NCBI RefSeq assembly: GCF_004319545.1
Contig: NZ_CP036313.1
Span: 372,001 to 436,000, forward strand
Length of the DNA stretch: 64,000 nucleotides
Direction of reading: 5' to 3'
From: Desulfobacter hydrogenophilus
GTDB lineage: Bacteria; Desulfobacterota; Desulfobacteria; Desulfobacterales; Desulfobacteraceae
Shown: in pieces, positions 1 to 64,000 of the stretch
Position numbering within the stretch: position 1 is the first letter of the stretch
How the letters are laid out: every line of letters starts with the position of its first letter
The notes under the pieces: model-generated
Database searches by the model: none
Told to the model about the DNA's origin: nothing
The model's input: only the letters and a program-made list of their open reading frames with translations
Position numbers and translations under genes: made by a program

Positions 1-129
1 GTCCGACAGCGTAAAAGCAAATTTTTGACAACCGATTTTATTTTATAAAAAATGCCATGGCTGTACGCTAGGGATACTCTTTTTTTGTGTTTCGGCATTT
101 TACCCTGAAGATATGAAAGGAAGACGGCC

Positions 130-339
130 TTGTTACAAAAAATAAAACTCATCTCAGGATTGATTTTAGTGACCATCACATTGGTTATTTTTTTTCAGAA
201 CACTCAGGCTGTGGAAACCCATTTTTTATTTTGGACGATGACCATGCCCAGGGCCCTACTTCTGGTAATCACCATGCTCATTGGTATTTTTGTCGGCATG
301 TTGATCGCGTTTGCCCTGTCGGGGAAAAAGCGCCAATAG
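130..339 (+). CDS. LapA-domain (DUF1049) small inner-membrane protein
   Basis: This 69-residue protein has two hydrophobic segments (about residues 6-22 and 40-64) and ends in a short basic tail. The pattern is that of the LapA/DUF1049 family, whose Escherichia coli member takes part in lipopolysaccharide assembly with LapB. The first segment is followed by the family-typical FFQN stretch and the second begins after an M-P motif. The start is a TTG preceded by a GAAAGGAAG ribosome-binding site about 7 bases upstream; no in-frame ATG is nearby. No lapB lies next to it, so a role in envelope assembly is inferred from family membership only. Confidence 0.75.
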   Translation: MLQKIKLISGLILVTITLVIFFQNTQAVETHFLFWTMTMPRALLLVITMLIGIFVGMLIAFALSGKKRQ

Positions 340-400
340 CGGAAATTTTTAATTAGATCTCTGATCAGGGGGGGAGGAATAATATAGAATGGTCAAATCA

Positions 401-495
401 GGGGGACACGATATAAAATTAATGATTTAGTAAAGTGTCCCCGGAATTCAAGAATGATTTAGTAAAGTGTCCCCGGAATTCAACCCCCGGAATTC
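401..495. repeat. Palindromic GTGTCCCC repeats with a 30-bp tandem duplication
   Basis: GGGGGACAC at 401-409 pairs with GTGTCCCC at 434-441. The 30-bp block at 421-450 is repeated exactly at 453-482, and a third partial copy of its CCCCGGAATTCA tail follows at about 484-495. The cluster fills the gap between the LapA-like gene and the next convergent gene and resembles REP-like palindromes. No gene is visible in 340-509. Confidence 0.6.
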
Positions 496-509
496 AGAAA
501 TTTCGTTTT

Positions 510-1142
510 TTATATTTTTTCGTCGGGTAAACAATCCTTGAATTCTCTCTGAATTATGGGCATGAGACCTCTTTTTGAAATATCATTTGCAACAATTATC
601 AAAAACATCGCTGCCATTATAGAAACTCCATTTGATGCTTTTACTGTTTGAATAAGTAATTGAACAGGGTAGCCTTTACTATGTCTTTGGATTGCATGAA
701 TACCTCCATGGATGTAAGAACTAAGCGGTTTCCAAGAATATTCTTTGAACTCAAGTAATTGATCTAATAGGATTTTAGGGGCCTTGCCTTCAAGCTTTTT
801 TAACATTTCAGATAACATTGGTAGTTTTTGGGTCTTTCGTGCGCTCTCAGCAGTAAGTTCTGACATCAACTTTGAAACAGCAATGTCAGATGCTGAATAA
901 AAAACCCATAAAGCTCTTACAAAAGCCTCATACTGCAACCTGAGAAGACCAATAGATGAAGTGAAGTTACCTGATGCTAAAAGCATTTTCAAGCTTTCAG
1001 CATGTTCAAATGAAACGATGCTTAAGATCCTGCTTGCTTCGTTCTTAGGTGAATGGGATAGAAACTCAGTATTAATGTTTTGGAATAATTTTCTTTCAAA
1101 TTCTACTAAGCGACTTAATAGTTGATTAATTTTCATTTCCAT
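510..1142 (-). CDS. Uncharacterised protein, DUF6988/DUF5677-like
   Basis: This 210-residue, mostly helical protein has no signal peptide or membrane segment. A central LLRLQYEAFVRALW stretch and a later YIHGGIHAIQR motif resemble a family of unknown function seen in scattered proteobacteria (DUF6988/DUF5677-like; recalled similarity, not searched). The conserved histidines in the second motif could bind a ligand or metal, but no reaction can be assigned. The gene stands alone, convergent with the LapA-like gene and beside REP-like repeats, and its coding sequence is AT-richer than its neighbours, which may indicate transfer. Confidence 0.5.
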   Translation of the reverse strand: MEMKINQLLSRLVEFERKLFQNINTEFLSHSPKNEASRILSIVSFEHAESLKMLLASGNFTSSIGLLRLQYEAFVRALWVFYSASDIAVSKLMSELTAESARKTQKLPMLSEMLKKLEGKAPKILLDQLLEFKEYSWKPLSSYIHGGIHAIQRHSKGYPVQLLIQTVKASNGVSIMAAMFLIIVANDISKRGLMPIIQREFKDCLPDEKI

Positions 1143-1210
1143 TCAAATCATAACAGTTTAATTAGACAGAATGGGCCAATATGTTGATAGACGGATTCTG
1201 CCTATTGTAT

Positions 1211-1693
1211 TCACAGCTTGTAACCGATCATCCTCAGAAAATCTTTGCGTTTTTGAATATCATCCTGTGTTTCAACGCCTTTGGAAGAAAAACCGTCCAC
1301 CACCCCCAGGATACCCCTGCCCTGGTCGGTCTGGGCCATGATTACCTGGGTGGGGTTGGCTGTGGCGCAATGGATGCGCACCACCTCGGGAACAGCTTGG
1401 ATGGTGTTCACGATGTTGATAGGGAACATCTCTTTCATGAAGATAATAAAGGTATGGCCGGCTGACAGGGCCTGGGCGTTCTTTTTTGCAAGTTCCAACA
1501 TCTCTTCATCCGTGCCGGAATGGCGGATCAGGCACTCCCCGGAAGCCTCGCAGAACGCCACTCCGAATTTGGCGTTGGGCACGGTGCAGACAATGGCCTC
1601 ATGAATATCTTCAACGGTTTTGATAAAATGGGAATGTCCCAGGATAAAGTTGAGTTCTTCGGGATTTTCTATGGTTACGCTGATCAATTCCAT
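1211..1693 (-). CDS. Adenosine-specific kinase family protein (PF04008)
   Basis: This 160-residue protein matches the compact adenosine-specific kinase family (former DUF355) over its whole length. Family landmarks include the N-terminal strand ISVTIENPEELNFILGHSHF, a KFGVAFCEASG segment, and a late QGRGILGVVDG glycine-rich motif. Members known from archaea and anaerobic bacteria bind or phosphorylate adenosine; catalysis by this copy is inferred. The start ATG at 1693 has an AGGAGGAG ribosome-binding site directly upstream on the minus strand. It lies downstream of, and in the same direction as, the three-gene operon at 1837-7009 but is separated from it by a large inverted repeat. Confidence 0.85.
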   Translation of the reverse strand: MELISVTIENPEELNFILGHSHFIKTVEDIHEAIVCTVPNAKFGVAFCEASGECLIRHSGTDEEMLELAKKNAQALSAGHTFIIFMKEMFPINIVNTIQAVPEVVRIHCATANPTQVIMAQTDQGRGILGVVDGFSSKGVETQDDIQKRKDFLRMIGYKL

Positions 1694-1728
1694 TATATGT
1701 CTCCTCCTCGGGATTGAGTATTTTATTT

Positions 1729-1800
1729 TACCACGAAGGACGCGAAGTTCACGAAGATTTTAGAATACTAAACTTCGTGCTCTTCGTGAACTTCGTGGTA
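1729..1800. repeat. Large ACGAAG-type inverted repeat
   Basis: The arm at 1729-1756 (TACCACGAAG...CACGAAGA) is complementary to 1773-1800 (TTCGTG...CTTCGTGGTA), leaving a 16-base loop. Both arms consist of repeated CACGAAG units. The hairpin lies between the end of the operon at 1837 and the start of the adenosine-kinase gene. It could end or process the upstream transcript, but no T-run follows, so it is listed as a repeat rather than a terminator. Confidence 0.7.
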
Positions 1801-1836
1801 TTAATATGAAATCATCTTAACTATGTAACACTGACC

Positions 1837-3597
1837 TTATTCCAGTGACAAGGCGCCCCATGACAGATCAAACGCCTGGTCGTTCTGCTCCAGGTTAGTG
1901 ATCATAAGCGACGGCATAATCCATGCCTGGCCGTCATTGCTCTGGGCCACCCGGATTACGGGAAAAGCGGTCTGCCGGGCAATGGTTTTTACCGTCAGAA
2001 ACCGGGTGCTGTTTTCCCCTTCCGGAAATCGGGTAAACGCCAGGTGGTTGACATTGTTGTGTTCTGCCGATTTCTTGTAATTTTCAAACTCTTCCATATT
2101 GTAGATCCGCCCAGGAAGCACCTCCATCTGGGAGGTGGTCCGGGTATCCGTGTCCATGGAAATATAATATTTATGGTCATCCACACAGATTTCATACCCG
2201 TCATAAAGTGTGTACACATTGCCGAGAAGGGTAATCAGTTTTTCAAAATGGGATATTTTTTTGGCATAGCGCTCCCCTTCCTGATTTTTGCCCACATGCC
2301 GGTAATCGGCCATAAACAGGCAATGCTCGGGCAACAGCAGCAGTTCATCCTTATTGAACTCCTTGAGGATGTGCTTTTTAATGGCTTTTCTGACCTTTTC
2401 CGATTTGGTGGGGCGGCCTGAAATCAAAAAATAGATGCCGGACAAATTTTTGTCCTTGCGCCATTTATTGAGTAAGCTGGCCTGTTTGCCGCACAACAGT
2501 TCCAGAAACCGTGAAAAATCCCTTCCGATGAACCGATCATTGTCCCACCAGGGACCGGTTTCCTCCGGGGACCTATTCTGGGCAAAGGTGTCTGCAAAAT
2601 ATTCCCCGGCCTTTCTTTCGGAAAAGGATTCCTTTCGGTTCAGGGCTGTGGTAATGCCAAGAGCCGGGTCCTGGAAGGTATTGGCTAGAAGAACGCTGAC
2701 ATCTGTGGTCAGCCCGCCAATGTCAATGTGGCACACCACAAACTGAAGATTTTCGGCAGTGGGGTCACGCTGGGCAGCCTGGGAAAAAATAAAGTCCACT
2801 TCCTTTAAATCCGGCAGCCGGTCTTTTTGACCGGACAGGTCCCAGAACGGTAACAGCTTGATCAGGTTCAAAAAATAAAGCTCGCACGCCCCGCTTTCAT
2901 CGGCAGAAATATTAACAAAGGTTTTACGCAAATGCCTAAGATCACTTGGAAACAACCATTTCCATTTCCGGTCCGAGGATAGGTTCATGCACACGGAATA
3001 GATATTTTCCCTGTATCCGTTTCTTAAATTTTCAATGAACAGATCCGGTACCGTAACCCGAATTTCTGTGATCACCGGAATGGCAGGGCCGTTCCAGGGC
3101 CGATCCTTATTCGGGTCGGTGATATATTTGAAACTGTGTTCAAGAATTTTTTTGATGTAAAGCTTAAACTGAGGCACATCGCCCCGGTAAGCGGCAAATT
3201 TGGAGGCAAATTCATATTTGGCGCTTTTAACTATCTGGCTTGAGCTGACATGCTCTTCACCCATATTGGGCACAAAGGCAAAATCTCGCTCATCACCGGA
3301 AGGCGGATTGATAAAGGCCGAAGGAAATCCGCCCTGGGCATCGGAGTCGCCATGGACTACATACTGCCATGAGTCGGTGATTTTATCCCGGCCAAAGCTG
3401 CAGGGCCAGCACAACACACTGGTTCGGTAGGAGCCGAAATCAATGAAAAGAATATATTCCTCGTGGTTCTGGATGTCCCTTGGGGTACGCCCGGCAATGG
3501 TTTCATAGTAAAGTTTACCGTCATCCTCCAGCTCCATCTGGAACTGATCCACTTCCTTTTTCTTGCTTTTGAACAGGTTAAACCACATCTTGGGCAT
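1837..3597 (-). CDS. Actin/Hsp70-fold (ASKHA) ATPase-like protein, SrfB-like
   Basis: This 586-residue soluble protein carries the nucleotide-binding signatures of the actin/Hsp70/sugar-kinase superfamily. Residues 50-62 (LFIDFGSYRTSVL) form the phosphate-1 loop, about 229-245 (ADESGACELYFL) the connecting helix, 289-302 (CHIDIGGLTTDVSV) the phosphate-2 loop, and 390-405 (LISGRPTKSEKV) the adenosine loop. The order and spacing are right for a complete ATPase domain. The nearest family I can name is virulence factor SrfB, which is longer, so the relationship is tentative. The start overlaps the end of the upstream gene by 20 bases, showing tight coupling. It is the last of three genes with the NTPase at 3578 and the membrane protein at 5132. 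The function is unknown. Confidence 0.75.
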   Translation of the reverse strand: MPKMWFNLFKSKKKEVDQFQMELEDDGKLYYETIAGRTPRDIQNHEEYILFIDFGSYRTSVLCWPCSFGRDKITDSWQYVVHGDSDAQGGFPSAFINPPSGDERDFAFVPNMGEEHVSSSQIVKSAKYEFASKFAAYRGDVPQFKLYIKKILEHSFKYITDPNKDRPWNGPAIPVITEIRVTVPDLFIENLRNGYRENIYSVCMNLSSDRKWKWLFPSDLRHLRKTFVNISADESGACELYFLNLIKLLPFWDLSGQKDRLPDLKEVDFIFSQAAQRDPTAENLQFVVCHIDIGGLTTDVSVLLANTFQDPALGITTALNRKESFSERKAGEYFADTFAQNRSPEETGPWWDNDRFIGRDFSRFLELLCGKQASLLNKWRKDKNLSGIYFLISGRPTKSEKVRKAIKKHILKEFNKDELLLLPEHCLFMADYRHVGKNQEGERYAKKISHFEKLITLLGNVYTLYDGYEICVDDHKYYISMDTDTRTTSQMEVLPGRIYNMEEFENYKKSAEHNNVNHLAFTRFPEGENSTRFLTVKTIARQTAFPVIRVAQSNDGQAWIMPSLMITNLEQNDQAFDLSWGALSLE

Positions 3598-5083
3598 CCT
3601 CTTTAATACGTCTTTCTACAAGGGTGAAATCGCCGCGTACCAGCATGTTGGGAACGTAAAATTCCGCCATGTTCATGATGATGTGGGGCAAATCCTTTTC
3701 CGCTGCACTCAAAAAACCTTTGTTTTCCGAGTCCAGTCGCTGGTGCATATTTTTCCACAGGACATCGGCAATGGCCTGGCTTTTGGGGGTGTCGGCCAGA
3801 AACTGGTCCAGGTACTGGGTGAATATAGCGTTCCAGAACCCTTTGTGGTCCTCAATCAGCCCCTCTTCGTTGTATTGGATCTCCCGGTCAAAAAAGTGCC
3901 GCAGGCTTTGGTAGGTATCGTTGAGAATGGATTTGCGCATGCGTTCCTTGACGTCGGCCACCTCATCATAACTTTCGATTTCATAAATCAGATCAACGGC
4001 CTGGGCATGCACCTTTGAAGCTTTTTTGATCCAGGGCATCAGAAACATATTGTCAAGGGCGTCTCTGATATTGGAGGTGGTGCAAATGTCGCCGAGCATC
4101 TGCCTGGACCAGGCGATACCGCCGTCCTTTTTGATCTCGTCCTTTATTTCACGTAAATTTTTGTACCGGGACAGATTGCGTATCCAGGTATCCACGTGGG
4201 GACCGGGGGATATAAAGCTCACCGGGTATTCGCTGTTGCAGGGGTTGATCAGCTGAACCACGGCTTCAAAGGATTTATAGCTTTTGAAATCGTTTTCAAG
4301 ATCCTGCTCCACATTGGTGTTTCCGCAATAGCTTGCCACGGCACTGTCCCCCTGCAGGGACAGGATCAATGGCAGTTTCTGATACGCGTGGGTGGTCTCC
4401 AGCACCATGCGATATTTTTTGAGAATGGCATCCAAGGGGTGGCCCGGGGGGATGGCGATTTTATGCTGGAAACAGGCCACAAGAATGCCCGGATAGCGCT
4501 CCAAGCAGTCCAGCATATTAGCCTGAAACCTTTCATGACGCTCCTTCTGGAATTCAACGGCGTCCGCACCCTCTTTAATGCCGGGATATTCAATGGCCGG
4601 CAATGTCATGGGGGTCTGGTCTTCGGGCACGGCCACCCGGATGAGATAATCCTCCGGCTCTGCCCCGGAAGAAAGGTCATACAGGCGGTTGAACTGCTCC
4701 TGGGTTAAGCGGTCCCGGATCACATTACCCGTGGAAATACTGATCTGGCTGACCACCACTTCGTCGGTCCAGGATACCGGTTCCACAAGACAGGGAACCG
4801 CCGTGTTCTCCGAGGTGTTGCGCTGCTTGACCGCAAACAGCCCGCGAAGCGTGTCATTGTCAAACAGGTCCAGAAGATAACTGGTCTTAAAGGATTTATC
4901 TGTGCCCGTAATATGGACATATACGGGCAAATCCGTTTCCGGTGCCGTTTTCAAGCACATTTGGCAGCGTTCAATGACCTTGTCCACTCGGTCTGTCTGC
5001 CGGGCCGGCAGCTCGGCAAGTTGCTGAACAACCTCCTTGATGCCGTTCTGGATTTTCAAAAGCCGGTCTGTGTTGTCAAACAT
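3578..5083 (-). CDS. Degenerate P-loop, dynamin-like NTPase of the three-gene cassette
   Basis: This 501-residue soluble protein has a Walker-A-like loop at residues 60-68 (GTDKSFKTS), in which the usual glycine before Lys is Phe. A possible switch-I threonine lies in RNTSENTAVP (about 88-97), and a strand-plus-PG element IEYPGIK (about 164-170) sits where GTPases have DxPG. The remaining 300 residues are helical and contain no transmembrane segment. The layout recalls dynamin-like or SrfC-like GTPases, but the core residues deviate, so nucleotide hydrolysis is not assured. It lies 48 bases downstream of the membrane-protein gene and overlaps the actin-like ATPase gene by 20 bases, so the three are probably co-translated and may form one complex. 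Confidence 0.6.
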   Translation of the reverse strand: MFDNTDRLLKIQNGIKEVVQQLAELPARQTDRVDKVIERCQMCLKTAPETDLPVYVHITGTDKSFKTSYLLDLFDNDTLRGLFAVKQRNTSENTAVPCLVEPVSWTDEVVVSQISISTGNVIRDRLTQEQFNRLYDLSSGAEPEDYLIRVAVPEDQTPMTLPAIEYPGIKEGADAVEFQKERHERFQANMLDCLERYPGILVACFQHKIAIPPGHPLDAILKKYRMVLETTHAYQKLPLILSLQGDSAVASYCGNTNVEQDLENDFKSYKSFEAVVQLINPCNSEYPVSFISPGPHVDTWIRNLSRYKNLREIKDEIKKDGGIAWSRQMLGDICTTSNIRDALDNMFLMPWIKKASKVHAQAVDLIYEIESYDEVADVKERMRKSILNDTYQSLRHFFDREIQYNEEGLIEDHKGFWNAIFTQYLDQFLADTPKSQAIADVLWKNMHQRLDSENKGFLSAAEKDLPHIIMNMAEFYVPNMLVRGDFTLVERRIKEDAQDVV

Positions 5084-5131
5084 ATGATTAAATAAAACTC
5101 CTTGATGCTGAATTTTTCAAAACGTTTGGGC

Positions 5132-7009
5132 CTAGGGAATCTTCACAATCTGATAATTTCCGTCTTGGGCCTTTACGATTTTAAGCTCGGTGTCGTTGGC
5201 CTTGAGGGTCATGTCTGTAATGTCATGACGGAAACACAGGGTGATGCTGTCCCTGGATACCATAAAAGTAAACGGGTTGAACAGGTTGACACTGGCCTTC
5301 TCAAAGGTGGTTGAGGTGCCATCCCTGAAGGTTGCCTTAAAGCTGTCCAAGGGCTCAAACAAGCGAATGATATTGGTGGTGCCGGGCGTAATCGTGACGG
5401 ATTGAACCGAAAAACTGTCATCCTTGGAAAGCTGAATCAAGGTGGTATTAAACTGGATGGGGTCCCGCTTTAAAGACACATTTGCCTTCTGTTCAAAGGA
5501 TGACTTGGTGATCAAGTTGGACAGCACCAGGCTTGTGATGGGATCATTGGTCTGGATACCGTATTTTCCCTTTGCATCCCCCATGAGCAGTTCCCGATGG
5601 ACACTAACCTTAATCCGGTCCTGGGAGACCCTGGACAACTTCAGGGTGTTGATCCGCTTTTGAATGATCTCAAGCTGGTTGGTCTGGCCGGTTTCCGTGC
5701 TGAAATAGGTCAGGGTGCTGTCCGATAGTTTCAGTCCCCCTGCCTGGTTGTCATCAAACGCATACCAGGCCATGTCCGAAGGCAGTCCATTGTCAGCCAG
5801 CACCAGGTGTCCGATACGTTTGGGCACCAACGTGGCGCTGCCCTGGTGGAAGAAGGCTGCAAAATCAAGATTACCGGAACTGTTGCTCCGGGTGAGCAGG
5901 TACCAGGATTTACCGTTAAGTTTTGTGTCAATGCGAAGAGGCGTAAAGGTGTATACATTTTCCAGAAAGCCCTTCATCTTGTAGCTGATGCGGTCACTGG
6001 CCATAAGTTCTGCAAAGGCATTTTCATCCCGGATCTTTTTGAAATCATGGTAGGAGATCATGTTCCGCTTCATGTAATTGGAGATTTCAGTGTGCTTGAT
6101 GTTTAAGTCCCCGACCTTGAAATAAAAAATATTGGAAGCATACCCGGACTGGATGGTTGAATAAATCCGTGCCTGACGCATGAATTCCGTACCTGCCAGA
6201 ACCTCCCTGCGGGAGCTGATCAATTCATCAACCTGACTGTTATAATTAAAATATACAAACAAAATAAGCCGGTTGCCCCGGTTCATGTCCGTCTCTCCGT
6301 CCTGACGGTAATCGGGCAGGGTCATGGTATGCAGCATGGACGAGACATATTCAGTTTTTAAAAGCTTTTTAGCCACATCTTTCTGTTCCGGCTCTCCCTC
6401 AGACAGCCAGGCATGTAATTCGGGAAATACGGATTCGTAAAACTGCATTTCAGGACCGGAATCCTTGCCGATGCTGCTGACAAAGGGAATCGTTTTTAAC
6501 AGGTTGCCATATTTGAATCCGGCAAAAACGGCCAGAGAAATAAACAAAAGCGCCGCAATCCAGGGAAACCAGCGCCGTTTCATTTTGCTGATGCCTTTTT
6601 GCTTCTGGAGCGTCGAAAGCAGGGCAGTGACGCGTTCCTTACCCATATAGGTGTCATCATGCACCACGTTGCCCCCGTAAGCCACAAGGCTTTTCTTTTT
6701 ATCCGCAGATCGGAAAAAAGCCCAGGCATACCCGATATTATCGCCTCTGGCAACACGGACCGTCAGGTAATCCACCAGGGCTTTGCGTTCCGACCCGGTG
6801 AGCTTATTAATGGATACGGGCTCCATGTCCGGATCAAGCTCGATCATCCCATTCACCGGAATAATCCGGATTTCCATCTGGGGGGCAATGCTCTGGTAGC
6901 GTCGGACATCCTGGAAAAAAGTGCACTCCGGAGGGATCTGTGCCTTGTATATTAATGGACTGTCACTGACCTTTATAACCGACAGTTCAAACTCACTTAA
7001 ACGTGCCAT
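5132..7009 (-). CDS. Single-pass membrane protein of the ATPase/NTPase cassette
   Basis: This 625-residue protein has a cytoplasmic N-terminal domain (about 1-140), a basic stop (MKRR), one hydrophobic segment at about 147-168 (WIAALLFISLAVFAG), and a long C-terminal region of about 455 residues predicted to be outside the cytoplasm. The C-terminal part alternates strands and short loops with no motif I recognise and few cysteines. It is the first gene of the operon, reading from a 265-bp divergent gap shared with the flavin oxidase at 7275. By position it probably anchors the two cytoplasmic NTPases to the inner membrane and presents an exported domain; this is inference. The start ATG follows a GGAGAATTACCCC ribosome-binding region. 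Confidence 0.6.
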   Translation of the reverse strand: MARLSEFELSVIKVSDSPLIYKAQIPPECTFFQDVRRYQSIAPQMEIRIIPVNGMIELDPDMEPVSINKLTGSERKALVDYLTVRVARGDNIGYAWAFFRSADKKKSLVAYGGNVVHDDTYMGKERVTALLSTLQKQKGISKMKRRWFPWIAALLFISLAVFAGFKYGNLLKTIPFVSSIGKDSGPEMQFYESVFPELHAWLSEGEPEQKDVAKKLLKTEYVSSMLHTMTLPDYRQDGETDMNRGNRLILFVYFNYNSQVDELISSRREVLAGTEFMRQARIYSTIQSGYASNIFYFKVGDLNIKHTEISNYMKRNMISYHDFKKIRDENAFAELMASDRISYKMKGFLENVYTFTPLRIDTKLNGKSWYLLTRSNSSGNLDFAAFFHQGSATLVPKRIGHLVLADNGLPSDMAWYAFDDNQAGGLKLSDSTLTYFSTETGQTNQLEIIQKRINTLKLSRVSQDRIKVSVHRELLMGDAKGKYGIQTNDPITSLVLSNLITKSSFEQKANVSLKRDPIQFNTTLIQLSKDDSFSVQSVTITPGTTNIIRLFEPLDSFKATFRDGTSTTFEKASVNLFNPFTFMVSRDSITLCFRHDITDMTLKANDTELKIVKAQDGNYQIVKIP

Positions 7010-7274
7010 ATGGGGTAATTCTCCTTAAGCAATAGCCTTGTTCTTTTTACCGTACCTTTTTATCACTACCGTCCTGATAAAGCAAAAAAACATATCATAT
7101 AAGTAACTGAAAAAACAGGGTTGAAAAAAGGAAAAAATGATTTAAGCAAAGCGTGTTGACCTGCATAACTACGGTTGATACAGGTATATTCATTGTCAAA
7201 ATCGTTGATTTTTCAATTTCAAAGGGGCATAACCTTTTCATTAGCCTATTCACCCCAGTGAAATTTAAAAATTT

Positions 7275-8354
7275 ATGAAAAAAGTTGATACAATAATTGT
7301 CGGAGCGGGACTAAGCGGCATGGCCTGTGCCGCCCGGCTTGTGGCGCAAAATAGATCCGTGATTGTTCTGGAAGCCAGATCCAGGATCGGGGGCAGAATT
7401 TTATGCCCGGCACATCAAAATTTCTTTGCAGATTTAGGTCCCTCCTGGTTCTGGCCCATGGTCAACCCGGAAGTATCCGCCCTGGTACAGGATCTGGGAT
7501 TAAAAAGCTATCCCCAGTTCGAACAGGGTCTTGCATTGTTTGAAACCAAAGCAGGCGATATCCAGACCGTATCCGGCTGCCCCATGGAACCGCCGGCCTT
7601 CCGCCTTGAGGGCGGCATGATGGCCCTTATCAAAGGACTGTTTGCGCAAATTGGGGCACAGATCATCCGCCTGGACCACCCGGTCTGTGAAATCCGGCAT
7701 CTGGACAATGGGTGTCGGGTCACGGTGGGGCACCTTGACCAGCCGCCCAGGTGTACACTGTCCGCTTCAAATGTCATTCTTGCCCTGCCCCCCAGGCTTG
7801 CGGCCCGGTCTATTCTATTTACCCCGGACCTTTCCTATGACCTAACCCAGGCCATGCTGAAGGCATCCACCTGGATGGCCGGACATGCTAAATTTTTTGC
7901 CCTGTATGACCAGGCATCCTGGCGCATGATGGGGCTTTCCGGCCAAGCGTTCAGTCAGCGCGGCCCTCTTGGGGAGATCCATGACGGATCCGGTGCCGGT
8001 GATAGTCCCTATGGGCTGACAGGCTTTGCAGGTATTCCTGCCCTGAGAAGGAAGGACGAAAAAACCATGTCCCGAGCCATCCTTGACCAGCTTGCGCAGC
8101 TTTTCGGACCCGATGCGGCACTGCCCCTGGCCCTTTATTACAAAGACTGGTCCAGGGAATCGTTTACGGCCACGGAATACGACAAAAAGTCCTGCCACAA
8201 CCATCCTGAATTTTACCCGCCAGGCGGAAAAACAAGTATCTGGAACAACACACTTCACTTTGCAGGTACCGAAACCGCAGGCCAATTCGGCGGCTACCTT
8301 GAAGGGGCACTTGTCAGCGCCCGGCGGGCGGCTGATGCGGTGTCAATCAATTAA
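7275..8354 (+). CDS. FAD-dependent amine oxidase (flavin monoamine oxidase family)
   Basis: This 359-residue protein begins with a Rossmann FAD-binding motif (IIVGAGLSGMACAARL, residues 6-21), then the EARSRIGGRI segment that contacts FAD. It ends with the second FAD motif (LHFAGTETAGQFGGYLEGAL), as in monoamine oxidases, phytoene desaturases and related enzymes. It is shorter than animal MAO (about 450-500) but of a normal length for bacterial family members. The reaction would be FAD-dependent oxidation of an amine or related C-N or C-C bond; the substrate cannot be read from sequence. It is divergent from the three-gene ATPase cassette and stands before the YbjQ/M48 operon. No signal peptide is present, so it should act in the cytoplasm. 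Confidence 0.85.
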   Translation: MKKVDTIIVGAGLSGMACAARLVAQNRSVIVLEARSRIGGRILCPAHQNFFADLGPSWFWPMVNPEVSALVQDLGLKSYPQFEQGLALFETKAGDIQTVSGCPMEPPAFRLEGGMMALIKGLFAQIGAQIIRLDHPVCEIRHLDNGCRVTVGHLDQPPRCTLSASNVILALPPRLAARSILFTPDLSYDLTQAMLKASTWMAGHAKFFALYDQASWRMMGLSGQAFSQRGPLGEIHDGSGAGDSPYGLTGFAGIPALRRKDEKTMSRAILDQLAQLFGPDAALPLALYYKDWSRESFTATEYDKKSCHNHPEFYPPGGKTSIWNNTLHFAGTETAGQFGGYLEGALVSARRAADAVSIN

Positions 8355-8381
8355 ATTTATAAAAAATCCAGGAGAAAAAAA

Positions 8382-8696
8382 ATGCTGATGACAAACACCG
8401 AAGAAATACCAGGAAAAAGAACAACGGCATTCCATGGCGTGGTGTCGGGCAGTACGGTGCGGGCCAAACATGTGGGCCGTGACCTGATGGCATCATTTAA
8501 AAACATTTTTGGCGGGGAGCTTAAGGGGTATACCGAGCTTTTGCAGGAATCCCGGGAACAGGCCATCGAACGGATGATTTCCCAGGCCGAGCAAATGGGG
8601 GCCAACGCCGTTGTCAATCTCCGCTTTTCAACTTCGTCCGTGGCTGCAGGGGCGGCCGAACTTTACGTTTACGGCACTGCCGTTACAGTGGAGTAG
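8382..8696 (+). CDS. YbjQ/UPF0145 family protein
   Basis: This 104-residue protein matches the YbjQ (UPF0145, putative heavy-metal-binding) family. It has the GVVSGSTVRAKHVGRDL opening, the FGGELKGYTELLQESREQA core helix and the GANAVVNLRFSTS strand. The biochemical role of the family is not established; members form pentameric rings. An AGGAG ribosome-binding site lies 8 bases before the ATG. It is the first gene of a three-gene unit with a second YbjQ-like gene 3 bases downstream and an M48 peptidase. Confidence 0.85.
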   Translation: MLMTNTEEIPGKRTTAFHGVVSGSTVRAKHVGRDLMASFKNIFGGELKGYTELLQESREQAIERMISQAEQMGANAVVNLRFSTSSVAAGAAELYVYGTAVTVE

Positions 8697-8699
8697 GTC

Positions 8700-9149
8700 A
8701 TGGAACAGCTGATATTTTTTATCATTTTGATCATGCTGGGCTATTTTTTCGGACGCAGGGCTGAATCAAAGCATTACCGGTCCATTGAAGCGCGGGAAGA
8801 ATTCTGGATAACCCGGCCGGCCAGCACATACAAAACGGTTAGCCAGTCAGGGCGCACCATTCGGAAAAGCGAACTGGTCTCCGGCAATGTGGTCATCTCC
8901 GTGGATTATTTCAAACGCATTGCAGCAGGCCTGCGCAATCTTTTCGGCGGTGAGGTCCGCGTGTATGAAACGCTGGTGGACCGGGCCCGGCGTGAGGCGT
9001 TGCTGCGGCTGCATGAATCCTGCAGCGACGCAGACGAAATCATAAATATACGCCTGGAAACCTCATCCATTTACAAGGGCAAAAGAAAACAGGTGGGGTC
9101 TGTGGAGGTCCTGGCTTTTGGTACCGCTGTTTATTTTGAAGAAAGCTAA
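8700..9149 (+). CDS. Membrane-anchored YbjQ-like protein
   Basis: This 149-residue protein has an N-terminal transmembrane anchor (about residues 3-17, LIFFIILIMLGYFFG) followed by a YbjQ-like domain. The domain repeats the order seen in the upstream gene: VSGNVVISVDYFKR, FGGEVRVYETLVDRARREAL and a terminal VEVLAFGTAVYF strand. It is therefore a tethered paralogue of the preceding protein. The start lies 3 bases after the previous stop and the stop overlaps the next start (TAATG), so the three genes should be translated together. The function is unknown. Confidence 0.8.
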   Translation: MEQLIFFIILIMLGYFFGRRAESKHYRSIEAREEFWITRPASTYKTVSQSGRTIRKSELVSGNVVISVDYFKRIAAGLRNLFGGEVRVYETLVDRARREALLRLHESCSDADEIINIRLETSSIYKGKRKQVGSVEVLAFGTAVYFEES

Positions 9150-9964
9150 TGGATTATAAGCCGACGCGGCCCGAAAACAACGACAATATTTCCCGGGACA
9201 GCCCGGTCAAAGAGGCATTGGTGCTGTTGTCCGGTGTGATTGCCTTTTTCCTTGTTGCCTATTGTATACTCGGATTTATGGTGGACTGGGCCGTCGCCCG
9301 GATTTCGCCTAAAATGGAAGCTGCTATTTTTTCCGGATTTCAGGTCCCCCCGGGCATAGGCCCCACGGAAGATCTGTCCTGCCAGAAATCGTTCCAGCGC
9401 CTTACAGACGGTTTACGAAAATGCTGTGATATCGATTATCCTGTGAAAATTATCGTCATTCACTCGGATACAGCCAATGCCCTGGCTCTTGCCGGAGGTT
9501 CCATTGTGATTTTTTCAGGGATTTTTGACGTGGTCCGTTCGGAAAACGGCATTGCCTTTGTGCTGGCCCACGAACTGGGACATTTCAAACATCGTGATCA
9601 TCTCCGGGGCATGGGCCGCGGCATTGTACTCACGGCACTGTCTGCCCTTTTAACAGGATCCGGTTCAAGTATCACCCAACTGACGGCACCGGGTGTCCAC
9701 CTGACCCAGGCCCGGTATTCCCGGCAACGGGAAGCCATGGCCGACGCCCAGGCCCTGGAAACTCTGGTCTGTTACTATGGTCATGCCGGAGGCGCCACTG
9801 AATTTTTCCAAGCCATGGGGTCAGCGCATGATCCGGGGCGGCTCATGCCGTATTTTGCTTCCCATCCCGAGTGCGAGTCCCGCATTGCCGCACTTAAAAA
9901 AGCGGTTCAAGACCAGCTTTTTGACATCCGGGCGGTAACGCCTTTGCCGGCGGTGTTTAATTAA
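9149..9964 (+). CDS. M48-family membrane metallopeptidase
   Basis: This 271-residue protein has one N-terminal membrane segment (about 25-48) and a zinc-protease domain with HELGHFKHRD at residues 141-150. The third zinc ligand is probably the Glu of SRQREAMADA (about 195). This is the M48 (HtpX/Ste24/BepA-like) pattern. A short AARYSRQ-type element precedes the ligand as in the family. The protein should cleave membrane or periplasmic substrates; the YbjQ pair translated with it may be partners, by analogy with ring-forming adaptors (inference). Its 3' end overlaps by 8 bases the convergent REC-DUF342 gene. Confidence 0.88.
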   Translation: MDYKPTRPENNDNISRDSPVKEALVLLSGVIAFFLVAYCILGFMVDWAVARISPKMEAAIFSGFQVPPGIGPTEDLSCQKSFQRLTDGLRKCCDIDYPVKIIVIHSDTANALALAGGSIVIFSGIFDVVRSENGIAFVLAHELGHFKHRDHLRGMGRGIVLTALSALLTGSGSSITQLTAPGVHLTQARYSRQREAMADAQALETLVCYYGHAGGATEFFQAMGSAHDPGRLMPYFASHPECESRIAALKKAVQDQLFDIRAVTPLPAVFN

Positions 9965-12353
9965 TTTCCATTACATAATAAATCATACCGCCTTCATCCT
10001 TACCCATTTCCCTTATAAGACATCGCGAAAAGGACTTCTCCAGGATTTTATTCGAATGGGGCGCTTTAATTTTTGTCTTGGATTGAATGTGCTTTGATAT
10101 ATTCAGCGCAGGTACGGGCTCGAACTTGTTTGAAATATGCTCCAAATTTCCCAATTCTTCAACAAGTTGCCTGTTTGAATTTTCCAACGCCTCGATTTCA
10201 AGCTCTTTTGCTAAAATATCATGATGTATCTGGTCCTGACGTTCAAACCATTCGTTAATTTTTTCCCCTGCATTTTTCGCCTTTTTTTCCAGTTTCAAAA
10301 TCGCATCTGAAATGCTTTTTAATGCAGCGATATCTTTTGTTTCGTTTAAAGCAAACCTCTTTTTCTCAAGTTCCCGAATCTCTATCTGGGCACGATCCTG
10401 GATATGTGCATTCTCCGTTATGGTTCCGTGAAGCGACTTATCCACCTCTTTCATCTGACTGATCTCCGATGCAAGCGCTTGAATCATATCCCGGTTCATT
10501 GAAAGCTTAGATTTTATCTTATCACCCAAACGGATTAAATGTTCATCCAGCCCCACAGTCAGAACCGACGGCGCTGCAGATTCATTTCCCACTGTTCCGG
10601 CTTTAATCCCAAGCTTTGCCGACAAGGTCGAATTAATAATAGCACCCCTTTCATTGTTGCAGGCCCCGCTCAAATAAATGGTAGAATCAACAATCTCTTT
10701 TTGAACCGTCAAATCTCCAAACGAGTTTATTGTTGAGTTGTGAATGTATTTGGCCTGGATGTTCCCCTTAACATGAATAAGCTTTGTATCCACAATGCCC
10801 CTTGAAACGTTCAAATCCCCTGATAAATCGACCTGTGCACCGCAAATGTCCTTGGCTGTGAGCGAAACGCACTTAACCGTGAAGCCTTCCTTAACCGTGC
10901 CCGGAACAATGACGTTGCCATTGAAATCAATATTACCGGTTTCAAACCCCACATCACCATCTACCTTGAATTCCTTGTTGACTGAGACAACTCCCATAAC
11001 ATCCAGGTGCGGTTCGCCCCGTGTAGTTGAAAAAATTTTAGTCTTTTCTTCGTTAAACCGGGTACCCGGACCTGCAGAAAAAGCCGGATCCACAGGCTCC
11101 GGCACAGGTATTTCCAGACCTTTAACATCCAGGCCGGGTTTCCCCGGCTCAGGAAGGATCTTGGAGGCCAGCATAAAGGCCTCTTCCACAAGGGGAACTT
11201 CTCCTCTGTCCCTGTAATCCATGCTTCCATCTGGATTCAGTCTGCCTGCGCGCTTGAAATTGATTGGGAAATAATAGTGAATTTCTCCATGGATTGGCGG
11301 AACCGGCTGTTTCCCCTCAGCAATAAGTAATTTTTCTCCTTTTCCGGCATCTCCATAAAGCCATTTTTCGATGGACGATTCTTCTACGATGCCAAAAAGA
11401 ATCCCTTTTTTTTGAAGAAGCTGTTCTATCATGTAAACCGTTACTGTTTCCGGGGCATCTTTCTCGAGCCGGATATAAGCCCTTATCCTATTACCTGAGA
11501 ATTCAATGGTAAAATATTTTAGGACATCCAGCTGTTTTGCGTCCGAAGCGCGCGATGGTTCACGATTGGCCCGCCAAACCATTACATTCAAAAACGCCGG
11601 AGTCAGTAGACCTGCAAGGGATTCGTATTCAGAGACATCAATGGTCTGATCCAATTGATCAGCATGGGGTGTCAAGGCGTCATCAAAAAGATCTCTTTCT
11701 AAAAGCGTAAATGCCTCGGACTGCCCTCTTTTTGAAAGAATGCGTAAAAAAATATCCCTCACACATTGTTTTAAATCATCAAATGCCTGCTTGAAGCCTA
11801 ATGAATTAAAACTGATATTTTCTTTTTCCAAAAGAGTTTTAAGCTCTGGTCCGCGTTCTAATTCATCGTCTCCGAAAAGGCTCTTAAGCCTGGATTCCAG
11901 AACTCTGATTTCCTTTTCTTTTTGTTGAATTTGGGCCGCATACAGCGTCTCTTTTTTTCTTAGATTGCCAGCGATCTGAAACAACTGCTTATTCTGACGC
12001 TGGATGGTTTTCTGCAGATTTTTTATTTTTCTGCCAGCTTCGTATTCATCATGCCGCAGTCTGACCTGAAGAAAAAAGTCTTCATTCGTAAACGGCAGGG
12101 GCAGACAGGCATGAATCCCGGCAGAATTTATTGCATTAACAAAAGATGGCAGCGCGGAAGGGGCTGCCACCAGGAGTCGCTGGGTTTCCGGAGAAATGTC
12201 TTTAGCCTCTGCCAGAATGGTCTTCTGTCCTTTTTCTATTTCAACATATCCTTCAATAATGAGAAAATATGGAGAGGCCGAATTCTGGACCAGGCGTTGC
12301 AGACCATCAGCCGGAGATTTAAAACAATCCACTCGAAAACCTTTTTCCGACAA
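9957..12353 (-). CDS. Receiver-like plus DUF342 (FapA) polymer-binding protein, start region frameshifted
   Basis: The 798-residue frame holds a degenerate receiver-like domain (about 1-100), a coiled coil (about 105-170), a DUF342/FapA beta-solenoid region (about 380-600) and a second long coiled coil (about 610-750). The only standard start in frame, TTG at 12353, falls inside the first helix of the receiver domain: upstream in-frame codons encode the missing first strand (HKILIIDPQG, about 12407-12380) and run back to a TAA at 12449-12447. No ATG, GTG or TTG lies between. In the +1 frame the upstream bases encode a natural-looking RYFEVKGLGKGERSFFRVP stretch reaching a GTG at 12529. One extra G in the GGGG run at 12437-12440 would join the frames. 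Either the gene is frameshifted or it uses a non-standard start. Acidic receiver residues are also poorly conserved. Confidence 0.75.
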   Translation of the reverse strand: MSEKGFRVDCFKSPADGLQRLVQNSASPYFLIIEGYVEIEKGQKTILAEAKDISPETQRLLVAAPSALPSFVNAINSAGIHACLPLPFTNEDFFLQVRLRHDEYEAGRKIKNLQKTIQRQNKQLFQIAGNLRKKETLYAAQIQQKEKEIRVLESRLKSLFGDDELERGPELKTLLEKENISFNSLGFKQAFDDLKQCVRDIFLRILSKRGQSEAFTLLERDLFDDALTPHADQLDQTIDVSEYESLAGLLTPAFLNVMVWRANREPSRASDAKQLDVLKYFTIEFSGNRIRAYIRLEKDAPETVTVYMIEQLLQKKGILFGIVEESSIEKWLYGDAGKGEKLLIAEGKQPVPPIHGEIHYYFPINFKRAGRLNPDGSMDYRDRGEVPLVEEAFMLASKILPEPGKPGLDVKGLEIPVPEPVDPAFSAGPGTRFNEEKTKIFSTTRGEPHLDVMGVVSVNKEFKVDGDVGFETGNIDFNGNVIVPGTVKEGFTVKCVSLTAKDICGAQVDLSGDLNVSRGIVDTKLIHVKGNIQAKYIHNSTINSFGDLTVQKEIVDSTIYLSGACNNERGAIINSTLSAKLGIKAGTVGNESAAPSVLTVGLDEHLIRLGDKIKSKLSMNRDMIQALASEISQMKEVDKSLHGTITENAHIQDRAQIEIRELEKKRFALNETKDIAALKSISDAILKLEKKAKNAGEKINEWFERQDQIHHDILAKELEIEALENSNRQLVEELGNLEHISNKFEPVPALNISKHIQSKTKIKAPHSNKILEKSFSRCLIREMGKDEGGMIYYVMEIN

Positions 12354-12499
12354 AAGTCCGGTTTTCTTTTTAAGTATCCCTTGGGGGTCAATTATCAGAA
12401 TTTTATGTTCCTGTTGTTTGGTTTCGATGGTAAACGCCCCTTTGCTTTAGGAACACGAAAAAAAGACCTCTCCCCTTTTCCGAGCCCCTTAACTTCAAA

Positions 12500-12587
12500 A
12501 TAACGGTCATGACCGGCCTGGTCTTTCACAGAGGTTAGGCCACAACAAATTATGAAAAAAACTAAGCGGTTAGTTCAGCTCTTTCAT
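12500..12587 (+). repeat. 95-bp interspersed repeat, copy 1 (diverged)
   Basis: This copy starts ATAACGGTCATGACC, contains GGCCACAACAAA in the middle and ends CTCTTTCATATAAC. It is followed without gap by a second copy. It overlaps the proposed upstream start of the REC-DUF342 gene. It is the most diverged of the copies found. Confidence 0.6.
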
Positions 12588-12683
12588 ATAACGGCCATGG
12601 GCCGACCTGGTTTATCAATACCCAGGCACAGCCCACAACAAAGGTTGAAAGATCTGAGTAACTTACCCAGACTTTCATATAAA
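12588..12683 (+). repeat. 95-bp interspersed repeat, copy 2
   Basis: The copy opens ATAACGGCCATGGGCCGACC, has CAGCCCACAACAAAGGTTGA in the centre and ends AGACTTTCATATAA. It finishes a few bases before the stop codon of the response regulator at 12688. Matching copies are at 30296-30390, 38900-38997 and 49051-49138. Confidence 0.75.
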
Positions 12684-12687
12684 AAAA

Positions 12688-13422
12688 TTATACTTTGTCG
12701 TTCAGTTCGTTCTCTGTGGGCATAAAGAACCCGGTACGGGCGGCAAGATCTTTAAATTCTAGAAAAAAATCTTTCATCACAGCCCGATAGCATAACGCGA
12801 TCCTGTCTTTTTCAAACATCTGGTTCTCCTCAAGCAAATTTTCTATCTGCGCGCAATAATCTGCCTCATCAACCCCTTTTTCCAATCGTTTTTTTAACTG
12901 AAGGATCTGTTTTTCTTTTCGAACAATCACCCGTTTATGCGCAGTCGCCTTTTGTTGAAGCTCCTGGCTTAAATTATACAGACGGGTGTTTTGTTTTTTA
13001 GCCAGCGCAAACAGGTTTCGATTCTCAACAACCAATTCGTAATATTGCAATCCTGACTTGATCATCTCCAATAAATCATTATTGTCCCAGGGTTTTGTAA
13101 TAAACCGGTGAACAGCGCCGCGATTCACCGCATCTGAAATCGCATTGATATCTGCATAGCCGGTGATCAGAAATCGCACAGTCTCCGGGGTAATGGCCCT
13201 GGCCTTCTCCAGAAACTGGGTGCCTTCCATTCCCGGCATCCTCTGATCCGAAAGTATCATGGAAAGTGGATGATCTATTTTTTGAATAAAATCAAGTGCC
13301 TGGAAACCGGAAGCCGCGTAAAAAGAACGGGCGCCTATCTTTTTAATCAAACGCTCAAGCGCTTTCCCGATTTTTTCCTCATCATCAACGATCAAAATTG
13401 TATGATTAAACCCCTTGGTCAT
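12688..13422 (-). CDS. Response regulator with C-terminal coiled coil
   Basis: This 244-residue protein has an N-terminal receiver domain with the acidic pair in ILIVDDEEK, the phosphoacceptor Asp in MILSDQRMPGMEG and the conserved Lys in FITKPWDNN. This subtype is common in RpfG-like and AtoC-like regulators. Residues about 125-205 form a coiled coil, followed by a short helical tail; no DNA-binding, HD-GYP or GGDEF output is present. It probably passes a phosphorylation signal by protein contact, possibly to the REC-DUF342 protein encoded downstream on the same strand, which also combines receiver and coiled-coil parts. Two tandem 95-bp repeats separate the two genes. Confidence 0.85.
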   Translation of the reverse strand: MTKGFNHTILIVDDEEKIGKALERLIKKIGARSFYAASGFQALDFIQKIDHPLSMILSDQRMPGMEGTQFLEKARAITPETVRFLITGYADINAISDAVNRGAVHRFITKPWDNNDLLEMIKSGLQYYELVVENRNLFALAKKQNTRLYNLSQELQQKATAHKRVIVRKEKQILQLKKRLEKGVDEADYCAQIENLLEENQMFEKDRIALCYRAVMKDFFLEFKDLAARTGFFMPTENELNDKV

Positions 13423-13777
13423 CTGGCTCCCATAGATAATGGCATTAGAATCATTGATTCGGATATTTTTTCGTGAAATTTGTTGCTTATGGATAAGTTT
13501 AAGTCATTTTAAATCTTTTCTCAAGAGACTAAAATGACGAATCAGGGAAATCGCATGAAACTTGCCATGTACAAAGGTGTGGTGCACCTTCCTACTGAAC
13601 GATATGCAGAAATATGAGTTACGACGCAGTTTGAATTCAGCCCAAACGCTCCGATTTACAAAGATTATTTTCCCCTGCCGTGAAACAAGTAAAGTAAACG
13701 GTCAACAGTTTTTAGCGGAATAAAAGCAGGCTTGAAATTATTCGCCGATTAGGCCTTGCCGCAGAATACGAAGATAG
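13423..13777. other. Gene-free interval
   Basis: No coding frame longer than about 20 codons with a ribosome-binding site is visible here. The interval presumably holds the promoter of the response regulator on its left side and the 3' end region of the PhnD-like gene on its right. No terminator hairpin with a T-run was seen. Confidence 0.5.
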
Positions 13778-14596
13778 CTATTGTTTGCGACGCAACCGAT
13801 CAATCACCTCAATGATGGTCGCTATGTCTTCATAATTAGATTTTTGCCCTTTGATGAATCCCGTGGCGCCGGGTTTAAATGCGCTTAAGACAGAGGACGA
13901 TTTGAGATTTAATAATGCTGTTTCAAGCCGATTTTTCAGGCTCAGATCAAAATTTTTTCGAACCACGATAACAAAGTCATAAAACGGTTCGCTTTTATGC
14001 AAAATTTTAAGATAATTCGGATACTGAAGATACACACTCTCCTTGATACCACCGGCGTCATATTTTCCCAGGATCACATTTTTGGCCACCTGGTCGTGTT
14101 TACCTAAAAAATTATAATTTCCCAATCTTGATAACACTTTGTGCGTATGAAGGATATGTGCCGGCACGTAAAAAGAGAGCGTCGAATAAGGAGAGCCAAA
14201 GGCAAATTTCTTTTGAGCTAACTCGGTGATATCCGTTATTTCAGAATCTTTCCTGACAACGATCACGCTGTTAAAATAAGGGGTTCCATCTGAAACCAAG
14301 GTTGCGACAATCTCCACACGATCCTTGATTTTCACATAGGGTGCGGGGCCGATGAACCCCATGTCAAGATCGCCATTGACAAGTTTGTCCATGATCTCTT
14401 TGTAATCCCTGCCCAATTTGAGAGAGATCCGGTCGTTCAAACAATTTGAAAGATAGACCGTTATGGGTGCCATTCTTTGAGTAAGCACAACCGGATCAAT
14501 TATGGATATTACGCCAAACTTGATCTGGGACATAGCATTCAGCGTAAAAGTCTGATATATGATGACAATTATAGTTAATATTTTAAGAACCTTCAT
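13778..14596 (-). CDS. PhnD/SsuA-like periplasmic substrate-binding protein
   Basis: This 272-residue protein has an N-terminal signal sequence (about 1-23) and the type 2 periplasmic binding fold of the PhnD (phosphate/phosphite/phosphonate) group. Markers are MAPITVYLSNCLN, GDLDMGFIGPAPYV and FAFGSPYSTLS. No ABC permease or ATPase is nearby. Lone PhnD-like proteins next to signalling genes often act as sensory ligand-binding partners; here the divergent neighbour was a Cache-GGDEF cyclase, so a joint sensory role is inferred. An AGGA ribosome-binding site lies 9 bases upstream of the ATG. Only 18 bases separate its start from that of the divergent cyclase. Confidence 0.82.
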   Translation of the reverse strand: MKVLKILTIIVIIYQTFTLNAMSQIKFGVISIIDPVVLTQRMAPITVYLSNCLNDRISLKLGRDYKEIMDKLVNGDLDMGFIGPAPYVKIKDRVEIVATLVSDGTPYFNSVIVVRKDSEITDITELAQKKFAFGSPYSTLSFYVPAHILHTHKVLSRLGNYNFLGKHDQVAKNVILGKYDAGGIKESVYLQYPNYLKILHKSEPFYDFVIVVRKNFDLSLKNRLETALLNLKSSSVLSAFKPGATGFIKGQKSNYEDIATIIEVIDRLRRKQ

Positions 14597-14614
14597 AAAT
14601 TATTCCTGTATAAT

Positions 14615-14739
14615 ATGCGAAATACACAATATGTATTTATAGCGGTGATTGTCCTCTTGTCGCTATTGGCCGTACATAATGCCAGAAAGAATGCTGCCAT
14701 CTATTTTATTGATGATCATTCTAACAGAATCAATTTAAG
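14615..14739 (+). pseudogene. Diguanylate cyclase, piece 1 of 4 (N-terminal membrane segment)
   Basis: From ATG at 14615 this frame encodes a short signal-anchor (MRNTQYVFIAVIVLLSLLAV) and runs to NRINLS at 14739, where an insertion sequence begins. The sequence AATTTAAG at 14732-14739 is repeated at 16116-16123, and joining 14739 to 16124 continues the frame as INLSYQFALKKTG. The intact ancestor would be about 515 residues: anchor, extracellular double-Cache (dCACHE_3-like) sensor, second membrane segment and GGDEF domain. Such enzymes make c-di-GMP from two GTP. The four pieces are 14615-14739, 16116-17004, 17630-17750 and 22098-22519. Confidence 0.85.
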
Positions 14740-16115
14740 CTGATTATAACGGATTTGGGGGACCCGTCCGTAAGCCTCCCAATGAACCCGAAATCAAAAG
14801 GTTCTGAAGCCAGTTTTCGTGGTACTGAAATCCGTTAATTCTTTCAAAAGAACTCACATGGCCTTTGTGCTTTACCGTCCATGGATTGAGCGGGGCAAAA
14901 TTTTGGATAAGCGCCCAGGCACGTATGCTGAGATTGGCAGATTTCATAGTGCCGTGAAAATATTTGGTACTGAATAAATGACGATCCATCCGTTGCATCA
15001 GCCGGTCAACCATGTTGCTCGTTCTATGTGCGCCAGGAAAATCATAGGCTTGGGAAAACTGTGGAAGATTATCCCTAAGCTTCTTGATTTTAACTGAAAT
15101 GACGTCTGGAACTTCATTCTCCGTATTTCGACACCATTCGGAAAGCCTCCGAACTCTTTGTGAGAATGATCTTTTGGACTCTGCCCTGAAGCAATCCCAT
15201 AATCTGGTAGCCGCATCCAGGAAATGCTCCTTGTATTTTTTGCGTGAGCGATCACGTATGCCAATAAAAATGTGCAAAAAGCAGGATAGCACGGCTATCT
15301 TGGGAAACAGCTTTTTCCAGGCCTTCTGCGTTGACCGCCATCCGTCGGTATTGACAGTATCCGGCTGATATTCCGGATTAATGCATTCAGCCTCCTCTTT
15401 AAAAACACCGTATGCTTTTTGAAGATCTTTACCGGATGCTGTTTCCGAAACACTGGCTCCTAAAATACAGTTATTTCCGACCGTCGTGGCAATATAGGTC
15501 TTTTCTCCCAAAAGGCGGGTATGTTTTTCATCAGCAGAAAGGTGCTGGGGTAATTTCTCTGGGGACTTGATAGTGGTTCCTACGAGGCTGTACCGGCCAA
15601 TAGTTGCTTCAAGACGATACCAATACATGGGATTTTTCCCGAAACAGTGGCTCAGAGCCCAAAATGGAACAGCAAACTTACGCAAAAATAACGGTTTTTC
15701 AACATCTTTCACAAATCCAGTCATATACGGCATGGCAAAAGACGGCCTTATTGTGTAACTGACACCAGCTATGACTATCCTTCTGATTTTTAATTTCAGT
15801 TTTTTTGAGACTCTGATCTCCTTCATTGTGTATCCGCAGGCGATTTCAGGCGGAAAAATATTAGGATGCTCCTTGATTACCATGTCTAATATTATCCGAA
15901 ATTGGATGGCATGTTTAATGATGCTGTAATATTGTGCTTGACAAACGTGCATACAAATAGTTCGATTCAGTCGGGGAGCGATGTTAGAGGCAGGAGTCAT
16001 AATTTTCCTTAGTTGTTATAGTTGCTGTTCGCACTTCAACCATAACTCAGGAAATGAATTTTTTCAGCCTATTTCATCGCTCCCCGACTCAGTCCCCCAA
16101 ATCCGTTATAATCAG
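14740..16115 (-). mobile_element. DDE insertion sequence with 24-bp perfect inverted repeats
   Basis: The element is 1376 bp. Its ends are perfect 24-bp inverted repeats beginning CTGATTATAACGGATTTGGG (14740-14763 and the complement at 16092-16115). It is flanked by an 8-bp direct repeat AATTTAAG (14732-14739 and 16116-16123), the target duplication. It holds one transposase gene. Its removal together with one copy of the duplication restores the reading frame of the host cyclase. I cannot assign it with certainty to a named IS family; an 8-bp duplication is compatible with several. Confidence 0.92.
14744..16000 (-). CDS. DDE-type transposase
   Basis: This 418-residue protein fills the insertion sequence, and its last codons lie in the terminal repeat. 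Acidic residues that fit the catalytic core are the Asp in HLSADEKHTRL, the Asp in VNTDGWRSTQKAW and an acidic residue near the end of TSNMVDRLMQRMD. The last position usually carries Glu in an SNxxER context; here it is Asp, so the third residue is uncertain. FLHIFIGIRDRSRKKY between the second and third motifs is typical of transposases of this general type. The N-terminal part (about 1-100) may bind the ends. No frameshift is visible, so the element may be active. Confidence 0.8.
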   Translation of the reverse strand: MTPASNIAPRLNRTICMHVCQAQYYSIIKHAIQFRIILDMVIKEHPNIFPPEIACGYTMKEIRVSKKLKLKIRRIVIAGVSYTIRPSFAMPYMTGFVKDVEKPLFLRKFAVPFWALSHCFGKNPMYWYRLEATIGRYSLVGTTIKSPEKLPQHLSADEKHTRLLGEKTYIATTVGNNCILGASVSETASGKDLQKAYGVFKEEAECINPEYQPDTVNTDGWRSTQKAWKKLFPKIAVLSCFLHIFIGIRDRSRKKYKEHFLDAATRLWDCFRAESKRSFSQRVRRLSEWCRNTENEVPDVISVKIKKLRDNLPQFSQAYDFPGAHRTSNMVDRLMQRMDRHLFSTKYFHGTMKSANLSIRAWALIQNFAPLNPWTVKHKGHVSSFERINGFQYHENWLQNLLISGSLGGLRTGPPNPL

Positions 16116-17004
16116 AATTTAAGTTATCAATTTGCCTTAAAAAAAACGGGGCTTTTGGCAGACATACTTTATCGCCAATATGAAGAGGTCATCGGCAAAA
16201 TGCTTAATGACTATAACAGGGCTTCCCCTGATGAGAAATTCAAAATAAGGGAGAAAATGCTGGATACGTTTATGCCTGTATATGAAAATATTCAGGAACG
16301 GGGACTCAGGCGTCTTCAATTTCATCTGGTGGATGGAACGAATTTAATTCGATTCCATAAACCGCAGATGTTTGGGGACCCCATGCTGCCGTTTAGAAAA
16401 AGCCTCCAGATGGTGAATGAAACACAAAAATTCGTATCCGGATTTGAAGAAGGTCGATTTTGGACAGGATTCAGGTATGTGTACCCTGTTTTTTTTAATG
16501 GTCAACACCTGGGCACCGTGGAAATGGGATTTGATTTTGACGCAATTAAACGTGAAATGGCTACGTATACGGGTACTTACCTGGTCATGTTCCTTAAAAA
16601 AGATATTGTTCAAAAAAAACTGTTTAATAAAGATGAAATCAAAAATTACCGGGTGTGCAATATCAATGATAATTTTATCGTTGAAAAGAACTATCGTCCC
16701 TTAATTAAAAGGCACACTAAGCTTTGCGAATGTTTTTCTTCCAACCCCATAGATGTACGCCAAAAAATGGACACTCTGACGGAATTTAACGAAGTGATTC
16801 GAAACAATAACACATTCAGTTTAATCCATTTTCTACCAATAAGAAACATTGCAAACGATAAGGTTGGCTATATTGCCGCCGTCATAGAAAACATTGCTGC
16901 GCCGTCGCTTACTTACTTTTTTTATGCAAAAATAGTTATTGGGGCCGTATGTCTGATATTATTGATGCTGTACTGGAACAATCGGATCAATAAATTAAAC
17001 CAAA
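16116..17004 (+). pseudogene. Diguanylate cyclase, piece 2 of 4 (Cache sensor and second membrane helix)
   Basis: This piece, in frame with piece 1, encodes a sensor with LQFHLVDGTNLIRFHKP and FRYVYPVFFNGQHLGTVEMG, the pattern of double-Cache (dCACHE_3-like) ligand domains of GGDEF proteins. A transmembrane helix follows (YFFYAKIVIGAVCLILLMLY). The frame is cut within INKLNQK by the IS200-type element. A spurious frame begins inside the upstream insertion sequence at 15981 and ends at 17012, but the residues before 16116 are not native. Confidence 0.85.
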
Positions 17005-17635
17005 AGTCATGACCCCCAGTGAAACTGGGGGCTTGATTGTTAACCGCTCAAAGCGGTCTTTTAAAAGCGCCTAAAGGCGCGGTTTAATCAAACAAGTTCA
17101 TCTGTTCGCAACGTTGATCCTCTTTTTCTTGATGCCGGATATATGCTCGAACAATTTGTTCGTCGATTCCTACTGTTGATGCAAAATAACCTCTGGCCCA
17201 AAATTTTTCACCATTATAGTTCCTTTTTTTACCACAAAACTGACGTGCTATCTGAATAGCACTTTTCCCCTTGATGAACCCAACTACCTGAGCCACGGCA
17301 AATTTGGGTGGAATGGAGATCAGCATATGAACATGGTCTGTCATCAAATGTCCTTCTTCGATCTCGCATTCTTTTTGTTTTGCCAAACCATGTAGTATTG
17401 ACCCCAGTTCCCGACGTAATTGCCCGTAAATAACTTTCTTCCGATATTTTGGAATCCAAACCACATGATACTTGCAATACCACTTTGAATGCTTTAAACT
17501 TTTATAATCTTTCATACAACCTTCCTTTAATAGCTTTGAGCGGCTAACTTAAGGAAGGTTGTTTATTTTCAACTCCCGGAACTGTCAAACTTTTCGAGTC
17601 CTCCACCGGAGGTGGAGGTTTACCCAATAGAATTA
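17004..17635 (-). mobile_element. IS200/IS605-type element, copy 1
   Basis: The segment of about 632 bp is shared with 62613-63244 in the opposite orientation, with a single base difference noticed. It has the subterminal hairpins of the family: CCCCCAGTTTCACTGGGGG near the right end and CCTCCACCTCCGGTGGAGG near the left end. It carries one short transposase gene and no tnpB, and has no target duplication, as expected for single-strand transposition. Borders are uncertain by a few bases because flanks may match by chance. It cuts the cyclase gene between INKLNQK and ELQQKSDKLK. Confidence 0.9.
17084..17515 (-). CDS. tnpA: IS200/IS605 family transposase TnpA (Y1 HUH)
   Basis: This 143-residue single-strand DNA transposase has the HUH motif at residues 61-63 (DHVHML) and a catalytic tyrosine candidate at 125 (RAYIRHQ), both in the usual places for TnpA. 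Length fits IS200-type TnpA (about 130-155). A GGAAGG ribosome-binding site precedes the ATG within a hairpin-forming leader (AACCTTCCTTAAG pairs with CTTTAATAGGAAGG-type sequence), as in IS200, where translation is repressed by leader structure. It differs from the second copy by one residue (Ile/Thr at about 121). Confidence 0.92.
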   Translation of the reverse strand: MKDYKSLKHSKWYCKYHVVWIPKYRKKVIYGQLRRELGSILHGLAKQKECEIEEGHLMTDHVHMLISIPPKFAVAQVVGFIKGKSAIQIARQFCGKKRNYNGEKFWARGYFASTVGIDEQIVRAYIRHQEKEDQRCEQMNLFD

Positions 17636-17750
17636 CAGCAAAAATCGGATAAACTCAAGATTCTTTCCGTTACGGACACCCTGACCGGGCAGTACAACAG
17701 ATTCAAAACGGAACAAATCCTGTTCAATGAATTCGAGCGGTTCAAACGGT
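17630..17750 (+). pseudogene. Diguanylate cyclase, piece 3 of 4 (start of GGDEF domain)
   Basis: After the IS200-type element the frame continues with ELQQKSDKLK and the GGDEF opening LSVTDTLTGQYNRFKTEQIL, then NEFERFKR up to the transposon at 17751. AACGGT at 17745-17750 is repeated at 22098-22103. Joining 17750 to 22104 gives ERFKRYGEKVCVLMLDID, exactly what a GGDEF domain should contain. Confidence 0.88.
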
Positions 17751-17880
17751 TGATGAGATTCAAATAATGTAACGGTATTATGGATTTAAGATTCTAACAA
17801 AAATGTCAAATTTGTTTTTGATTTAAACTTGTTGTAGCGAAACACCAATAAAAGCAGAGTTACAAAATAATGTAACGGCG
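17751..17880. other. Left transposon end with two transposase-site boxes
   Basis: TGTAACGG occurs at 17768-17775 and again at 17871-17878, each preceded by AAATAA. Repeated boxes at an end are characteristic of TnsB/MuA-type integrase binding sites. Matching inverted boxes occur at the right end. Confidence 0.7.
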
Positions 17881-18033
17881 TAAGAAAAATTCAATAATGA
17901 TCTGTGGTTTGGCGTTTTTCAAAAATGAATCAAACAGAAATCGGCGTCAAAACATATGAGGATAAAATACAGGCAGGCCAACCTCGGATTATACCAAGGA
18001 TGGCCTGTTAATGCAGATAAGTTGTGGTAAGGA

Positions 18034-18696
18034 TTATTGAGGAGGGAGATCTGATATAAATTCCAGGGCAAGATTAATATCAACAAATTGGTGGTTTAAC
18101 TCCTTTGCCCTGTCCCGGCAGTCTGTACAGATTTCTTTAAATTTGCGCATATCGCCCTTAACGGACATATAAATCTGTTCAACGGCTTCCTGCTGGATAT
18201 CTTTGTATTTTTCAATGAAGTCCTCGACCTCTATGGGATACAAAATCAGGGTTTTCAACCGGCTGAGTATATCAGGATGGTTCCGGCTCAAATAAGTTCT
18301 CACATTCGGAAGTCCTGCAAATACGATGGGAACCCCGGCATCAATAATCCGTTTAAGATATGGCCAAACCCGGGTGTCCAAGTCATTGGCCTCATCTATA
18401 ATGATAAAACAATTGGAGAGATTACAGATCATTTTCAGGTACTGGGGAGTTCGGCGGTAGGTGGCGGTGGCCTCATAATTTAATTCCTTAAGTATCGCGG
18501 CCAGGGTTTCATGTATGTTGAACAGAGACTCAACCCATACAGCATGGAGCTTTTTGGGATGCAGCAATTTTAAAAACCGAGTTTTTCCTGCACCAAAATC
18601 ACCCTCCATGAGCACGCTTTGGCCTCTGTAGATCCGGTTATAAGTGGCAGCCAAGTATGAGACCCTTCGTTTATCACTGATAAAATCCTCTTTCAT
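18034..18696 (-). CDS. TnsC/TniB/MuB-like AAA+ transposition ATPase
   Basis: This 220-residue ATPase has Walker A GDFGAGKT at about residues 32-39 and Walker B CFIIIDEAND at about 96-105, with a VWVESLFNIHETLAAILKEL helix region between. It matches the target-selection ATPases (TnsC, TniB, MuB, IstB-like ExeA group) that recruit the integrase to target DNA. I place the start at the ATG at 18696, which overlaps the integrase stop as ATGA and has GGAG 8 bases upstream. A longer frame from 18756 would overlap the integrase gene. It is the last gene of the transposon operon. Confidence 0.85.
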   Translation of the reverse strand: MKEDFISDKRRVSYLAATYNRIYRGQSVLMEGDFGAGKTRFLKLLHPKKLHAVWVESLFNIHETLAAILKELNYEATATYRRTPQYLKMICNLSNCFIIIDEANDLDTRVWPYLKRIIDAGVPIVFAGLPNVRTYLSRNHPDILSRLKTLILYPIEVEDFIEKYKDIQQEAVEQIYMSVKGDMRKFKEICTDCRDRAKELNHQFVDINLALEFISDLPPQ

Positions 18697-20360
18697 GTTA
18701 TGTCTCCATGGGATGCATAAATGGCTACATGGTTCGTATTTAACGATTTTTGGCAATCAAGCATAAATGCATTGAACAGGGCCTGATTTTTACGGTCATC
18801 CGGCTGGTTTATCTTTTTTGTGTAATCCGCGTACCTTGATTGATTATGATCAAGCACTTGTTCCGCCCGGGCCAGGGTGAGGCCCTTATGAAAAACGTCG
18901 ACTAAAACAGGCCGGTCAACGGCCATATTGTGCTTTTCTAAAAGAGCGATAATGGTGTCAAGTTCATCAGGCGGCACAGGCGAAGGTTCTGGTGCCGGCG
19001 GTCTGTCAAACGGCTTTTTTGCAATGGCTTCGCCCAACAGTATACCGTCTTCACCCTGCTCAAAAATAAAAAGCTTGTCCTTGTATTTGGATATTTTCAC
19101 CGGTGTGCTTTTATGTTTGCTGAACTTATCTGCACCACGGGTCACATAATAATCGCGCTTGTCATGGCGGATGGTCCTGGTTTTGGATACGGTGGCTTTG
19201 ATTTTCCTGTAGCCGTATTTCATATATTCCTGAACCTGGTCCGGGGTAAAATTCAGGGTATCTGCCTGGTTTGATAAAAAATCATCAAATTTCTGTGCCG
19301 GCACCCAGGCACTGACCACCCCGTCTTCGGTAAAATAATGTTGTGTATGATTATGTTCGTTACGATATTCGCTGAGCATAGTGCTGCTCCTTAGTTCCTG
19401 AAGGCTTATATCAAGAAGGGTTACAGTAATTTTTTCCTTTCTTCCCCGCTTGAAGTCATATTCGGTAACGGTTTTCACAATCCTGTCCTCAAAGGCTTTG
19501 ATAATACGTATTTCAAAATTGTGCAGGCTCCGGTGTGAAGATTCTAGATGTGCCTTATCTTTGGGTGAATACGCCTTTGAAAAATCCGGTGCCAAATAGA
19601 AGCCTTGCGGTGTAGAATGCTTCAGGTTAATGGCATTGATGGGGCGTTTTAGATTTAAAAATCCTTTTGCCTGGTCAGGTCTGATACCAATTTTTTGCAA
19701 AGGCAAAGGGGTACTCAACAAAAAACGGGTAAAAAGATCCACAGAGTTCAGGCTGCTTTCGGTAAAATAAAAGTCCAGAATAAACATTTTCCTGGAAGCG
19801 GTATCAAATATTTCAATTACCTGTGGTTTTTGCCAGTTACCGTGTTCATCTCTGATCCTTAAATATTGAAATTTACAGCCGTCAACCTGGATCAAAGCAA
19901 ATACCGGCACCGACTTGAAGGCATGCATTACCGGGACCTGATCCTGCTTATCCTCTTTTTCCAGGTAAAATTTGAGATTTTCCCTTTTGACACATCGCCG
20001 AAGTGCCGGAAGACTGATGGTTCTGCCCAGCTCTTGTTCAAGCCAGTGATGATAATTTTTAATGGTTCTGGCTTTCCGGGTGATAAAAATGAATCCCTGG
20101 GATGAGGGGTCGCATGACGCCTTGACCATCTCAATAAACCGTCTTTTGGTTTGCTCATCTATTGCTCTGGGCCGTCCGCTGCACTTACGGCCTTCCATAA
20201 TTCCTTTTTCAACCAGTAAAAGGGGCGCCGGGATAATTCCGGTTTTCTTGTACTGGTCCTTGTAATATTTTTTGGACCGTCTCTTGGTAGATCCGGTTTT
20301 ATTCATGATTTTTTTGTGCAGCAGTAAATGAAAGCGGTCATCAATAGTCAGGTCATCCAT
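18693..20360 (-). CDS. TnsB/MuA-like DDE integrase
   Basis: This 555-residue protein has a helix-turn-helix-rich N-terminal region (about 20-140), an rve-type catalytic core and a C-terminal DNA-binding and basic region. The catalytic triad is visible as Asp in LIQVDGCK (about 160), Asp in GIRPDQAKGF (about 229) and Glu in KAHLESSHRSL (about 273). The spacing and the AHLES context are those of TnsB/TniA/MuA integrases. I choose the ATG at 20360, with AGGGGGCAG upstream, 8 bases inside the end of the preceding gene; a longer frame from 20471 would overlap that gene by more than 100 bases. It should cut and join the TG...CA ends. Confidence 0.88.
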   Translation of the reverse strand: MDDLTIDDRFHLLLHKKIMNKTGSTKRRSKKYYKDQYKKTGIIPAPLLLVEKGIMEGRKCSGRPRAIDEQTKRRFIEMVKASCDPSSQGFIFITRKARTIKNYHHWLEQELGRTISLPALRRCVKRENLKFYLEKEDKQDQVPVMHAFKSVPVFALIQVDGCKFQYLRIRDEHGNWQKPQVIEIFDTASRKMFILDFYFTESSLNSVDLFTRFLLSTPLPLQKIGIRPDQAKGFLNLKRPINAINLKHSTPQGFYLAPDFSKAYSPKDKAHLESSHRSLHNFEIRIIKAFEDRIVKTVTEYDFKRGRKEKITVTLLDISLQELRSSTMLSEYRNEHNHTQHYFTEDGVVSAWVPAQKFDDFLSNQADTLNFTPDQVQEYMKYGYRKIKATVSKTRTIRHDKRDYYVTRGADKFSKHKSTPVKISKYKDKLFIFEQGEDGILLGEAIAKKPFDRPPAPEPSPVPPDELDTIIALLEKHNMAVDRPVLVDVFHKGLTLARAEQVLDHNQSRYADYTKKINQPDDRKNQALFNAFMLDCQKSLNTNHVAIYASHGDIT

Positions 20361-20916
20361 TATCTGCCCCCTTTGATACAATCTTTTCGTATATGACCCG
20401 ATGCCACAACAATGCTGCCTGGCGGGAGGTCTTCTGCCAATGATCATGCTGAGCCACACGGACCTGTTCAAGCATTGCCTTTACAACAGCCATGTATTCA
20501 TGGGTAATTCGATCTGTCAGATCCGGTTTACTTACCGGAGCCGTTTTCTGGTCCTCAATAAATTTTTTGATATTTCGTGCGGTCAGTTCCATGCCACTGT
20601 TTATAATCGCCCTCCAGATACGGCGTTGTTCTATGGAATCCATTTGAGTAAGGGGGCGGATCTGGGATTCGTTGGCCGGCAGTTTGTCTCCAATTGGAGA
20701 CAGGTTGTAAATTACTTCATAGGCTCGAATCAGCCGGTAAGCATGGGCTTTGCCCATATCCCACCGTGCCCTGGTATATGCCTCAAATGACTCAAACAGA
20801 GCCTGCTTGTACAAACGATTCTCACGAATTTCTTTCAAGGCTTGGCCGATTTTGTAAAAACATTCTTGATTTCGACCAATCAGGGTTTCAAGCTCAAGCA
20901 GCCGTTCCATACTCAC
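20353..20916 (-). CDS. Transposon-borne helical protein, putative DNA-binding accessory
   Basis: This 187-residue helical protein starts at GTG 20916, overlapping the previous stop as GTGA (an ATG two codons later is an alternative). The central region (about 55-105) reads MGKAHAYRLIRAYEVIYNL followed by LPANESQIRPLTQM, a combination I know from DNA-binding proteins of plasmids and phages related to ParB/KorB-type helix-turn-helix modules. Its place inside an operon with overlapping starts and stops, between the CHC2-like gene and the integrase, suggests a structural or targeting role in transposition. The function is not established. Confidence 0.55.
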   Translation of the reverse strand: MSMERLLELETLIGRNQECFYKIGQALKEIRENRLYKQALFESFEAYTRARWDMGKAHAYRLIRAYEVIYNLSPIGDKLPANESQIRPLTQMDSIEQRRIWRAIINSGMELTARNIKKFIEDQKTAPVSKPDLTDRITHEYMAVVKAMLEQVRVAQHDHWQKTSRQAALLWHRVIYEKIVSKGADNG

Positions 20917-21269
20917 TGCCCTCCCGGCATAGGCCTGCCGACCATAGCGGCAAGGGCCGTCAATTTTGCGGCCTGAACCTGGGGTACAGTATTTATTTGT
21001 TTCAAAAACAAGACACTATCCCTAAATCCATAGCCCTTGATTTTCATGACAAGGTCAATGGTATTAAAATTTTTTTCGCATCTGAAGCACCTGGCCAGGT
21101 TCGTGGCTGGATTTACAGCGGTTTGAAATTCATTGCACAAAGGGCATAGAAAACGAAAATAACCATCTCTAATCTTGGATAGAATCTGTAAATGGTCCCT
21201 GATCAACACATCTACAGGGATATTGTTTCTCAGTTCAAATAATTGCCGGGATGAAAATCTGTTTTTCAC
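20913..21269 (-). CDS. CHC2-like zinc-finger protein of the transposon
   Basis: This 118-residue protein resembles the zinc-binding domain of DnaG-type primases: C42-P-L-C45 and C61-F-R-C64, then FNTIDLVMKIKGYGFRDSVLFL. Canonical CHC2 fingers have one histidine among the four ligands; here all four are cysteines. No primase catalytic (TOPRIM) domain follows, so it is a stand-alone DNA-binding finger rather than a primase. A strong AAGGAGG site precedes the GTG start. It opens the operon leading to the integrase and ATPase; recognising single-stranded or forked DNA at transposon ends or replication forks is a speculative role. Confidence 0.7.
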   Translation of the reverse strand: MKNRFSSRQLFELRNNIPVDVLIRDHLQILSKIRDGYFRFLCPLCNEFQTAVNPATNLARCFRCEKNFNTIDLVMKIKGYGFRDSVLFLKQINTVPQVQAAKLTALAAMVGRPMPGGQ

Positions 21270-21339
21270 AAGACACCTCCTTATTTTTAAAATTTCAGGT
21301 GCTTTTTTATATCACCGGTTAGAGTCGCCTGTCAGTTGC

Positions 21340-21510
21340 CTCTTAAACTGAGATAGAGATTATTCTGTTGATATCTACTTGTATTATCAGTTGGTTATCC
21401 TCATGATGTCTCTTAGAATCAAAACTCGATTAGTCTGTTAATATCCCTTTATATTACAATGAGTTATTCCAATCATGTATCTTAAAATCTATACTCGATT
21501 AGTCGTTTAT
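21340..21510. repeat. Three imperfect 70-bp tandem repeats upstream of the transposon operon
   Basis: Units start at about 21340 (CTCTTAAACTGAGAT), 21410 (CTCTTAGAATCAAAACTCGA) and 21479 (ATCTTAAAATCTATACTCGA). The second and third share ACTCGATTAGTC; the first and second share CTGTTRATATC and a GRTTATYC element. The third is truncated. They lie between two minus-strand genes, directly upstream of the CHC2-integrase-ATPase operon, and could be operators or integrase-binding sites. Confidence 0.6.
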
Positions 21511-21523
21511 GCCAGAGGGTCTT

Positions 21524-21901
21524 TTATGGGAATCCCTGTATTTTTTCATTGTTATGGCTGATAACCTGGGTAACCAGATATTGAATGATAATTGCCGGCT
21601 TGATCCCGTATTCTGCTATAATGACTTCCATTGGCAAAACAGGTTTTGTCTGTTTTTGATATGAAAGCGAAGGAAGGTTCCCAGATGTTTGTTGCTCCTC
21701 AGCTTCTTCAAGTTTTTTTGCCAGATAATTGTTTTTGCAAACAGCTTTGTTTTTCCTGTTCCACTTTTCACATTGCCTTCGATGAAGCTCTTTTTGGCAA
21801 GCCGAACGACATGTTTTCTGCCGCCCTTTTTGTCTTACATCAGGGGTGAACCATTTCCGGCAAATAGAGCAAGGTCGTCTTCCACGTGAATTCTTTGCCA
21901 T
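21524..21901 (-). CDS. Small zinc-finger protein at the transposon right end
   Basis: This 125-residue protein has four cysteines in CSICRKWFTP and GRQKTCRSACQKELHRRQ (C11, C14, C31, C35), followed by a basic segment (about 36-60) and a helical tail. Similar short fingers occur near transposase genes in environmental proteobacteria and planctomycetes (recalled, not searched). It is transcribed in the same direction as the operon but separated by the 70-bp repeats, so it may be separately controlled and could bind those repeats. The function is unknown. Confidence 0.6.
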   Translation of the reverse strand: MAKNSRGRRPCSICRKWFTPDVRQKGRQKTCRSACQKELHRRQCEKWNRKNKAVCKNNYLAKKLEEAEEQQTSGNLPSLSYQKQTKPVLPMEVIIAEYGIKPAIIIQYLVTQVISHNNEKIQGFP

Positions 21902-22004
21902 TATTTCTTCTCCAAAATTTGAATCAGGGAGATTATATGTACCAAATTTTGAAAGAAGCAGCGGCGAGGTCTATCGGCGGGATAGGCGGGGTATGATTTT
22001 TTAT

Positions 22005-22097
22005 TTGATTGGCGGGATATAGCGGCGGGATATCTGCCCGTTACATTATTTCGTCATGAAACTGCGGGGTACGCGTTACACTTTTTGAATCTTACCA
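22005..22097. other. Right transposon end with inverted boxes
   Basis: CCGTTACA at 22038-22045 and CGTTACA at 22074-22080 are inverted copies of the left TGTAACGG boxes. GGCGGGATAT occurs twice at about 22012-22032. The tip TTTGAATCTTACCA ends at 22097 before the target duplication. Confidence 0.7.
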
Positions 22098-22519
22098 AAC
22101 GGTACGGTGAAAAGGTTTGCGTGCTTATGCTCGATATTGATAAGTTCAAGGATGTCAATGATACGTTCGGGCACGATTGTGGTGATGCGGTGCTAACCCA
22201 ATTGTGCTCTCTGGTAAGCAAAAAGTTACGACGTGTAGATGTATTCGGCCGGTGGGGTGGAGAAGAATTTATCGTGATCTGTCCGGGGACATCCCTGGAA
22301 AATGGTGTCAAGGTTGCTGAAAGTTTAAGATCAAAAGTTGAGGCCCATTCCTTTACGCCTGTTCCCCAAGTCACGGTCAGTCTTGGTGTCAGTGCTTTTC
22401 ATAAGAATGACCATGCATACTGCGATGCCCTGAAGCGGGCTGACGTTGCATTATATGAATCAAAACGCACAGGCAGAAACCGTGTATCCAGCAGATGCGA
22501 TGAGAAAAAGATCAACTAA
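22098..22519 (+). pseudogene. Diguanylate cyclase, piece 4 of 4 (catalytic GGDEF half)
   Basis: This fragment encodes LMLDIDKFKDVNDTFGH, the substrate-binding and metal-binding part of GGDEF domains, and GRWGGEEFIVICPG with an intact GGEEF active site, then SLGVSAF and ALKRADVALYESKRTGRNRV to a normal end. No RxxD inhibitory site precedes the GGEEF motif. A new frame opens at 22085 within the transposon tip, but no ribosome-binding site or plausible start was seen, so the piece is probably silent. Confidence 0.88.
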
Positions 22520-22554
22520 AAACATATTTGGATGGTTTTCTTCTGATCCCGAGC

Positions 22555-23607
22555 CTAATCATCCGCGTATTTTTTACGGATTTTGAGTATTTCGCTTTTA
22601 ATAAAAAAGAATGCATCCACGACTTCCGGATCAAACTGAGTTCCCCGATTTTCTGCAATGATCCGGAAAGAAACATCCAGGGGAAATGGTTCTTTATACG
22701 GACGTTTCGTGGTCAGTGCGTCAAAAACATCCGCCACAGCGATGATTCTTCCCTCCAGTGGTATTTCCCTCTCTTTAAGCCCCCTTGGATACCCAGTCCC
22801 ATTCCACCATTCATGATGCGTCAGGGCAATGGCCTCGCCGAGCCTGATAAATCCCGTTTTTGAATTTTCCAAAATTTTTGCACCAATCAAGGTGTGTTGT
22901 TTCATGGTCGTGAATTCATCGACTGTCAACCCTCCTGGTTTTAGAAGGATACTGTCGGGAATACCAATTTTCCCTACATCATGCATGGGGGCGGCATAAA
23001 GGATGGATTCCACAATTTTTTCGGATAACCCTATTTTGCGCGCAATGGCCGCGGAGTAATTACTTATGCGATAGATATGGGACCCCGTGTCTTCGTCCCT
23101 GTATTCAGCCGCCTTTGAGAGAATATGAATTGTCTCAAGAGAACTCTCCTTGATTCTTGAAAAGGCATTTTCCAGTTGCTGTGTCCTTTTGGCTACTTTA
23201 TCTTCCAGTTTTCGATTTTGATCGTAAAGGGCCATGTGGGTTTTTACCCGCTGCAAAACAATGGGCGGACTAACCGGTTTAATGATGTAATCCACGCAAC
23301 CGAGAGCAAACCCTTTTTCCTCCTCCTTGACGCTGGAAAACGCGGTAACAAAAATGACCGGGATTTGCCGTGTGACCGGATCTTTCTTCAAGAGGCGGCA
23401 GACTTCATAGCCATCTATGCCGGGCATCTGAATATCCAGAAGGATAAGGTTCGGAGATGCTCCCTGGGCTACGATACGCAGGGCCTTTTCACCGCTGGTG
23501 GCAATCTTGAGCCGGTAGTTTTTCTGTAAAATACCCACCAGCACATCTATATTCTCCGGGCTGTCTTCAACGATCAAAATTGTCCGTTTTCTGTCTTGAT
23601 CTTCCAT
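22555..23607 (-). CDS. Response regulator with HD-GYP c-di-GMP phosphodiesterase domain
   Basis: This 350-residue protein joins a receiver domain (phosphoacceptor Asp about 58 in LLDIQMPGIDG; Lys in YIIKPV) through a coiled linker (about 130-155) to an HD-GYP domain. Catalytic landmarks are H209-D210 in PMHDVGKIGIPD, the paired histidines in LTHHEWWNG and G-Y-P at 272-274. It is expected to degrade c-di-GMP when phosphorylated. Its start overlaps the 3' end of the histidine-kinase gene by 41 bases, making the kinase its likely partner. It converges on the broken diguanylate cyclase. Confidence 0.93.
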   Translation of the reverse strand: MEDQDRKRTILIVEDSPENIDVLVGILQKNYRLKIATSGEKALRIVAQGASPNLILLDIQMPGIDGYEVCRLLKKDPVTRQIPVIFVTAFSSVKEEEKGFALGCVDYIIKPVSPPIVLQRVKTHMALYDQNRKLEDKVAKRTQQLENAFSRIKESSLETIHILSKAAEYRDEDTGSHIYRISNYSAAIARKIGLSEKIVESILYAAPMHDVGKIGIPDSILLKPGGLTVDEFTTMKQHTLIGAKILENSKTGFIRLGEAIALTHHEWWNGTGYPRGLKEREIPLEGRIIAVADVFDALTTKRPYKEPFPLDVSFRIIAENRGTQFDPEVVDAFFFIKSEILKIRKKYADD

Positions 23608-25969
23608 GTGAGTACCTTTCTATTGCCGACAAAATCTCATAATGGGCCGAAAGTGCCCCTTCAAAATCGTATCTTTGCAACTGTTTTTCCACCTCGTCCA
23701 ACACCTCCACAACCGAAGTGCTTTTCAAAGCGGCTTTGATTTCATCCAATTTCCCTATCGCTTCCAGATCGCTCTCCTTCAGATATGCCTCGAAGGCTGT
23801 CAACAGGGGCAGCACGGTGTCGACATCAATGGGAAAACCTCCCGCCTTTTCGCCTATTATGTTGCAAGCTCGCTGATCCATTTTACAGCCATCCTCCGCC
23901 AAAACGGCCGGCGCTTCGTTTTTTACGGCAACACGTTCCACTTCAAATTCCACGGAAAAGGAAAACTCGCTCCCTGTTCCGGGGGTGCTTTGCACTGCCA
24001 ACGTACCCGCCATGAGTTCGATAAGTCGCTGACTGATGGCAAGCCCCAGGCCCGTCCCCCCGTATTTTCGCGTAGTGGAGGTGTCCGCCTGGGTAAATGC
24101 GTCAAACAGGAAATCCAACTGGTCGGCACATATGCCGATACCTGTGTCCTTTACCGAAAAATAAAGCCTCACCTTTCTATGGGTCTGTTTTTCCAGTAAG
24201 ACCTTGATGACGACATCTCCGCTTTCCGTAAATTTTACGGCATTTTCAGCAAGATGAAACAGGACCTGTTTTAGCTTGGGGCCATCCCCCAAAAGTGATT
24301 CAGGAATTTTCGAATCAAAATAGAACAGGACCTTAAGTTTTTTTTGCCCCAAAAATTCAGATAAAATATGGTCTTTCACCTGGGACATGATCTCACTGAA
24401 TTGAAACGCCGCCTTTTTTACCTGCATTTTACCGGTATCAATTCTGGCATAATCCAATACTGAATTGAGGATGACCATCAACGCCTCGGAGGCCTCAATA
24501 ATAGTTCTTAGGTAGCTTTGTTGCTCGGAAGTCAGTTGGGTATCCAGTGCCAGATAAGACATACCGATTATGTGGTTCATGGGGGTCCTGAACTCATGGC
24601 TCATATTGGCCAGAAACTGACTTTTTGCACGGTTGGCTGCGGCTGCTTTTTCGGCCAGATCATGGGCCAGCGCCGTCTGTTTTTTTAAATCCGTAATATC
24701 GACAAAGGTTTCCAGAAGGCTTTCCCGGCCCTCATATTCCAGCGGAATTACGGTTTTCAGGATATTGCGCTGTTCACCGTAAACCGTCAGAATAACGCTC
24801 TCGGATCTGTGAATTTCCTCTCCATTGTCCATGATGGGACACGCCCCCGTTTCATTGGGACAGAACTGTGGATGACAGGACTTTCCGATCAAATCGGAAG
24901 CCACTGTTCCCGCCATGCCGGCGGCAAGCTCATTGGCGAATTCGATGGTACGCCGTTTTCTGTCGATGATAAGCACGCCCGCCTGTATGTTCTGAAATAT
25001 TTTCGTTATCTTTGCTTCGCTTTTTTTCAGTTTCAATTCGGCGGCAATCCGTTGCCACAAAATGAAAAGGAATACAACAATCACCAGAACGATGATCAGC
25101 AAAAAGCTCCCGATAATGGCCGCCATTTTCATCTTCACACCGGCAAGCCATTCATCTTCACAGACGGAAAGAACAACCCCCACTTGTTCTCCGAATATGC
25201 TGATGGGATAGTAGGCGGACAACACCCGCATCTTCTCCCCGCCTAAAGAAATCGTATGTATCTGTTCGCCAAGGTAGTTGGCCGCAATATCATCAACGAT
25301 GCTTTTTATCCCATCCACCTGCCGTTTTGATTCAACGACAGCCCGCTGATCAACCAGAAAAGTGATGATTTTTGCGTCCATGTCTACGCACCAGGGCCAA
25401 AACTCCCGGCTGATATTGCTTTTGATCAATTCATTATAAATAATCCGGGGAAAATCCATCCGAATTTCGATGGTCCCGACTTTTTTTCCGTCCTTTCGAA
25501 TATCGCTAAAAAAATGAAGCGTGTCCTTCTCAAGGTCGTAAACGGTTCCATCTACCGCAACCCGGGGCGAATCGTTTTTACGGATTTCGGAGATAAAAAA
25601 ATAATTATCTTCGCTGTTGTACAATTCACGGAAATCCGATGCGTTGAACACCTGAATGGAGGATAGGATATTCTGATATTTCGAATAGAACCGCCGCACC
25701 GGGTTGATAAGATCATAATCCGTTCTCTCCCGGGTCAACAATTTATGAAATGGAATGGTGGCAAGGGCATACTGAACGTCTTCTTCGAATTCGTCGGCAA
25801 ATCCCTGAAGATTTCGGCTGCTGATATCCACCTGGTGCGACAACAGTTCGAAGATGTGCTTTTTTTGCACATCAACAATGACATAGACATTGTAACCGGC
25901 GACGACAGCCGAAATAAGCACAAACACAAGGGGAATGATCAGGTATTCTTTTTTCAAAGCTGCATCCAA
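23567..25969 (-). CDS. Membrane sensor histidine kinase with PAS domain
   Basis: This 800-residue kinase has membrane helices at about 10-32 and 283-305 enclosing an extracellular Cache-like sensor, then a PAS domain (about 315-425) with a cysteine cluster at 365, 370 and 377 (CHPQFC...ACP). Next are a HisKA domain with H458 (NMSHEFRTPMNH) and a HATPase domain (DTGIGICADQLD, GGTGLGLAISQRL). A helical C-terminal domain of about 110 residues follows, without a receiver or an evident Hpt histidine. The PAS cysteines could bind a cofactor or sense redox state (inference). It starts at a TTG 7 bases after the lipoprotein stop and overlaps the HD-GYP regulator gene. The start is uncertain. Confidence 0.88.
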   Translation of the reverse strand: MDAALKKEYLIIPLVFVLISAVVAGYNVYVIVDVQKKHIFELLSHQVDISSRNLQGFADEFEEDVQYALATIPFHKLLTRERTDYDLINPVRRFYSKYQNILSSIQVFNASDFRELYNSEDNYFFISEIRKNDSPRVAVDGTVYDLEKDTLHFFSDIRKDGKKVGTIEIRMDFPRIIYNELIKSNISREFWPWCVDMDAKIITFLVDQRAVVESKRQVDGIKSIVDDIAANYLGEQIHTISLGGEKMRVLSAYYPISIFGEQVGVVLSVCEDEWLAGVKMKMAAIIGSFLLIIVLVIVVFLFILWQRIAAELKLKKSEAKITKIFQNIQAGVLIIDRKRRTIEFANELAAGMAGTVASDLIGKSCHPQFCPNETGACPIMDNGEEIHRSESVILTVYGEQRNILKTVIPLEYEGRESLLETFVDITDLKKQTALAHDLAEKAAAANRAKSQFLANMSHEFRTPMNHIIGMSYLALDTQLTSEQQSYLRTIIEASEALMVILNSVLDYARIDTGKMQVKKAAFQFSEIMSQVKDHILSEFLGQKKLKVLFYFDSKIPESLLGDGPKLKQVLFHLAENAVKFTESGDVVIKVLLEKQTHRKVRLYFSVKDTGIGICADQLDFLFDAFTQADTSTTRKYGGTGLGLAISQRLIELMAGTLAVQSTPGTGSEFSFSVEFEVERVAVKNEAPAVLAEDGCKMDQRACNIIGEKAGGFPIDVDTVLPLLTAFEAYLKESDLEAIGKLDEIKAALKSTSVVEVLDEVEKQLQRYDFEGALSAHYEILSAIERYSHGRSRQKTDNFDR

Positions 25970-25975
25970 GTTTAA

Positions 25976-27031
25976 TCAGTAGATAATCTGCAACAACTTC
26001 CAGTCCAGCTCGGGGATATTCACCGACGTAACACGAAGCGTTTTGCCCGCGTTTTGAAACGTCACCTCAGTCTGATTTTCTTGAAAGATGCGTTGTGCCA
26101 TCTTCCGAACCTGCCGGGATCTACTTTTCAAAAGATTGTAATCATCTGTCCTGTAGGTATCCGAACGGATAGTTTCCAAGTATTTGTGATTTTCCAGGGG
26201 AGGCAGGGACAGCAGCATCGTCAAATGATCCTGGATGGACACGACGGTAGCCGAAGCGTCCAGTAAAACCAAATTCCCGGTCTCCCTGTCAATGTACCGA
26301 TCCGTGATGGTATTGATGGTGACATCCAGTCCCGGGACGCCTTCAAGTTCCCCGTCCACATAAACGGGTGCAATGGCGGAAACCATCCACCCCCTTCCCG
26401 CCGGGTCCACGTAGGGTTCCTTGACCCACACAGCGCTCTTTTCCGGGTTATGCTCCCCGTCGGCAAGATAATAAAAATTGTACTTGGGGATATCCATTTT
26501 AGGCTCATACTGGGTGATCACGTCGAAGTAGGGATAAATGCGGTTGTATGAATTTTTATCGTTGTAATAGGACTGAACGACTTCCGGGTATTTTTTCACA
26601 ACCTCCATCAACCGGCTTTCCAGGGGTTCCGTGCCATAGACAATTTTTCTGATCTCTTTACTGACGGGCACGACCCCCGACACAAAAACAGCACTCTTTC
26701 CGTCGTCTACCGGCTTGTAAAAAACCCCGTTGTCATGGAGTTTATATCCAGCCGGGTCAACCCTCGACGCATGTTGTACCATGGTCTTCGGTATGTACAG
26801 GGAGACCGTAAATTCCGCCAGCTTCGAAACTTCCACCCGAATCTTTGAGAAATCATCATTGATCCGATTTCCAATCTCGCTGAGTCTGTGGTCATCCGCC
26901 GCTTTCTTTTCGGCAGACGGCCCGCAGGAAAAACAGAAAGTAAGAACCAGCAAACAGACAGACAGAACCTGCAAGCGTTTAATAAAACTCCGGATCTTTT
27001 CCCAGCTGAACGTGTTGACGGATGGATTCAT
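25976..27031 (-). CDS. Cache-domain lipoprotein
   Basis: This lipoprotein has a type II signal with a cysteine at about residue 36 (LVLTFCFSCGPS), then a double-Cache-like ligand-binding region with FYYLADGEHNPEKSAVWVKE, DPAGRGWMVSAIAPVYVDG and GVPGLDVTINTITDRY, as in dCACHE_1 sensors. I place the start at ATG 27031, preceded by AAAGGAGATCAT; a longer frame from 27091 lacks such a site. It has no cytoplasmic part, so it should sense a ligand and pass the signal to the kinase encoded 7 bases downstream. Lipoprotein-anchored Cache partners of kinases are uncommon, which makes the unit noteworthy. Confidence 0.8.
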   Translation of the reverse strand: MNPSVNTFSWEKIRSFIKRLQVLSVCLLVLTFCFSCGPSAEKKAADDHRLSEIGNRINDDFSKIRVEVSKLAEFTVSLYIPKTMVQHASRVDPAGYKLHDNGVFYKPVDDGKSAVFVSGVVPVSKEIRKIVYGTEPLESRLMEVVKKYPEVVQSYYNDKNSYNRIYPYFDVITQYEPKMDIPKYNFYYLADGEHNPEKSAVWVKEPYVDPAGRGWMVSAIAPVYVDGELEGVPGLDVTINTITDRYIDRETGNLVLLDASATVVSIQDHLTMLLSLPPLENHKYLETIRSDTYRTDDYNLLKSRSRQVRKMAQRIFQENQTEVTFQNAGKTLRVTSVNIPELDWKLLQIIY

Positions 27032-27103
27032 ATGATCTCCTTTTGATTGCATGTGCCGATACTGAAAGCCATGTATCGTTATTCTTCTCAAACCCCAAAT
27101 TGA

Positions 27104-29965
27104 TCAGACATGTGGCAACCGGTGTTCTGACAGCCAGCACTCAAGTTCGAGCAGGGGCATGGGCCGGGCAAAAATATATCCCTGAATATCCATGTCTCCC
27201 AGCTGATTCAAAATTTTCAGCTGCTTTTCGTCTTCTACGCCTTCAGCCACAATACCCATGTTCAGTTTGCTAGCCATCAGTACAATAGTTTCAACCAGGG
27301 CAAGGGCATTGTCATCATCAACAATATCGTCGATAAAGGATTTGTCGATTTTCAAAGTGGTGATGGACATCTGTTTAAGATAGGCCAGGGACGAATACCC
27401 CGTACCAAAGTCATCAATGGCCGTTGAGATGCCTATCTGAGACAATTTTTTAAGCCGGGTCATGGTGGTGTTGATATCCCGCATTAATAAAGATTCGGTG
27501 ATCTCTATTTTCAGACGGTCTGGCGGGTATGAGGTCTCTTTTATTATGCCTGCGGCCATTTTTTCAAATGAGGGTTCATCCATCTGACGTGCAGAAACAT
27601 TGACGGACAGCATCAGGTCCAGTTGATTTTTTTCTCTAATCCGGCAAATCTGTTCAACCGCCTTTTTCAAAATCTGTTTGCCAATGGGAATGATCAGTCC
27701 GGATTCTTCTGCCAGGGGAATAAACCGGCCAGGGAGAACAACGGCCCCATCCGGTTTTATCCAACGAACCAAAGCTTCAAGCCCCACCGGCTTTAATGTC
27801 CTGATATTAACCTGGGGTTGAAAATAAACTTGGAATTCATCGTTTTCAATGGCCGTGCGCATGTTCATTTCCATCTCAATTCGCTGGTGAATCTTTTTGG
27901 CCATTTTTTGTTCAAACAGATAATATTGGTTCCGGCCTTTTTCCTTGGAGTGATACATGGCAAGATCTGCATGGCGCAAAAGGGTCTCCGCATCATCGCC
28001 ATCTTCGGGGAAAACGGAAATACCGATACTGCAGGTGACATGAAAAAATTTACCGTCAATATTAAAGGGCGCTGAAAATGACTCCTGAATACGTTTGACC
28101 ATACGGATAATTTCCATCATATTGTCCACATCCGTGACCATGATCATAAATTCATCCCCGCCGAGCCGAGCCACGGTATCACTGGCCCGAGTGACGTTGT
28201 CTAACCTTTCCGCAGCCTCTTTTAACAATTCATCTCCTTGGGCATGCCCTGCCGTGTCATTGACGTTTTTAAAATTATCAAGATCAATAAAGATCAACTG
28301 AATCATCTTTGCATCACGCCGGGCTCTGATTATGGCATGTTCAAGCCGATCTTTGAGCAGCGTACGGTTGGGAAGACCTGTAAGCGGATCATGGTAGGCC
28401 ATATATTCGATCTGTTTCTCTTTGGTTTTCATTTCGGAAATATCATGAAACACGGCCATGTAATTTTTCGCCTTTCCATTTTTATTCCGAATGGCACTGA
28501 TATTTAAAAATTCCGGATATGCCTGTCCGGATTTTTTACGATTCCAGATTTCCCCGGACCATTGGCCTTTTATCGTCAGGACCTGCCACATGGATTTATA
28601 AAAGGCGTGATCGTGTCGATCCGATTTTAGAATCCGGGGATTTTGTCCGACGGCTTCCTGGGCGCTGTAGCCGGTGATGTCAGTGAAAGCCTGATTTACT
28701 GCCTGAATATTTCCATTAAGATCGGTTATGGTGATTCCCTCATTGGCATTTTCAAACACTTTTTCAAATAATTGAAGCCGGATCTCAGTCTCTTTGCGGA
28801 TGGTATTTTCTGTGATCAAATTTCTTTTATACGTTTCCAGCCGCCCTACAAATTCGTTGAAACTGGATTCAAGATCGCCGATTTCGTCTTTGCGTCGACT
28901 GTCCAGCGGCTGTAGCTGCCAGCCCTGGTTCATATTGACGTTTAAATGGTCAATCAGACGGGTCAACGGCCGGGTAATGGAGGTGCTTACTGCAAGGGAT
29001 ACAAACGCAATAACGGCAATGGACGCGGCCAGGATAACAAAAAAAATCCGGCGCATTTCCAAAAGCTGTGCAAAGGCTTTTTCAGTATACGTTGAAGACG
29101 CAATAATCCAGTCAAACTCCGGTATAAAATCAAACGCCATCAATTTTTCTTTGACAACCTGATCTTCAGGGTTTTTCCAGAAGTAGCGCACCATCCCTTT
29201 TTTCTGTGCAATAATTTCTCGGATCTGTGTTTTATTTTCAGCGGTTGCGTAATCCATCATGTTGCCGGTTAATTTAGGATGAATGATGATGTTGGCCCGG
29301 CTATCACAAACAAAAGCGTAGCCGGTCCCCAATATATCCATTGCCAGCACGCTGTCTTTAAAATCTTCCACGGAGACAAGCTGGGAAAATTCCAATTTAT
29401 ACGATGATGCTGAGATGATCCAGTCCCAAGGTTCAAAATAAGTCATATGCAATGCTTTGGGGTGTTTTTCATTGTCCTCTGGGTTTTTCCACCAGTATTC
29501 CAGGTACCCGTTTTTCTGTATCAACTGTTTTTGGATGAACCCCAATTCAGCATAATTCTGCCCTTTGACATCCTGTTTAGGATGGACTTTTATCTCTCCT
29601 GTGCTGTCGATAACGTATATGTACCCGGTCCGGCCGATTTTTTCACTCAGCAACAAGTTTGCGGCCTGTTTTTTTGCCTCTTTTTCGGTTATCAGGTGAT
29701 CCTGAAAATCCTGGTAAATGTGATCAATAATTTCCAGATTTTTTTCAGCAATGGTGCGCAGATGAATTTTTATGGAAACGGTTCCTACCGTTTTGATAAG
29801 GGCTGTGATCGACGCGTTGGAAAGAGTCAATGCATTTTTTATCTGGTGTTCAAGATGGCTTTTTACATGGATATAGTAAATGGTGAAACCGCATAAAAAA
29901 ACAGCTGTGGCAACCAGCGAATAGATAAAAAACAGCTTGATCCGTATGGACAAACGTTTTGGCAT
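27104..29965 (-). CDS. Cache-HAMP-PAS-GGDEF-EAL c-di-GMP enzyme
   Basis: This 953-residue protein has membrane helices at about 8-28 and 308-330 around two Cache-type sensor repeats (YIYVIDSTGEIKVHPK and YAFVCDSRANIIIHPK). A HAMP region, a PAS domain (about 400-515), a GGDEF domain with intact ARLGGDEFMIMV and an EAL domain follow. EAL residues are conserved (EALVRW, EITESLL, DDFGTGYSSLAYL, AEGVEDEKQL, DIQGYIF), so both synthesis and breakdown of c-di-GMP are possible. The dominant activity cannot be read from sequence. It lies 73 bases upstream of the Cache lipoprotein in the same direction, so the four genes may form one operon. Confidence 0.93.
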   Translation of the reverse strand: MPKRLSIRIKLFFIYSLVATAVFLCGFTIYYIHVKSHLEHQIKNALTLSNASITALIKTVGTVSIKIHLRTIAEKNLEIIDHIYQDFQDHLITEKEAKKQAANLLLSEKIGRTGYIYVIDSTGEIKVHPKQDVKGQNYAELGFIQKQLIQKNGYLEYWWKNPEDNEKHPKALHMTYFEPWDWIISASSYKLEFSQLVSVEDFKDSVLAMDILGTGYAFVCDSRANIIIHPKLTGNMMDYATAENKTQIREIIAQKKGMVRYFWKNPEDQVVKEKLMAFDFIPEFDWIIASSTYTEKAFAQLLEMRRIFFVILAASIAVIAFVSLAVSTSITRPLTRLIDHLNVNMNQGWQLQPLDSRRKDEIGDLESSFNEFVGRLETYKRNLITENTIRKETEIRLQLFEKVFENANEGITITDLNGNIQAVNQAFTDITGYSAQEAVGQNPRILKSDRHDHAFYKSMWQVLTIKGQWSGEIWNRKKSGQAYPEFLNISAIRNKNGKAKNYMAVFHDISEMKTKEKQIEYMAYHDPLTGLPNRTLLKDRLEHAIIRARRDAKMIQLIFIDLDNFKNVNDTAGHAQGDELLKEAAERLDNVTRASDTVARLGGDEFMIMVTDVDNMMEIIRMVKRIQESFSAPFNIDGKFFHVTCSIGISVFPEDGDDAETLLRHADLAMYHSKEKGRNQYYLFEQKMAKKIHQRIEMEMNMRTAIENDEFQVYFQPQVNIRTLKPVGLEALVRWIKPDGAVVLPGRFIPLAEESGLIIPIGKQILKKAVEQICRIREKNQLDLMLSVNVSARQMDEPSFEKMAAGIIKETSYPPDRLKIEITESLLMRDINTTMTRLKKLSQIGISTAIDDFGTGYSSLAYLKQMSITTLKIDKSFIDDIVDDDNALALVETIVLMASKLNMGIVAEGVEDEKQLKILNQLGDMDIQGYIFARPMPLLELECWLSEHRLPHV

Positions 29966-30058
29966 ATTGAATCTTTTAATTTACAGATTTTGATTTGCAA
30001 CCGGTTTATATATCGGAAAGTGTATTGCAAAATGTCTGCGAAATCAAGTTCAAGACTT

Positions 30059-30220
30059 AGGACTGCAGATTAAATAAGTTGGGCAAAAACAACGCCGAAT
30101 TTTGATTCATCTACAAGGCGTATTAAAGTTTGGATAGCAGGCCTATTGGACCTTTGATGCAACAAAGCAGATGGGCCAAGAGGCAAGCTATTTTGTTCAA
30201 GTTATTTAATCTGCGGTCCT
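30059..30220. repeat. MITE-like element with 30-bp inverted ends
   Basis: AGGACTGCAGATTAAATAAG at 30059 is mirrored by the complement of CTTGTT-type sequence ending AATCTGCGGTCCT at 30220; 26 of 30 terminal bases match. The element is 162 bp and has no coding frame. One end of the same family recurs at 39317-39353. The gene-free interval 29966-30385 otherwise holds only a hairpin and a 95-bp repeat. Confidence 0.65.
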
Positions 30221-30290
30221 TTAGCGCCTTCTACCCCAGGTGGCCAAAATATCGGTACGTTTAATGGAAACAACTCATCTGGTTATGGTT

Positions 30291-30326
30291 GAAAAGAAAG
30301 ATCTGTGGAACCGACACAGATCTTTC
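30291..30326 (-). terminator. Hairpin terminator after mscS
   Basis: GAAAGATCTGTG (30296-30307) pairs with CACAGATCTTTC (30315-30326) across a 7-base loop. On the minus strand it is followed by TTTTC. The stem is 12 bp and perfect. It is positioned about 60 bases after the MscS stop codon and overlaps the end of the 95-bp repeat copy. Confidence 0.65.
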
Positions 30327-30390
30327 AACTTTCGTCATGGGTTAAGTATAGGTGTCGATAGACCGACCAGGTCAGCCCATGGCTGTTATT
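30296..30390 (-). repeat. 95-bp interspersed repeat, copy 3
   Basis: On the minus strand it opens ATAACAGCCATGGGCTGACC and contains CCCATGACGAAAGTTGAAAG, then a GATCTGTG hairpin that replaces the usual tail. The repeat overlaps the stop codon of the MscS gene (30386-30388), so it abuts the coding sequence. Confidence 0.7.
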
Positions 30391-31225
30391 CTTTGATTTC
30401 CTGGTACATATGAACATCCTGCTGGGGAAAGGGAATACTGATACCATTGGCATCAAGGGCCAGCTTGATGTTTTCATTGAGAGCAAAATATACCCCCCAG
30501 TAATCCCCTGTTTTAACCCAGGGCCGGACCACAAAATTAACACTGGAATCCGCAAGTTCAGACACGGCGATAAGTGGCGCAGGTGTGGGGAGAATTCGTT
30601 TTTCTTCTGCCAGAACACCCTGAATAACCTCTTTGGCTTTTTTTATATCATCACCATAACCAATGCCGATGACAAGATCCACCCGGCGGGTGGGGTTGGC
30701 CGTAACATTTGTAATAACATTGGACGTAATGCCGGCATTGGGCACGATCACTTTTTGATTATCCGGGGTATTCAACTCCGTGGTGAACAAGGAGATGCTC
30801 ACAACATTTCCGGCCACCCCGCCAATATCCACATAATCATTGACCTTGTAAGGTCTGAACATCACCAGCATCACGCCCGAAGCGAAATTGGACAAAGAAT
30901 CCTTCAAGGCAAGACCAATGGCCAGACCGGCAGCACCCACAATCGTCAGAAAGGAGGTGGTATTGATACCCAGCTGGCCTGCGGCAGCAATGACAACCAT
31001 CACCATAAAAGTATAGTAAACGATGCTGTCAAGGAACCGCACAAGTGTGATATCCACCTTGTTTTTTTCCATCAATTTCATGATCAGATTAGTAATTCTT
31101 CTAGCCAACCATTTCCCTATCACCAAAATCAGCAACGCCGCAATGATCTTTACAGAGTAAGTGGTCACCCAGTAGGTCACCATCTCTATATATTTTTCAA
31201 CGTTGATTTGTTTCAACCACTCCAT
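30386..31225 (-). CDS. mscS: Small-conductance mechanosensitive channel, MscS family
   Basis: This 279-residue protein has three membrane helices in the first 130 residues. The pore-lining third helix has the alternating Gly/Ala pattern AAGLAIGLALKDSLSNFASG, followed by the beta domain signature MLVMFRPYKVNDYVDIGG and the alpha/beta C-terminal domain (RRVDLVIGIGYGDD). Length and order match E. coli MscS (286). It should open under membrane tension during hypo-osmotic shock. It is a single-gene unit with a hairpin terminator downstream. Confidence 0.93.
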   Translation of the reverse strand: MEWLKQINVEKYIEMVTYWVTTYSVKIIAALLILVIGKWLARRITNLIMKLMEKNKVDITLVRFLDSIVYYTFMVMVVIAAAGQLGINTTSFLTIVGAAGLAIGLALKDSLSNFASGVMLVMFRPYKVNDYVDIGGVAGNVVSISLFTTELNTPDNQKVIVPNAGITSNVITNVTANPTRRVDLVIGIGYGDDIKKAKEVIQGVLAEEKRILPTPAPLIAVSELADSSVNFVVRPWVKTGDYWGVYFALNENIKLALDANGISIPFPQQDVHMYQEIKE

Positions 31226-31482
31226 GTTGTCTCCTTCTCAATTTTTCTATAGTTGTGGAAAATCGTCTCCCGGCCCAGCTTTTTTACCGGTAATATTACT
31301 TACTACCTATACACAAGTAAAAACGTTGTCAAACTAAACAGCAGAGTATAATCAATTTTCCACCCCCGTCATCAAGTTGAATAGCATTTTGTAATCCGGC
31401 GCAAAATCAGATATAGTTATGTGTTAAGTATGCAATGAGCGCTTCACTGAAGCCCTGTAAGATACGGAGACAACGGATACTT

Positions 31483-32259
31483 ATGTTTAATTTTTTTTGC
31501 AGACTCAGACGCATTTTTTTATTTATAGGCATTATTTTTTTCTTCGCGCCACCCTGTGCCGGAAGTGCACCGGTGCTCAGGCTCGCCACAGATCCCTGGC
31601 CCCCCTATTCTTTAGGACAGAAAGGGGGGGCGTTAGAAAGTGGGTATACGTTTGATATCGGCACCGAGGTGAGTAAACGCCTCCATTGCACATTAAAGGC
31701 GGATCTTCTGCCATGGAGGCGGGTGCTGGCCTGCATGAAAAATGGCACCTACGATATTACCTTCCCCATTCAAAGCAAGCTGGAACGAAAGGCTTTCATG
31801 GTTTTCACCAATGTAATTCTTGAGGACCGAGTTTTTCTATGGCACCGGAAAGACCGTAAGGACGGCCTGTCCGAATGGCAAACCATTGATGATCTCAAAC
31901 CTTACACCATCGGCATTGTTGCAGGATATACCTACCGGGACAAGATGGACCAGGCCATAGAAAACGGCATTATAAAAACAGAGAAAATCAACTCGCCTGA
32001 ATGCAACTTTAAAAAACTTTTAGGAAAACGGTTTGATGCATTTCTGGAAAGCGAATCCGTTGTGATGAGCTTTTTTCAAAAGTATCCGGAATACAGAAAC
32101 CAGATCACTTATGCACCCCAAATTGTATCCAAGGATGTCTTCAGAATCGGAATCTCAAAAAAATCACCGTTTGCACAGATGGTACCGGAGATCAACAGGA
32201 TAATTCACGAGATGAAAGAGGATGGAACCATTGACCGAATTATGACACTTATAAAATAA
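31483..32259 (+). CDS. Periplasmic amino-acid-type (family 3) solute-binding protein
   Basis: This protein of about 258 residues has a signal peptide (FLFIGIIFFFAPPCAG) and the family 3 binding-protein fold: LRLATDPWPPYS at the mature N-terminus, EVSKRLHCTLKADLLPWRRVLACMKNG and a final helix IHEMKEDGTIDRIM. Family members feed polar amino-acid ABC transporters or serve as sensors. No permease or ATPase gene is adjacent, so this copy is probably a sensory or orphan component. The start at ATG 31483 gives a proper signal peptide; an upstream frame from 31435 would add 16 residues without a ribosome-binding site. Confidence 0.8.
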   Translation: MFNFFCRLRRIFLFIGIIFFFAPPCAGSAPVLRLATDPWPPYSLGQKGGALESGYTFDIGTEVSKRLHCTLKADLLPWRRVLACMKNGTYDITFPIQSKLERKAFMVFTNVILEDRVFLWHRKDRKDGLSEWQTIDDLKPYTIGIVAGYTYRDKMDQAIENGIIKTEKINSPECNFKKLLGKRFDAFLESESVVMSFFQKYPEYRNQITYAPQIVSKDVFRIGISKKSPFAQMVPEINRIIHEMKEDGTIDRIMTLIK

Positions 32260-32448
32260 GAATCTCAGATGAAATAAAAGACGCAAACAGATTCAATCAA
32301 AATTCAGCCTGAATTTGACGCAGTTTCTGCACCTGTCTTCTTGCCGCGTAAAGACTGAGATCCGCATTAAAAGAACAAACAAATGCCAATCATATGTGCC
32401 CCATGACAATAGGCGGCCCGACCAGTTTAAAATGTTTAGGTGAATCCC

Positions 32449-33342
32449 ATGACAGATAGTATCAGACAAAATGTACTTAAAGAGCTTTTGGGGCTACTCA
32501 GCCTGGAAAAAATTGAAGCGGACATATTTCGGGGCCAGAGCCAGGATCTGGGCTACGGCGCCGTATTCGGTGGCCAGGTCTTAGGTCAGGCATTGTCTGC
32601 AGCATCCCGCACAGTGCCGGACCCTCTTTGTGCCCACAGCCTGCACGGATATTTCCTACGGGCCGGAGATGCCACCTGCCCCATTGTCTATATGGTGGAG
32701 CGCACCCGGGACGGCCGCTCGTTTACCACCCGGCGGGTCAAGGCCGTACAAAAGGGCCGGACCATCTTTTCCATGTCAGCCTCATTTCACAAATTTGAAG
32801 AAGGATTTGATCACCAGGATCCCATGCCTGATGTTAAAGGCCCTGACGGCGTGGAAAGTGATTACAACATGATGGTCCGCTATGCTAAGGATATTCCTGA
32901 AAATATTGTAAAAAAACTATTGTATCCCAATCCCATTGAACTGCGGGTCGTCAACCCGGTAAATCCCTTTCATCCCGTCCCCATGCCGCCGGACAAATTC
33001 GTATGGTTCAGGGCCACCGGTCCCTTGCCTGACGATGCCGCAACCCACAGGTACATGCTGGCCTATGCATCGGATTTTCACCTGGTCCCCACAGCGCTTT
33101 ATCCCCATGGCAAAACCTTCTGGTCCCGGGACATGCAGGTGGCAAGCCTGGATCATGCCATCTGGTTCCACAGGGATTTCCGGATGGACGACTGGCTGCT
33201 CTACGTGATCCACAGTCCCAGTGCCGCCATGGGCCGGGGACTTAACCGCGGCGCCATCTACACCCGGGACGGTAAACTTGTGGCCAGCGTGGCCCAGGAA
33301 GGACTGATCAGAAGAGTGGACAAAAACAAAGTATCAGATTAG
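32449..33342 (+). CDS. tesB: Acyl-CoA thioesterase II (TesB)
   Basis: This 297-residue double-hotdog thioesterase has the TesB N-terminal pattern GAVFGGQVLGQAL and CAHSLHGYFLRAGD, and the C-terminal domain signature LDHAIWFHRDFRMDDWLLY followed by GRGLNRGAIYTRDGKLVAS. The conserved Asp, Gln and Thr/Ser regions of the E. coli enzyme lie in matching positions. It hydrolyses acyl-CoA to free acid and CoA in the cytoplasm. The ATG at 32449 follows a TTAGGTG site by 7 bases; a GTG three codons earlier is possible. It is convergent with the phosphatidylserine-decarboxylase operon. Confidence 0.92.
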   Translation: MTDSIRQNVLKELLGLLSLEKIEADIFRGQSQDLGYGAVFGGQVLGQALSAASRTVPDPLCAHSLHGYFLRAGDATCPIVYMVERTRDGRSFTTRRVKAVQKGRTIFSMSASFHKFEEGFDHQDPMPDVKGPDGVESDYNMMVRYAKDIPENIVKKLLYPNPIELRVVNPVNPFHPVPMPPDKFVWFRATGPLPDDAATHRYMLAYASDFHLVPTALYPHGKTFWSRDMQVASLDHAIWFHRDFRMDDWLLYVIHSPSAAMGRGLNRGAIYTRDGKLVASVAQEGLIRRVDKNKVSD

Positions 33343-33359
33343 ATCAACGTTAACCCGCG

Positions 33360-33758
33360 TCACTGCTTTTCTGCGATCAAACCTGCTCTAATCGTACGTA
33401 TCAGATTTGCAAGCATCAGTAAAATCAGTGTCCAGAACACCACCCAGGCAGCCGTATCAAATTGTGGCCCGCCTGCCAGGACCGCATACACATAGGGAAA
33501 CAGGGTATTAACCAGCACGAGTATCCCCCAGAAAAGGACCTTGGGCCATGCCATGACCCGGCCACTCAGGGAATTGACCAGCCGGGCACACCCCACAATA
33601 AATCCGGGCACGGTGATCATGTCAAGAAACAAAAATACCAGGGGATCAATCCCCCGGTTTTCCAGAAGGCCTTTGAATACCACATACTTTATAATATCGT
33701 AGCACCACAGAAAGCACATGCCCCAAAATTCATGGCACCTTCTAATTTTCATGCTCAA
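33360..33758 (-). CDS. Small multi-pass membrane protein of the lipid operon
   Basis: This protein of about 132 residues has three or four hydrophobic segments (about 35-57, 67-87, 92-120). It starts at a TTG immediately after the Lgt-like stop codon (an ATG two codons later is an alternative) and ends the operon. I do not recognise the family. Tight coupling to the Lgt-like protein suggests it is a membrane partner of that enzyme. Confidence 0.6.
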   Translation of the reverse strand: MSMKIRRCHEFWGMCFLWCYDIIKYVVFKGLLENRGIDPLVFLFLDMITVPGFIVGCARLVNSLSGRVMAWPKVLFWGILVLVNTLFPYVYAVLAGGPQFDTAAWVVFWTLILLMLANLIRTIRAGLIAEKQ

Positions 33759-34808
33759 TTAAATATTTTCCTTGACCACATGAAAGGAAATTTTAGATGC
33801 AGTAACAGTACTTCGGCCCGAATGAAGAAAGGAGACAATCCAGACGCCCTGGAAAAACAGAATCATGCCTGGATGCCACAGGGCTTTAAATCCTTTATTC
33901 AAAGAAACGACCACCTCGGGATCAGGAAAAAAGGCCAGCAGCACGATGGTGTAAGCAATGGCTGCCAGTGCCATGATCTGATACATGGAAAATTTGCGTT
34001 GGCCCCTGAAATCCGCCCTGAAGAATTCAGACACAACTCGCCAGATCTGGGTCACCATCAGGGTTTCCACAAGTGCGGTGCCGGCAAACCCCTGGAGAAA
34101 CAGCAAGGTGCCGACAAGACCGGATATCGCATAAATCACGGCGGTGATGATCTGGATGGGAATCAACTCTTCACCGGCCAGCTCCGACGCATAAGCCACT
34201 TTTTTGGTATCCCCTGTAAAGACCACATTAAAATGTTTAAATACTTTTCGGGTGTGGCCGGTACACTGGCTCAACGGCTTGCCATAGCAGCAGCCAAAAC
34301 TCAGGCAGGCAAGACGCCCCAAAGATTCTCCAAAGGTATACCCAATGCTCAAACAAGCCATCATCACAGCAACAGGCACATGAAAGTTAAAGGCCGTACC
34401 CAAGGTAACATTCACCAGCATGATGATCCAGGGTGCGGTCACCACACCGGCAAACACGGCCCCGCCAATGGTCAGGGTGGCTTTTTTCTTCTCAACAATC
34501 CGGGCAATAATTTTAGAAGCCGGAATGGTCACGGCCAGCAGCAGAACAGTCAGCAACACCAAGACAGCAATGGGTATCCCGGCGGATGCGGCCAGAACAA
34601 CGACCATGATCACGCCAAAGGTGTAAGCATTGGCAGACAAAAGCCCGTACCAGGTCAGATTCATCCCCCGCCACTGGCCCTGTTCCAGCTTTTCCAAGGG
34701 GAAGGCCGCTACCATCTGCCACTTTTCTTTAGGCAACGTTTTAAATCCCCATATCAATACAAGACCAATCAGCAAACCCAGCCCAACAACAAAAAAAATG
34801 GTCCCCAT
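33759..34808 (-). CDS. Prolipoprotein diacylglyceryl transferase (Lgt)-like membrane protein
   Basis: This 349-residue membrane protein has about eight hydrophobic segments and the motif FGESLGRLACLSFGCCYGKPL (about 168-188, shown in part), matching the Lgt-signature region in which GR and CCYG lie in the active site. Canonical Lgt transfers diacylglycerol from phosphatidylglycerol to a lipoprotein cysteine. Here the N-terminal half is longer than in E. coli Lgt and there is a large intracellular loop, so it may be a relative with another acceptor. Its start overlaps the decarboxylase stop (TAATG). Encoded between phosphatidylserine decarboxylase and a small membrane protein, it probably handles phospholipid. 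Confidence 0.7.
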   Translation of the reverse strand: MGTIFFVVGLGLLIGLVLIWGFKTLPKEKWQMVAAFPLEKLEQGQWRGMNLTWYGLLSANAYTFGVIMVVVLAASAGIPIAVLVLLTVLLLAVTIPASKIIARIVEKKKATLTIGGAVFAGVVTAPWIIMLVNVTLGTAFNFHVPVAVMMACLSIGYTFGESLGRLACLSFGCCYGKPLSQCTGHTRKVFKHFNVVFTGDTKKVAYASELAGEELIPIQIITAVIYAISGLVGTLLFLQGFAGTALVETLMVTQIWRVVSEFFRADFRGQRKFSMYQIMALAAIAYTIVLLAFFPDPEVVVSLNKGFKALWHPGMILFFQGVWIVSFLHSGRSTVTASKISFHVVKENI

Positions 34809-35839
34809 TACAAATCTCCCAAAGTTGCAGTTTCACCAAAAGCGCATGCGTGGCCGATACTTGAACGCACGGTCACTTCGGTTTCCACAAGGGGTCTGCC
34901 AAACCCTTCACTGAAACGACTGCTCACGTCGGTGCGAACCTGATTTTCCAGTAAGTCTTTGGAAAAACAGATACGCTGCTTTTGAAATATAACAATGGTT
35001 GTGGAGGACCCCGGACGGTACAGGCTTTTGGGGCACCCCTTTTCCATGAAAAGTCCGGGCACCACAGCCTGGGAATTTTCATAGCCTTTTTTACTGTAGC
35101 ACTGGACAATTTTTCCGATCATCATGGCCACCACTTCCACCATGCACACAAGCCCGCATCCGGTGCCCCCGGGTACATCCGTATCAATGATGGTGACCAC
35201 CCGCCTATTTTTAGAGTAAGGCGTGACCTCCCGGACCACAGCCCCGGGGTTACAGGAATGAAAATATCCGTCTATCTCATAAATATCCAATACCGTTCCG
35301 GCCACGGGCGTATGGTTATAGTGATATTTATCCGGGGTAAGCCGGGTTACGGCAAAACTGCCAGCTTCAAAGGCCCCAAGCCACTGGGGTTTATCCCGGC
35401 CGATAAGCTCATAAAAATCAAAAAACTTGCCCTTAATAAACAGGGTTGAGTTTTTTGAAAAGGCCCCCACCAGAAGACGGGAATCTGCCGGAGAGACCAC
35501 AGCAGAAACGTCTTCCGGCATGGGGCGAAGCTGTTCATACCGAATCTTGCGCTCAAAAACTTTTCGAAGGGTATCCAGTTTTGCAGGGTCTCCTGCCACC
35601 TCACTTAAATCAATACCGTGGGCAGCCAGAAAGGTTCTCGCATCAGTCGGGAGAGTGAAAAAAGGCAGATCATAGGAAACAGCCCCGATCACACTGGACA
35701 TTCGGGCCGAAGTCATCAGACGAAACAAAAAGAAAGAATTTTCACGAATTGACGAATAAATGGTGCTGATAACGGAATCTGCCTTAAGGATTTCTGTTCT
35801 CACCTGCCTGGTTTTACGTTCTATATATTGATGTTTCAT
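34808..35839 (-). CDS. psd: Phosphatidylserine decarboxylase proenzyme
   Basis: This 343-residue protein has the phosphatidylserine decarboxylase pattern: SPADSRLLVGAF, FAVTRLTPDKYHYNHTPVAG with catalytic-region histidines, TDVPGGTGCGLVCMVEVVAM and, near the C-terminus, the self-cleavage motif YRPGSSTTIVIF. Cleavage between Gly and Ser would create the pyruvoyl group. Bacterial enzymes commonly have LGST at this site; PGSS is a variant. The enzyme converts phosphatidylserine to phosphatidylethanolamine in the inner membrane. It is translated with the Lgt-like gene and follows the 801-residue protein gene by 80 bases. Confidence 0.9.
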   Translation of the reverse strand: MKHQYIERKTRQVRTEILKADSVISTIYSSIRENSFFLFRLMTSARMSSVIGAVSYDLPFFTLPTDARTFLAAHGIDLSEVAGDPAKLDTLRKVFERKIRYEQLRPMPEDVSAVVSPADSRLLVGAFSKNSTLFIKGKFFDFYELIGRDKPQWLGAFEAGSFAVTRLTPDKYHYNHTPVAGTVLDIYEIDGYFHSCNPGAVVREVTPYSKNRRVVTIIDTDVPGGTGCGLVCMVEVVAMMIGKIVQCYSKKGYENSQAVVPGLFMEKGCPKSLYRPGSSTTIVIFQKQRICFSKDLLENQVRTDVSSRFSEGFGRPLVETEVTVRSSIGHACAFGETATLGDL

Positions 35840-35919
35840 AATACCAACATTATGCCCGCACTTTGTTTTAACCGTGTTAATCTACGACTAAAAAAATATG
35901 TGTGAAGAATGAGGAGATC

Positions 35920-38325
35920 TTAAGTATTATGCCAGGCTTTCATCTCCCGGCTGACCACAAGAACCATCAGAAAAATAAACGTCTTAAGGGTTTCAGGCGC
36001 ACAGGTATCATCCATGAAATCCTGACGCATGGATTTTAAAAATTTAAGTATATCCCGTCTGCCCAAAATCTGACCCAGGGCCTGCCCATACGAAGTATCC
36101 CGGTATCTTGCCCACAGGTCTATTTGCTCAAAGGCCTTGCCGAGCAGGTCAAACCCCTGGCTGACATGGGCCTTTCTCAGGGTCTGGCCGTAATAGCGTT
36201 CTGCTTTTGCATTAAACTGCCTGCTCTGTATGGACATAGGTTTATGCTTTCTGGAACCTTCAAGAATACCCTGGGTGATCCGGCCCCATGCGGCATGGGT
36301 CTGGGGCATATTGACCCGGTTGTCAAGGTCATCAAGAATGGGAGCGCCGTTTAAGGCCGATACAAGGTCAGGCGCATCTGTTTGAATCAGGGAAATCAGG
36401 GCCCGCTGGTATTCCCGGACCAGCACCCGGGTGTAACCGGAATACCTGTGGCTGTGTCTGGTTTTGGCTGTATTTTTCAAAATTTTAGCCAAAAACTGAT
36501 TCCGGGTCCGGGTTTTAACAAAAAATGTTGGTACACCAATGGCCGTACAAAAAAATATCTGGCGGCGCTCGCTTTCAACAGCAGGGGAATCCGGTATCAT
36601 GGCATGGTCCACCTGACGGGAATAGATATACTTCTGGGTTAGGGCCGTGATCAATACCTGCAGATCAGCAGCCTTTCCCATATCCCTGACAACATCTTCA
36701 AATACACTGAAGTAACGGTGTTCAAACCCGGAATACCCCATCTGATGGTATTTTCTCAAACGGACCAGCTGATACAGGGCCATGCGCCCGTCAAACACGC
36801 CCATGTCGGTCAGGTCTTTTTTAAGATTGGCTTCGCTTTCTAAACTGCCGTTCAAGGCTGGGCTCTGGAAGGTACTCATGACCGAAGTAAAATAGTCAAT
36901 GAGTCGGCCATCCGGCACAAAATCTCCTTTTAGCCTGAATATATTTGCAATCAAGCGGTCCAGCCACACCGGGCCAAAGGGAGTCAGGGATCTGCCCATG
37001 ACTTTAAGATGGGCCTTTTTCTTCCACCGCCGCCAGATCATGCGCAGATGGGTATGGGTCAGTTCGTGGGGCATAAAACCTAAAACCCGTTCCGGGTGAA
37101 ACTCCTGAAAATCAATCCTGTGGGGGGCAGCCGAATAGGTGGTGGCAAACAGGGGCAAAAAATGCTCCCAGATTTTGATGGACAGATCGCCCGTATATTT
37201 TTCATCCAGGGCCGTAACCCCAGACCCCGAATCTGCCATGCACCGGGACAGTTTAACGCTGCCAAGACTGATATGGGTGCCGTTATTGGCCAGGCTGATA
37301 TTAGAGGTGTTGGGCAGCACCACAAGGTTGGTGTTGATAATACCGGCCTCTTTAAGCTGGGCAACGGCATTGATCTGGCTGCGGGACAACACCTTGTGGC
37401 AGACGCTCATGTACTCTTTCTTATCTTCTCCCCGGTCCCATCCGGACAGGCAAGGGCTCATGAATAATTCTCGGTAGAACGCGTCTGAAATAACATCATT
37501 AAGACGTTTCTGGTCCCCGGGCGGGGTGGCGGAGAAAAACACCTTGACCTTCTGGCCATTTTCATTGAGTTCAAATTTATGCCCGGCATAGGCCACCAGG
37601 ACCTGGGTCAAAAGAAAACGAAGCAGGGTTTCGGCAGCAAGCTTTTCTCCCAGGCTCCCGGAACCATCAGATTTAACCGGGTAAAAGGAAAAAAGTTCAG
37701 GCGAACTGTTGTCATTGGAAAAATGGGCGAGCATTTTTTCGCCCCAGGCGTTTACCGGCTCCGGCACACCTTTGTCACCGCCAATCGCATCGGCCAGGGC
37801 CAGCTTGAGCAGATAGGAGACAGGCACGCGGACCTGATTCTCACCATTTTTTTTAAATACGAAGCAGGCAGCATCCCTGCGATATTCTGATGTGGGAGTG
37901 GATTTATCGGCCTTAAGATCCTCGTTAAACACCTGATTGGCATACCGATTGAGTACCCTGCGGGGAAACCATACCCAGGAATTTTCCCAATCTTTGCCAT
38001 CCTTGTCTTTGAGCAGACGTTCCAAGGCCACGACCCGTCGCTGGGGCGTTTCTCCGGTTTTGGCCTGTTCCACAAGATTCCGGTAATAATTGGACGTCTC
38101 AATGACCCGGGCCAGGTCGATATTTTCCCGTTTTCCCGCAACCACTGCCTGGAATTCATTTTCAGCCCCGGCCGTGACATCCCCGGCCATGAAAGGCAGG
38201 GTCTGGACAAAACTGTCAGCGGTCTGGTCATTCAGGCCCACAGCTGCGCTGATCCGATCTATACGACGTGCCATGTCATACGGTGTGGACACCTTTTTTT
38301 CGTTACGCTTTATGGCTGCAATCAT
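35920..38325 (-). CDS. Large protein of unknown function with HELTH motif
   Basis: This 801-residue protein has no signal peptide or clear membrane helix. I do not recognise its family. The notable element is MPHELTHTHLRMIWRRW (about residue 420), an HExxH-type sequence that could bind zinc as in metalloproteases, although a third ligand cannot be pinned down. The middle region NTSNISLANNGTHISLGSV is glycine/serine-rich, and a C-terminal helical stretch (about 560-790) is rich in Arg, Tyr and Gln. It begins the operon containing phosphatidylserine decarboxylase, the Lgt-like protein and a small membrane protein. A link to envelope lipid metabolism is inference only. Confidence 0.6.
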   Translation of the reverse strand: MIAAIKRNEKKVSTPYDMARRIDRISAAVGLNDQTADSFVQTLPFMAGDVTAGAENEFQAVVAGKRENIDLARVIETSNYYRNLVEQAKTGETPQRRVVALERLLKDKDGKDWENSWVWFPRRVLNRYANQVFNEDLKADKSTPTSEYRRDAACFVFKKNGENQVRVPVSYLLKLALADAIGGDKGVPEPVNAWGEKMLAHFSNDNSSPELFSFYPVKSDGSGSLGEKLAAETLLRFLLTQVLVAYAGHKFELNENGQKVKVFFSATPPGDQKRLNDVISDAFYRELFMSPCLSGWDRGEDKKEYMSVCHKVLSRSQINAVAQLKEAGIINTNLVVLPNTSNISLANNGTHISLGSVKLSRCMADSGSGVTALDEKYTGDLSIKIWEHFLPLFATTYSAAPHRIDFQEFHPERVLGFMPHELTHTHLRMIWRRWKKKAHLKVMGRSLTPFGPVWLDRLIANIFRLKGDFVPDGRLIDYFTSVMSTFQSPALNGSLESEANLKKDLTDMGVFDGRMALYQLVRLRKYHQMGYSGFEHRYFSVFEDVVRDMGKAADLQVLITALTQKYIYSRQVDHAMIPDSPAVESERRQIFFCTAIGVPTFFVKTRTRNQFLAKILKNTAKTRHSHRYSGYTRVLVREYQRALISLIQTDAPDLVSALNGAPILDDLDNRVNMPQTHAAWGRITQGILEGSRKHKPMSIQSRQFNAKAERYYGQTLRKAHVSQGFDLLGKAFEQIDLWARYRDTSYGQALGQILGRRDILKFLKSMRQDFMDDTCAPETLKTFIFLMVLVVSREMKAWHNT

Positions 38326-38475
38326 ATTGGGGAGCAGTCCTATCCGAAAGGTTTGTGGCTATTCAACTTCAAGAAAGAAAATAGTATTTTATTATTATAT
38401 TAACGTTACAAGGATGCTAAGATTCTGTGAAATAAAAGTCTGTATGGAAAGTGCCAGCTGATAAAACTTGCTATA

Positions 38476-38886
38476 CTATATGTCGATTCTTTTTCTTAAT
38501 GTTTTAATCCTGCCGCGCTTATTTTTCGAATCAAGGCGCCTGGTTTTCGATGCTCGAGTGGGCCGGGTAGGTTTTCTTCTTTTCACAGGCCGGACAGCAC
38601 TTCTGATCAATTCCGCAAGCCGTTCCAATCCGTTCTCACGGTTTTTTGCAGCACTTCTAAAGGTCATGGCCTTGATCACAATAACCCCCTGCCGGGTAAT
38701 TCGCCTATCGTTGAGGGACAAAAGCTTTGCCTTAATTTCATCCGAAAGGTCCGAGGCATGAATATCAAAACGAATATGAACACCTGAAGACACTTTGTTC
38801 ACATTCTGCCCACCAGGTCCCCGGGACCGGATGGGGTAAAACTCGATGCTGGTGTCCGGGATGGATATGTGATCGGATATTTTCAA
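38476..38886 (-). CDS. arfB: Peptidyl-tRNA hydrolase ArfB (ribosome rescue factor)
   Basis: This protein of about 136 residues has the release-factor GGQ motif in RSRGPGGQNVNKVSSGVHI and the basic C-terminal tail (RKPTRPTRASKTRRLDSKNK) that enters the mRNA channel of stalled ribosomes. It matches ArfB (YaeJ). It should hydrolyse peptidyl-tRNA on non-stop complexes. I choose the TTG at 38886, with AAGGAAGG 7 bases upstream, giving an N-terminus (MKISDHISIPD) that aligns with E. coli ArfB. A longer frame to 38928 would read into the 95-bp repeat. Confidence 0.93.
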   Translation of the reverse strand: MKISDHISIPDTSIEFYPIRSRGPGGQNVNKVSSGVHIRFDIHASDLSDEIKAKLLSLNDRRITRQGVIVIKAMTFRSAAKNRENGLERLAELIRSAVRPVKRRKPTRPTRASKTRRLDSKNKRGRIKTLRKRIDI

Positions 38887-38899
38887 ATTCACCTTCCTT

Positions 38900-38997
38900 T
38901 TATATGAAAGTTCCGATAAGTTACTCAATTACTTTCATGCTTTGTTGTGGGTTGAGCCTGGGTGTTGATAGACCAGTCCAGCCCATGGCTGTTTATA
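38900..38997 (-). repeat. 95-bp interspersed repeat, copy 4
   Basis: On the minus strand it opens AAACAGCCATGGGCTGGACT, has CAACCCACAACAAAGCATGA in the centre and ends GGAACTTTCATATAAAAGG. The end lies just before the ribosome-binding site of arfB, so the repeat forms the 5' leader of that gene. Confidence 0.75.
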
Positions 38998-39020
38998 TTA
39001 CAAATGCCGACAACATCTAA

Positions 39021-39317
39021 TACGTCCTGACCGGCAAACCTGTCAACAGGATTTACACAGCGAAAAAACAACCGGAGAACGGTATTTCCCCCTGCATCTG
39101 CTTCTCCCGACACATCGGAGTAGGCGCCCTCAAAATCGCTGATCTTTTGGCCGAACGGCATCCCGGCATCATGAGTGAATTATTTAGCATGCTGATCAGC
39201 GAAAAGACCTTTTTAAAAAGCGACTATGCAGGGCAACTTGCAAAAACCGTCACCGTCACCGCTCTGGCAGGGCAGGCTTCCACTATCTTGAACTCCCTGG
39301 CTGTCAGGACACCGTAA
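39021..39317 (+). pseudogene. Remnant of a cytidylate kinase-like (AAA_26) gene
   Basis: The frame after a TAA at 39018 has no proper start but encodes CICFSRHIGVGALKIADLLA, close to the P-loop opening of cytidylate-kinase-like proteins (ISRQxGSGGxEIAxxLAE). It then encodes a DYAGQLAKTVTVTALAGQAS segment that in the family precedes the VGRGA motif. The regions between and after these are missing, so it looks like an internally deleted and truncated relic. It ends exactly where a repeat end begins (39317). Confidence 0.4.
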
Positions 39318-39420
39318 GGACCGCAGATTAAATTACTTGAACAAAGTAGCTTGTCTTGTTATCCGTATTCTTTGTTGCGACTCAGGGCATCAGGAACATA
39401 TGATGACTGAGTCGCAATAT
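39317..39420. repeat. Solo end of the MITE-like family with an adjacent hairpin
   Basis: AGGACCGCAGATTAAATTAC at 39317-39336 matches, with few changes, the right end of the 30059-30220 element for about 37 bases. A perfect 11-bp inverted repeat TTGCGACTCAG/CTGAGTCGCAA follows at 39375-39385 and 39407-39417. The other expected element end was not found. Confidence 0.55.
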
Positions 39421-39434
39421 TTGGGATATCATGT

Positions 39435-40676
39435 CTAAATACCCCAAACCCACTTTATTCCTAGAAACAAAGTAACCAGCAACGCGCAGCCACCTGCAAT
39501 ATTCAACACCGGACCGTTTCTGTACTGCTTTGCCCAGTTCCTATCATTGAGCAGCCATAAAAATATTCCCACAAAAAGCGGTGTGCCCAAAAATGACAGG
39601 GCGAGCATGATCAGCAAAAGGTTAACCGGTCTGCCGGAAAGAAAGGATCCGGGAAGGGCAATGAGGCACCCAACCAGAATTATCAGCCTGTACCGGCGGC
39701 TTTTGGGGTGCATTTCCCAGTTCATTTTATCCCCAAGCACATAGGCTGCAGCAATAAAAGTGGGCATAATCGTTGAAAACACGGCACACCAGATTCCCAG
39801 ACAAAAGAAGCCATGGGCATAGGTGCCTAAAAGCGGCGTGATGGCATCGGCCATTTCAAAAAGGGTATTCACATGGATACCGGCCGGGTGAAGTACACAG
39901 GCACCGGTCAAATAGATGGCCGTACAGTAAAGACCGAATGCCCCAAGAAGCGAAAGGGCCGTATCAAAACGGGCTGTTCCCAGATCTGACACCCCCCACC
40001 CTTTTTCATGCACGGTATAAGTCTGCATGGACAAAATGGTCACATGGATGGAACCGCCCATGATAGCGGTCATCATCAAAATTTCAGCTTTTCCAAAATG
40101 GGAGAAATCCGGCAAAAGCCCGCCAACAGCCATGCCCAGGTCCGGCTTTGCAATAAAAAGGGTGCCGATAAAGCAAACCACAAGCAAAGAGACAATAATC
40201 TTGCACAACATCTCAACAATCCGGTATCCGCCGTGGGCCACCAGAACATAGAACGCGATGGTGAATACGATACCCCACCAGGGGACATCAAGGCCGGATA
40301 CATATCCGGTCACCGCAACCAGAATTTTTAAAAGCACCACATTGCAAAGCCAGATTACCACAAGGGCATCCAGTGTCACAAACCAGGCAGGCAGACTGCC
40401 CCATTTGTCCTGCACAATGGAAACAATCCCCCTCCCCCCGATCAGCGCAGTCTTGGCCGCCATGTACTGGCAGACGAAGGCCAAAATGACACTAAGGACC
40501 ACCACCCATAAAAAATCATAGCCATAGGTCCCACCGGCCTTGGCAACACTTAAAGTGGTTCCAGGCCCCGCGGCCACGGCACTGATGATCCAGGCAGGTC
40601 CTAACGCAGATATAAAACGTTTGAAAGACATGCCTTTACCGGATGAATTATTTTGACCTTCTTTTAAATCCGCCAT
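39435..40676 (-). CDS. Divergent NRAMP-fold transporter in a TPP-riboswitch operon
   Basis: This 413-residue protein with about 11 membrane helices has the NRAMP/APC fold pattern. In helix 1 the metal-binding DPGN motif of manganese/iron transporters is replaced by GPGT (AVAAGPGTTLSVAKAGG), and in helix 6 MPH is replaced by GGSIHVTILSMQ. Divalent-metal transport of the usual kind is therefore doubtful. It starts 16 bases after the hydroxyethylthiazole-kinase gene and is under the same TPP riboswitch. I infer a thiamine-related role: uptake of a thiazole or pyrimidine precursor, thiamine, or an ion needed in that pathway. This is not established for the family. Confidence 0.75.
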   Translation of the reverse strand: MADLKEGQNNSSGKGMSFKRFISALGPAWIISAVAAGPGTTLSVAKAGGTYGYDFLWVVVLSVILAFVCQYMAAKTALIGGRGIVSIVQDKWGSLPAWFVTLDALVVIWLCNVVLLKILVAVTGYVSGLDVPWWGIVFTIAFYVLVAHGGYRIVEMLCKIIVSLLVVCFIGTLFIAKPDLGMAVGGLLPDFSHFGKAEILMMTAIMGGSIHVTILSMQTYTVHEKGWGVSDLGTARFDTALSLLGAFGLYCTAIYLTGACVLHPAGIHVNTLFEMADAITPLLGTYAHGFFCLGIWCAVFSTIMPTFIAAAYVLGDKMNWEMHPKSRRYRLIILVGCLIALPGSFLSGRPVNLLLIMLALSFLGTPLFVGIFLWLLNDRNWAKQYRNGPVLNIAGGCALLVTLFLGIKWVWGI

Positions 40677-40692
40677 AAAAATCTCCTGTATC

Positions 40693-41559
40693 TCAAAGGC
40701 TGTGAACTTCAGCCCTGAGATATTGATGAATATCCGCTTCCCGAAGTGCGTACAAACTGTCTATAAAATGGGGCAGAAAAAAGCCCGGACCTGTCACCCG
40801 TGATGCGGCCAGTTCCCCGGCAATGCCCGTAACGGCAACGCTTGCAATCGCAGCGTCAAAACCGTTTTCAGCCACGGCATAAAAAGCGGCACAGATGGCG
40901 GAAAGCATGCACCCGGTACCGGTTACCGCACCCATGAGTTGAGATCCGTTGGCGATTTTAACCATCTTACCCTGCCCCAGCACCATATCCGTGTTCCCGC
41001 TGACAACAAGTGCAGATGCGGATTCAAGAAGCGCGGTGGCGCCGCTTGGCAAGTCATCCGCATTTCGATCGGGCCGGCCGTGCCCGGTCAGAATGGCCCT
41101 GGCCTGTTCCGGAGAAATCCCGCTGTCCACCCCTTTGGTGGATAAATGGTCTGCAGCAAGGGCGCAGATTTCCGAAGGGTTGCCCCGGATAATTTTTGCC
41201 GGGGCAAGGGTGCAAAGTTCCCGGGCAATATCCGTACGGAAGGGTCCTGCCCCGGCCCCCACAGGATCCAGGACAACGGGTTTTTCTACGTCTCCGGCAA
41301 GGGACATCAAGGATTTCATAACCGAAATACGATCCGCAACCGGGGTACCGGTATTAATGCAAAGGGCGTCCGATACACCGGACATATACGCTGCATCATC
41401 TTCTGCCCAGGACATCATGGGTGATGCCCCAAGGGCCAGAAGCACATTGGCGGTCTGGTTCATGACCACAAAGTTGGTCACCACATGGACCAATGGTCTT
41501 GTATCGCGCAACGCGGCAAAAAGCCTATAGGTATTTTCGGCCAGTTCATGGACGTGCAT
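40693..41559 (-). CDS. thiM: Hydroxyethylthiazole kinase (ThiM)
   Basis: This protein of about 288 residues has the ThiM signatures PLVHVVTNFVVMNQTANVLL, LGASPMMSWAEDDAAYM, VVLDPVGAGAGPFRTD, IIRGNPSEICALA and GSQLMGAVTGTGCMLSAICA with the catalytic Cys. It phosphorylates 4-methyl-5-(2-hydroxyethyl)thiazole for thiamine salvage. I use ATG 41559, preceded by AAAGGAAAGAG; the frame extends to 41607. A TPP riboswitch lies about 180 bases upstream and the NRAMP-like transporter follows. A second ThiM is encoded at 57522. Confidence 0.93.
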   Translation of the reverse strand: MHVHELAENTYRLFAALRDTRPLVHVVTNFVVMNQTANVLLALGASPMMSWAEDDAAYMSGVSDALCINTGTPVADRISVMKSLMSLAGDVEKPVVLDPVGAGAGPFRTDIARELCTLAPAKIIRGNPSEICALAADHLSTKGVDSGISPEQARAILTGHGRPDRNADDLPSGATALLESASALVVSGNTDMVLGQGKMVKIANGSQLMGAVTGTGCMLSAICAAFYAVAENGFDAAIASVAVTGIAGELAASRVTGPGFFLPHFIDSLYALREADIHQYLRAEVHSL

Positions 41560-41737
41560 ATGCTCACTCTTTCCTTTATATCCCGGGCATTTTTCCCGGA
41601 AAATCAATTATTGTTTCCCCGGCAGGGGACGCTTAAATAAAATAAGGCAGGGGGAAAACGGCATGTGGATTGAGGCGGTACACCACAAAATCTATACATG
41701 GAATCAAAAGGCGGGAATAAGTGGAAAACCGAAGGTT

Positions 41738-41826
41738 CTATCCGCTTCCCTGCGTCGGCATTATCCGCATCAGGTTCCAAGGGTCAGGAATCGCTTCCTT
41801 CTCAGCCGGTTAAAGCACCCCCAGCA
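41738..41826 (-). promoter_or_regulatory. TPP riboswitch upstream of thiM and the NRAMP-like gene
   Basis: Read on the minus strand, the aptamer contains GGGGTGCTTTAACCGGCTGAG, the core CCCTTGGAACCTGATGCGGA and TAATGCCGACGCAGGGAAG. These match the THI-box consensus (GGGGUGCC, CUGAGA, ACCCUUUGAACCUGAUCUGG, AUAAUGCCAGCG) and P1/P3 arms are recognisable. It should repress thiM and the transporter when thiamine pyrophosphate is abundant. The 180-base leader has a CCGGG/CCCGG hairpin near the ribosome-binding site, but no T-run terminator was seen. Confidence 0.92.
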
Positions 41827-42036
41827 AACGTTATTTTCAATAAATGTACTATGTACGGCAACCGATGATTTGTCAATACATTTTAGACACACCAAAGAGA
41901 CGGGCAAGGAAGCAAATTCATCCAGTTTTGTTTGACAATTGGCTTGAAAGAATTATTTTATCAAAAATAATACCACAATGTAGTACTGATGATTGATATT
42001 AACCCGCGTCTCAACCCATTAAAGAGAATATGACCT

Positions 42037-43438
42037 TTGAACACTTCCCCCAACGAAATTCAATCATCATCTTTTTTCTCTATTCTGACATGTGGTTTAG
42101 TTACAGGGTCGTTACAAGTTGTCCTTTCCGTATCATATGCAGCACTTGTCTACGGTGGACAACTTTCTCTTTATTCCGCCCAAGGGGTAGGCTTTGCTTT
42201 ACTCGGTGCTCTTATTACCGCAACATCCCTTACTCTTTTTTCTGCCTTACCCGGGACTGTCGGAAGTAATCAGGATGTGTCTGTTGCAATTTTCAGTTTA
42301 ATTTCCCTGTCAATTGTTGCCTCCATGCCTCCTGGAGCTGATTTGGAAAATACATTTTATACGGTCGCTTTAACCATTTCGATTACCGTACTGCTTACAG
42401 GATTGTTTTTTCTGGGATTAGGGGCTTTTGATTTGGGCGGTTTGATCCGATATTTGCCTTACCCTGTAGTTGGTGGTTTTTTGGCCGGGACAGGCTGGTT
42501 GCTGTTTACCGGTGGATTGTCGCTAACTGTTGAAACTGAAAATTTTAAAGAAATTTTTCAATCCCATTTATTGGTCAGATGGCTTCCCGGTCTTTTGTTT
42601 TCATTCATTATCCTGGTTGTTTCCAAACGATATCGCAATAGCATTATATTGCCTGGAATCATATTTTCGGGCTTTTTTTTATTTTATGGCGCGGCATGGC
42701 ATTTGGACTATTCCATTGATGATCTTTTGAAAAACAAATGGCTTTTGGGGCCTTTCCCAGAGCAAAGCCTATGGAAGCCGATCTCTGTAACCAATCTTTC
42801 CATGGTTGAATGGAATGTCATTAAAAATCAAGCTGCCAATATTGTAACCGTTATGGCTGTTAGTTCTTTAACCCTCCTGCTCAACGCAAGCGCCATGGAA
42901 TTGGAAACAAAGAAAGATATCGATCTGAATAAGGAGCTGCGTTTGGCAGGTATTACAAATTTGCTTTCGTGTCTCAGTCCAGGTTTTGTTGGTTTTCGAC
43001 AGCTTAGTTTGACCAATTTGAATTTTAGAATGGGGGCTCAAAGTAGAATAACCGGCCTTATTGGAGCATCCGTCATAGCGTTTACTCTTTTTTGGGGGAT
43101 ATCAATAGTTTCGTATTTACCAAAAATTATAATGGGCGGCGTTCTCATGTATTTAGGCCTGACTTTTCTTGTGGAGTGGGCCTATGAAACATGGTTTACT
43201 TTACCTAAAATCGATTTTGCTATTATCTGGCTTGTTTTGCTGGTGATTGCTACATTTGGTTTTATGCCTGGTATTGGCGTAGGCCTTGTTGCTGCAATAA
43301 TTATGTTTGTTGTCAGCTATAGCCGTACCGAAGTTGTGCGTTACGAATTGACGGGAAATAACTATCAAGGTCTGTTCTCAGGGAATTCAGATCCGAGTCT
43401 GATTGTAGAAAAAAAAAAGGAATATGTATACATCCTTC
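42037..43438 (+). pseudogene. SulP-family anion transporter, 5' part of a gene split by a MITE
   Basis: This frame encodes a SulP (SLC26-type) transporter membrane domain, with about 11 helices and conserved patterns SYAALVYGG, GTVGSNQDVSVAIFSL, LGGLIRYLPYPVVGGFLAGTG and the SLTNLNF segment of helix 8-10. It reads from TTG at 42037 into a linker ending VYIL and is then cut at 43438 by a 125-bp element that adds a stop codon at 43452. The original protein was about 740 residues: SulP membrane domain, STAS domain and cyclic-nucleotide-binding domain, an architecture known in marine and sulfate-reducing bacteria. Whether the split halves still cooperate is unknown. Confidence 0.8.
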
Positions 43439-43563
43439 GGCTACCGACGTAAGGCGGGACAGTTTGAACCGTTTGATCAAAGTCTTCCAGGACGTCAGCC
43501 TTAAAAATAGGGCATCTCATAAGAGGCCTATTCTACGGCGTGTCCCGGCTTAAAACGGTAGCC
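43439..43563. mobile_element. 125-bp MITE with 8-bp target duplication
   Basis: The element begins GGCTACCGACGTAAGGCGGG and ends with the complement of GGCTACCGTTTTAAGCCGGG, an imperfect terminal inverted repeat of about 22 bp. It is flanked by CATCCTTC at 43431-43438 and 43564-43571. It has no coding capacity. Removing it and one duplication restores VYILQLQGFIFFGTAHRLFE. Confidence 0.85.
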
Positions 43564-44386
43564 CATCCTTCAGTTACAAGGCTTCATTTTTTTTGGCACG
43601 GCTCATCGATTGTTTGAGCAGTTAAAGAAAAAAATAGCTTGTATCAGCAACGATGAAGATAATTTTATTATCCTGGATTTTCAGCGAGTTGATGTTTTAG
43701 ATTCAACCGGCATGCTGAGTTTTAAAAAATTAAAAAACCTAATAAACATCTCCCAGACTCATCTTATAATTACCGCGCCCAATTCCCAAATACATCAGCA
43801 ACTTTTAAACGGAGGCCTTTCCTCATCGCACCCTTTGATTCACTATTTCCCAGATTTAAATGCCGGCGTTAAATGGTGTGCAAAAAAAAGGCTCAAACAG
43901 ACACCAAAACATCTTTACGATCCCCCATCACTGACGGAACGCTTGTTTATAAATTATCCCCAAAAAATGGATCTTTCACAACTTCTCCAATATTTTGAAC
44001 GAATAAAAATTGAATCCGAAACATGCATATTCAAACAAGGGGCTTTTGCAGATACATTTTTTTTCGTTGAGTCAGGACATGTAGTGGAGAGGGGTGAAAC
44101 ACAATCACATGAATCTCTATTGCAGATAGAAACAATGGGAAATGGTCACTTTATCGGTTACATCGAATTTTATTTGGGTCTTCCTCGAGCAGTAGATGTT
44201 TTTGCTACTGAACGATGCATAGTTTATCAGATGTCCAATAAACGACTGAAACTGCTTGAAAAAGAAAATCCAAAATTCTCTGTCATGCTGCACCAGATGT
44301 TGGTATTTTTATTATCTGAACGAGTTACGCATCTCGCAAAAACGATACACGCACTGCAGCATAAAAAAACCATAACACGCTCTTAG
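43564..44386 (+). pseudogene. STAS and cyclic-nucleotide-binding 3' part of the split SulP gene
   Basis: Read in frame from the target duplication, this part encodes ILQLQGFIFFGTAHRLFEQL and FIILDFQRVDVLDSTGMLSF, a STAS domain, then from about codon 115 a cyclic-nucleotide-binding domain (IKIESETCIFKQGAFADTFFFVESGHV, partially quoted family pattern; LPRAVDVFATERCIVYQMS). A possible new start is TTG at 43610, but no ribosome-binding site was noticed. In intact relatives the STAS and cNMP parts regulate transport. A perfect hairpin terminator follows at 44435. Confidence 0.8.
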
Positions 44387-44434
44387 ACATTATCAGAAAT
44401 AATATTGTCAAAAATCTGGAAGTATTAAAACAGA

Positions 44435-44463
44435 GGGGCAAGGCTTGTGCCTTGCCCCTTTTT
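44435..44463. terminator. Strong intrinsic terminator between convergent genes
   Basis: GGGGCAAGGC (44435-44444), loop TTGT, GCCTTGCCCC (44449-44458), then TTTTT. The stem is 10 bp and perfect. The A-rich left flank (ATTAAAACAGA) gives a weaker T-tract on the other strand, so it may serve both the SulP gene and the acyl-CoA synthetase gene. Confidence 0.9.
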
Positions 44464-44485
44464 CATAAAATATACAACAGTAAAA

Positions 44486-46096
44486 TTAGTTAACCATACG
44501 GTCGTGACCTTCCCACTCCTTCTCCCGCAGCTTGAACTTTTGTAGTTTGCCTGTGGCAGTTTTGGGTAAGGGACCAAATTCAATAGACTTGGGAGCCTTG
44601 AACCGGGCCATCTTTTCCTTGCAGTACGCAATAATCTGAGCCGGATCCGGATTGGTACCGGCCCGGGGCACAATAAACGCCTTGGGCACTTCACCCCATT
44701 TCTCGTCGGGCACCGAGATTACGGCCACTTCCAGCACATCCGGATGGGAGTACAATACATTTTCGATTTCAACAGTGGATATATTTTCACCGCCTGAAAT
44801 AATGATGTCTTTTTTACGGTCCATGATTTGCGCATAGTTGTCCGGGTGCATAACAGCCAAGTCCCCGGAATGGAACCATCCGCCCCTGAAGGCCTCGGTA
44901 CTGGCCGCCGCATCCTTATAATACCCCAGCATGACGTTATTGCCCCTCATGACGATTTCACCCATGGTAGTGCCGTCCCTTGGCACCGGTTCCATGGTTT
45001 CAGGGTCGACCACGTCCATGTGCTCAGCCACAATGTATGGTACGCCCTGACGGGCCTTGATGCCGGCCTTGGCCATGGGTGCAAGGTCATCCCATTTATC
45101 CTGCCACTGGCATACGGAGTGAGGACCAAACACTTCGGTCAAACCATATGTCTGGGTGATGTTGGCCCCGATATGTTCCATGTTCTGGATCACCATGGGT
45201 GCAGGCGGTGCACCGGCGGTCATGATCTCCAGGCTTTTGGACAGTTTGACATCATTTTCCGTGGCAAAAACAGACATCCCGATGAGGATGGTAGGCGCAG
45301 CGCACAGATGGGTAACACCCACCTGTTCGATAATCCGATAAATTTCAACAGGATCCACCTTTCTCAGACAGACATGGGTGGCACCCATGGCGGTGATGCC
45401 CCAAGTAAAACACCACCCGTTGCAATGGAACATGGGCAGGGTCCATAGATATTTGCTGTCCACATCAATCTTAAACTCCAGCAACTCGCCCAACGCGTTA
45501 AGATACGCGCCCCGGTGGTGATACATCACGCCCTTGGGCCGTCCTGTGGTGCCGGAGGTATAATTGATGGCAAGTATTTCGCGTTCATCGTCAATGGCAA
45601 GGGCAACCGGATCATCGGGACTGTCCGCCAGAAAACGTTCATATTCCGGTCCGTCCAGGGGCATGGAATCATCAATGTCGCAAATATTGATAAAGGTTTT
45701 CACTGCGGTGAGTTCGGGCACGACCTCGGACAGTACGTTGCCGAATTCATTATCCGCCACCACGACTTTGGCGTCGGAGTGATTAACGATATAGGACATT
45801 TCATTGGCAGAGAGCCGAATATTAATGGAAACCAGGGCTGCGCCCAGCAAAGGTACCGCATAATGGGCTTCCAACATGGGTGGTGTATTGGGACAAATAA
45901 AGGCGACCTTGTCACCCCGGCCAACGCCAAGGGCCTTCAGACCATTGGCTAAACGAAATATCCGTTCCTGGAACCCTGTCCATGTAAAGATTTCATCCCC
46001 ATAGATGACCGCAGTTTTGTCCGGATAGACTTTTACGGTTCTATCAAGAAAATTGGTGGGGCTTAAAATTTCGTAATTCACACTTTTGTCCGACAT
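44486..46096 (-). CDS. AMP-forming acyl-CoA synthetase (medium/long-chain type)
   Basis: This 536-residue protein has the adenylate-forming enzyme motifs: INYTSGTTGRPKGVMYHHRG (A3), a TYGLTEVFGPH motif (A5), GWFHSGDLAVMHPDNY (A7), IMDRKKDIIISGGENIS (A8) and the terminal catalytic Lys in PKTATGKLQKFKL (A10). It activates a fatty acid to acyl-CoA with ATP and CoA. Its overall pattern is closest to AlkK/FadD-type synthetases of medium-chain range; chain length is not readable. It stands as a single gene, convergent with the split SulP gene. Confidence 0.9.
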   Translation of the reverse strand: MSDKSVNYEILSPTNFLDRTVKVYPDKTAVIYGDEIFTWTGFQERIFRLANGLKALGVGRGDKVAFICPNTPPMLEAHYAVPLLGAALVSINIRLSANEMSYIVNHSDAKVVVADNEFGNVLSEVVPELTAVKTFINICDIDDSMPLDGPEYERFLADSPDDPVALAIDDEREILAINYTSGTTGRPKGVMYHHRGAYLNALGELLEFKIDVDSKYLWTLPMFHCNGWCFTWGITAMGATHVCLRKVDPVEIYRIIEQVGVTHLCAAPTILIGMSVFATENDVKLSKSLEIMTAGAPPAPMVIQNMEHIGANITQTYGLTEVFGPHSVCQWQDKWDDLAPMAKAGIKARQGVPYIVAEHMDVVDPETMEPVPRDGTTMGEIVMRGNNVMLGYYKDAAASTEAFRGGWFHSGDLAVMHPDNYAQIMDRKKDIIISGGENISTVEIENVLYSHPDVLEVAVISVPDEKWGEVPKAFIVPRAGTNPDPAQIIAYCKEKMARFKAPKSIEFGPLPKTATGKLQKFKLREKEWEGHDRMVN

Positions 46097-46292
46097 GACA
46101 GGGCTCTCCTTATTGTAAATAATGATAAATGTTTTCCAGGTGTCATTAACAACGAATCTTTTAATGGTTCAATCGGTAATTACCCCATATTTTTATGGCC
46201 GATAACCTGATGAGGCCTAGGCTTAAAACCTACAAGTATTTTCCCTTCGGTTTTACAATAACCGAACAGCCCCACCGGCAAAGGCGCCAACA

Positions 46293-46958
46293 CTATTTTT
46301 TCATTTCATAGACCCAGTGCACAGCAGCCTTGACAAGTTCCGTGTAGTGTTTGAGCTGAAGCTTTTCCTTAATATTTTCCCGGTGGGTGCCCACGGTTTT
46401 CATGCTTAACTTCAGTCTTTCCGCAATTTCCTTTGAGTCCAGGCCTTCGCCCATAAGCCGAAACACCTCAAGTTCCCGATTGGTCAGGGTGTCCAGACTG
46501 AACCCCACGGCAGACGGTTTTCTTGAGATCATTCGACTGAGCAATTTTTCCTTGATCTTATCACTGGCGTAAATATGCCCGGACAGGACCTGACGCACCG
46601 CCTCCACCACCTGGGCGATGGCTCGCTGTTTCATCACATAGCCTCTGGCACCAGCCATCAACGCCCGTTCTGCATACATGGAATCATCATACATGGACAA
46701 AACCAGGATCGGCAAATCAGGACATTTGCCGCGCAGTTCCGCCACCAGGTCAATACCGTTGCTTTCGGCCAGGGAAACATCCACAATCATAAGATCAGGC
46801 ATGTCCTGTTCAATGATCTGCCGGGCTTTTCCCGCCGTGTTTGGACAAGCCACCACCGTCAGATCCGGTTCTCGGTTGATCAGTTCACTCATACCCAGGC
46901 AGAAAATGGGGTGGTCATCCACAATAACAATGTGGGATTTTTGATGGGTCTGAATCAT
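46293..46958 (-). CDS. NarL/FixJ-family response regulator
   Basis: This 221-residue protein has a receiver domain (IVIVDDHPIFCLGM; phosphoacceptor Asp in LMIVDVSLAESNG; Lys in GYVMKQRAIAQV) and a LuxR-type helix-turn-helix (LTNRELEVFRLMGEGLDSKEI, shown over 20 residues only in part; KTVGTHRENIKEKLQLKH). It should bind DNA when phosphorylated by the kinase encoded 131 bases upstream on the same strand. Its targets are unknown. Confidence 0.93.
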   Translation of the reverse strand: MIQTHQKSHIVIVDDHPIFCLGMSELINREPDLTVVACPNTAGKARQIIEQDMPDLMIVDVSLAESNGIDLVAELRGKCPDLPILVLSMYDDSMYAERALMAGARGYVMKQRAIAQVVEAVRQVLSGHIYASDKIKEKLLSRMISRKPSAVGFSLDTLTNRELEVFRLMGEGLDSKEIAERLKLSMKTVGTHRENIKEKLQLKHYTELVKAAVHWVYEMKK

Positions 46959-47088
46959 GCCGGGGCATTCTCCTTTTTAGCAATTTTTATCCGGGGCAGA
47001 CGAACTCAGATTGATGCCTGTCCAGAAATAAGAATTTTCATCCAACGAGGGTTCGAAGAAGAGCTCCGCTCACAATTGGGAAAAAAGG

Positions 47089-48966
47089 CTATTTCTGGAT
47101 AGGCACCATACTGACATGAATCTGTGTTCCCTTTGGTCCTGTATCAATGTTGAACTGCGCATCAATGATTTTAGCCCGGTAGGCCATGATCTGCAAGCCA
47201 ATGCCCCGGCCCGAAGGCTCAGGGACAATGCCGGTACCATTGTCCGTCACCGTCAAATGAATCAGACCATCTGCCCCATCCCGGATCAAAGCAATCTTTA
47301 TCCGATCGCAGTTTGAATGTTTAACCGCGTTGTTCACGGCTTCCCTTGCAATATGGTAAAGATGAATGGCACAGGAATCTTCCATGATATCCACGCCCTC
47401 GTCCATGCGGCACTCGAATCGGATACCGGGGTAATAGGAAAACTGATCGGCAATCTCCTCCAGGGCTGACTGAAATCCATGGCTGACCAGATGAACCGGA
47501 CAAAGGCCCCTGGCAAGCAGCCTGGTCTTTTCCACAGCATCTTCCATGAGCACGCCCATTTTCCGGGCAAGTTCTGCGGCGGGGTCGTTCCGGGATTTAA
47601 GATCTTTCCAGATCACGGCGGTCAGACCTGAAATGCCGATGAGATGAGGACAAAGATCGTCATGAAGCTCCTGGCCGATGTTCATCCGTTCCCGGTCCCC
47701 GGCCTGCATTACCTGTTTTTCAAGTTTTTTGGACCGGGTAATATCCCGCTCTAACTCCTGATGGGCTGATTCAAGCTGGTCCATGAACAGGTTAAAATAC
47801 CGGGCAAGCTGACCCACCTCGTCGCCTGCGCGGCACTCCATCCGGGTGGAGTAATCCCCTGCCGTGGCCGTGCTGAACCGGGCCATGAGCTGGCGAAGCG
47901 GTGTGGTAATGGTTCGGCTGAGGCCAAAGGTCACGGCCAACATGATACTGAAAAACAACAGGGAGATGCCTAAAAACACATTGCGGATGGTTTTCAACGG
48001 CTGGTAAAGCTCATCCAGGTAGGATGACGACGCCACAATCCACTGGTATTCGGGAATATAATTAAAAATCACCAGTTTTTTGCGTGCCCGGGTCTCCCCG
48101 GGATTTTTCCAGTAATAAACAGACCGGCCCTTTTTGCGTTGCATCATGTCTTTGAGATATTGATTGGGCAATTCAGGGGTTTGAAAAATATTAACATCCT
48201 GCAGGGCCGGATGGATGATGGCCCGGCCGTTCCTGTCAAAAACAAAGGCATAACCGCTTTGCCCGAATTTTAAAGAGAGGATACTCTGCCTGAAATCCTG
48301 GACATTGACAAGCCTGATGAATTCAGACCGGTAGGCCGAGGCGGCAATAATCCAGTCCCAGGGTTCAAAACGCGCCATATAAAGGGCTTTAGGCCGAATA
48401 TTTTTTTCTCCGGGATTTTTCCACTCATACTCCAGGTATCCCTGTTTTTTTTCCATCATCTGCCGGACAAAGGCGTATTCAGCCAAGTTGCTGCCGATGA
48501 GTTCGGCTCTTGGGTGCACAACCACATCCCCGCGACTGTCCAAACAATAAAGATAGCCCGATGTTCCGATGGTCTGGCTTAAAATCACGCCAGTCGCTCT
48601 TTTGCGGGCATCCTCCCGGGAAAGGGCGCCGGCCAGGCTTTTTTGGTACAGATCGTTCAGTATGTCCAGATTCTTTTCCGCCACGGCCCGCAGATGATTT
48701 TTAATGGCGACATTCACAGACGTATTGACCATATTATAAATCATGGCGGTGGTATTGGTCAGTTCGCTTTCAATGCGGTCTTCAATATTGTTGCGCACAT
48801 AAACATAGATGAACAGGTTGCACAAAAACATGGACAGAAAAAAAATCAGGGAAAAACTGATGAGAAACTTATACCGGATCTGAAGCGAGCTTAAAAAAAG
48901 CCGAATATCGAAAATTTTCCCCTGTTTGGTCTCTTTTGTTACATGTGTTGTTTCAAATTCAGTCAC
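47089..48966 (-). CDS. NarX-type sensor histidine kinase with tandem Cache sensor
   Basis: This 625-residue kinase has membrane helices at about 32-52 and 328-350 enclosing two Cache-like repeats (YLYCLDSRGDVVVHPRAEL and YAFVFDRNGRAIIHPALQ). HAMP, a HisKA_3 domain with GQELHDDLCPHLIGISGL and a HATPase domain (LTVTDNGTGIVPEPSGRGIG) follow. It is a NarX/DegS-type kinase. The sensor repeats closely resemble those of the GGDEF-EAL protein at 27104, down to the WKNPGE motif in each repeat. It pairs with the NarL-type regulator downstream. Confidence 0.92.
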   Translation of the reverse strand: MTEFETTHVTKETKQGKIFDIRLFLSSLQIRYKFLISFSLIFFLSMFLCNLFIYVYVRNNIEDRIESELTNTTAMIYNMVNTSVNVAIKNHLRAVAEKNLDILNDLYQKSLAGALSREDARKRATGVILSQTIGTSGYLYCLDSRGDVVVHPRAELIGSNLAEYAFVRQMMEKKQGYLEYEWKNPGEKNIRPKALYMARFEPWDWIIAASAYRSEFIRLVNVQDFRQSILSLKFGQSGYAFVFDRNGRAIIHPALQDVNIFQTPELPNQYLKDMMQRKKGRSVYYWKNPGETRARKKLVIFNYIPEYQWIVASSSYLDELYQPLKTIRNVFLGISLLFFSIMLAVTFGLSRTITTPLRQLMARFSTATAGDYSTRMECRAGDEVGQLARYFNLFMDQLESAHQELERDITRSKKLEKQVMQAGDRERMNIGQELHDDLCPHLIGISGLTAVIWKDLKSRNDPAAELARKMGVLMEDAVEKTRLLARGLCPVHLVSHGFQSALEEIADQFSYYPGIRFECRMDEGVDIMEDSCAIHLYHIAREAVNNAVKHSNCDRIKIALIRDGADGLIHLTVTDNGTGIVPEPSGRGIGLQIMAYRAKIIDAQFNIDTGPKGTQIHVSMVPIQK

Positions 48967-49050
48967 ACCACCGTCCTATCAATTGATATGAATGCTGCCT
49001 GCTTTTAGCGTTAGGACAGGCAGGTATGGATTGTCAACAATAATGTTGAT

Positions 49051-49165
49051 ATAACAGCCATAGGCTGATCTGGGTTTTCACCGTGGTTCAGCCCACAACG
49101 AATATTGAAAAATCTATATAGGTTTACACAGACTTTCTTATAACAGCCATGGGCTGGGCTGTCCC
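49051..49165 (+). repeat. 95-bp interspersed repeat, copy 5, with start of a sixth
   Basis: ATAACAGCCATAGGCTGATC at 49051, CAGCCCACAACGAATATTGA in the centre and CAGACTTTCTTATAACAGCC at the end. A truncated next copy begins at 49139 (ATAACAGCCATGGGCTGG). The array forms the leader of prmA. Confidence 0.75.
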
Positions 49166-49202
49166 AACCCGAGACAAAATATCAAAAAAGACGGAAAATA
49201 CC

Positions 49203-50123
49203 ATGAAATTCAAAAAAGTTATTGCTCGCTTCGATACAGATAATATTGACCTTGCCGAAGAAATGATCTGTTATATTTTCTTTTCATTCAACCTGAAAGG
49301 CGTCATCTGCGAGGTTCCCATTCCCGAACCGGATGAGGGTTTTGGCACCCGGACCCTGAAAAACCCTGAGCACAACAGCATTATCGGCTATCTGCCGGAC
49401 ACCGATGATTCCGATATCATAATTTCCAAAATCAAAAAACGTCTGGCAGAATTGTCGGATATGGCTGTCCAGGTGAATGTTTTATCGGAAATTGTGGATG
49501 AAAAAAACTGGGCCCATGCCTGGAAGGAGTATTTCAACGTTACCCGGATTACGGACAAAATTGTGGTGAAACCCGAATGGAAGGACTATACCCCAGCCCC
49601 CGGAGAGATTATCATCCACATTGACCCCGGTATGGCATTTGGTACGGGTACCCACCCCACCACATCCATGTGCCTGGCCCTTTTAGAAGAACATGTAACG
49701 CCGGGCAAAACCCTGTTGGATGTAGGATGCGGGTCGGGCATACTGATGATCTGTGCCGCAAAGCTTGGGGCAAAAGCCATGACCGGCATTGATGTGGACC
49801 CTATGGCCGTGGATATCACCCGACAGAATTTGGAAAAAAACGGGATTGCATTTGACGGCGTCACCCTTGGGGTCGCAACCTTGGATAAAACACCAGAAAT
49901 CCAATATGATATTATCTGTGCCAATATTATTGCCCAGGTGATCGCACCCATCATGCCGGATATTGCGGCCCGCCTGGCCCCGGACGGAAACGCCATCCTT
50001 TCGGGCATCATTCAGGAGAGATTAACGGACATCTACGCAGCCCTGGATACGCAAGATCTTGAGTGTGTCAAAAAAAGCACCCAAGATGAGTGGGTGGCGC
50101 TGGTGGTTTGCCGTAAAAAATAA
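49203..50123 (+). CDS. prmA: Ribosomal protein L11 methyltransferase (PrmA)
   Basis: This 306-residue protein has the PrmA N-terminal domain (NWAHAWKEYFNVTRITDKIV) and a Rossmann methyltransferase domain with IDPGMAFGTGTHPTTSMCL and LLDVGCGSGILMICAAKLGA motifs. It should methylate ribosomal protein L11 using S-adenosylmethionine. The ATG at 49203 gives the family-typical start; an earlier frame from 49149 lies partly in the 95-bp repeat and looks spurious. Confidence 0.93.
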   Translation: MKFKKVIARFDTDNIDLAEEMICYIFFSFNLKGVICEVPIPEPDEGFGTRTLKNPEHNSIIGYLPDTDDSDIIISKIKKRLAELSDMAVQVNVLSEIVDEKNWAHAWKEYFNVTRITDKIVVKPEWKDYTPAPGEIIIHIDPGMAFGTGTHPTTSMCLALLEEHVTPGKTLLDVGCGSGILMICAAKLGAKAMTGIDVDPMAVDITRQNLEKNGIAFDGVTLGVATLDKTPEIQYDIICANIIAQVIAPIMPDIAARLAPDGNAILSGIIQERLTDIYAALDTQDLECVKKSTQDEWVALVVCRKK

Positions 50124-50178
50124 TCCGGCTATACAACCAGGGCATGCGGTTTTTAGCCGGGTACAATGACTGTTCAAT

Positions 50179-50303
50179 GGTAGGGTGGGCACGCTTTTTG
50201 TCCCCACCGGTTGTCCATAAAGTTGAGCCCATCTGATTTATCGTTCAGGCACAGAATGTTATACATACAATGGTGGGCAACACTGCGCTTTGCCCACCCT
50301 ACC
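50179..50303. repeat. Inverted-repeat element with GGTAGGGTGGGCA ends
   Basis: GGTAGGGTGGGCA at 50179-50191 is the exact complement of TGCCCACCCTACC at 50291-50303. The whole is 125 bp and fills the gene-free gap between prmA and the Mla operon (50124-50423). It has an internal ATGGTGGGCAA near 50270. It looks like a small palindromic or MITE-type repeat. Confidence 0.65.
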
Positions 50304-50423
50304 TGACTAATAAACGTTGCTGAGTAGAACGCCCCCCACAGGATCTATCTCTTGCCCCTGTGATCCGTTTATAACACCTTGATTCCCTGATACAGATATG
50401 ATTTAATCTTCAGGCTGTCACTC

Positions 50424-51605
50424 ATGATGTTCCAACGGGACATGGAAAAAAACAATTTAACGAACAATCTTAACGGGGAAAGGGATATTTTGCCTGAGCT
50501 GAACATTGAAACCGTAAGCCAGACAACGGTAATGCTTTTTTCAGGAAGGCTGGATGCCCCGGGCGTGGCCCGATTATGGGATACCGCAGTTAAAACGGTT
50601 AAAAAGCCAAACCAGGGGAGAATCCGGATAGACCTTGAATCCGTTGATTACATGGACATGGCCGGTGCCACCTTTATCTCTCATTTAAGCCGCCTTGCAG
50701 GCAGCACGCCGGCGGAACAATCCGACTTCGTGACCGGCGTGAAAAAAGAGTTTGCTCCCCTTCTGGATCTATCCCAAAAATCAAAAAACGAGGCATTACC
50801 CCCCCCGCCGAAGGTGTCCTATATTGAAAAAACCGGCAAAGATCTGGTTACGTCCCTTGAAGATGCCAAAATGTTTATCACCATGGTTGGAGAAATCACA
50901 GTCGCCCTGTTTTCGTGCTTAAAAAATCCGGGCCGTGTCCGGTGGGCCGACACCTGGATGGTGGCGGAACGCTCCGGGGTCAACGCACTGCCCATTGTGG
51001 CACTGATTTCATTTATCGTGGGCCTGGTCATGGCGTTCCAGGCCGCCATTCCCATGCGTATGTTCGGCGCGGAAATATATGTGGCCAACCTCATCGGCAT
51101 TGCCATGATCAGGGAACTTGGGCCTCTGATGACCGCCATTGTGCTGGCCGGCCGTTCCGCATCGGCCTTTGCCGCAGAAATCGGCACCATGAAAATCAAC
51201 GAAGAAATTGACGCGCTCACGGTCATGGGTATGGAGCCGGTCAGGTTTCTAATCGTACCGAGGGTCATTGCCGCCACTCTGATCACGCCGCTTTTAACGG
51301 TTTTCTCCAATTTTGTGGGCATCCTCGGCGGCATGGTTGTCGTTCTCTCCTTGGGCTACCCCCCCATTGCCTATTATAACCAGGTGGTAGGCTTTGTCAC
51401 CTGGGAGGATCTTGCCGGGGGCCTTGCTAAATGTTTTGTATTCGGCCTTCTCATTGCCGCCACCGGTTGCATCCGGGGGTATCAAACATTGAGAGGGCCT
51501 TCTGCCGTGGGCGATGCCACCACAAGGGCCGTGGTATCCTCCATCATTTTAGTTGCCGTGTTTGACGGTATTTTTTCCATAATTTTCTTTTATCTGGGCA
51601 TATGA
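50424..51605 (+). CDS. mlaE: MlaE-type lipid ABC permease with N-terminal STAS domain
   Basis: This 393-residue protein has an N-terminal STAS-like domain (about 20-115, with RIDLESVDYMDMAGATFISHL truncated to a 20-residue window in the family comparison) and the MlaE permease domain (about 140-390). Permease marks are FIVGLVMAFQAAIPMRMFGA, IREFGPLMTAIVLAGR-like IRELGPLMTAIVLAGRSAS and EEIDALTVMGMEPVRFLIVP. STAS-fused MlaE proteins occur in Desulfobacterota and others. It forms the channel of an MCE lipid-transport system with the ATPase, MCE protein and lipoprotein encoded downstream. The stop overlaps the ATPase start (ATGA). Confidence 0.93.
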   Translation: MMFQRDMEKNNLTNNLNGERDILPELNIETVSQTTVMLFSGRLDAPGVARLWDTAVKTVKKPNQGRIRIDLESVDYMDMAGATFISHLSRLAGSTPAEQSDFVTGVKKEFAPLLDLSQKSKNEALPPPPKVSYIEKTGKDLVTSLEDAKMFITMVGEITVALFSCLKNPGRVRWADTWMVAERSGVNALPIVALISFIVGLVMAFQAAIPMRMFGAEIYVANLIGIAMIRELGPLMTAIVLAGRSASAFAAEIGTMKINEEIDALTVMGMEPVRFLIVPRVIAATLITPLLTVFSNFVGILGGMVVVLSLGYPPIAYYNQVVGFVTWEDLAGGLAKCFVFGLLIAATGCIRGYQTLRGPSAVGDATTRAVVSSIILVAVFDGIFSIIFFYLGI

Positions 51606-52351
51606 ACGAAACTATTATCAATGTCCGGCACCTTTTTGCCGGGTACAACAACAACGCCATTATGGAAGATCTCAACTTTGATGTCCAAAGTGGTGAGGTG
51701 TTTGTTATCCTCGGCGGTTCCGGCTGCGGCAAAAGCACGGTGCTCAAACACATGATCGGCCTGGTGCCGCCGGTGTCCGGCCAGGTCTTCATCCATGGCG
51801 AAGATATAATAACGGCCCGGGGAGGAGAACGCAACCGACTGCTTGCCACCATTGGTGTGGCGTTCCAGAACGGTGCGCTGTTCGGCTCCATGACCGTGCT
51901 GGAAAATATCACGCTGCCCCTGATCGAGTTCACGGATCTTCCCCGGGAAGCCATTGAAGCCATTGCCCGGGTCAAACTTGATCTGGTTGATATGGGGCAT
52001 GCCCTCTATCTTCTGCCCGACGAGTTGAGCGGCGGCATGAAAAAAAGGGCCGCCATTGCCAGGGCCATGGCCCTTGATCCGGCCATCCTTTTTCTGGACG
52101 AGCCCTCTGCCGGGCTGGACCCCCTAACCTCCGCCGAACTGGACCGCCTTATTTTGGAACTGGCAAAATCCCTTAAAATCACATTTGTCATTGTCACCCA
52201 TGAACTTGAAAGCATTCTGAGCATTTCCGACCGGGTAATCATGCTGGGCAAAGAAAAAAAAGGCATCATTGCCCAGGGCGATCCCAAAAAGCTCAAAGCG
52301 GATCCGTCAAACCCATATGTATATAATTTTTTTAACCGGAACCCATCATAA
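51602..52351 (+). CDS. mlaF: MlaF-type lipid ABC ATPase
   Basis: This 249-residue ABC ATPase has Walker A GGSGCGKSTVLKHMIGL, signature ELSGGMKKRAAIARAMALD and Walker B ILFLDEPSAGLD, with the D-loop and H-switch (VTHELES). It pairs with the MlaE permease, whose gene it overlaps by 4 bases. The system moves phospholipid between the inner and outer membranes. Confidence 0.94.
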   Translation: MNETIINVRHLFAGYNNNAIMEDLNFDVQSGEVFVILGGSGCGKSTVLKHMIGLVPPVSGQVFIHGEDIITARGGERNRLLATIGVAFQNGALFGSMTVLENITLPLIEFTDLPREAIEAIARVKLDLVDMGHALYLLPDELSGGMKKRAAIARAMALDPAILFLDEPSAGLDPLTSAELDRLILELAKSLKITFVIVTHELESILSISDRVIMLGKEKKGIIAQGDPKKLKADPSNPYVYNFFNRNPS

Positions 52352-52369
52352 TCCTTTGGAACCCGAGCT

Positions 52370-53434
52370 ATGACACAGAAAACCAATTATTTCAAACTCG
52401 GCCTTTTTGTCATCCTGGCCTTTGCACTGACTGCAGCCATGCTTATTGCCTTTGGTGCAGGTAAGTTTTTCAAAACAGAAACCCTTGCCGAGACCTATTT
52501 TAACGAATCCGTCCAGGGCCTGAACATCGGATCGGAAGTTAAATACAAAGGGGTAAAGATCGGTGCTGTAAAATCCATTACCACCCCCACAAAAGTTTAT
52601 GACATTGCCTCAAATTATGTATTGGTCACCTTTTCCCTGTCCGAAGACTGTTACGTGGGTCAAACCGGGAAAAAGCCCAAAGAACGTATGAAAAAAGCGG
52701 TCGACGACGGGCTTTCCGTCTTTTTATCCTTTAACGGCCTGACCGGGTCAGCATATCTGGAGACCGATTACAAAAAAAACGGGCCGGATGACCTGCAAAT
52801 CTCCTGGACCCCGGAAAATCTTTATGTGCCGTCCCAGTCCAGCAACATCAAACAGGTATCAGACGCAATCAGCCAGGCCATGGAAACCTTAGGCTCCATG
52901 GATTTTAAAGAGATGAAAGAGGATTTTTCGGCCCTTCTCAAAAGCCTGAATATCACAAAGGTATCGACCTTGGCAGAAAGCCTGCTCAAAGAACTTCGCC
53001 AGACCAACAAGGACCTGGCCAAAATCCTGACATCCGGTCAGGTCAAACAGATTCTGACGGATGCAGGCGCATCGCTCACAGACCTAAAGCAGATTGTTCA
53101 TGCCGCAAAAGTTCCCATTAAACAAACCCTGGCAGATATTAATACGGCATCAGGCAGTTTCAAACGCATGACCACCGGGCTGGAACAAAATTATGAAGGG
53201 AAATTAACCGAAATGGCCGATAGAATGGATACGGTTCTGGCTGGCCTTGAAAAAACATCCCGGCTACTGGAAAACATGATCTGGACCAATGCCGACGTCA
53301 TTGAAAAAACCATAGGCAACCTGGAGAATACCACTGAAAACCTCAACCAGTTCACCCGGGAACTACGTGACTTCCCGGGCAGCCTTCTCATGGAAGCGCC
53401 GCCTAGGGCATCAACATCAAAAAAGGAGAAATAA
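52370..53434 (+). CDS. mlaD: MCE-domain periplasmic lipid-binding protein (MlaD-type)
   Basis: This 354-residue protein has one N-terminal membrane anchor (about 8-28, FKLGLFVILAFALTAAMLIA) and an MCE domain (GLNIGSEVKYKGVKIGAV). A long helical tail with heptad character (about 150-320) follows, longer than the tail of E. coli MlaD. The tail could bridge the periplasm as in PqiB/YebT relatives. It lies 18 bases downstream of the ATPase gene. Confidence 0.9.
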   Translation: MTQKTNYFKLGLFVILAFALTAAMLIAFGAGKFFKTETLAETYFNESVQGLNIGSEVKYKGVKIGAVKSITTPTKVYDIASNYVLVTFSLSEDCYVGQTGKKPKERMKKAVDDGLSVFLSFNGLTGSAYLETDYKKNGPDDLQISWTPENLYVPSQSSNIKQVSDAISQAMETLGSMDFKEMKEDFSALLKSLNITKVSTLAESLLKELRQTNKDLAKILTSGQVKQILTDAGASLTDLKQIVHAAKVPIKQTLADINTASGSFKRMTTGLEQNYEGKLTEMADRMDTVLAGLEKTSRLLENMIWTNADVIEKTIGNLENTTENLNQFTRELRDFPGSLLMEAPPRASTSKKEK

Positions 53435-53440
53435 TCCGTT

Positions 53441-54103
53441 ATGAACCACCTTCGTCCCTTAACGCGTTTGCCCTTTTTCATGATGATAACCTGCATCTTA
53501 ACTGCAGCCGCCTTTTTAACCGGATGCGGAATTAAAAATGATTACACGAAAAAACAGATGTTCAGACTGTATGCCGACGGCAACGCCCCTTCCGGCCAAA
53601 GCAACCGCTCAGCCGGGGCTCCTTTGGTGATCAAACGCCTGGACATTTCGCCGGAATTCAGCGGCGCGGGATTTGTCTACCGGGTGGGTCAAAACCGGTT
53701 TACCCAGGATTATTATAACAACTATATAACATCACCGGCCCGCATGATCAGTGATGTGATGCTTGAAGCCCTGGTCGATACGCCTCAATTTGCCCCGGCA
53801 CCCCAAAACCGGATTCCGGACGATATCTTTCAGTTATGGGGTAAAATTACAGCACTTTATAGTGACCAGCGCAATACATCTGCGGTATCGGCGGTGGTGA
53901 CCATGGCGCTCAACCTTGACCGGTTGAACAAAGACGGGTTTACACCGATTCTGTCAAAAACCTATTCCAGGCAAATTCCCCTGGGCAAGAATACCAGTCC
54001 CCAAGCCTATATCCAGGCCCTTAATAGTGGACTATCCGAAATTGTCAAAGATATTGTGTCGGATTATCAAAACTTACCGACCCGACAAGCTGTTACGGAA
54101 TAA
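53441..54103 (+). CDS. PqiC-like outer-membrane auxiliary lipoprotein of the MCE system
   Basis: This 220-residue lipoprotein has a type II signal with the lipidated cysteine in TAAAFLTGCGIKND (about 29). The mature part has the ABC-type transport auxiliary lipoprotein pattern (LVIKRLDISPEFSGAGFVYR; PARMISDVMLEALVDT). PqiC-type proteins link MCE barrels to the outer membrane. It lies 6 bases after mlaD and ends the operon. Confidence 0.85.
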   Translation: MNHLRPLTRLPFFMMITCILTAAAFLTGCGIKNDYTKKQMFRLYADGNAPSGQSNRSAGAPLVIKRLDISPEFSGAGFVYRVGQNRFTQDYYNNYITSPARMISDVMLEALVDTPQFAPAPQNRIPDDIFQLWGKITALYSDQRNTSAVSAVVTMALNLDRLNKDGFTPILSKTYSRQIPLGKNTSPQAYIQALNSGLSEIVKDIVSDYQNLPTRQAVTE

Positions 54104-54126
54104 ATAATTTTTAGGATATATTTTAT

Positions 54127-54891
54127 ATGAAATTTCGCCCCTGCATTGATCTTCGAAACGGCCAAGTAGTCCAGATTGTGGGCGGCACCCTGTCTGACAA
54201 AACCCAGGACAGCCTTATCACCAATTTTGAAAGTGCCCGAACCCCGGCACAGTTTGCACAGATGTACCAGGCTGACCAGCTTTTCGGCGGCCATGTCATT
54301 GCCCTTGGCCCTGGAAATACCCAGTCCGCTCTTGAAGCCTTGCAAGCCTTCCCCGGCGGTCTTCAGATGGGTGGTGGTATTCATCCTGAAAATGCACACA
54401 CCTTTCTGGATGCAGGCGCATCCCATGTCATCGTGACGTCTTATGTGTTTTCCAAAGGCCGCATGGACATGGACAAGCTCAATACCCTGGTGAATGCCGT
54501 GGGCAAAAAACGCCTGGTTCTGGATCTAAGCTGCCGTAAAAGGGACGGACAATTCTGGATTGTAACGGACCGCTGGCAAAATTTCACAGAAATGGCCGTA
54601 ACCCCCGCCACCATCGGACATCTGTCCGCATTCTGTGACGAATTTCTCATTCACGGTGTGGATGTGGAAGGCAAAATGCAGGGTATCCAGGAAGAACTGG
54701 TGACACTACTGGGGGAGCACAGCCCCATCCCAGCCACCTATGCCGGCGGCGCAGGCCATTTTTCAGACCTGGACCGGGTAAAAGACCTTGGCCAGGGCCG
54801 TGTGGACCTGACCATCGGTTCAGCCCTGGACATATTTGGCGGCACCATCCCTTACCAAGAGGTCGTGGCGTGGCACAAGACTCAAAAATAG
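54127..54891 (+). CDS. hisA: Eukaryote-type HisA (ProFAR isomerase)
   Basis: This 254-residue protein has an FRPCIDLRNGQVVQIVGGTL start and a GGIHPENAHTFLDAGASHVI segment, as in fungal and plant HIS6-type phosphoribosylformimino-5-aminoimidazole carboxamide ribotide isomerases. Bacterial HisA has different loop lengths; this version is known in some deltaproteobacteria (family knowledge, not searched). It catalyses the fourth step of histidine synthesis. It sits 23 bases after the lipoprotein and may be co-transcribed, or use its own promoter in the short gap. No other his gene is present in the window. Confidence 0.85.
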   Translation: MKFRPCIDLRNGQVVQIVGGTLSDKTQDSLITNFESARTPAQFAQMYQADQLFGGHVIALGPGNTQSALEALQAFPGGLQMGGGIHPENAHTFLDAGASHVIVTSYVFSKGRMDMDKLNTLVNAVGKKRLVLDLSCRKRDGQFWIVTDRWQNFTEMAVTPATIGHLSAFCDEFLIHGVDVEGKMQGIQEELVTLLGEHSPIPATYAGGAGHFSDLDRVKDLGQGRVDLTIGSALDIFGGTIPYQEVVAWHKTQK

Positions 54892-54935
54892 CCATCCAAA
54901 CAGAGAAGATCTATATAGTACCTGAATGGGAATTC

Positions 54936-55078
54936 GTGTTTGGGCGAAAAGTTGCCCAGATGCAAGGCGCAAGCAAAGCTGAAACCGGAGCGTACTATAG
55001 TACGTGAAGCCCGATTTAATGATTTGGCAGCTTTGTGCAGCAACGCCGCAGGTGGTGGGTGACTTTTCGTTCAAACAC
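54936..55078. repeat. MITE-like palindromic element
   Basis: GTGTTTGGGCGAAAAGTTGC at 54936 is mirrored by GACTTTTCGTTCAAACAC ending 55078. The interior has the palindrome CGTACTATAGTACG and a CAAGGCGC/GCAACGCCGC pair. The element is 143 bp without a gene. The stop codon of the thioredoxin gene (TAG) lies at its edge, so the last residues of that protein may have been altered by insertion. Confidence 0.7.
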
Positions 55079-55524
55079 TAAATAAATGATTTTATCCTGG
55101 CCTCTAAAGCCTCCTTGGGCAAAGCCCCTGTGACCTGATCCACCAGACTGCCGTTTTTCACGAAAAGCATGGTGGGAATGCTTTGAATGCGGTATTTTGA
55201 GCCGGTTCCAGGATTTTCATCCACATTGACCTTGGCAATTTTAAGCCGCCCCCGGTACGTTTTTGCCAGGCCATCCAGAATGGGGCCCACAGCCCGGCAG
55301 GGACCACACCAGGGGGCCCAGCAGTCCACCAGCACCGGCAGGGATGACTGCATGACCTCCTGATCAAAATTGGCATCCGTAACATTCACGGGGGTATCAA
55401 AAATTTCAAATCGCAACATTGTTCCGCACTTGCCGCACTTGGGGCTTTCCGAAATCTTGTTTTCAGGCACCCGGTTTTTTGCCCCACACTTCGTACACCG
55501 AATAATCAATTGGTTCTCACCCAT
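55078..55524 (-). CDS. trxC: Thioredoxin 2 (TrxC) with N-terminal zinc ribbon
   Basis: This 148-residue protein has a zinc-binding N-terminus (RCTKCGAKNRV and CGKCGTML; four cysteines) and a thioredoxin domain with active site WAPWCGPCRAVG. This is the TrxC pattern. It reduces disulfides in the cytoplasm using thioredoxin reductase. It stands between the hisA gene and the DUF364 gene. Confidence 0.93.
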   Translation of the reverse strand: MGENQLIIRCTKCGAKNRVPENKISESPKCGKCGTMLRFEIFDTPVNVTDANFDQEVMQSSLPVLVDCWAPWCGPCRAVGPILDGLAKTYRGRLKIAKVNVDENPGTGSKYRIQSIPTMLFVKNGSLVDQVTGALPKEALEARIKSFI

Positions 55525-55589
55525 GTTTTTTATCCCTCTTTCTTAATGGTGAAATAAAATACTCAATGCGACTATAAGGACCGATGTCC

Positions 55590-56318
55590 TCAGTGCCCGC
55601 AATGGCAATAGCTTGAAAGCCCCAAAATTTTAGCCGGGGCACTGATGGTCACCCCGAAAAAGATGGCAGGTTTACCGCTGCTCAAAAAATGGGTAATGGT
55701 GCCGTTCACAATGGTTGACCCGGTGGCAAATATCATGTCACACCAGTCAAGGGCTTCCTCGAAATTTTCCCCGGATTCTATACGCACCCCAAACTTTTCG
55801 GAGCCCACGTTGTCCGGGTCAAGGTCCAGGACCCGCACCGTATTCTGTTTGGCAAGATATTCCAGAAATCTGGGTTGAAGCCCGACCAGAAGAATCTTTT
55901 TCCCTGAAAACTGCGGTTGTTCAATCAGATTGTTGGCACACTCCACCGGTTCCTTGTCCTTGCAATGTATTGTTTTTTCACAAAGATCCAAGGCTCTGTA
56001 AACCGCATTGAGCCCTGCAATGAAAATTGCTCGGTCACTGGTTTTTGTGTGGTCCAATTCAAGCAGACCATCCACGGACAAAGAGATATCCGTGTACTCG
56101 TCCGTAAAGGACTGACCCACAGCCCCGTTAAACGTTGCCGCCATCATCACCTCTTTACCTTTGACAATGGGGTAGTCATCATGCTCCGGGGTGCCGATGG
56201 CCTCTTCTACGGACAAAGGTTTACACTTGATGTCAATTCTTTTGTTTGCCAGGTCGTGGCGGACAATTTCTGATTTTAAGGCGTCTTTTAGTTGAATGTA
56301 AATGTCGTTGATATTCAT
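55590..56318 (-). CDS. DUF364 (heavy-metal-chelation-domain) protein
   Basis: This 242-residue protein matches DUF364: an N-terminal domain with VMMAATFNGAVGQSFTDEY, and a Rossmann-like half with KKILLVGLQPRFLEYLAKQN and ATGSTIVNGTITHFLSSGK. The family includes putative metal- or cofactor-handling proteins near anaerobic enzymes; the reaction is unknown. The C-terminus SYCHCGH has cysteines and histidines that could bind a metal. It is transcribed towards trxC. Confidence 0.8.
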   Translation of the reverse strand: MNINDIYIQLKDALKSEIVRHDLANKRIDIKCKPLSVEEAIGTPEHDDYPIVKGKEVMMAATFNGAVGQSFTDEYTDISLSVDGLLELDHTKTSDRAIFIAGLNAVYRALDLCEKTIHCKDKEPVECANNLIEQPQFSGKKILLVGLQPRFLEYLAKQNTVRVLDLDPDNVGSEKFGVRIESGENFEEALDWCDMIFATGSTIVNGTITHFLSSGKPAIFFGVTISAPAKILGLSSYCHCGH

Positions 56319-56515
56319 TTTATTTCCTTCTATTCGTTCAGGCCGAAGAGCAAACAGTTTCTATGTGTTGGGCGTGTCTTTTAGTTTTCCGGCCCGTCAA
56401 AAAAACCTAACGGCCTACTATACTGCCTTAAACTCATCTTGAAAACAAGCAAATGACCTGGCACTGACGGCATGTTTCCTAAAACAAGCAGATGGACTCT
56501 TTTGACCATACGCCT

Positions 56516-57211
56516 TTACCGCTTATGGCTGTTCCAGGTCTTAACCAGATTTGCTGCTTGAAGCCCTGGGTCATCTGCCTCAGATATCGCAGATACAACG
56601 AAAAAACCGGCAACGCCGGTCCGGGCAAGCGACGGTATGTCGGCAAGTTTGACGCCGCCGCCAACCACGACGGGAAGCGAACTGAGTTGGGCAAGTGTTG
56701 TAATATCCTCAATACTTCTTGTAATTCTTTTTCCGTCCACATCAAGCCCGCTGTCCGGTTTGGTCTGGGTTTCATGCAAAGGACCTGCGCCAAAATAATC
56801 AATAAGGCTGACATCGGCATTTTTTATATACTCAAACAATTCATGGGTCCTGGCGGATAAGCCGACAATGGCATCAGGGCCTAGATATTCCCGGCAAACG
56901 TCCACGGGTATATCCGATTGGCCCACATGGATGCCGTCAACGCTTATACCTTGTTTTTTGGCCGCCAGCACCACGTCAAGGCGGTCATTCACCAACAGGG
57001 TCACAACGTCGGATTTACCGGTTTGCGCGATGGCTTCGGACGCCTGGCCGGTTAATTCAATCAATTCCCTGGCAGACGCTGTTTTGGATCGGACCTGCAC
57101 GCATGTAATGCCGGCCTCCACCGCATCCCGGATAATGAACGCCACAGGACGCCCTTTGGTATTCTCCGGGCCCACCACAAAATAGGCTGAAATATCCAGT
57201 TTACTTCTCAT
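56516..57211 (-). CDS. thiE: Thiamine phosphate synthase (ThiE)
   Basis: This 231-residue TIM-barrel protein has the ThiE pattern: VEAGITCVQVRSKTASARE, LLVNDRLDVVLAAKKQG, GIHVGQSDIPV, YFGAGPLHETQTKPDSG and LPVVVGGGVKLADIP. It joins thiazole phosphate and HMP pyrophosphate to thiamine phosphate. Its start overlaps the thiamine-binding gene by 11 bases. It is the third gene of a TPP-riboswitch operon with ThiM. Confidence 0.92.
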   Translation of the reverse strand: MRSKLDISAYFVVGPENTKGRPVAFIIRDAVEAGITCVQVRSKTASARELIELTGQASEAIAQTGKSDVVTLLVNDRLDVVLAAKKQGISVDGIHVGQSDIPVDVCREYLGPDAIVGLSARTHELFEYIKNADVSLIDYFGAGPLHETQTKPDSGLDVDGKRITRSIEDITTLAQLSSLPVVVGGGVKLADIPSLARTGVAGFFVVSAISEADDPGLQAANLVKTWNSHKR

Positions 57212-57518
57212 GCGTATTTGTCCCTTTCAAAATACCATTAACTTTATCCACTTTGGCTGTCATCATGTCCGTAAATCCAGGCCGGACATCGGCTTTCAAA
57301 ACAACGCCCGTACGGATGCCTTTTTCGGCAAGCACAAAGGTTGCGTCCTTTACAACCTTCATCACATCATCCCATGGGCCTTCTATCTCTGTGAACATGG
57401 AATTGGTTCGATTTTTAAGACCGGATTCCCTTATGATTTTTATAACTTGTGCAACCTCTCCGCTAAGCTCGTCCCCTGTCCCGCAAGGTGATATGGCAAC
57501 TGAAACCAATGTATTCAT
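57201..57518 (-). CDS. MTH1187-family thiamine-binding protein
   Basis: This 105-residue protein matches the MTH1187/YkoF-like (DUF77) family: VSVAISPCGTGDELSGEVAQ, MFTEIEGPWDDVMKVV and RTGVVLKADVRPGFTDMM. The family binds thiamine or its precursors. Its place in a thi operon supports this. It lies 3 bases after the ThiM gene and overlaps ThiE. Confidence 0.88.
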   Translation of the reverse strand: MNTLVSVAISPCGTGDELSGEVAQVIKIIRESGLKNRTNSMFTEIEGPWDDVMKVVKDATFVLAEKGIRTGVVLKADVRPGFTDMMTAKVDKVNGILKGTNTHEK

Positions 57519-57521
57519 CTA

Positions 57522-58358
57522 TTAAATCTCCTCAATGTCAAATGGGTTTTCTGCAATGTCCCTGGGTTTTGCTTTATACAATTCGTCCAAAAAATGAACC
57601 TGAAAACTTGCCGGTGCATCTGTTTTTTCAGCGGCGCGAGAACCGGCCAGATTATAAACAGCCGTGCCGGTCAATGCTGCGATAAACGCAGGGGCCGCAG
57701 TGGCATAAACAGCCATGACGCCGCCCAAAGAGCAGCCTGATCCGGTAATTTTTTCCATAAAGTGTGAGCCGCCATGACAGAGGGCTACAACAGAACCATT
57801 GGTAACCAAATCCTGCTTGCCCGACACGGCCACAGCCCCACCGGTCCATCGGGCCAGGGCCACGGCCCCATCCTTGGCTGCGCTGACCGTATCCTGGGAA
57901 TCCACCCCCCGGACATTGGATGTTTTTGTGCCGCCATCCAGCCCCCATAACCCGGCCAGGGCAATAATTTCAGAGGCATTCCCACGGATGATACTGGGTT
58001 TACAGGATTTAAATGCCAGCAACAACCGGGTGCGAAGCTCACCGATGCCAATGGCCACAGGATCCAGGACCCATGGTTTTGCGCTGTTATGAAGCGTTTC
58101 TGCCATGCCGGGTAAGGTCTTTTCATAGACAGGCTCTATGGTGCCCATATTTATGTAAGCGGCACCACCGGCCTGGGACAAAAATTGGGCTTCATCGGGC
58201 ATATAGACCATGGCTGCCGAACCGCCCACGGCAAGCTGGGCATTGGCGACAAAGTTGATGGTCACCGTGTTGGTGACGGATCCTGCCATGGGATTGGTTT
58301 GCTGTACGGTTTCAACGGCATGAATTATTTCGGCTTGAATATCTTTTTTAAGACTCAT
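57522..58358 (-). CDS. thiM: Hydroxyethylthiazole kinase (ThiM), second copy
   Basis: This 278-residue ThiM has the motifs MAGSVTNTVTINFVANAQLA, VYMPDEAQFLSQAGGAAYIN, PWVLDPVAIGIGELR, IIRGNASEIIALAGLWG and FMEKITGSGCSLGGVMAVYA with the catalytic Cys. It is clearly paralogous to, not a recent copy of, the gene at 40693. The AAGGAGTAAT ribosome-binding site lies directly at the 3' edge of a TPP riboswitch. It is the first gene of the ThiM, thiamine-binding and ThiE operon. A truncated second copy of its 5' end occurs at 62177. Confidence 0.93.
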   Translation of the reverse strand: MSLKKDIQAEIIHAVETVQQTNPMAGSVTNTVTINFVANAQLAVGGSAAMVYMPDEAQFLSQAGGAAYINMGTIEPVYEKTLPGMAETLHNSAKPWVLDPVAIGIGELRTRLLLAFKSCKPSIIRGNASEIIALAGLWGLDGGTKTSNVRGVDSQDTVSAAKDGAVALARWTGGAVAVSGKQDLVTNGSVVALCHGGSHFMEKITGSGCSLGGVMAVYATAAPAFIAALTGTAVYNLAGSRAAEKTDAPASFQVHFLDELYKAKPRDIAENPFDIEEI

Positions 58359-58557
58359 TTATAATTACTCCTTCCGCTGGTATTATCCAGATCAAGTTCA
58401 ATGGTATAATCTCAGCCCTGCGGTCAAGGCCGCATTCAGTCCGTTACCCACAGACAGGCACCCATTTATATTTCTGCCTTTTTAACTTTTTTTTGCCTTT
58501 ATTGTCATCTCTTTTTCCAGGGCAATTCCATGTAAACATATCCTGGAAATAAAAATA
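58197..58557 (-). repeat. thiM 5' region and riboswitch, duplicated segment copy 1
   Basis: This 360-bp segment (first 54 codons of thiM, the leader and the TPP aptamer, and about 90 bp beyond) recurs at 62168-62530 in the same orientation with roughly one difference in eight bases. The two copies bracket icmF. Confidence 0.85.
58369..58464 (-). promoter_or_regulatory. TPP riboswitch of the thiM-thiE operon
   Basis: On the minus strand it has GGGTGCCTGTCTGTGGGTAA, GGGCTGAGATTATACC, TTGAACTTGATCTGGATAA and TACCAGCGGAAGG, matching the THI-box order. The last stem strand merges with the AAGGAG ribosome-binding site, so TPP binding should hide it and block translation directly. The ACC-UUGAAC core has single-base departures from consensus. 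Confidence 0.9.
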
Positions 58558-58821
58558 AGGGTTCTCTCCAATATAATTGATTCTTGGATGTTGAGCGCAT
58601 GATATATATCCCTGCCGGGACCATATTTCAGGTTCTTGATAATCTTTTTATCCTTTGTTATACTTTTTTTGAAAATAAAAAAAGTTCCTTTCCTTGAAGG
58701 ATGTATGTTGTTACGGCTCTATCAAGTTTTCATTATATTCTTCAAGCATACAGTTAAACATTCGTTTCCGAAAAAAAACGTTGGCAACTTCTTGATCTCA
58801 ATTTTTTATGAAGGAGGAAAG

Positions 58822-61800
58822 ATGAGTGACGCTGTAGAAATATACAAGCCCCAACATAAAGTACGTGTCATCACAGCAACGTCCCTTTTCGACGGCCATG
58901 ACGTGTCTATAAACATGTTTCGAAGGCTGCTTCAAAGCACCGGTGCTGAGGTGATCCATTTGGGCCACAACCGTTCCGTAAAGGAAATTGTGGACGCAGC
59001 CATTGAAGAAGATGCCCAGGGCATAGCCGTTTCCAGTTATCAGGGAGGGCATATCGAATTTTTCAAATATATCGTAGATCTTTTGAAAGAGCAAAATGCC
59101 TCTGACATTAAGGTTTTCGGCGGCGGCGGAGGCGTTATTGTGCCCGATGAGATTCAGGCGCTTCATGATTACGGCGTAGCCAGGATATATTCTCCTGAAG
59201 ACGGCACACGGATGGGACTGCAGGGAATTATCAACCATATGGTAAAGACGATTGATTTTTCCACGGTAGAGGATGATGCCGTTGATTTTAAATTGTTGTC
59301 TTGTGAAAACAAACGTCTGGTGGGCAAGGCGATTACCGCAATGGAACAAGCCAAGGCTTCCGGCAACGGCCATTTGGACCATTTCAGGGCCCAACTATTG
59401 AAAAAAACAGGAAACAGAACTGTGCCGGTCATGGGCATCACCGGAACCGGTGGGGCGGGGAAATCTTCGCTGATTGACGAACTGATTATTCGCATGATCA
59501 ATGATGTAAAAGATATGAAGATCGCTGTTATCAGTTCGGACGTATCCAGAAGAAAAACCGGCGGTGCCCTTTTGGGGGATCGCATTCGAATGAACGCCAT
59601 CGGAAATGATCGTGTCTACATGCGCTCCCTGGCGACGCGAAAAGCCCACTCGGAAATCCCGGAGGCACTGGGAGACGTCATTTCTGTGGTCAAGGCCGCC
59701 GGATTTGATTTTATCATCGCCGAAACCGCCGGCATAGGTCAGGGGGATTCCCAAATTACCGACCAGGTGGATTGCGCCATGTATGTTATGACGGCCGAAT
59801 TCGGGGCGGCAAGCCAGTTGGAAAAAATAGATATGCTGGATTACGCGGATCTGATTGTGGTCAACAAATTCGAAAAAAGAGGAGGAGAGGACGCTGTCAG
59901 GGATGTTCGCAAGCAGGTGCAAAGAAACCGGAATGCATGGGACATGCAGTCGGAAGATATGCCGGTATTCGGCACCATTGCCTCCAAATTCAACGATGAC
60001 GGTGTAACCGCCCTTTATCAAGCCCTGCTGCAGACTATTTTTGAAAAAACCGGGGTTAAATTTGAAAGTCGGCGCCCTAAAGTCGATGTAAAAACATCGT
60101 CATCAAAAACGGTGGTCATCCCGCCGGAGAGAACACGCTATCTCTCAGAAATTGCCGACACCATCCGAGACTACCACAAGCGCACGCAAATACAGACCCA
60201 GGCCATCCGTAAGGTCTGGCACCTGGAAGAAACGGCCAAAGCCATTGATGAGAGTCTGCTTGACGGGGATAAAACAGAACTGATCGAACATTTAAAAAGG
60301 GAAATTGACGCCGCCAGGGGAAGCGTTGATGGCGAGGCCAAGGAATTGGTAACACAATGGGATGACATGAAGGACGCCTATACAAAGGACGAACTGGTAT
60401 ACACGGTTCGGGGCAAGGAAATAAGAGTGCCTTTGTATACCCAATCCTTATCCCATCAAAAAATCCCCAAGATCAGTCTGCCCAAATTCAAGGACCCTGG
60501 AGAAATCTACCGGTGGCTGCGGCGGGAAAATCTTCCCGGGTACTTCCCTTATACGGCCGGTGTGTTTCCGCTAAAACGGGTGGGGGAAGACCCTACGAGA
60601 ATGTTTGCCGGAGAAGGAGACCCGGCCAAAACCAATACCCGTTTTCACCTGCTTTCCGGTGACTACGAGGCCAAAAGACTGTCTACGGCATTTGATTCGG
60701 TCACGTTGTACGGGTGTGACCCAGAGTTGCGGCCGGATATTTACGGCAAGGTCGGCAACGCAGGCGTCAGTGTATGTACGTTGGAAGATGTCAAAGTACT
60801 ATACAGCGGGTTTGACCTGTGCGCGCCTTCCACGTCCGTTTCCATGACCATCAACGGGCCGGCGCCTATCATTCTTGCCATGTTCATGAATACGGCCATT
60901 GATCAGCAGGTGGACAAATACACAAAAGAGAACGGTAACGCCCCGACAAAGCAGGTGTATCAAAATATTCGTGAATCGGTACTAAGCAATGTTCGCGGCA
61001 CGGTTCAGGCGGATATTTTGAAGGAAGATCAGGGTCAGAATACTTGTATTTTTTCCATTGAATTTGCCCTGAAAATGATGGGGGATATCCAGCAGTTTTT
61101 TATCGAAAACAATGTGCAAAATTTTTACTCCGTATCCATTTCAGGCTATCACGTCGCTGAAGCCGGGGCCAATCCCATTACCCAACTGGCCTTGACCCTT
61201 TCCAACGGCTTTACCTATGTGGAATACTACCTTTCCCGGGGCATGCCCATTGACAGTTTCGGGCCCAACCTGTCATACTTTTTTTCCAACGGCATGGATC
61301 CCGAATATACGGTCATCGGCAGAGTTGCCCGAAGAATCTGGTCCATTGCCATGAAAGAAAAGTACAACGCTTCGGCACGGTCTCAAATGCTGAAATACCA
61401 CATCCAGACATCCGGGAGATCGTTGCACAGTCAGGAAATCCAGTTCAACGACATCCGGACCACCTTACAGGCCCTTTGCGCGGTATATGACAATTGCAAC
61501 AGCCTGCATACCAATGCGTTTGACGAAGCCATTACAACCCCTACGGCGGAGTCGGTGCGACGGGCCCTGGCCATCCAGATGATTATCAATCGGGAATGGG
61601 GATTGACCAAAAATGAAAATATGAACCAGGGAAGCTTTATCGTCGAAGAGTTGACGGATCTGGTGGAACAGGCTGTCCTGAGAGAATTTCACCGTATCTC
61701 GGAACGGGGTGGTGTGTTAGGCGCCATGGAAACGGGATATCAGCGAAGCAAAATTCAGGAAGAATCCGTCTACTATGAGACATTGAAGCACAATGGAGAG

Positions 61801-62109
61801 CTTCCCATTATCGGTGTCAACACGTTTCGTGACCCGAATATGGAAGACGAGGTGTCGGCACAAAGCAATGCCGGCTGTGAACTGGCCAGAGCCACGGAGG
61901 AGGAAAAACAATCCCAGTTAATGCGACTGGCTGATTTTCAAAAACAGAATGAAAAAGAAGCGCCCCAAGCTCTGGAGAAACTTCAACGGGTGGTCCTTTC
62001 AGGGGACAACATCTTTGAAGAATTGATGGAAACGGTTAAGGTCTGCAGCCTGGGGCAGATTACCAGGGCTCTTTACGATGTGGGCGGCCGGTATCGCAGG
62101 AACATGTAG
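58822..62109 (+). CDS. icmF: Fused isobutyryl-CoA mutase (IcmF)
   Basis: This 1095-residue adenosylcobalamin enzyme has three parts: a B12-binding domain (about 10-140; [17 protein letters not shown] with the cobalt-ligand His), a G-protein chaperone domain (about 200-420; [16 protein letters not shown] and [15 protein letters not shown]) and the mutase domain (about 560-1060; [40 protein letters not shown]). Length and order match IcmF, which interconverts isobutyryl-CoA and butyryl-CoA; relatives act on isovaleryl/pivalyl-CoA, so the substrate is not certain. The AAGGAGG site at 58811 supports ATG 58822; the open frame continues upstream to 58636 without a site. It is flanked by duplicated thiM leaders. 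Confidence 0.92.
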
Positions 62110-62176
62110 CCGAAAATAGAGAAAGATCCTTACAGACAAGGGCAAGAAGCTATACCAAATTTTAAATCCGGCAGAT

Positions 62177-62330
62177 AGACCGTGGCTGCCGAACCGCCCA
62201 CGGCAAGTTGGGCATTGGCGACAAAATTGATGGTCACCGTGTTGGTGAGGTATCCTGCCATGGGATTGGTTTTCCTTACGGTTTCAACGGCATGAATTAT
62301 TCCGGCTTGAACATCTTTTTTAAGACTCAT
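62177..62330 (-). pseudogene. Truncated thiM fragment
   Basis: From ATG 62330 the frame reads MSLKKDVQAGIIHAVETV and continues through NTVTINFVANAQLAVGGSAA to VYLPD, 51 codons matching the ThiM at 57522. It then departs into unrelated sequence and stops at 62130. The ATP-binding and catalytic parts are absent, so it is a relic. Confidence 0.85.
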
Positions 62331-62343
62331 TTATCATTACTCC

Positions 62344-62437
62344 TTCCGCTGGTATTATCCAGATCAAGTTTAATGGTATAATCTCAGCCCTGCGGTTAAT
62401 GACGCATTCAGTCCGTTAACCACAGACAGGCACCCAC
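62344..62437 (-). promoter_or_regulatory. Orphan TPP riboswitch (duplicate)
   Basis: The aptamer motifs GGGCTGAGATTATACC, TTAAACTTGATCTGGATAA and TACCAGCGGAAGG are all present, with a C-to-T change in the GAAC core relative to the first copy. It precedes only the thiM fragment. It may still make a short leader RNA that binds TPP. Confidence 0.75.
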
Positions 62438-62612
62438 TTATATTTTGCCTTTTTTAACTTCTTTGGCCTTTCTTGTCACCTCTTTTTCCAAGTCAATTGC
62501 ATGCAAACATATCCTGGAAATAAAAAAGGATAGGCTTGGATGGGCCTTCGTCTGAAAAGCGGACTTTGTCACACAAGTAGTTCACTCCTTAAGCATTTCG
62601 GTTGAATCTGCT

Positions 62613-63244
62613 TAATTCTATTGGGTAAACCTCCACCTCCGGTGGAGGACTCGAAAAGTTTGACAGTTCCGGGAGTTGAAAATAAACAACCTTCCTTAAG
62701 TTAGCCGCTCAAAGCTATTAAAGGAAGGTTGTATGAAAGATTATAAAAGTTTAAAGCATTCAAAGTGGTATTGCAAGTATCATGTGGTTTGGATTCCAAA
62801 ATATCGGAAGAAAGTTATTTACGGGCAATTACGTCGGGAACTGGGGTCAATACTACATGGTTTGGCAAAACAAAAAGAATGCGAGATCGAAGAAGGACAT
62901 TTGATGACAGACCATGTTCATATGCTGATCTCCATTCCACCCAAATTTGCCGTGGCTCAGGTAGTTGGGTTCATCAAGGGGAAAAGTGCTATTCAGATAG
63001 CACGTCAGTTTTGTGGTAAAAAAAGGAACTATAATGGTGAAAAATTTTGGGCCAGAGGTTATTTTGCATCAACAGTAGGAATCGACGAACAAACTGTTCG
63101 AGCATATATCCGGCATCAAGAAAAAGAGGATCAACGTTGCGAACAGATGAACTTGTTTGATTAAACCGCGCCTTTAGGCGCTTTTAAAAGACCGCTTTGA
63201 GCGGTTAACAATCAAGCCCCCAGTTTCACTGGGGGTCATGACTT
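62613..63244 (+). mobile_element. IS200/IS605-type element, copy 2
   Basis: This is the same 632-bp segment as 17004-17635, inverted. Only one base difference was noticed, so both copies moved recently. End hairpins CCTCCACCTCCGGTGGAGG and CCCCCAGTTTCACTGGGGG are present. It lies between the duplicated thiM leader and the AIPR-like gene. Confidence 0.92.
62733..63164 (+). CDS. tnpA: IS200/IS605 family transposase TnpA (Y1 HUH), copy 2
   Basis: This 143-residue protein is identical to the copy at 17084 except for Thr in place of Ile at about residue 121, near the catalytic Tyr 125. HUH residues (DHVHML) are intact. It should be functional. Confidence 0.92.
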   Translation: MKDYKSLKHSKWYCKYHVVWIPKYRKKVIYGQLRRELGSILHGLAKQKECEIEEGHLMTDHVHMLISIPPKFAVAQVVGFIKGKSAIQIARQFCGKKRNYNGEKFWARGYFASTVGIDEQTVRAYIRHQEKEDQRCEQMNLFD

Positions 63245-63369
63245 CCCTTATCAAGCTCCTAAACAGTGAAATAATTTTAAACTTATACTGTTCTGATACA
63301 GGGTTAGAGTGTACTATTAATTAAAATGACACTTTTCATGAGGAAGGCCATTTTTTTTAGGAATGATAA

Positions 63370-63531
63370 ATGAGGCAGAATAAAATCAGACAAGAAATCG
63401 AAACGTTGGATGTCTTTAAAGAATTTTGCTGGGAGGGGATATATGGGACTCTTATAATCACCCGGCAAAGGCGGGCCTTAAAACCGATCTTGTCTGGTAT
63501 GAAGAAACACGAGAAGGGCTTTAGGAGATAA
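63370..63531 (+). CDS. Possible small protein upstream of the AIPR-like gene
   Basis: The 53-codon frame starts at ATG 63370, 7 bases after AGGAA, and ends 3 bases before the AIPR-like start. The product (MRQNKIRQEIETLDVFKEF at its start) is basic, ends HEKGFRR and resembles nothing I recognise. The AGGAG for the next gene lies in its last codons, so translation could be coupled. It may also be a non-coding leader. Confidence 0.35.
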   Translation: MRQNKIRQEIETLDVFKEFCWEGIYGTLIITRQRRALKPILSGMKKHEKGFRR

Positions 63532-63534
63532 AAA

Positions 63535-64000
63535 ATGAACATCAACGCCAGCATCATCGACCAGCGGGTCACCGGTATTGTCGAGGATCACCCAGAGTGG
63601 TTACCGGAAGGCTCTGATATTAACAAGAAGAAGTCAGCGGCATTTGTGCTGTTGTGCATCTCAACTTGCCTTGAGATGCCTCTTGAGGATGCTGCTGAAT
63701 TGATTACCGAAGGCGGCAACGATGCGGGGGTTGATGGACTCCATGTTGGCGAGGTGGAGGATGGGGAGTTCCTGGTCACGATCTTCCAGGGCAAATACAA
63801 GGTAAAGGATCTGAAAGGTGAAGCAAATTTCCCAGAAAACGGTGTTCAGAAAGCTGTTGATACCGTACAAGTGCTTTTTGATCCCTACCGTAGGGTCGCG
63901 TTAAACAAAAAGATAGCACCAAAAATTGAGGAAATCCGTTCTCTTATTAGGGATGCCTACATTCCCAATGTACGTGTCATCTTATGCAACAATGGCGCAC
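63535..64000 (+). CDS. AIPR-like abortive-infection protein, N-terminal part (cut by window edge)
   Basis: From ATG 63535 (AGGAG 7 bases upstream) the open frame runs off the window after 155 codons. The product has GGNDAGVDGLHV and VTIFQGKYKVKDLKG, an Asp plus Gln-x-Lys arrangement like the PD-(D/E)xK-type N-terminus of AIPR (abortive infection phage resistance) proteins. A helical segment then leads to RVILCNNGA. The C-terminal part needed to confirm AIPR is missing. If correct it is a phage-defence gene. It lies downstream of an insertion element, a common setting for defence islands. Confidence 0.6.
   Translation, partial: MNINASIIDQRVTGIVEDHPEWLPEGSDINKKKSAAFVLLCISTCLEMPLEDAAELITEGGNDAGVDGLHVGEVEDGEFLVTIFQGKYKVKDLKGEANFPENGVQKAVDTVQVLFDPYRRVALNKKIAPKIEEIRSLIRDAYIPNVRVILCNNGA

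What the first reader, a model, noticed from the sequence alone, without database searches (positions are those of the whole stretch)
17751..22097. Mu/Tn7-like transposon carrying a CHC2-type finger and no evident cargo
Operon: CHC2-like finger, ParB-like helical protein, DDE integrase (D160, D229, E273), AAA ATPase, all with overlapping starts and stops; plus a separate small zinc-finger gene. Ends have paired TGTAACGG boxes and a 6-bp duplication rather than the 5 bp of Mu, Tn7 and Tn402. A primase-type finger in a transposition operon hints at targeting of replication forks or single-stranded DNA.
Basis: partly seen in the sequence, partly recalled or inferred. Interest (0 to 1): 0.75.

Follow-up and report, generated by a model that had tools for sequence, protein, structure and literature searches.

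The report
Compact jumping gene with swappable parts
A small, recently active bacterial jumping gene related to the transposable phages Mu and B3 carries a primase-like zinc finger, and the same kind of zinc finger sits as an accessory part in several other kinds of jumping gene, one of them with an unrelated enzyme, which points to a shared but unknown step in DNA mobility.

Summary
The element is 4347 bp (17751-22097), has TG...CA ends, a 6-bp duplication (AACGGT) and five genes. The host genome has 10 intact copies and one interrupted; 10 of these 11 have exact 6-bp duplications. Over five genomes, 32 of 43 evaluable copies have exactly 6 bp, one has 5, ten have none. Six bp is not odd: B3-type transposable phages make 6 bp (PMC8705779, passages).

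The transposase is a divergent member of the profile that holds MuA, B3, TniA and TnsB; its nearest non-element relatives are Mu-like phages. The helical gene is constant. The CHC2 gene is not: 32 of 38 scorable representatives have CHC2 and 6 have a winged-helix gene in its place, with at least five switches on the tree. One pair keeps a 90% identical backbone while the cassette is replaced.

The same CHC2 subfamily lies beside other recombinase genes at 36 of 40 hand-chosen non-element loci: 14 IS21-like, 14 TniA-like with ExeA-type ATPase, 8 tyrosine-recombinase trios. Fork targeting is not supported: 24 copies co-directional, 28 head-on. CHC2 is a portable accessory; its job is inferred only.

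The parts
17751..22097 (.). whole element, 4347 bp, TG...CA
   Evidence: boundaries from 10 intact copies of equal length in the same genome
17745..17750 (.). target duplication AACGGT, left copy
22098..22103 (.). target duplication AACGGT, right copy
17751..17774 (+). terminal inverted repeat, gene-downstream end, first transposase site (core TGTAACG at offset 17); binding is inferred
17871..17877 (+). inner site of the same end (core at offset 120)
22074..22097 (-). terminal inverted repeat, gene-upstream end, first site (core at offset 17)
22039..22045 (-). inner site of the gene-upstream end (core at offset 52)
21524..21901 (-). small Cys-rich (zinc-finger type A) gene, 125 aa
   Evidence: no Pfam match; type A in 24, type B in 6, unscored in 12 of 42 representatives
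20913..21269 (-). stand-alone CHC2 zinc ribbon, 118 aa, four invariant Cys (42, 45, 61, 64), no TOPRIM
   Evidence: PF01807 1.1e-7; alignment of 16
20353..20916 (-). HEL: all-helical, ParB-like protein, 187 aa as listed
18693..20360 (-). DDE transposase, 555 aa, D160 D229 E273
18034..18696 (-). AAA+ ATPase of MuB type, 220 aa
   Evidence: AAA_22 1e-6; phrog_296 4.1e-12

Best explanation
An autonomous, cargo-free transposon of a divergent Mu/B3-type family. Shown: constant ends with two sites at fixed spacing per end, 6-bp duplication, DDE transposase with MuB-type ATPase, many near-identical copies, constant HEL gene. Inferred from knowledge of the family: the DDE protein pairs the ends, nicks the 3' ends and joins them to target DNA 6 bp apart; the ATPase selects and presents target DNA; since none of the five proteins looks like a second-strand nuclease or a resolvase, the joined product is most likely replicated, and copies are later reshuffled by recombination. 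Shown: the Cys-rich gene and the gene in slot 2 (CHC2 or a winged helix) are exchanged as a cassette, and CHC2 proteins of the same subfamily stand beside recombinase genes of other element types, among them tyrosine recombinases. Inferred: CHC2 serves a step common to these elements and not tied to DDE chemistry. First choice (about 0.4): hand-off of the joined or nicked intermediate to host replication; control of operon expression is nearly as likely.
For: Copies and duplications. Ends. Family. Constant HEL and exchangeable slot 2. Cassette swap L020 against L021/L022. CHC2 in other element types. Reciprocal duplications in inverted copies L136/L140. No orientation bias.
Against: No experiment. 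The replicative step is not shown: the ten copies without matching duplications and the reciprocal pair fit homologous recombination as well, and 32 of 43 copies have clean duplications. The transposase match to the MuA profile is weak, the phage relative L039 does not reach that profile at all, and hhalign to single MuA, TniA and TnsB sequences was not significant. The role of CHC2 rests on gene neighbourhood alone; the 40 loci were hand-chosen, from one class, and no random-gene control was run. IS21-like and TniA-like systems are distant relatives of Mu's, so only the tyrosine-recombinase case is truly unrelated.
Confidence: 0.7

Rival explanations
1. CHC2, the winged helix, the Cys-rich protein and HEL are DNA-binding regulators of the operon and do nothing in the reaction itself.
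For: Small DNA-binding-type proteins, translationally coupled to the transposase; one type replaces another; shared with elements of other chemistry.
Against: A CHC2 primase-type ribbon is an unusual repressor; I found no operator and did not look for promoters.
Confidence: 0.35
2. One reading: CHC2 aims the element at replication forks or single-stranded DNA, as TnsE does for Tn7.
For: Primase fingers read single-stranded template (recalled). In G000 and G593, two genomes of one genus, copies lie nearer to dnaA than uniform (mean normalised distance 0.32 and 0.26). A target selector shared by a Tn7-like element and a tyrosine-recombinase element is published (TnsF, PMC10293859, passages).
Against: Orientation to replication is even, 24 to 28. 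In the three genomes outside the genus 26 copies are uniform (p = 0.99). Elements with a winged helix in place of CHC2 exist.
Confidence: 0.12
3. The element is a decaying remnant of a Mu-like prophage and not a transposon family of its own.
For: The nearest non-element transposases found are in Mu-like phages.
Against: Length 4305-4588 bp in seven representatives, a constant gene set, many near-identical copies with duplications in several genomes; element transposases form one branch (95/99, with long branches nearby).
Confidence: 0.03

Closest known systems
Phage B3 and B3/Tn552-type transposable prophages
   Same: TG-CA ends and 6-bp duplication (PMC8705779, passages); DDE plus AAA+ pair; both transposases match phrog_310
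   Different: No phage genes; far lower profile score (5.6e-8 against 9.8e-134); extra Cys-rich, CHC2 and HEL genes
Phage Mu (MuA/MuB)
   Same: Profile membership of both proteins; several sites per end (recalled for Mu)
   Different: 6 bp, not 5; no phage genes; the phage relatives have 140-700 more N-terminal or total residues than the element's 555
Tn7 and Tn402/Tn5053
   Same: DDE of the TnsB/TniA superfamily with an AAA+ partner
   Different: No TnsA, TniQ/TnsD, TnsE or resolvase found; 6 bp; no cargo
IS21-like elements, TniA-like/ExeA elements and tyrosine-recombinase trios that carry CHC2
   Same: CHC2 of the same subfamily beside the recombinase genes; some also have a Cys-rich or ParB-like gene
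   Different: Other recombinases and gene order; in the IS21-like and TniA-like loci CHC2 follows the ATPase, in the trios it precedes the recombinases
DnaG primase zinc-binding domain
   Same: PF01807 over residues 10-93
   Different: Four Cys instead of Cys-His-Cys-Cys (the latter recalled); no TOPRIM domain

Membership tests
Mu/B3-type transposition module | DDE transposase of the MuA/B3 profile | tested here: met
   phrog_310 5.6e-8, weak; D160/D229/E273 invariant. hhalign to single MuA not significant
Mu/B3-type transposition module | MuB-type AAA+ ATPase | tested here: met
   phrog_296 4.1e-12; MuB and B3 B hit the same profile
Mu/B3-type transposition module | TG...CA ends, 6-bp duplication (B3) | tested here: met
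   32 of 43 evaluable copies exactly 6 bp, 1 of 5 bp, 10 without
Mu/B3-type transposable phage | phage structural and lysis genes | tested here: not met
   five genes only; same length in all intact host copies
Mu/B3-type transposition module | replicative transposition | not testable with these tools
   L136/L140 reciprocal duplications fit it but also fit homologous recombination
Tn7-like | TnsA nuclease and TniQ/TnsD selector | tested here: not met
   no match among the five proteins
Tn7-like | 5-bp duplication | tested here: not met
Tn402/Tn5053 | TniA + TniB + TniQ + resolvase, 5-bp duplication | tested here: not met
   no TniQ, no resolvase, 6 bp
IS21 | IstA/IstB pair | tested here: not met
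   no IstB (PF01695) match for the ATPase, while L201's ATPase scores 1.3e-47
DnaG-type primase | TOPRIM catalytic domain | tested here: not met
   118 aa with the CHC2 domain only

The most novel reading that the evidence does not exclude
Stand-alone CHC2 zinc ribbons and the winged-helix proteins that replace them form a portable accessory cassette taken up by several recombinase systems (Mu/B3-like, IS21-like and TniA-like DDE elements, and the unrelated tyrosine-recombinase trios) for one shared step, most likely the hand-over of a recombination intermediate to the host's replication machinery by a primase-like finger.
Probability: 0.3. Interest if true: 0.88.

Novelty: new variant of a known kind. 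Interest (0 to 1): 0.72.

Why it matters
It turns one odd operon into a testable pattern: a primase-type zinc ribbon recurs beside four kinds of recombinase operon, one of them chemically unrelated, and is swapped for a winged helix at least five times within one family. If it acts in the reaction, mobile elements share an accessory step that has not been assigned; if it is a regulator, it is a control module shared across element types. The family also adds a deep branch of Mu-type transposases and a group of Mu-like phages without a match in the phage collection searched.

Tried and rejected
Tn7-like filing: rejected (no TnsA, no TniQ, 6 bp). Fork targeting: tested by orientation and distance to dnaA, not supported. 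Phage remnant: rejected by copy number and constancy. CHC2 as a primase: rejected (no TOPRIM). The transposase model (mean pLDDT 61) was too uncertain to search with; the HEL model (mean pLDDT 67) gave no match at E <= 0.001. Sequence search of solved structures gave one match at E 0.15 to an acetyltransferase for the transposase and none for the ATPase. hhalign to single MuA, TniA and TnsB was not significant. tblastn of the element transposase against phages and plasmids, and of L039's against phages, found nothing.

Rows dropped: six copies (four of G593, two of G565) lacked a recognisable end and were not counted; three interrupted copies of G565 were read only by eye (one with, two without a match); three G591 copies were not counted because their ends were not settled. 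In one search, 100 transposases were reduced to 42; four have no slot-2 call (L033 and L037 at contig edges, L074 phage-like, L118 disrupted). In one search the row L156 scores both CHC2 and winged helix; the latter belongs to a neighbouring IS21-like remnant. The IS control used 27 of 34 matches in G000 and 32 of 35 in G593, since the listing was cut; no control was computed for G565 and G617, although searched them. In one search I chose 40 non-element matches by hand and left out the others, mostly fragments, further copies in one genome, or matches at contig edges; four of the 40 (L241, L246, L264, L267) showed no recombinase gene. IstA labels rest on position beside IstB and on my reading, since Pfam gave only helix-turn-helix matches for L201's. 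PMC4747519 and PMC3091744, which hold the word CHC2, were seen only in listings.
Full report
THE ELEMENT. The window holds a 4347-bp insertion at 17751-22097 in a GGDEF gene, flanked by AACGGT on both sides. Its tips read TGATGAGATTCAAATAATGTAACGG and, from the other side, TGGTAAGATTCAAAAAGTGTAACGCG. Five genes lie on the minus strand: a separate small Cys-rich gene, then CHC2, an all-helical protein (HEL), the DDE transposase and an AAA+ ATPase, the last four overlapping by 4, 8 and 4 bp. Pfam finds PF01807 in CHC2 (1.1e-7) and AAA_22 in the ATPase (1e-6), nothing in the Cys-rich gene, and only matches below the curated cut-offs in the transposase and HEL.

COPIES AND DUPLICATIONS. The host genome (G000) has 11 copies: 10 intact, all 4347 bp, and one interrupted. 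Ten of 11 have an exact 6-bp duplication. Elsewhere the exact 6-bp counts are 6 of 11 evaluable in G593, 11 of 12 in G617, 2 of 3 in G161 (the third is 5 bp) and 3 of 6 in G565: in all 32 of 43, one of 5 bp, ten without a match. Six further copies lacked a recognisable end. In G593 the copies L136 and L140, in opposite orientation, have exchanged duplications (AACCAT/ACCCAA and ACCCAA/AACCAT), as left by inversion between two copies or by intramolecular replicative transposition; a third copy, L132, also has ACCCAA on its right, which I cannot place. The 32 duplications show a weak centre preference: C third in 19, G fourth in 24 of 32.

ENDS. In seven representatives TGTAACG (one mismatch allowed in two elements of G617) sits at offset 17 at both tips, at 49-52 near the gene-upstream tip in six of seven, and at 119-121 near the other in six of seven. 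Fixed, unequal spacing of two sites per end is what one expects of Mu- or Tn7-type ends (recalled).

WHERE THE TRANSPOSASE BELONGS. The PHROG profile that scores MuA 8.6e-199, B3 A 9.8e-134, TniA of R751 7.8e-48 and TnsB of R721 2.2e-31 scores this protein 5.6e-8, the relative L074 0.04 and the phage relative L039 not at all; MuB's profile scores the ATPase 4.1e-12. So it is in that superfamily but further out than TnsB or TniA, and the sequence evidence is thin. hhalign with single sequences was not significant. Genome and viral contigs gave 26 and 5 loci. L039, L040, L042, L043 and L044 have transposases 24-38% identical to the window's. For L039, L042 and L043 I found repressor-, head-protease- or Mor-type late-activator genes nearby; I take these loci as Mu-like phages, L040 and L044 by analogy. 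The 50,697 phage records have no relative of the element's or L039's transposase, the plasmids none of the element's. 'Six instead of five' is explained by B3 phage and B3/Tn552-type prophages, which leave 6 bp, mostly with TG-CA ends (PMC8705779, passages).

DISTRIBUTION. Matches occur in 22 of 86 genomes of the host's family, 22 of 291 of its order, 40 of 389 of its class and 2 of 297 drawn over the phylum, own genome included; the draws overlap. A few contigs carry other labels, which for short metagenome contigs may be binning errors.

WHICH GENES ARE CONSTANT. I scored loci with profiles of seven gene types and reduced 100 transposases to 42 representatives. HEL is found in 40 of 42; the others are L037 (contig edge) and L074 (phage-like). 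Slot 2 is CHC2 in 32 and a winged helix in 6; 4 could not be scored. The tree needs at least five changes of slot 2 even by well-supported branches alone; random shuffles need 5.7 on average, so the label is scarcely clustered. The Cys-rich gene has two unlike types, A in 24, B in 6, unscored in 12; the winged helix occurs with B where both are scored (4 of 4), CHC2 with A in 24 and B in 2. The clearest case is L020 against L021 and L022: 90% nucleotide identity over 2322 bp from the start of HEL to the end of the shorter contig, and 90% over 58 bp near the tip, with no similarity found in the Cys-rich/slot-2 stretch between. This is a cassette swap.

THE CASSETTE IS NOT PRIVATE TO THIS FAMILY. 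A winged helix after a Cys-rich gene also stands before what I read as IstA/IstB genes in L173 and L177. Searching eight genomes with the CHC2 alignment showed CHC2 outside the element. In the host itself L199 carries a Cys-rich gene, CHC2 and three tyrosine recombinases (PF00589 2.3e-29, 1.2e-17, 8.7e-26), and L198 a broken copy of the same. L201 has a gene with a KorB match just under its cut-off, an IstA-like gene, IstB (PF01695 1.3e-47) and CHC2; L204 has a transposase with Mu-transpos_C (2.5e-7) and rve (below cut-off), an AAA_22 ATPase (1.4e-16) and CHC2. From a class-wide search (68 of 389 genomes at E <= 1e-8) I fetched 40 non-element loci by hand choice. By comparison with those reference proteins, 8 lie beside tyrosine-recombinase trios, 14 beside IS21-like genes (in L260 IstB alone), 14 beside TniA-like plus ExeA-type genes (L247 has a trio as well), and 4 beside none. 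Two IS21-like loci (L252, L256) also carry the type-A Cys-rich gene. There was no random-gene control. IS21's and Tn7-type proteins are relatives of Mu's (PMC10293859, passage), so the unrelated case is the tyrosine recombinases.

DOES IT TARGET FORKS? With dnaA as origin and the opposite point as terminus, 24 of 52 copies in five genomes run with replication and 28 against it (p = 0.68). Tn7's fork pathway is strongly one-sided (recalled). Pooled distances to dnaA depart from uniform (p = 0.006 with 49 copies; 0.015 with 52), but only through G000 and G593, two genomes of one genus; the 26 copies of the other three are uniform (p = 0.99). Against IS4-type transposases as control the two give p = 0.034 and 0.089 (from a cut listing). 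GC skew was not examined. I take this as no support for fork targeting, with a local effect left open.

HOW IT LIKELY WORKS. Shown: ends, duplication, conserved acidic triad, partner ATPase, copies, constant HEL, exchangeable cassette. Inferred: Mu-type strand transfer, probably followed by replication, since no second-strand nuclease or resolvase was recognised; recombination between copies then scrambles duplications. The accessory role is open. Because CHC2 is shared with tyrosine recombinases, a role bound to DDE chemistry is unlikely. I favour replication hand-off (about 0.4) over control of expression (about 0.35) and target choice (about 0.12). Precedents: TnsF, shared by Tn6022 and the tyrosine-recombinase element Tsy, is a target selector (PMC10293859, passages); GinD, a small protein, is essential with a recombinase trio (PMC5385486, passages). 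Passages on recombinase-in-trio elements that I saw do not mention CHC2 (PMC3414803; PMC10214605).

NOVELTY. Searches of the open-access library for CHC2 with transposon, transposase, transposable element, IS21, or TniA/MuB, and related terms, listed no paper on this association (listings, several of them cut). Subscription papers, among them the 2013 survey of recombinase-in-trio elements and the 2018 survey of Tn552-related phages, were not available to me. I call the element a new variant of a known kind; the cross-family CHC2/winged-helix cassette is the most novel part.

Noticed in passing
window 17084-17515: IS200-type Y1 transposase (PF01797, 1.6e-38) just before the interrupted GGDEF gene.
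   Followed up: no
window 14744-16000; L202:1876-3135: A Mutator/MULE-like transposase (weak Pfam); a close relative by eye splits an IstB gene of an IS21-like CHC2 element in G591.
   Followed up: no
L055 (G000:C1 near 296290): A lone copy of this element's gene-upstream end (24 bp plus an inner box) beside a resolvase and, by eye, a Tn3-type transposase; no second end found in 7 kb.
   Followed up: partly
L198, L199 (G000:C1 about 4.19 and 4.23 Mb): Two tyrosine-recombinase trios with Cys-rich and CHC2 genes in the host genome, one intact, one broken.
   Followed up: partly
G000 and G593: Copies of the element lie nearer to dnaA than expected in these two genomes of one genus, not in three others.
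   Followed up: partly
L156/L162 (G617): A copy of the element interrupts the winged-helix gene of an IS21-like element.
   Followed up: partly
L089 and L096 (G565): Two copies share the same right flank but not the left; unexplained.
   Followed up: no
L044:841-4506: Phage relative whose transposase frame is 1221 aa with a long extra N-terminal part.
   Followed up: no
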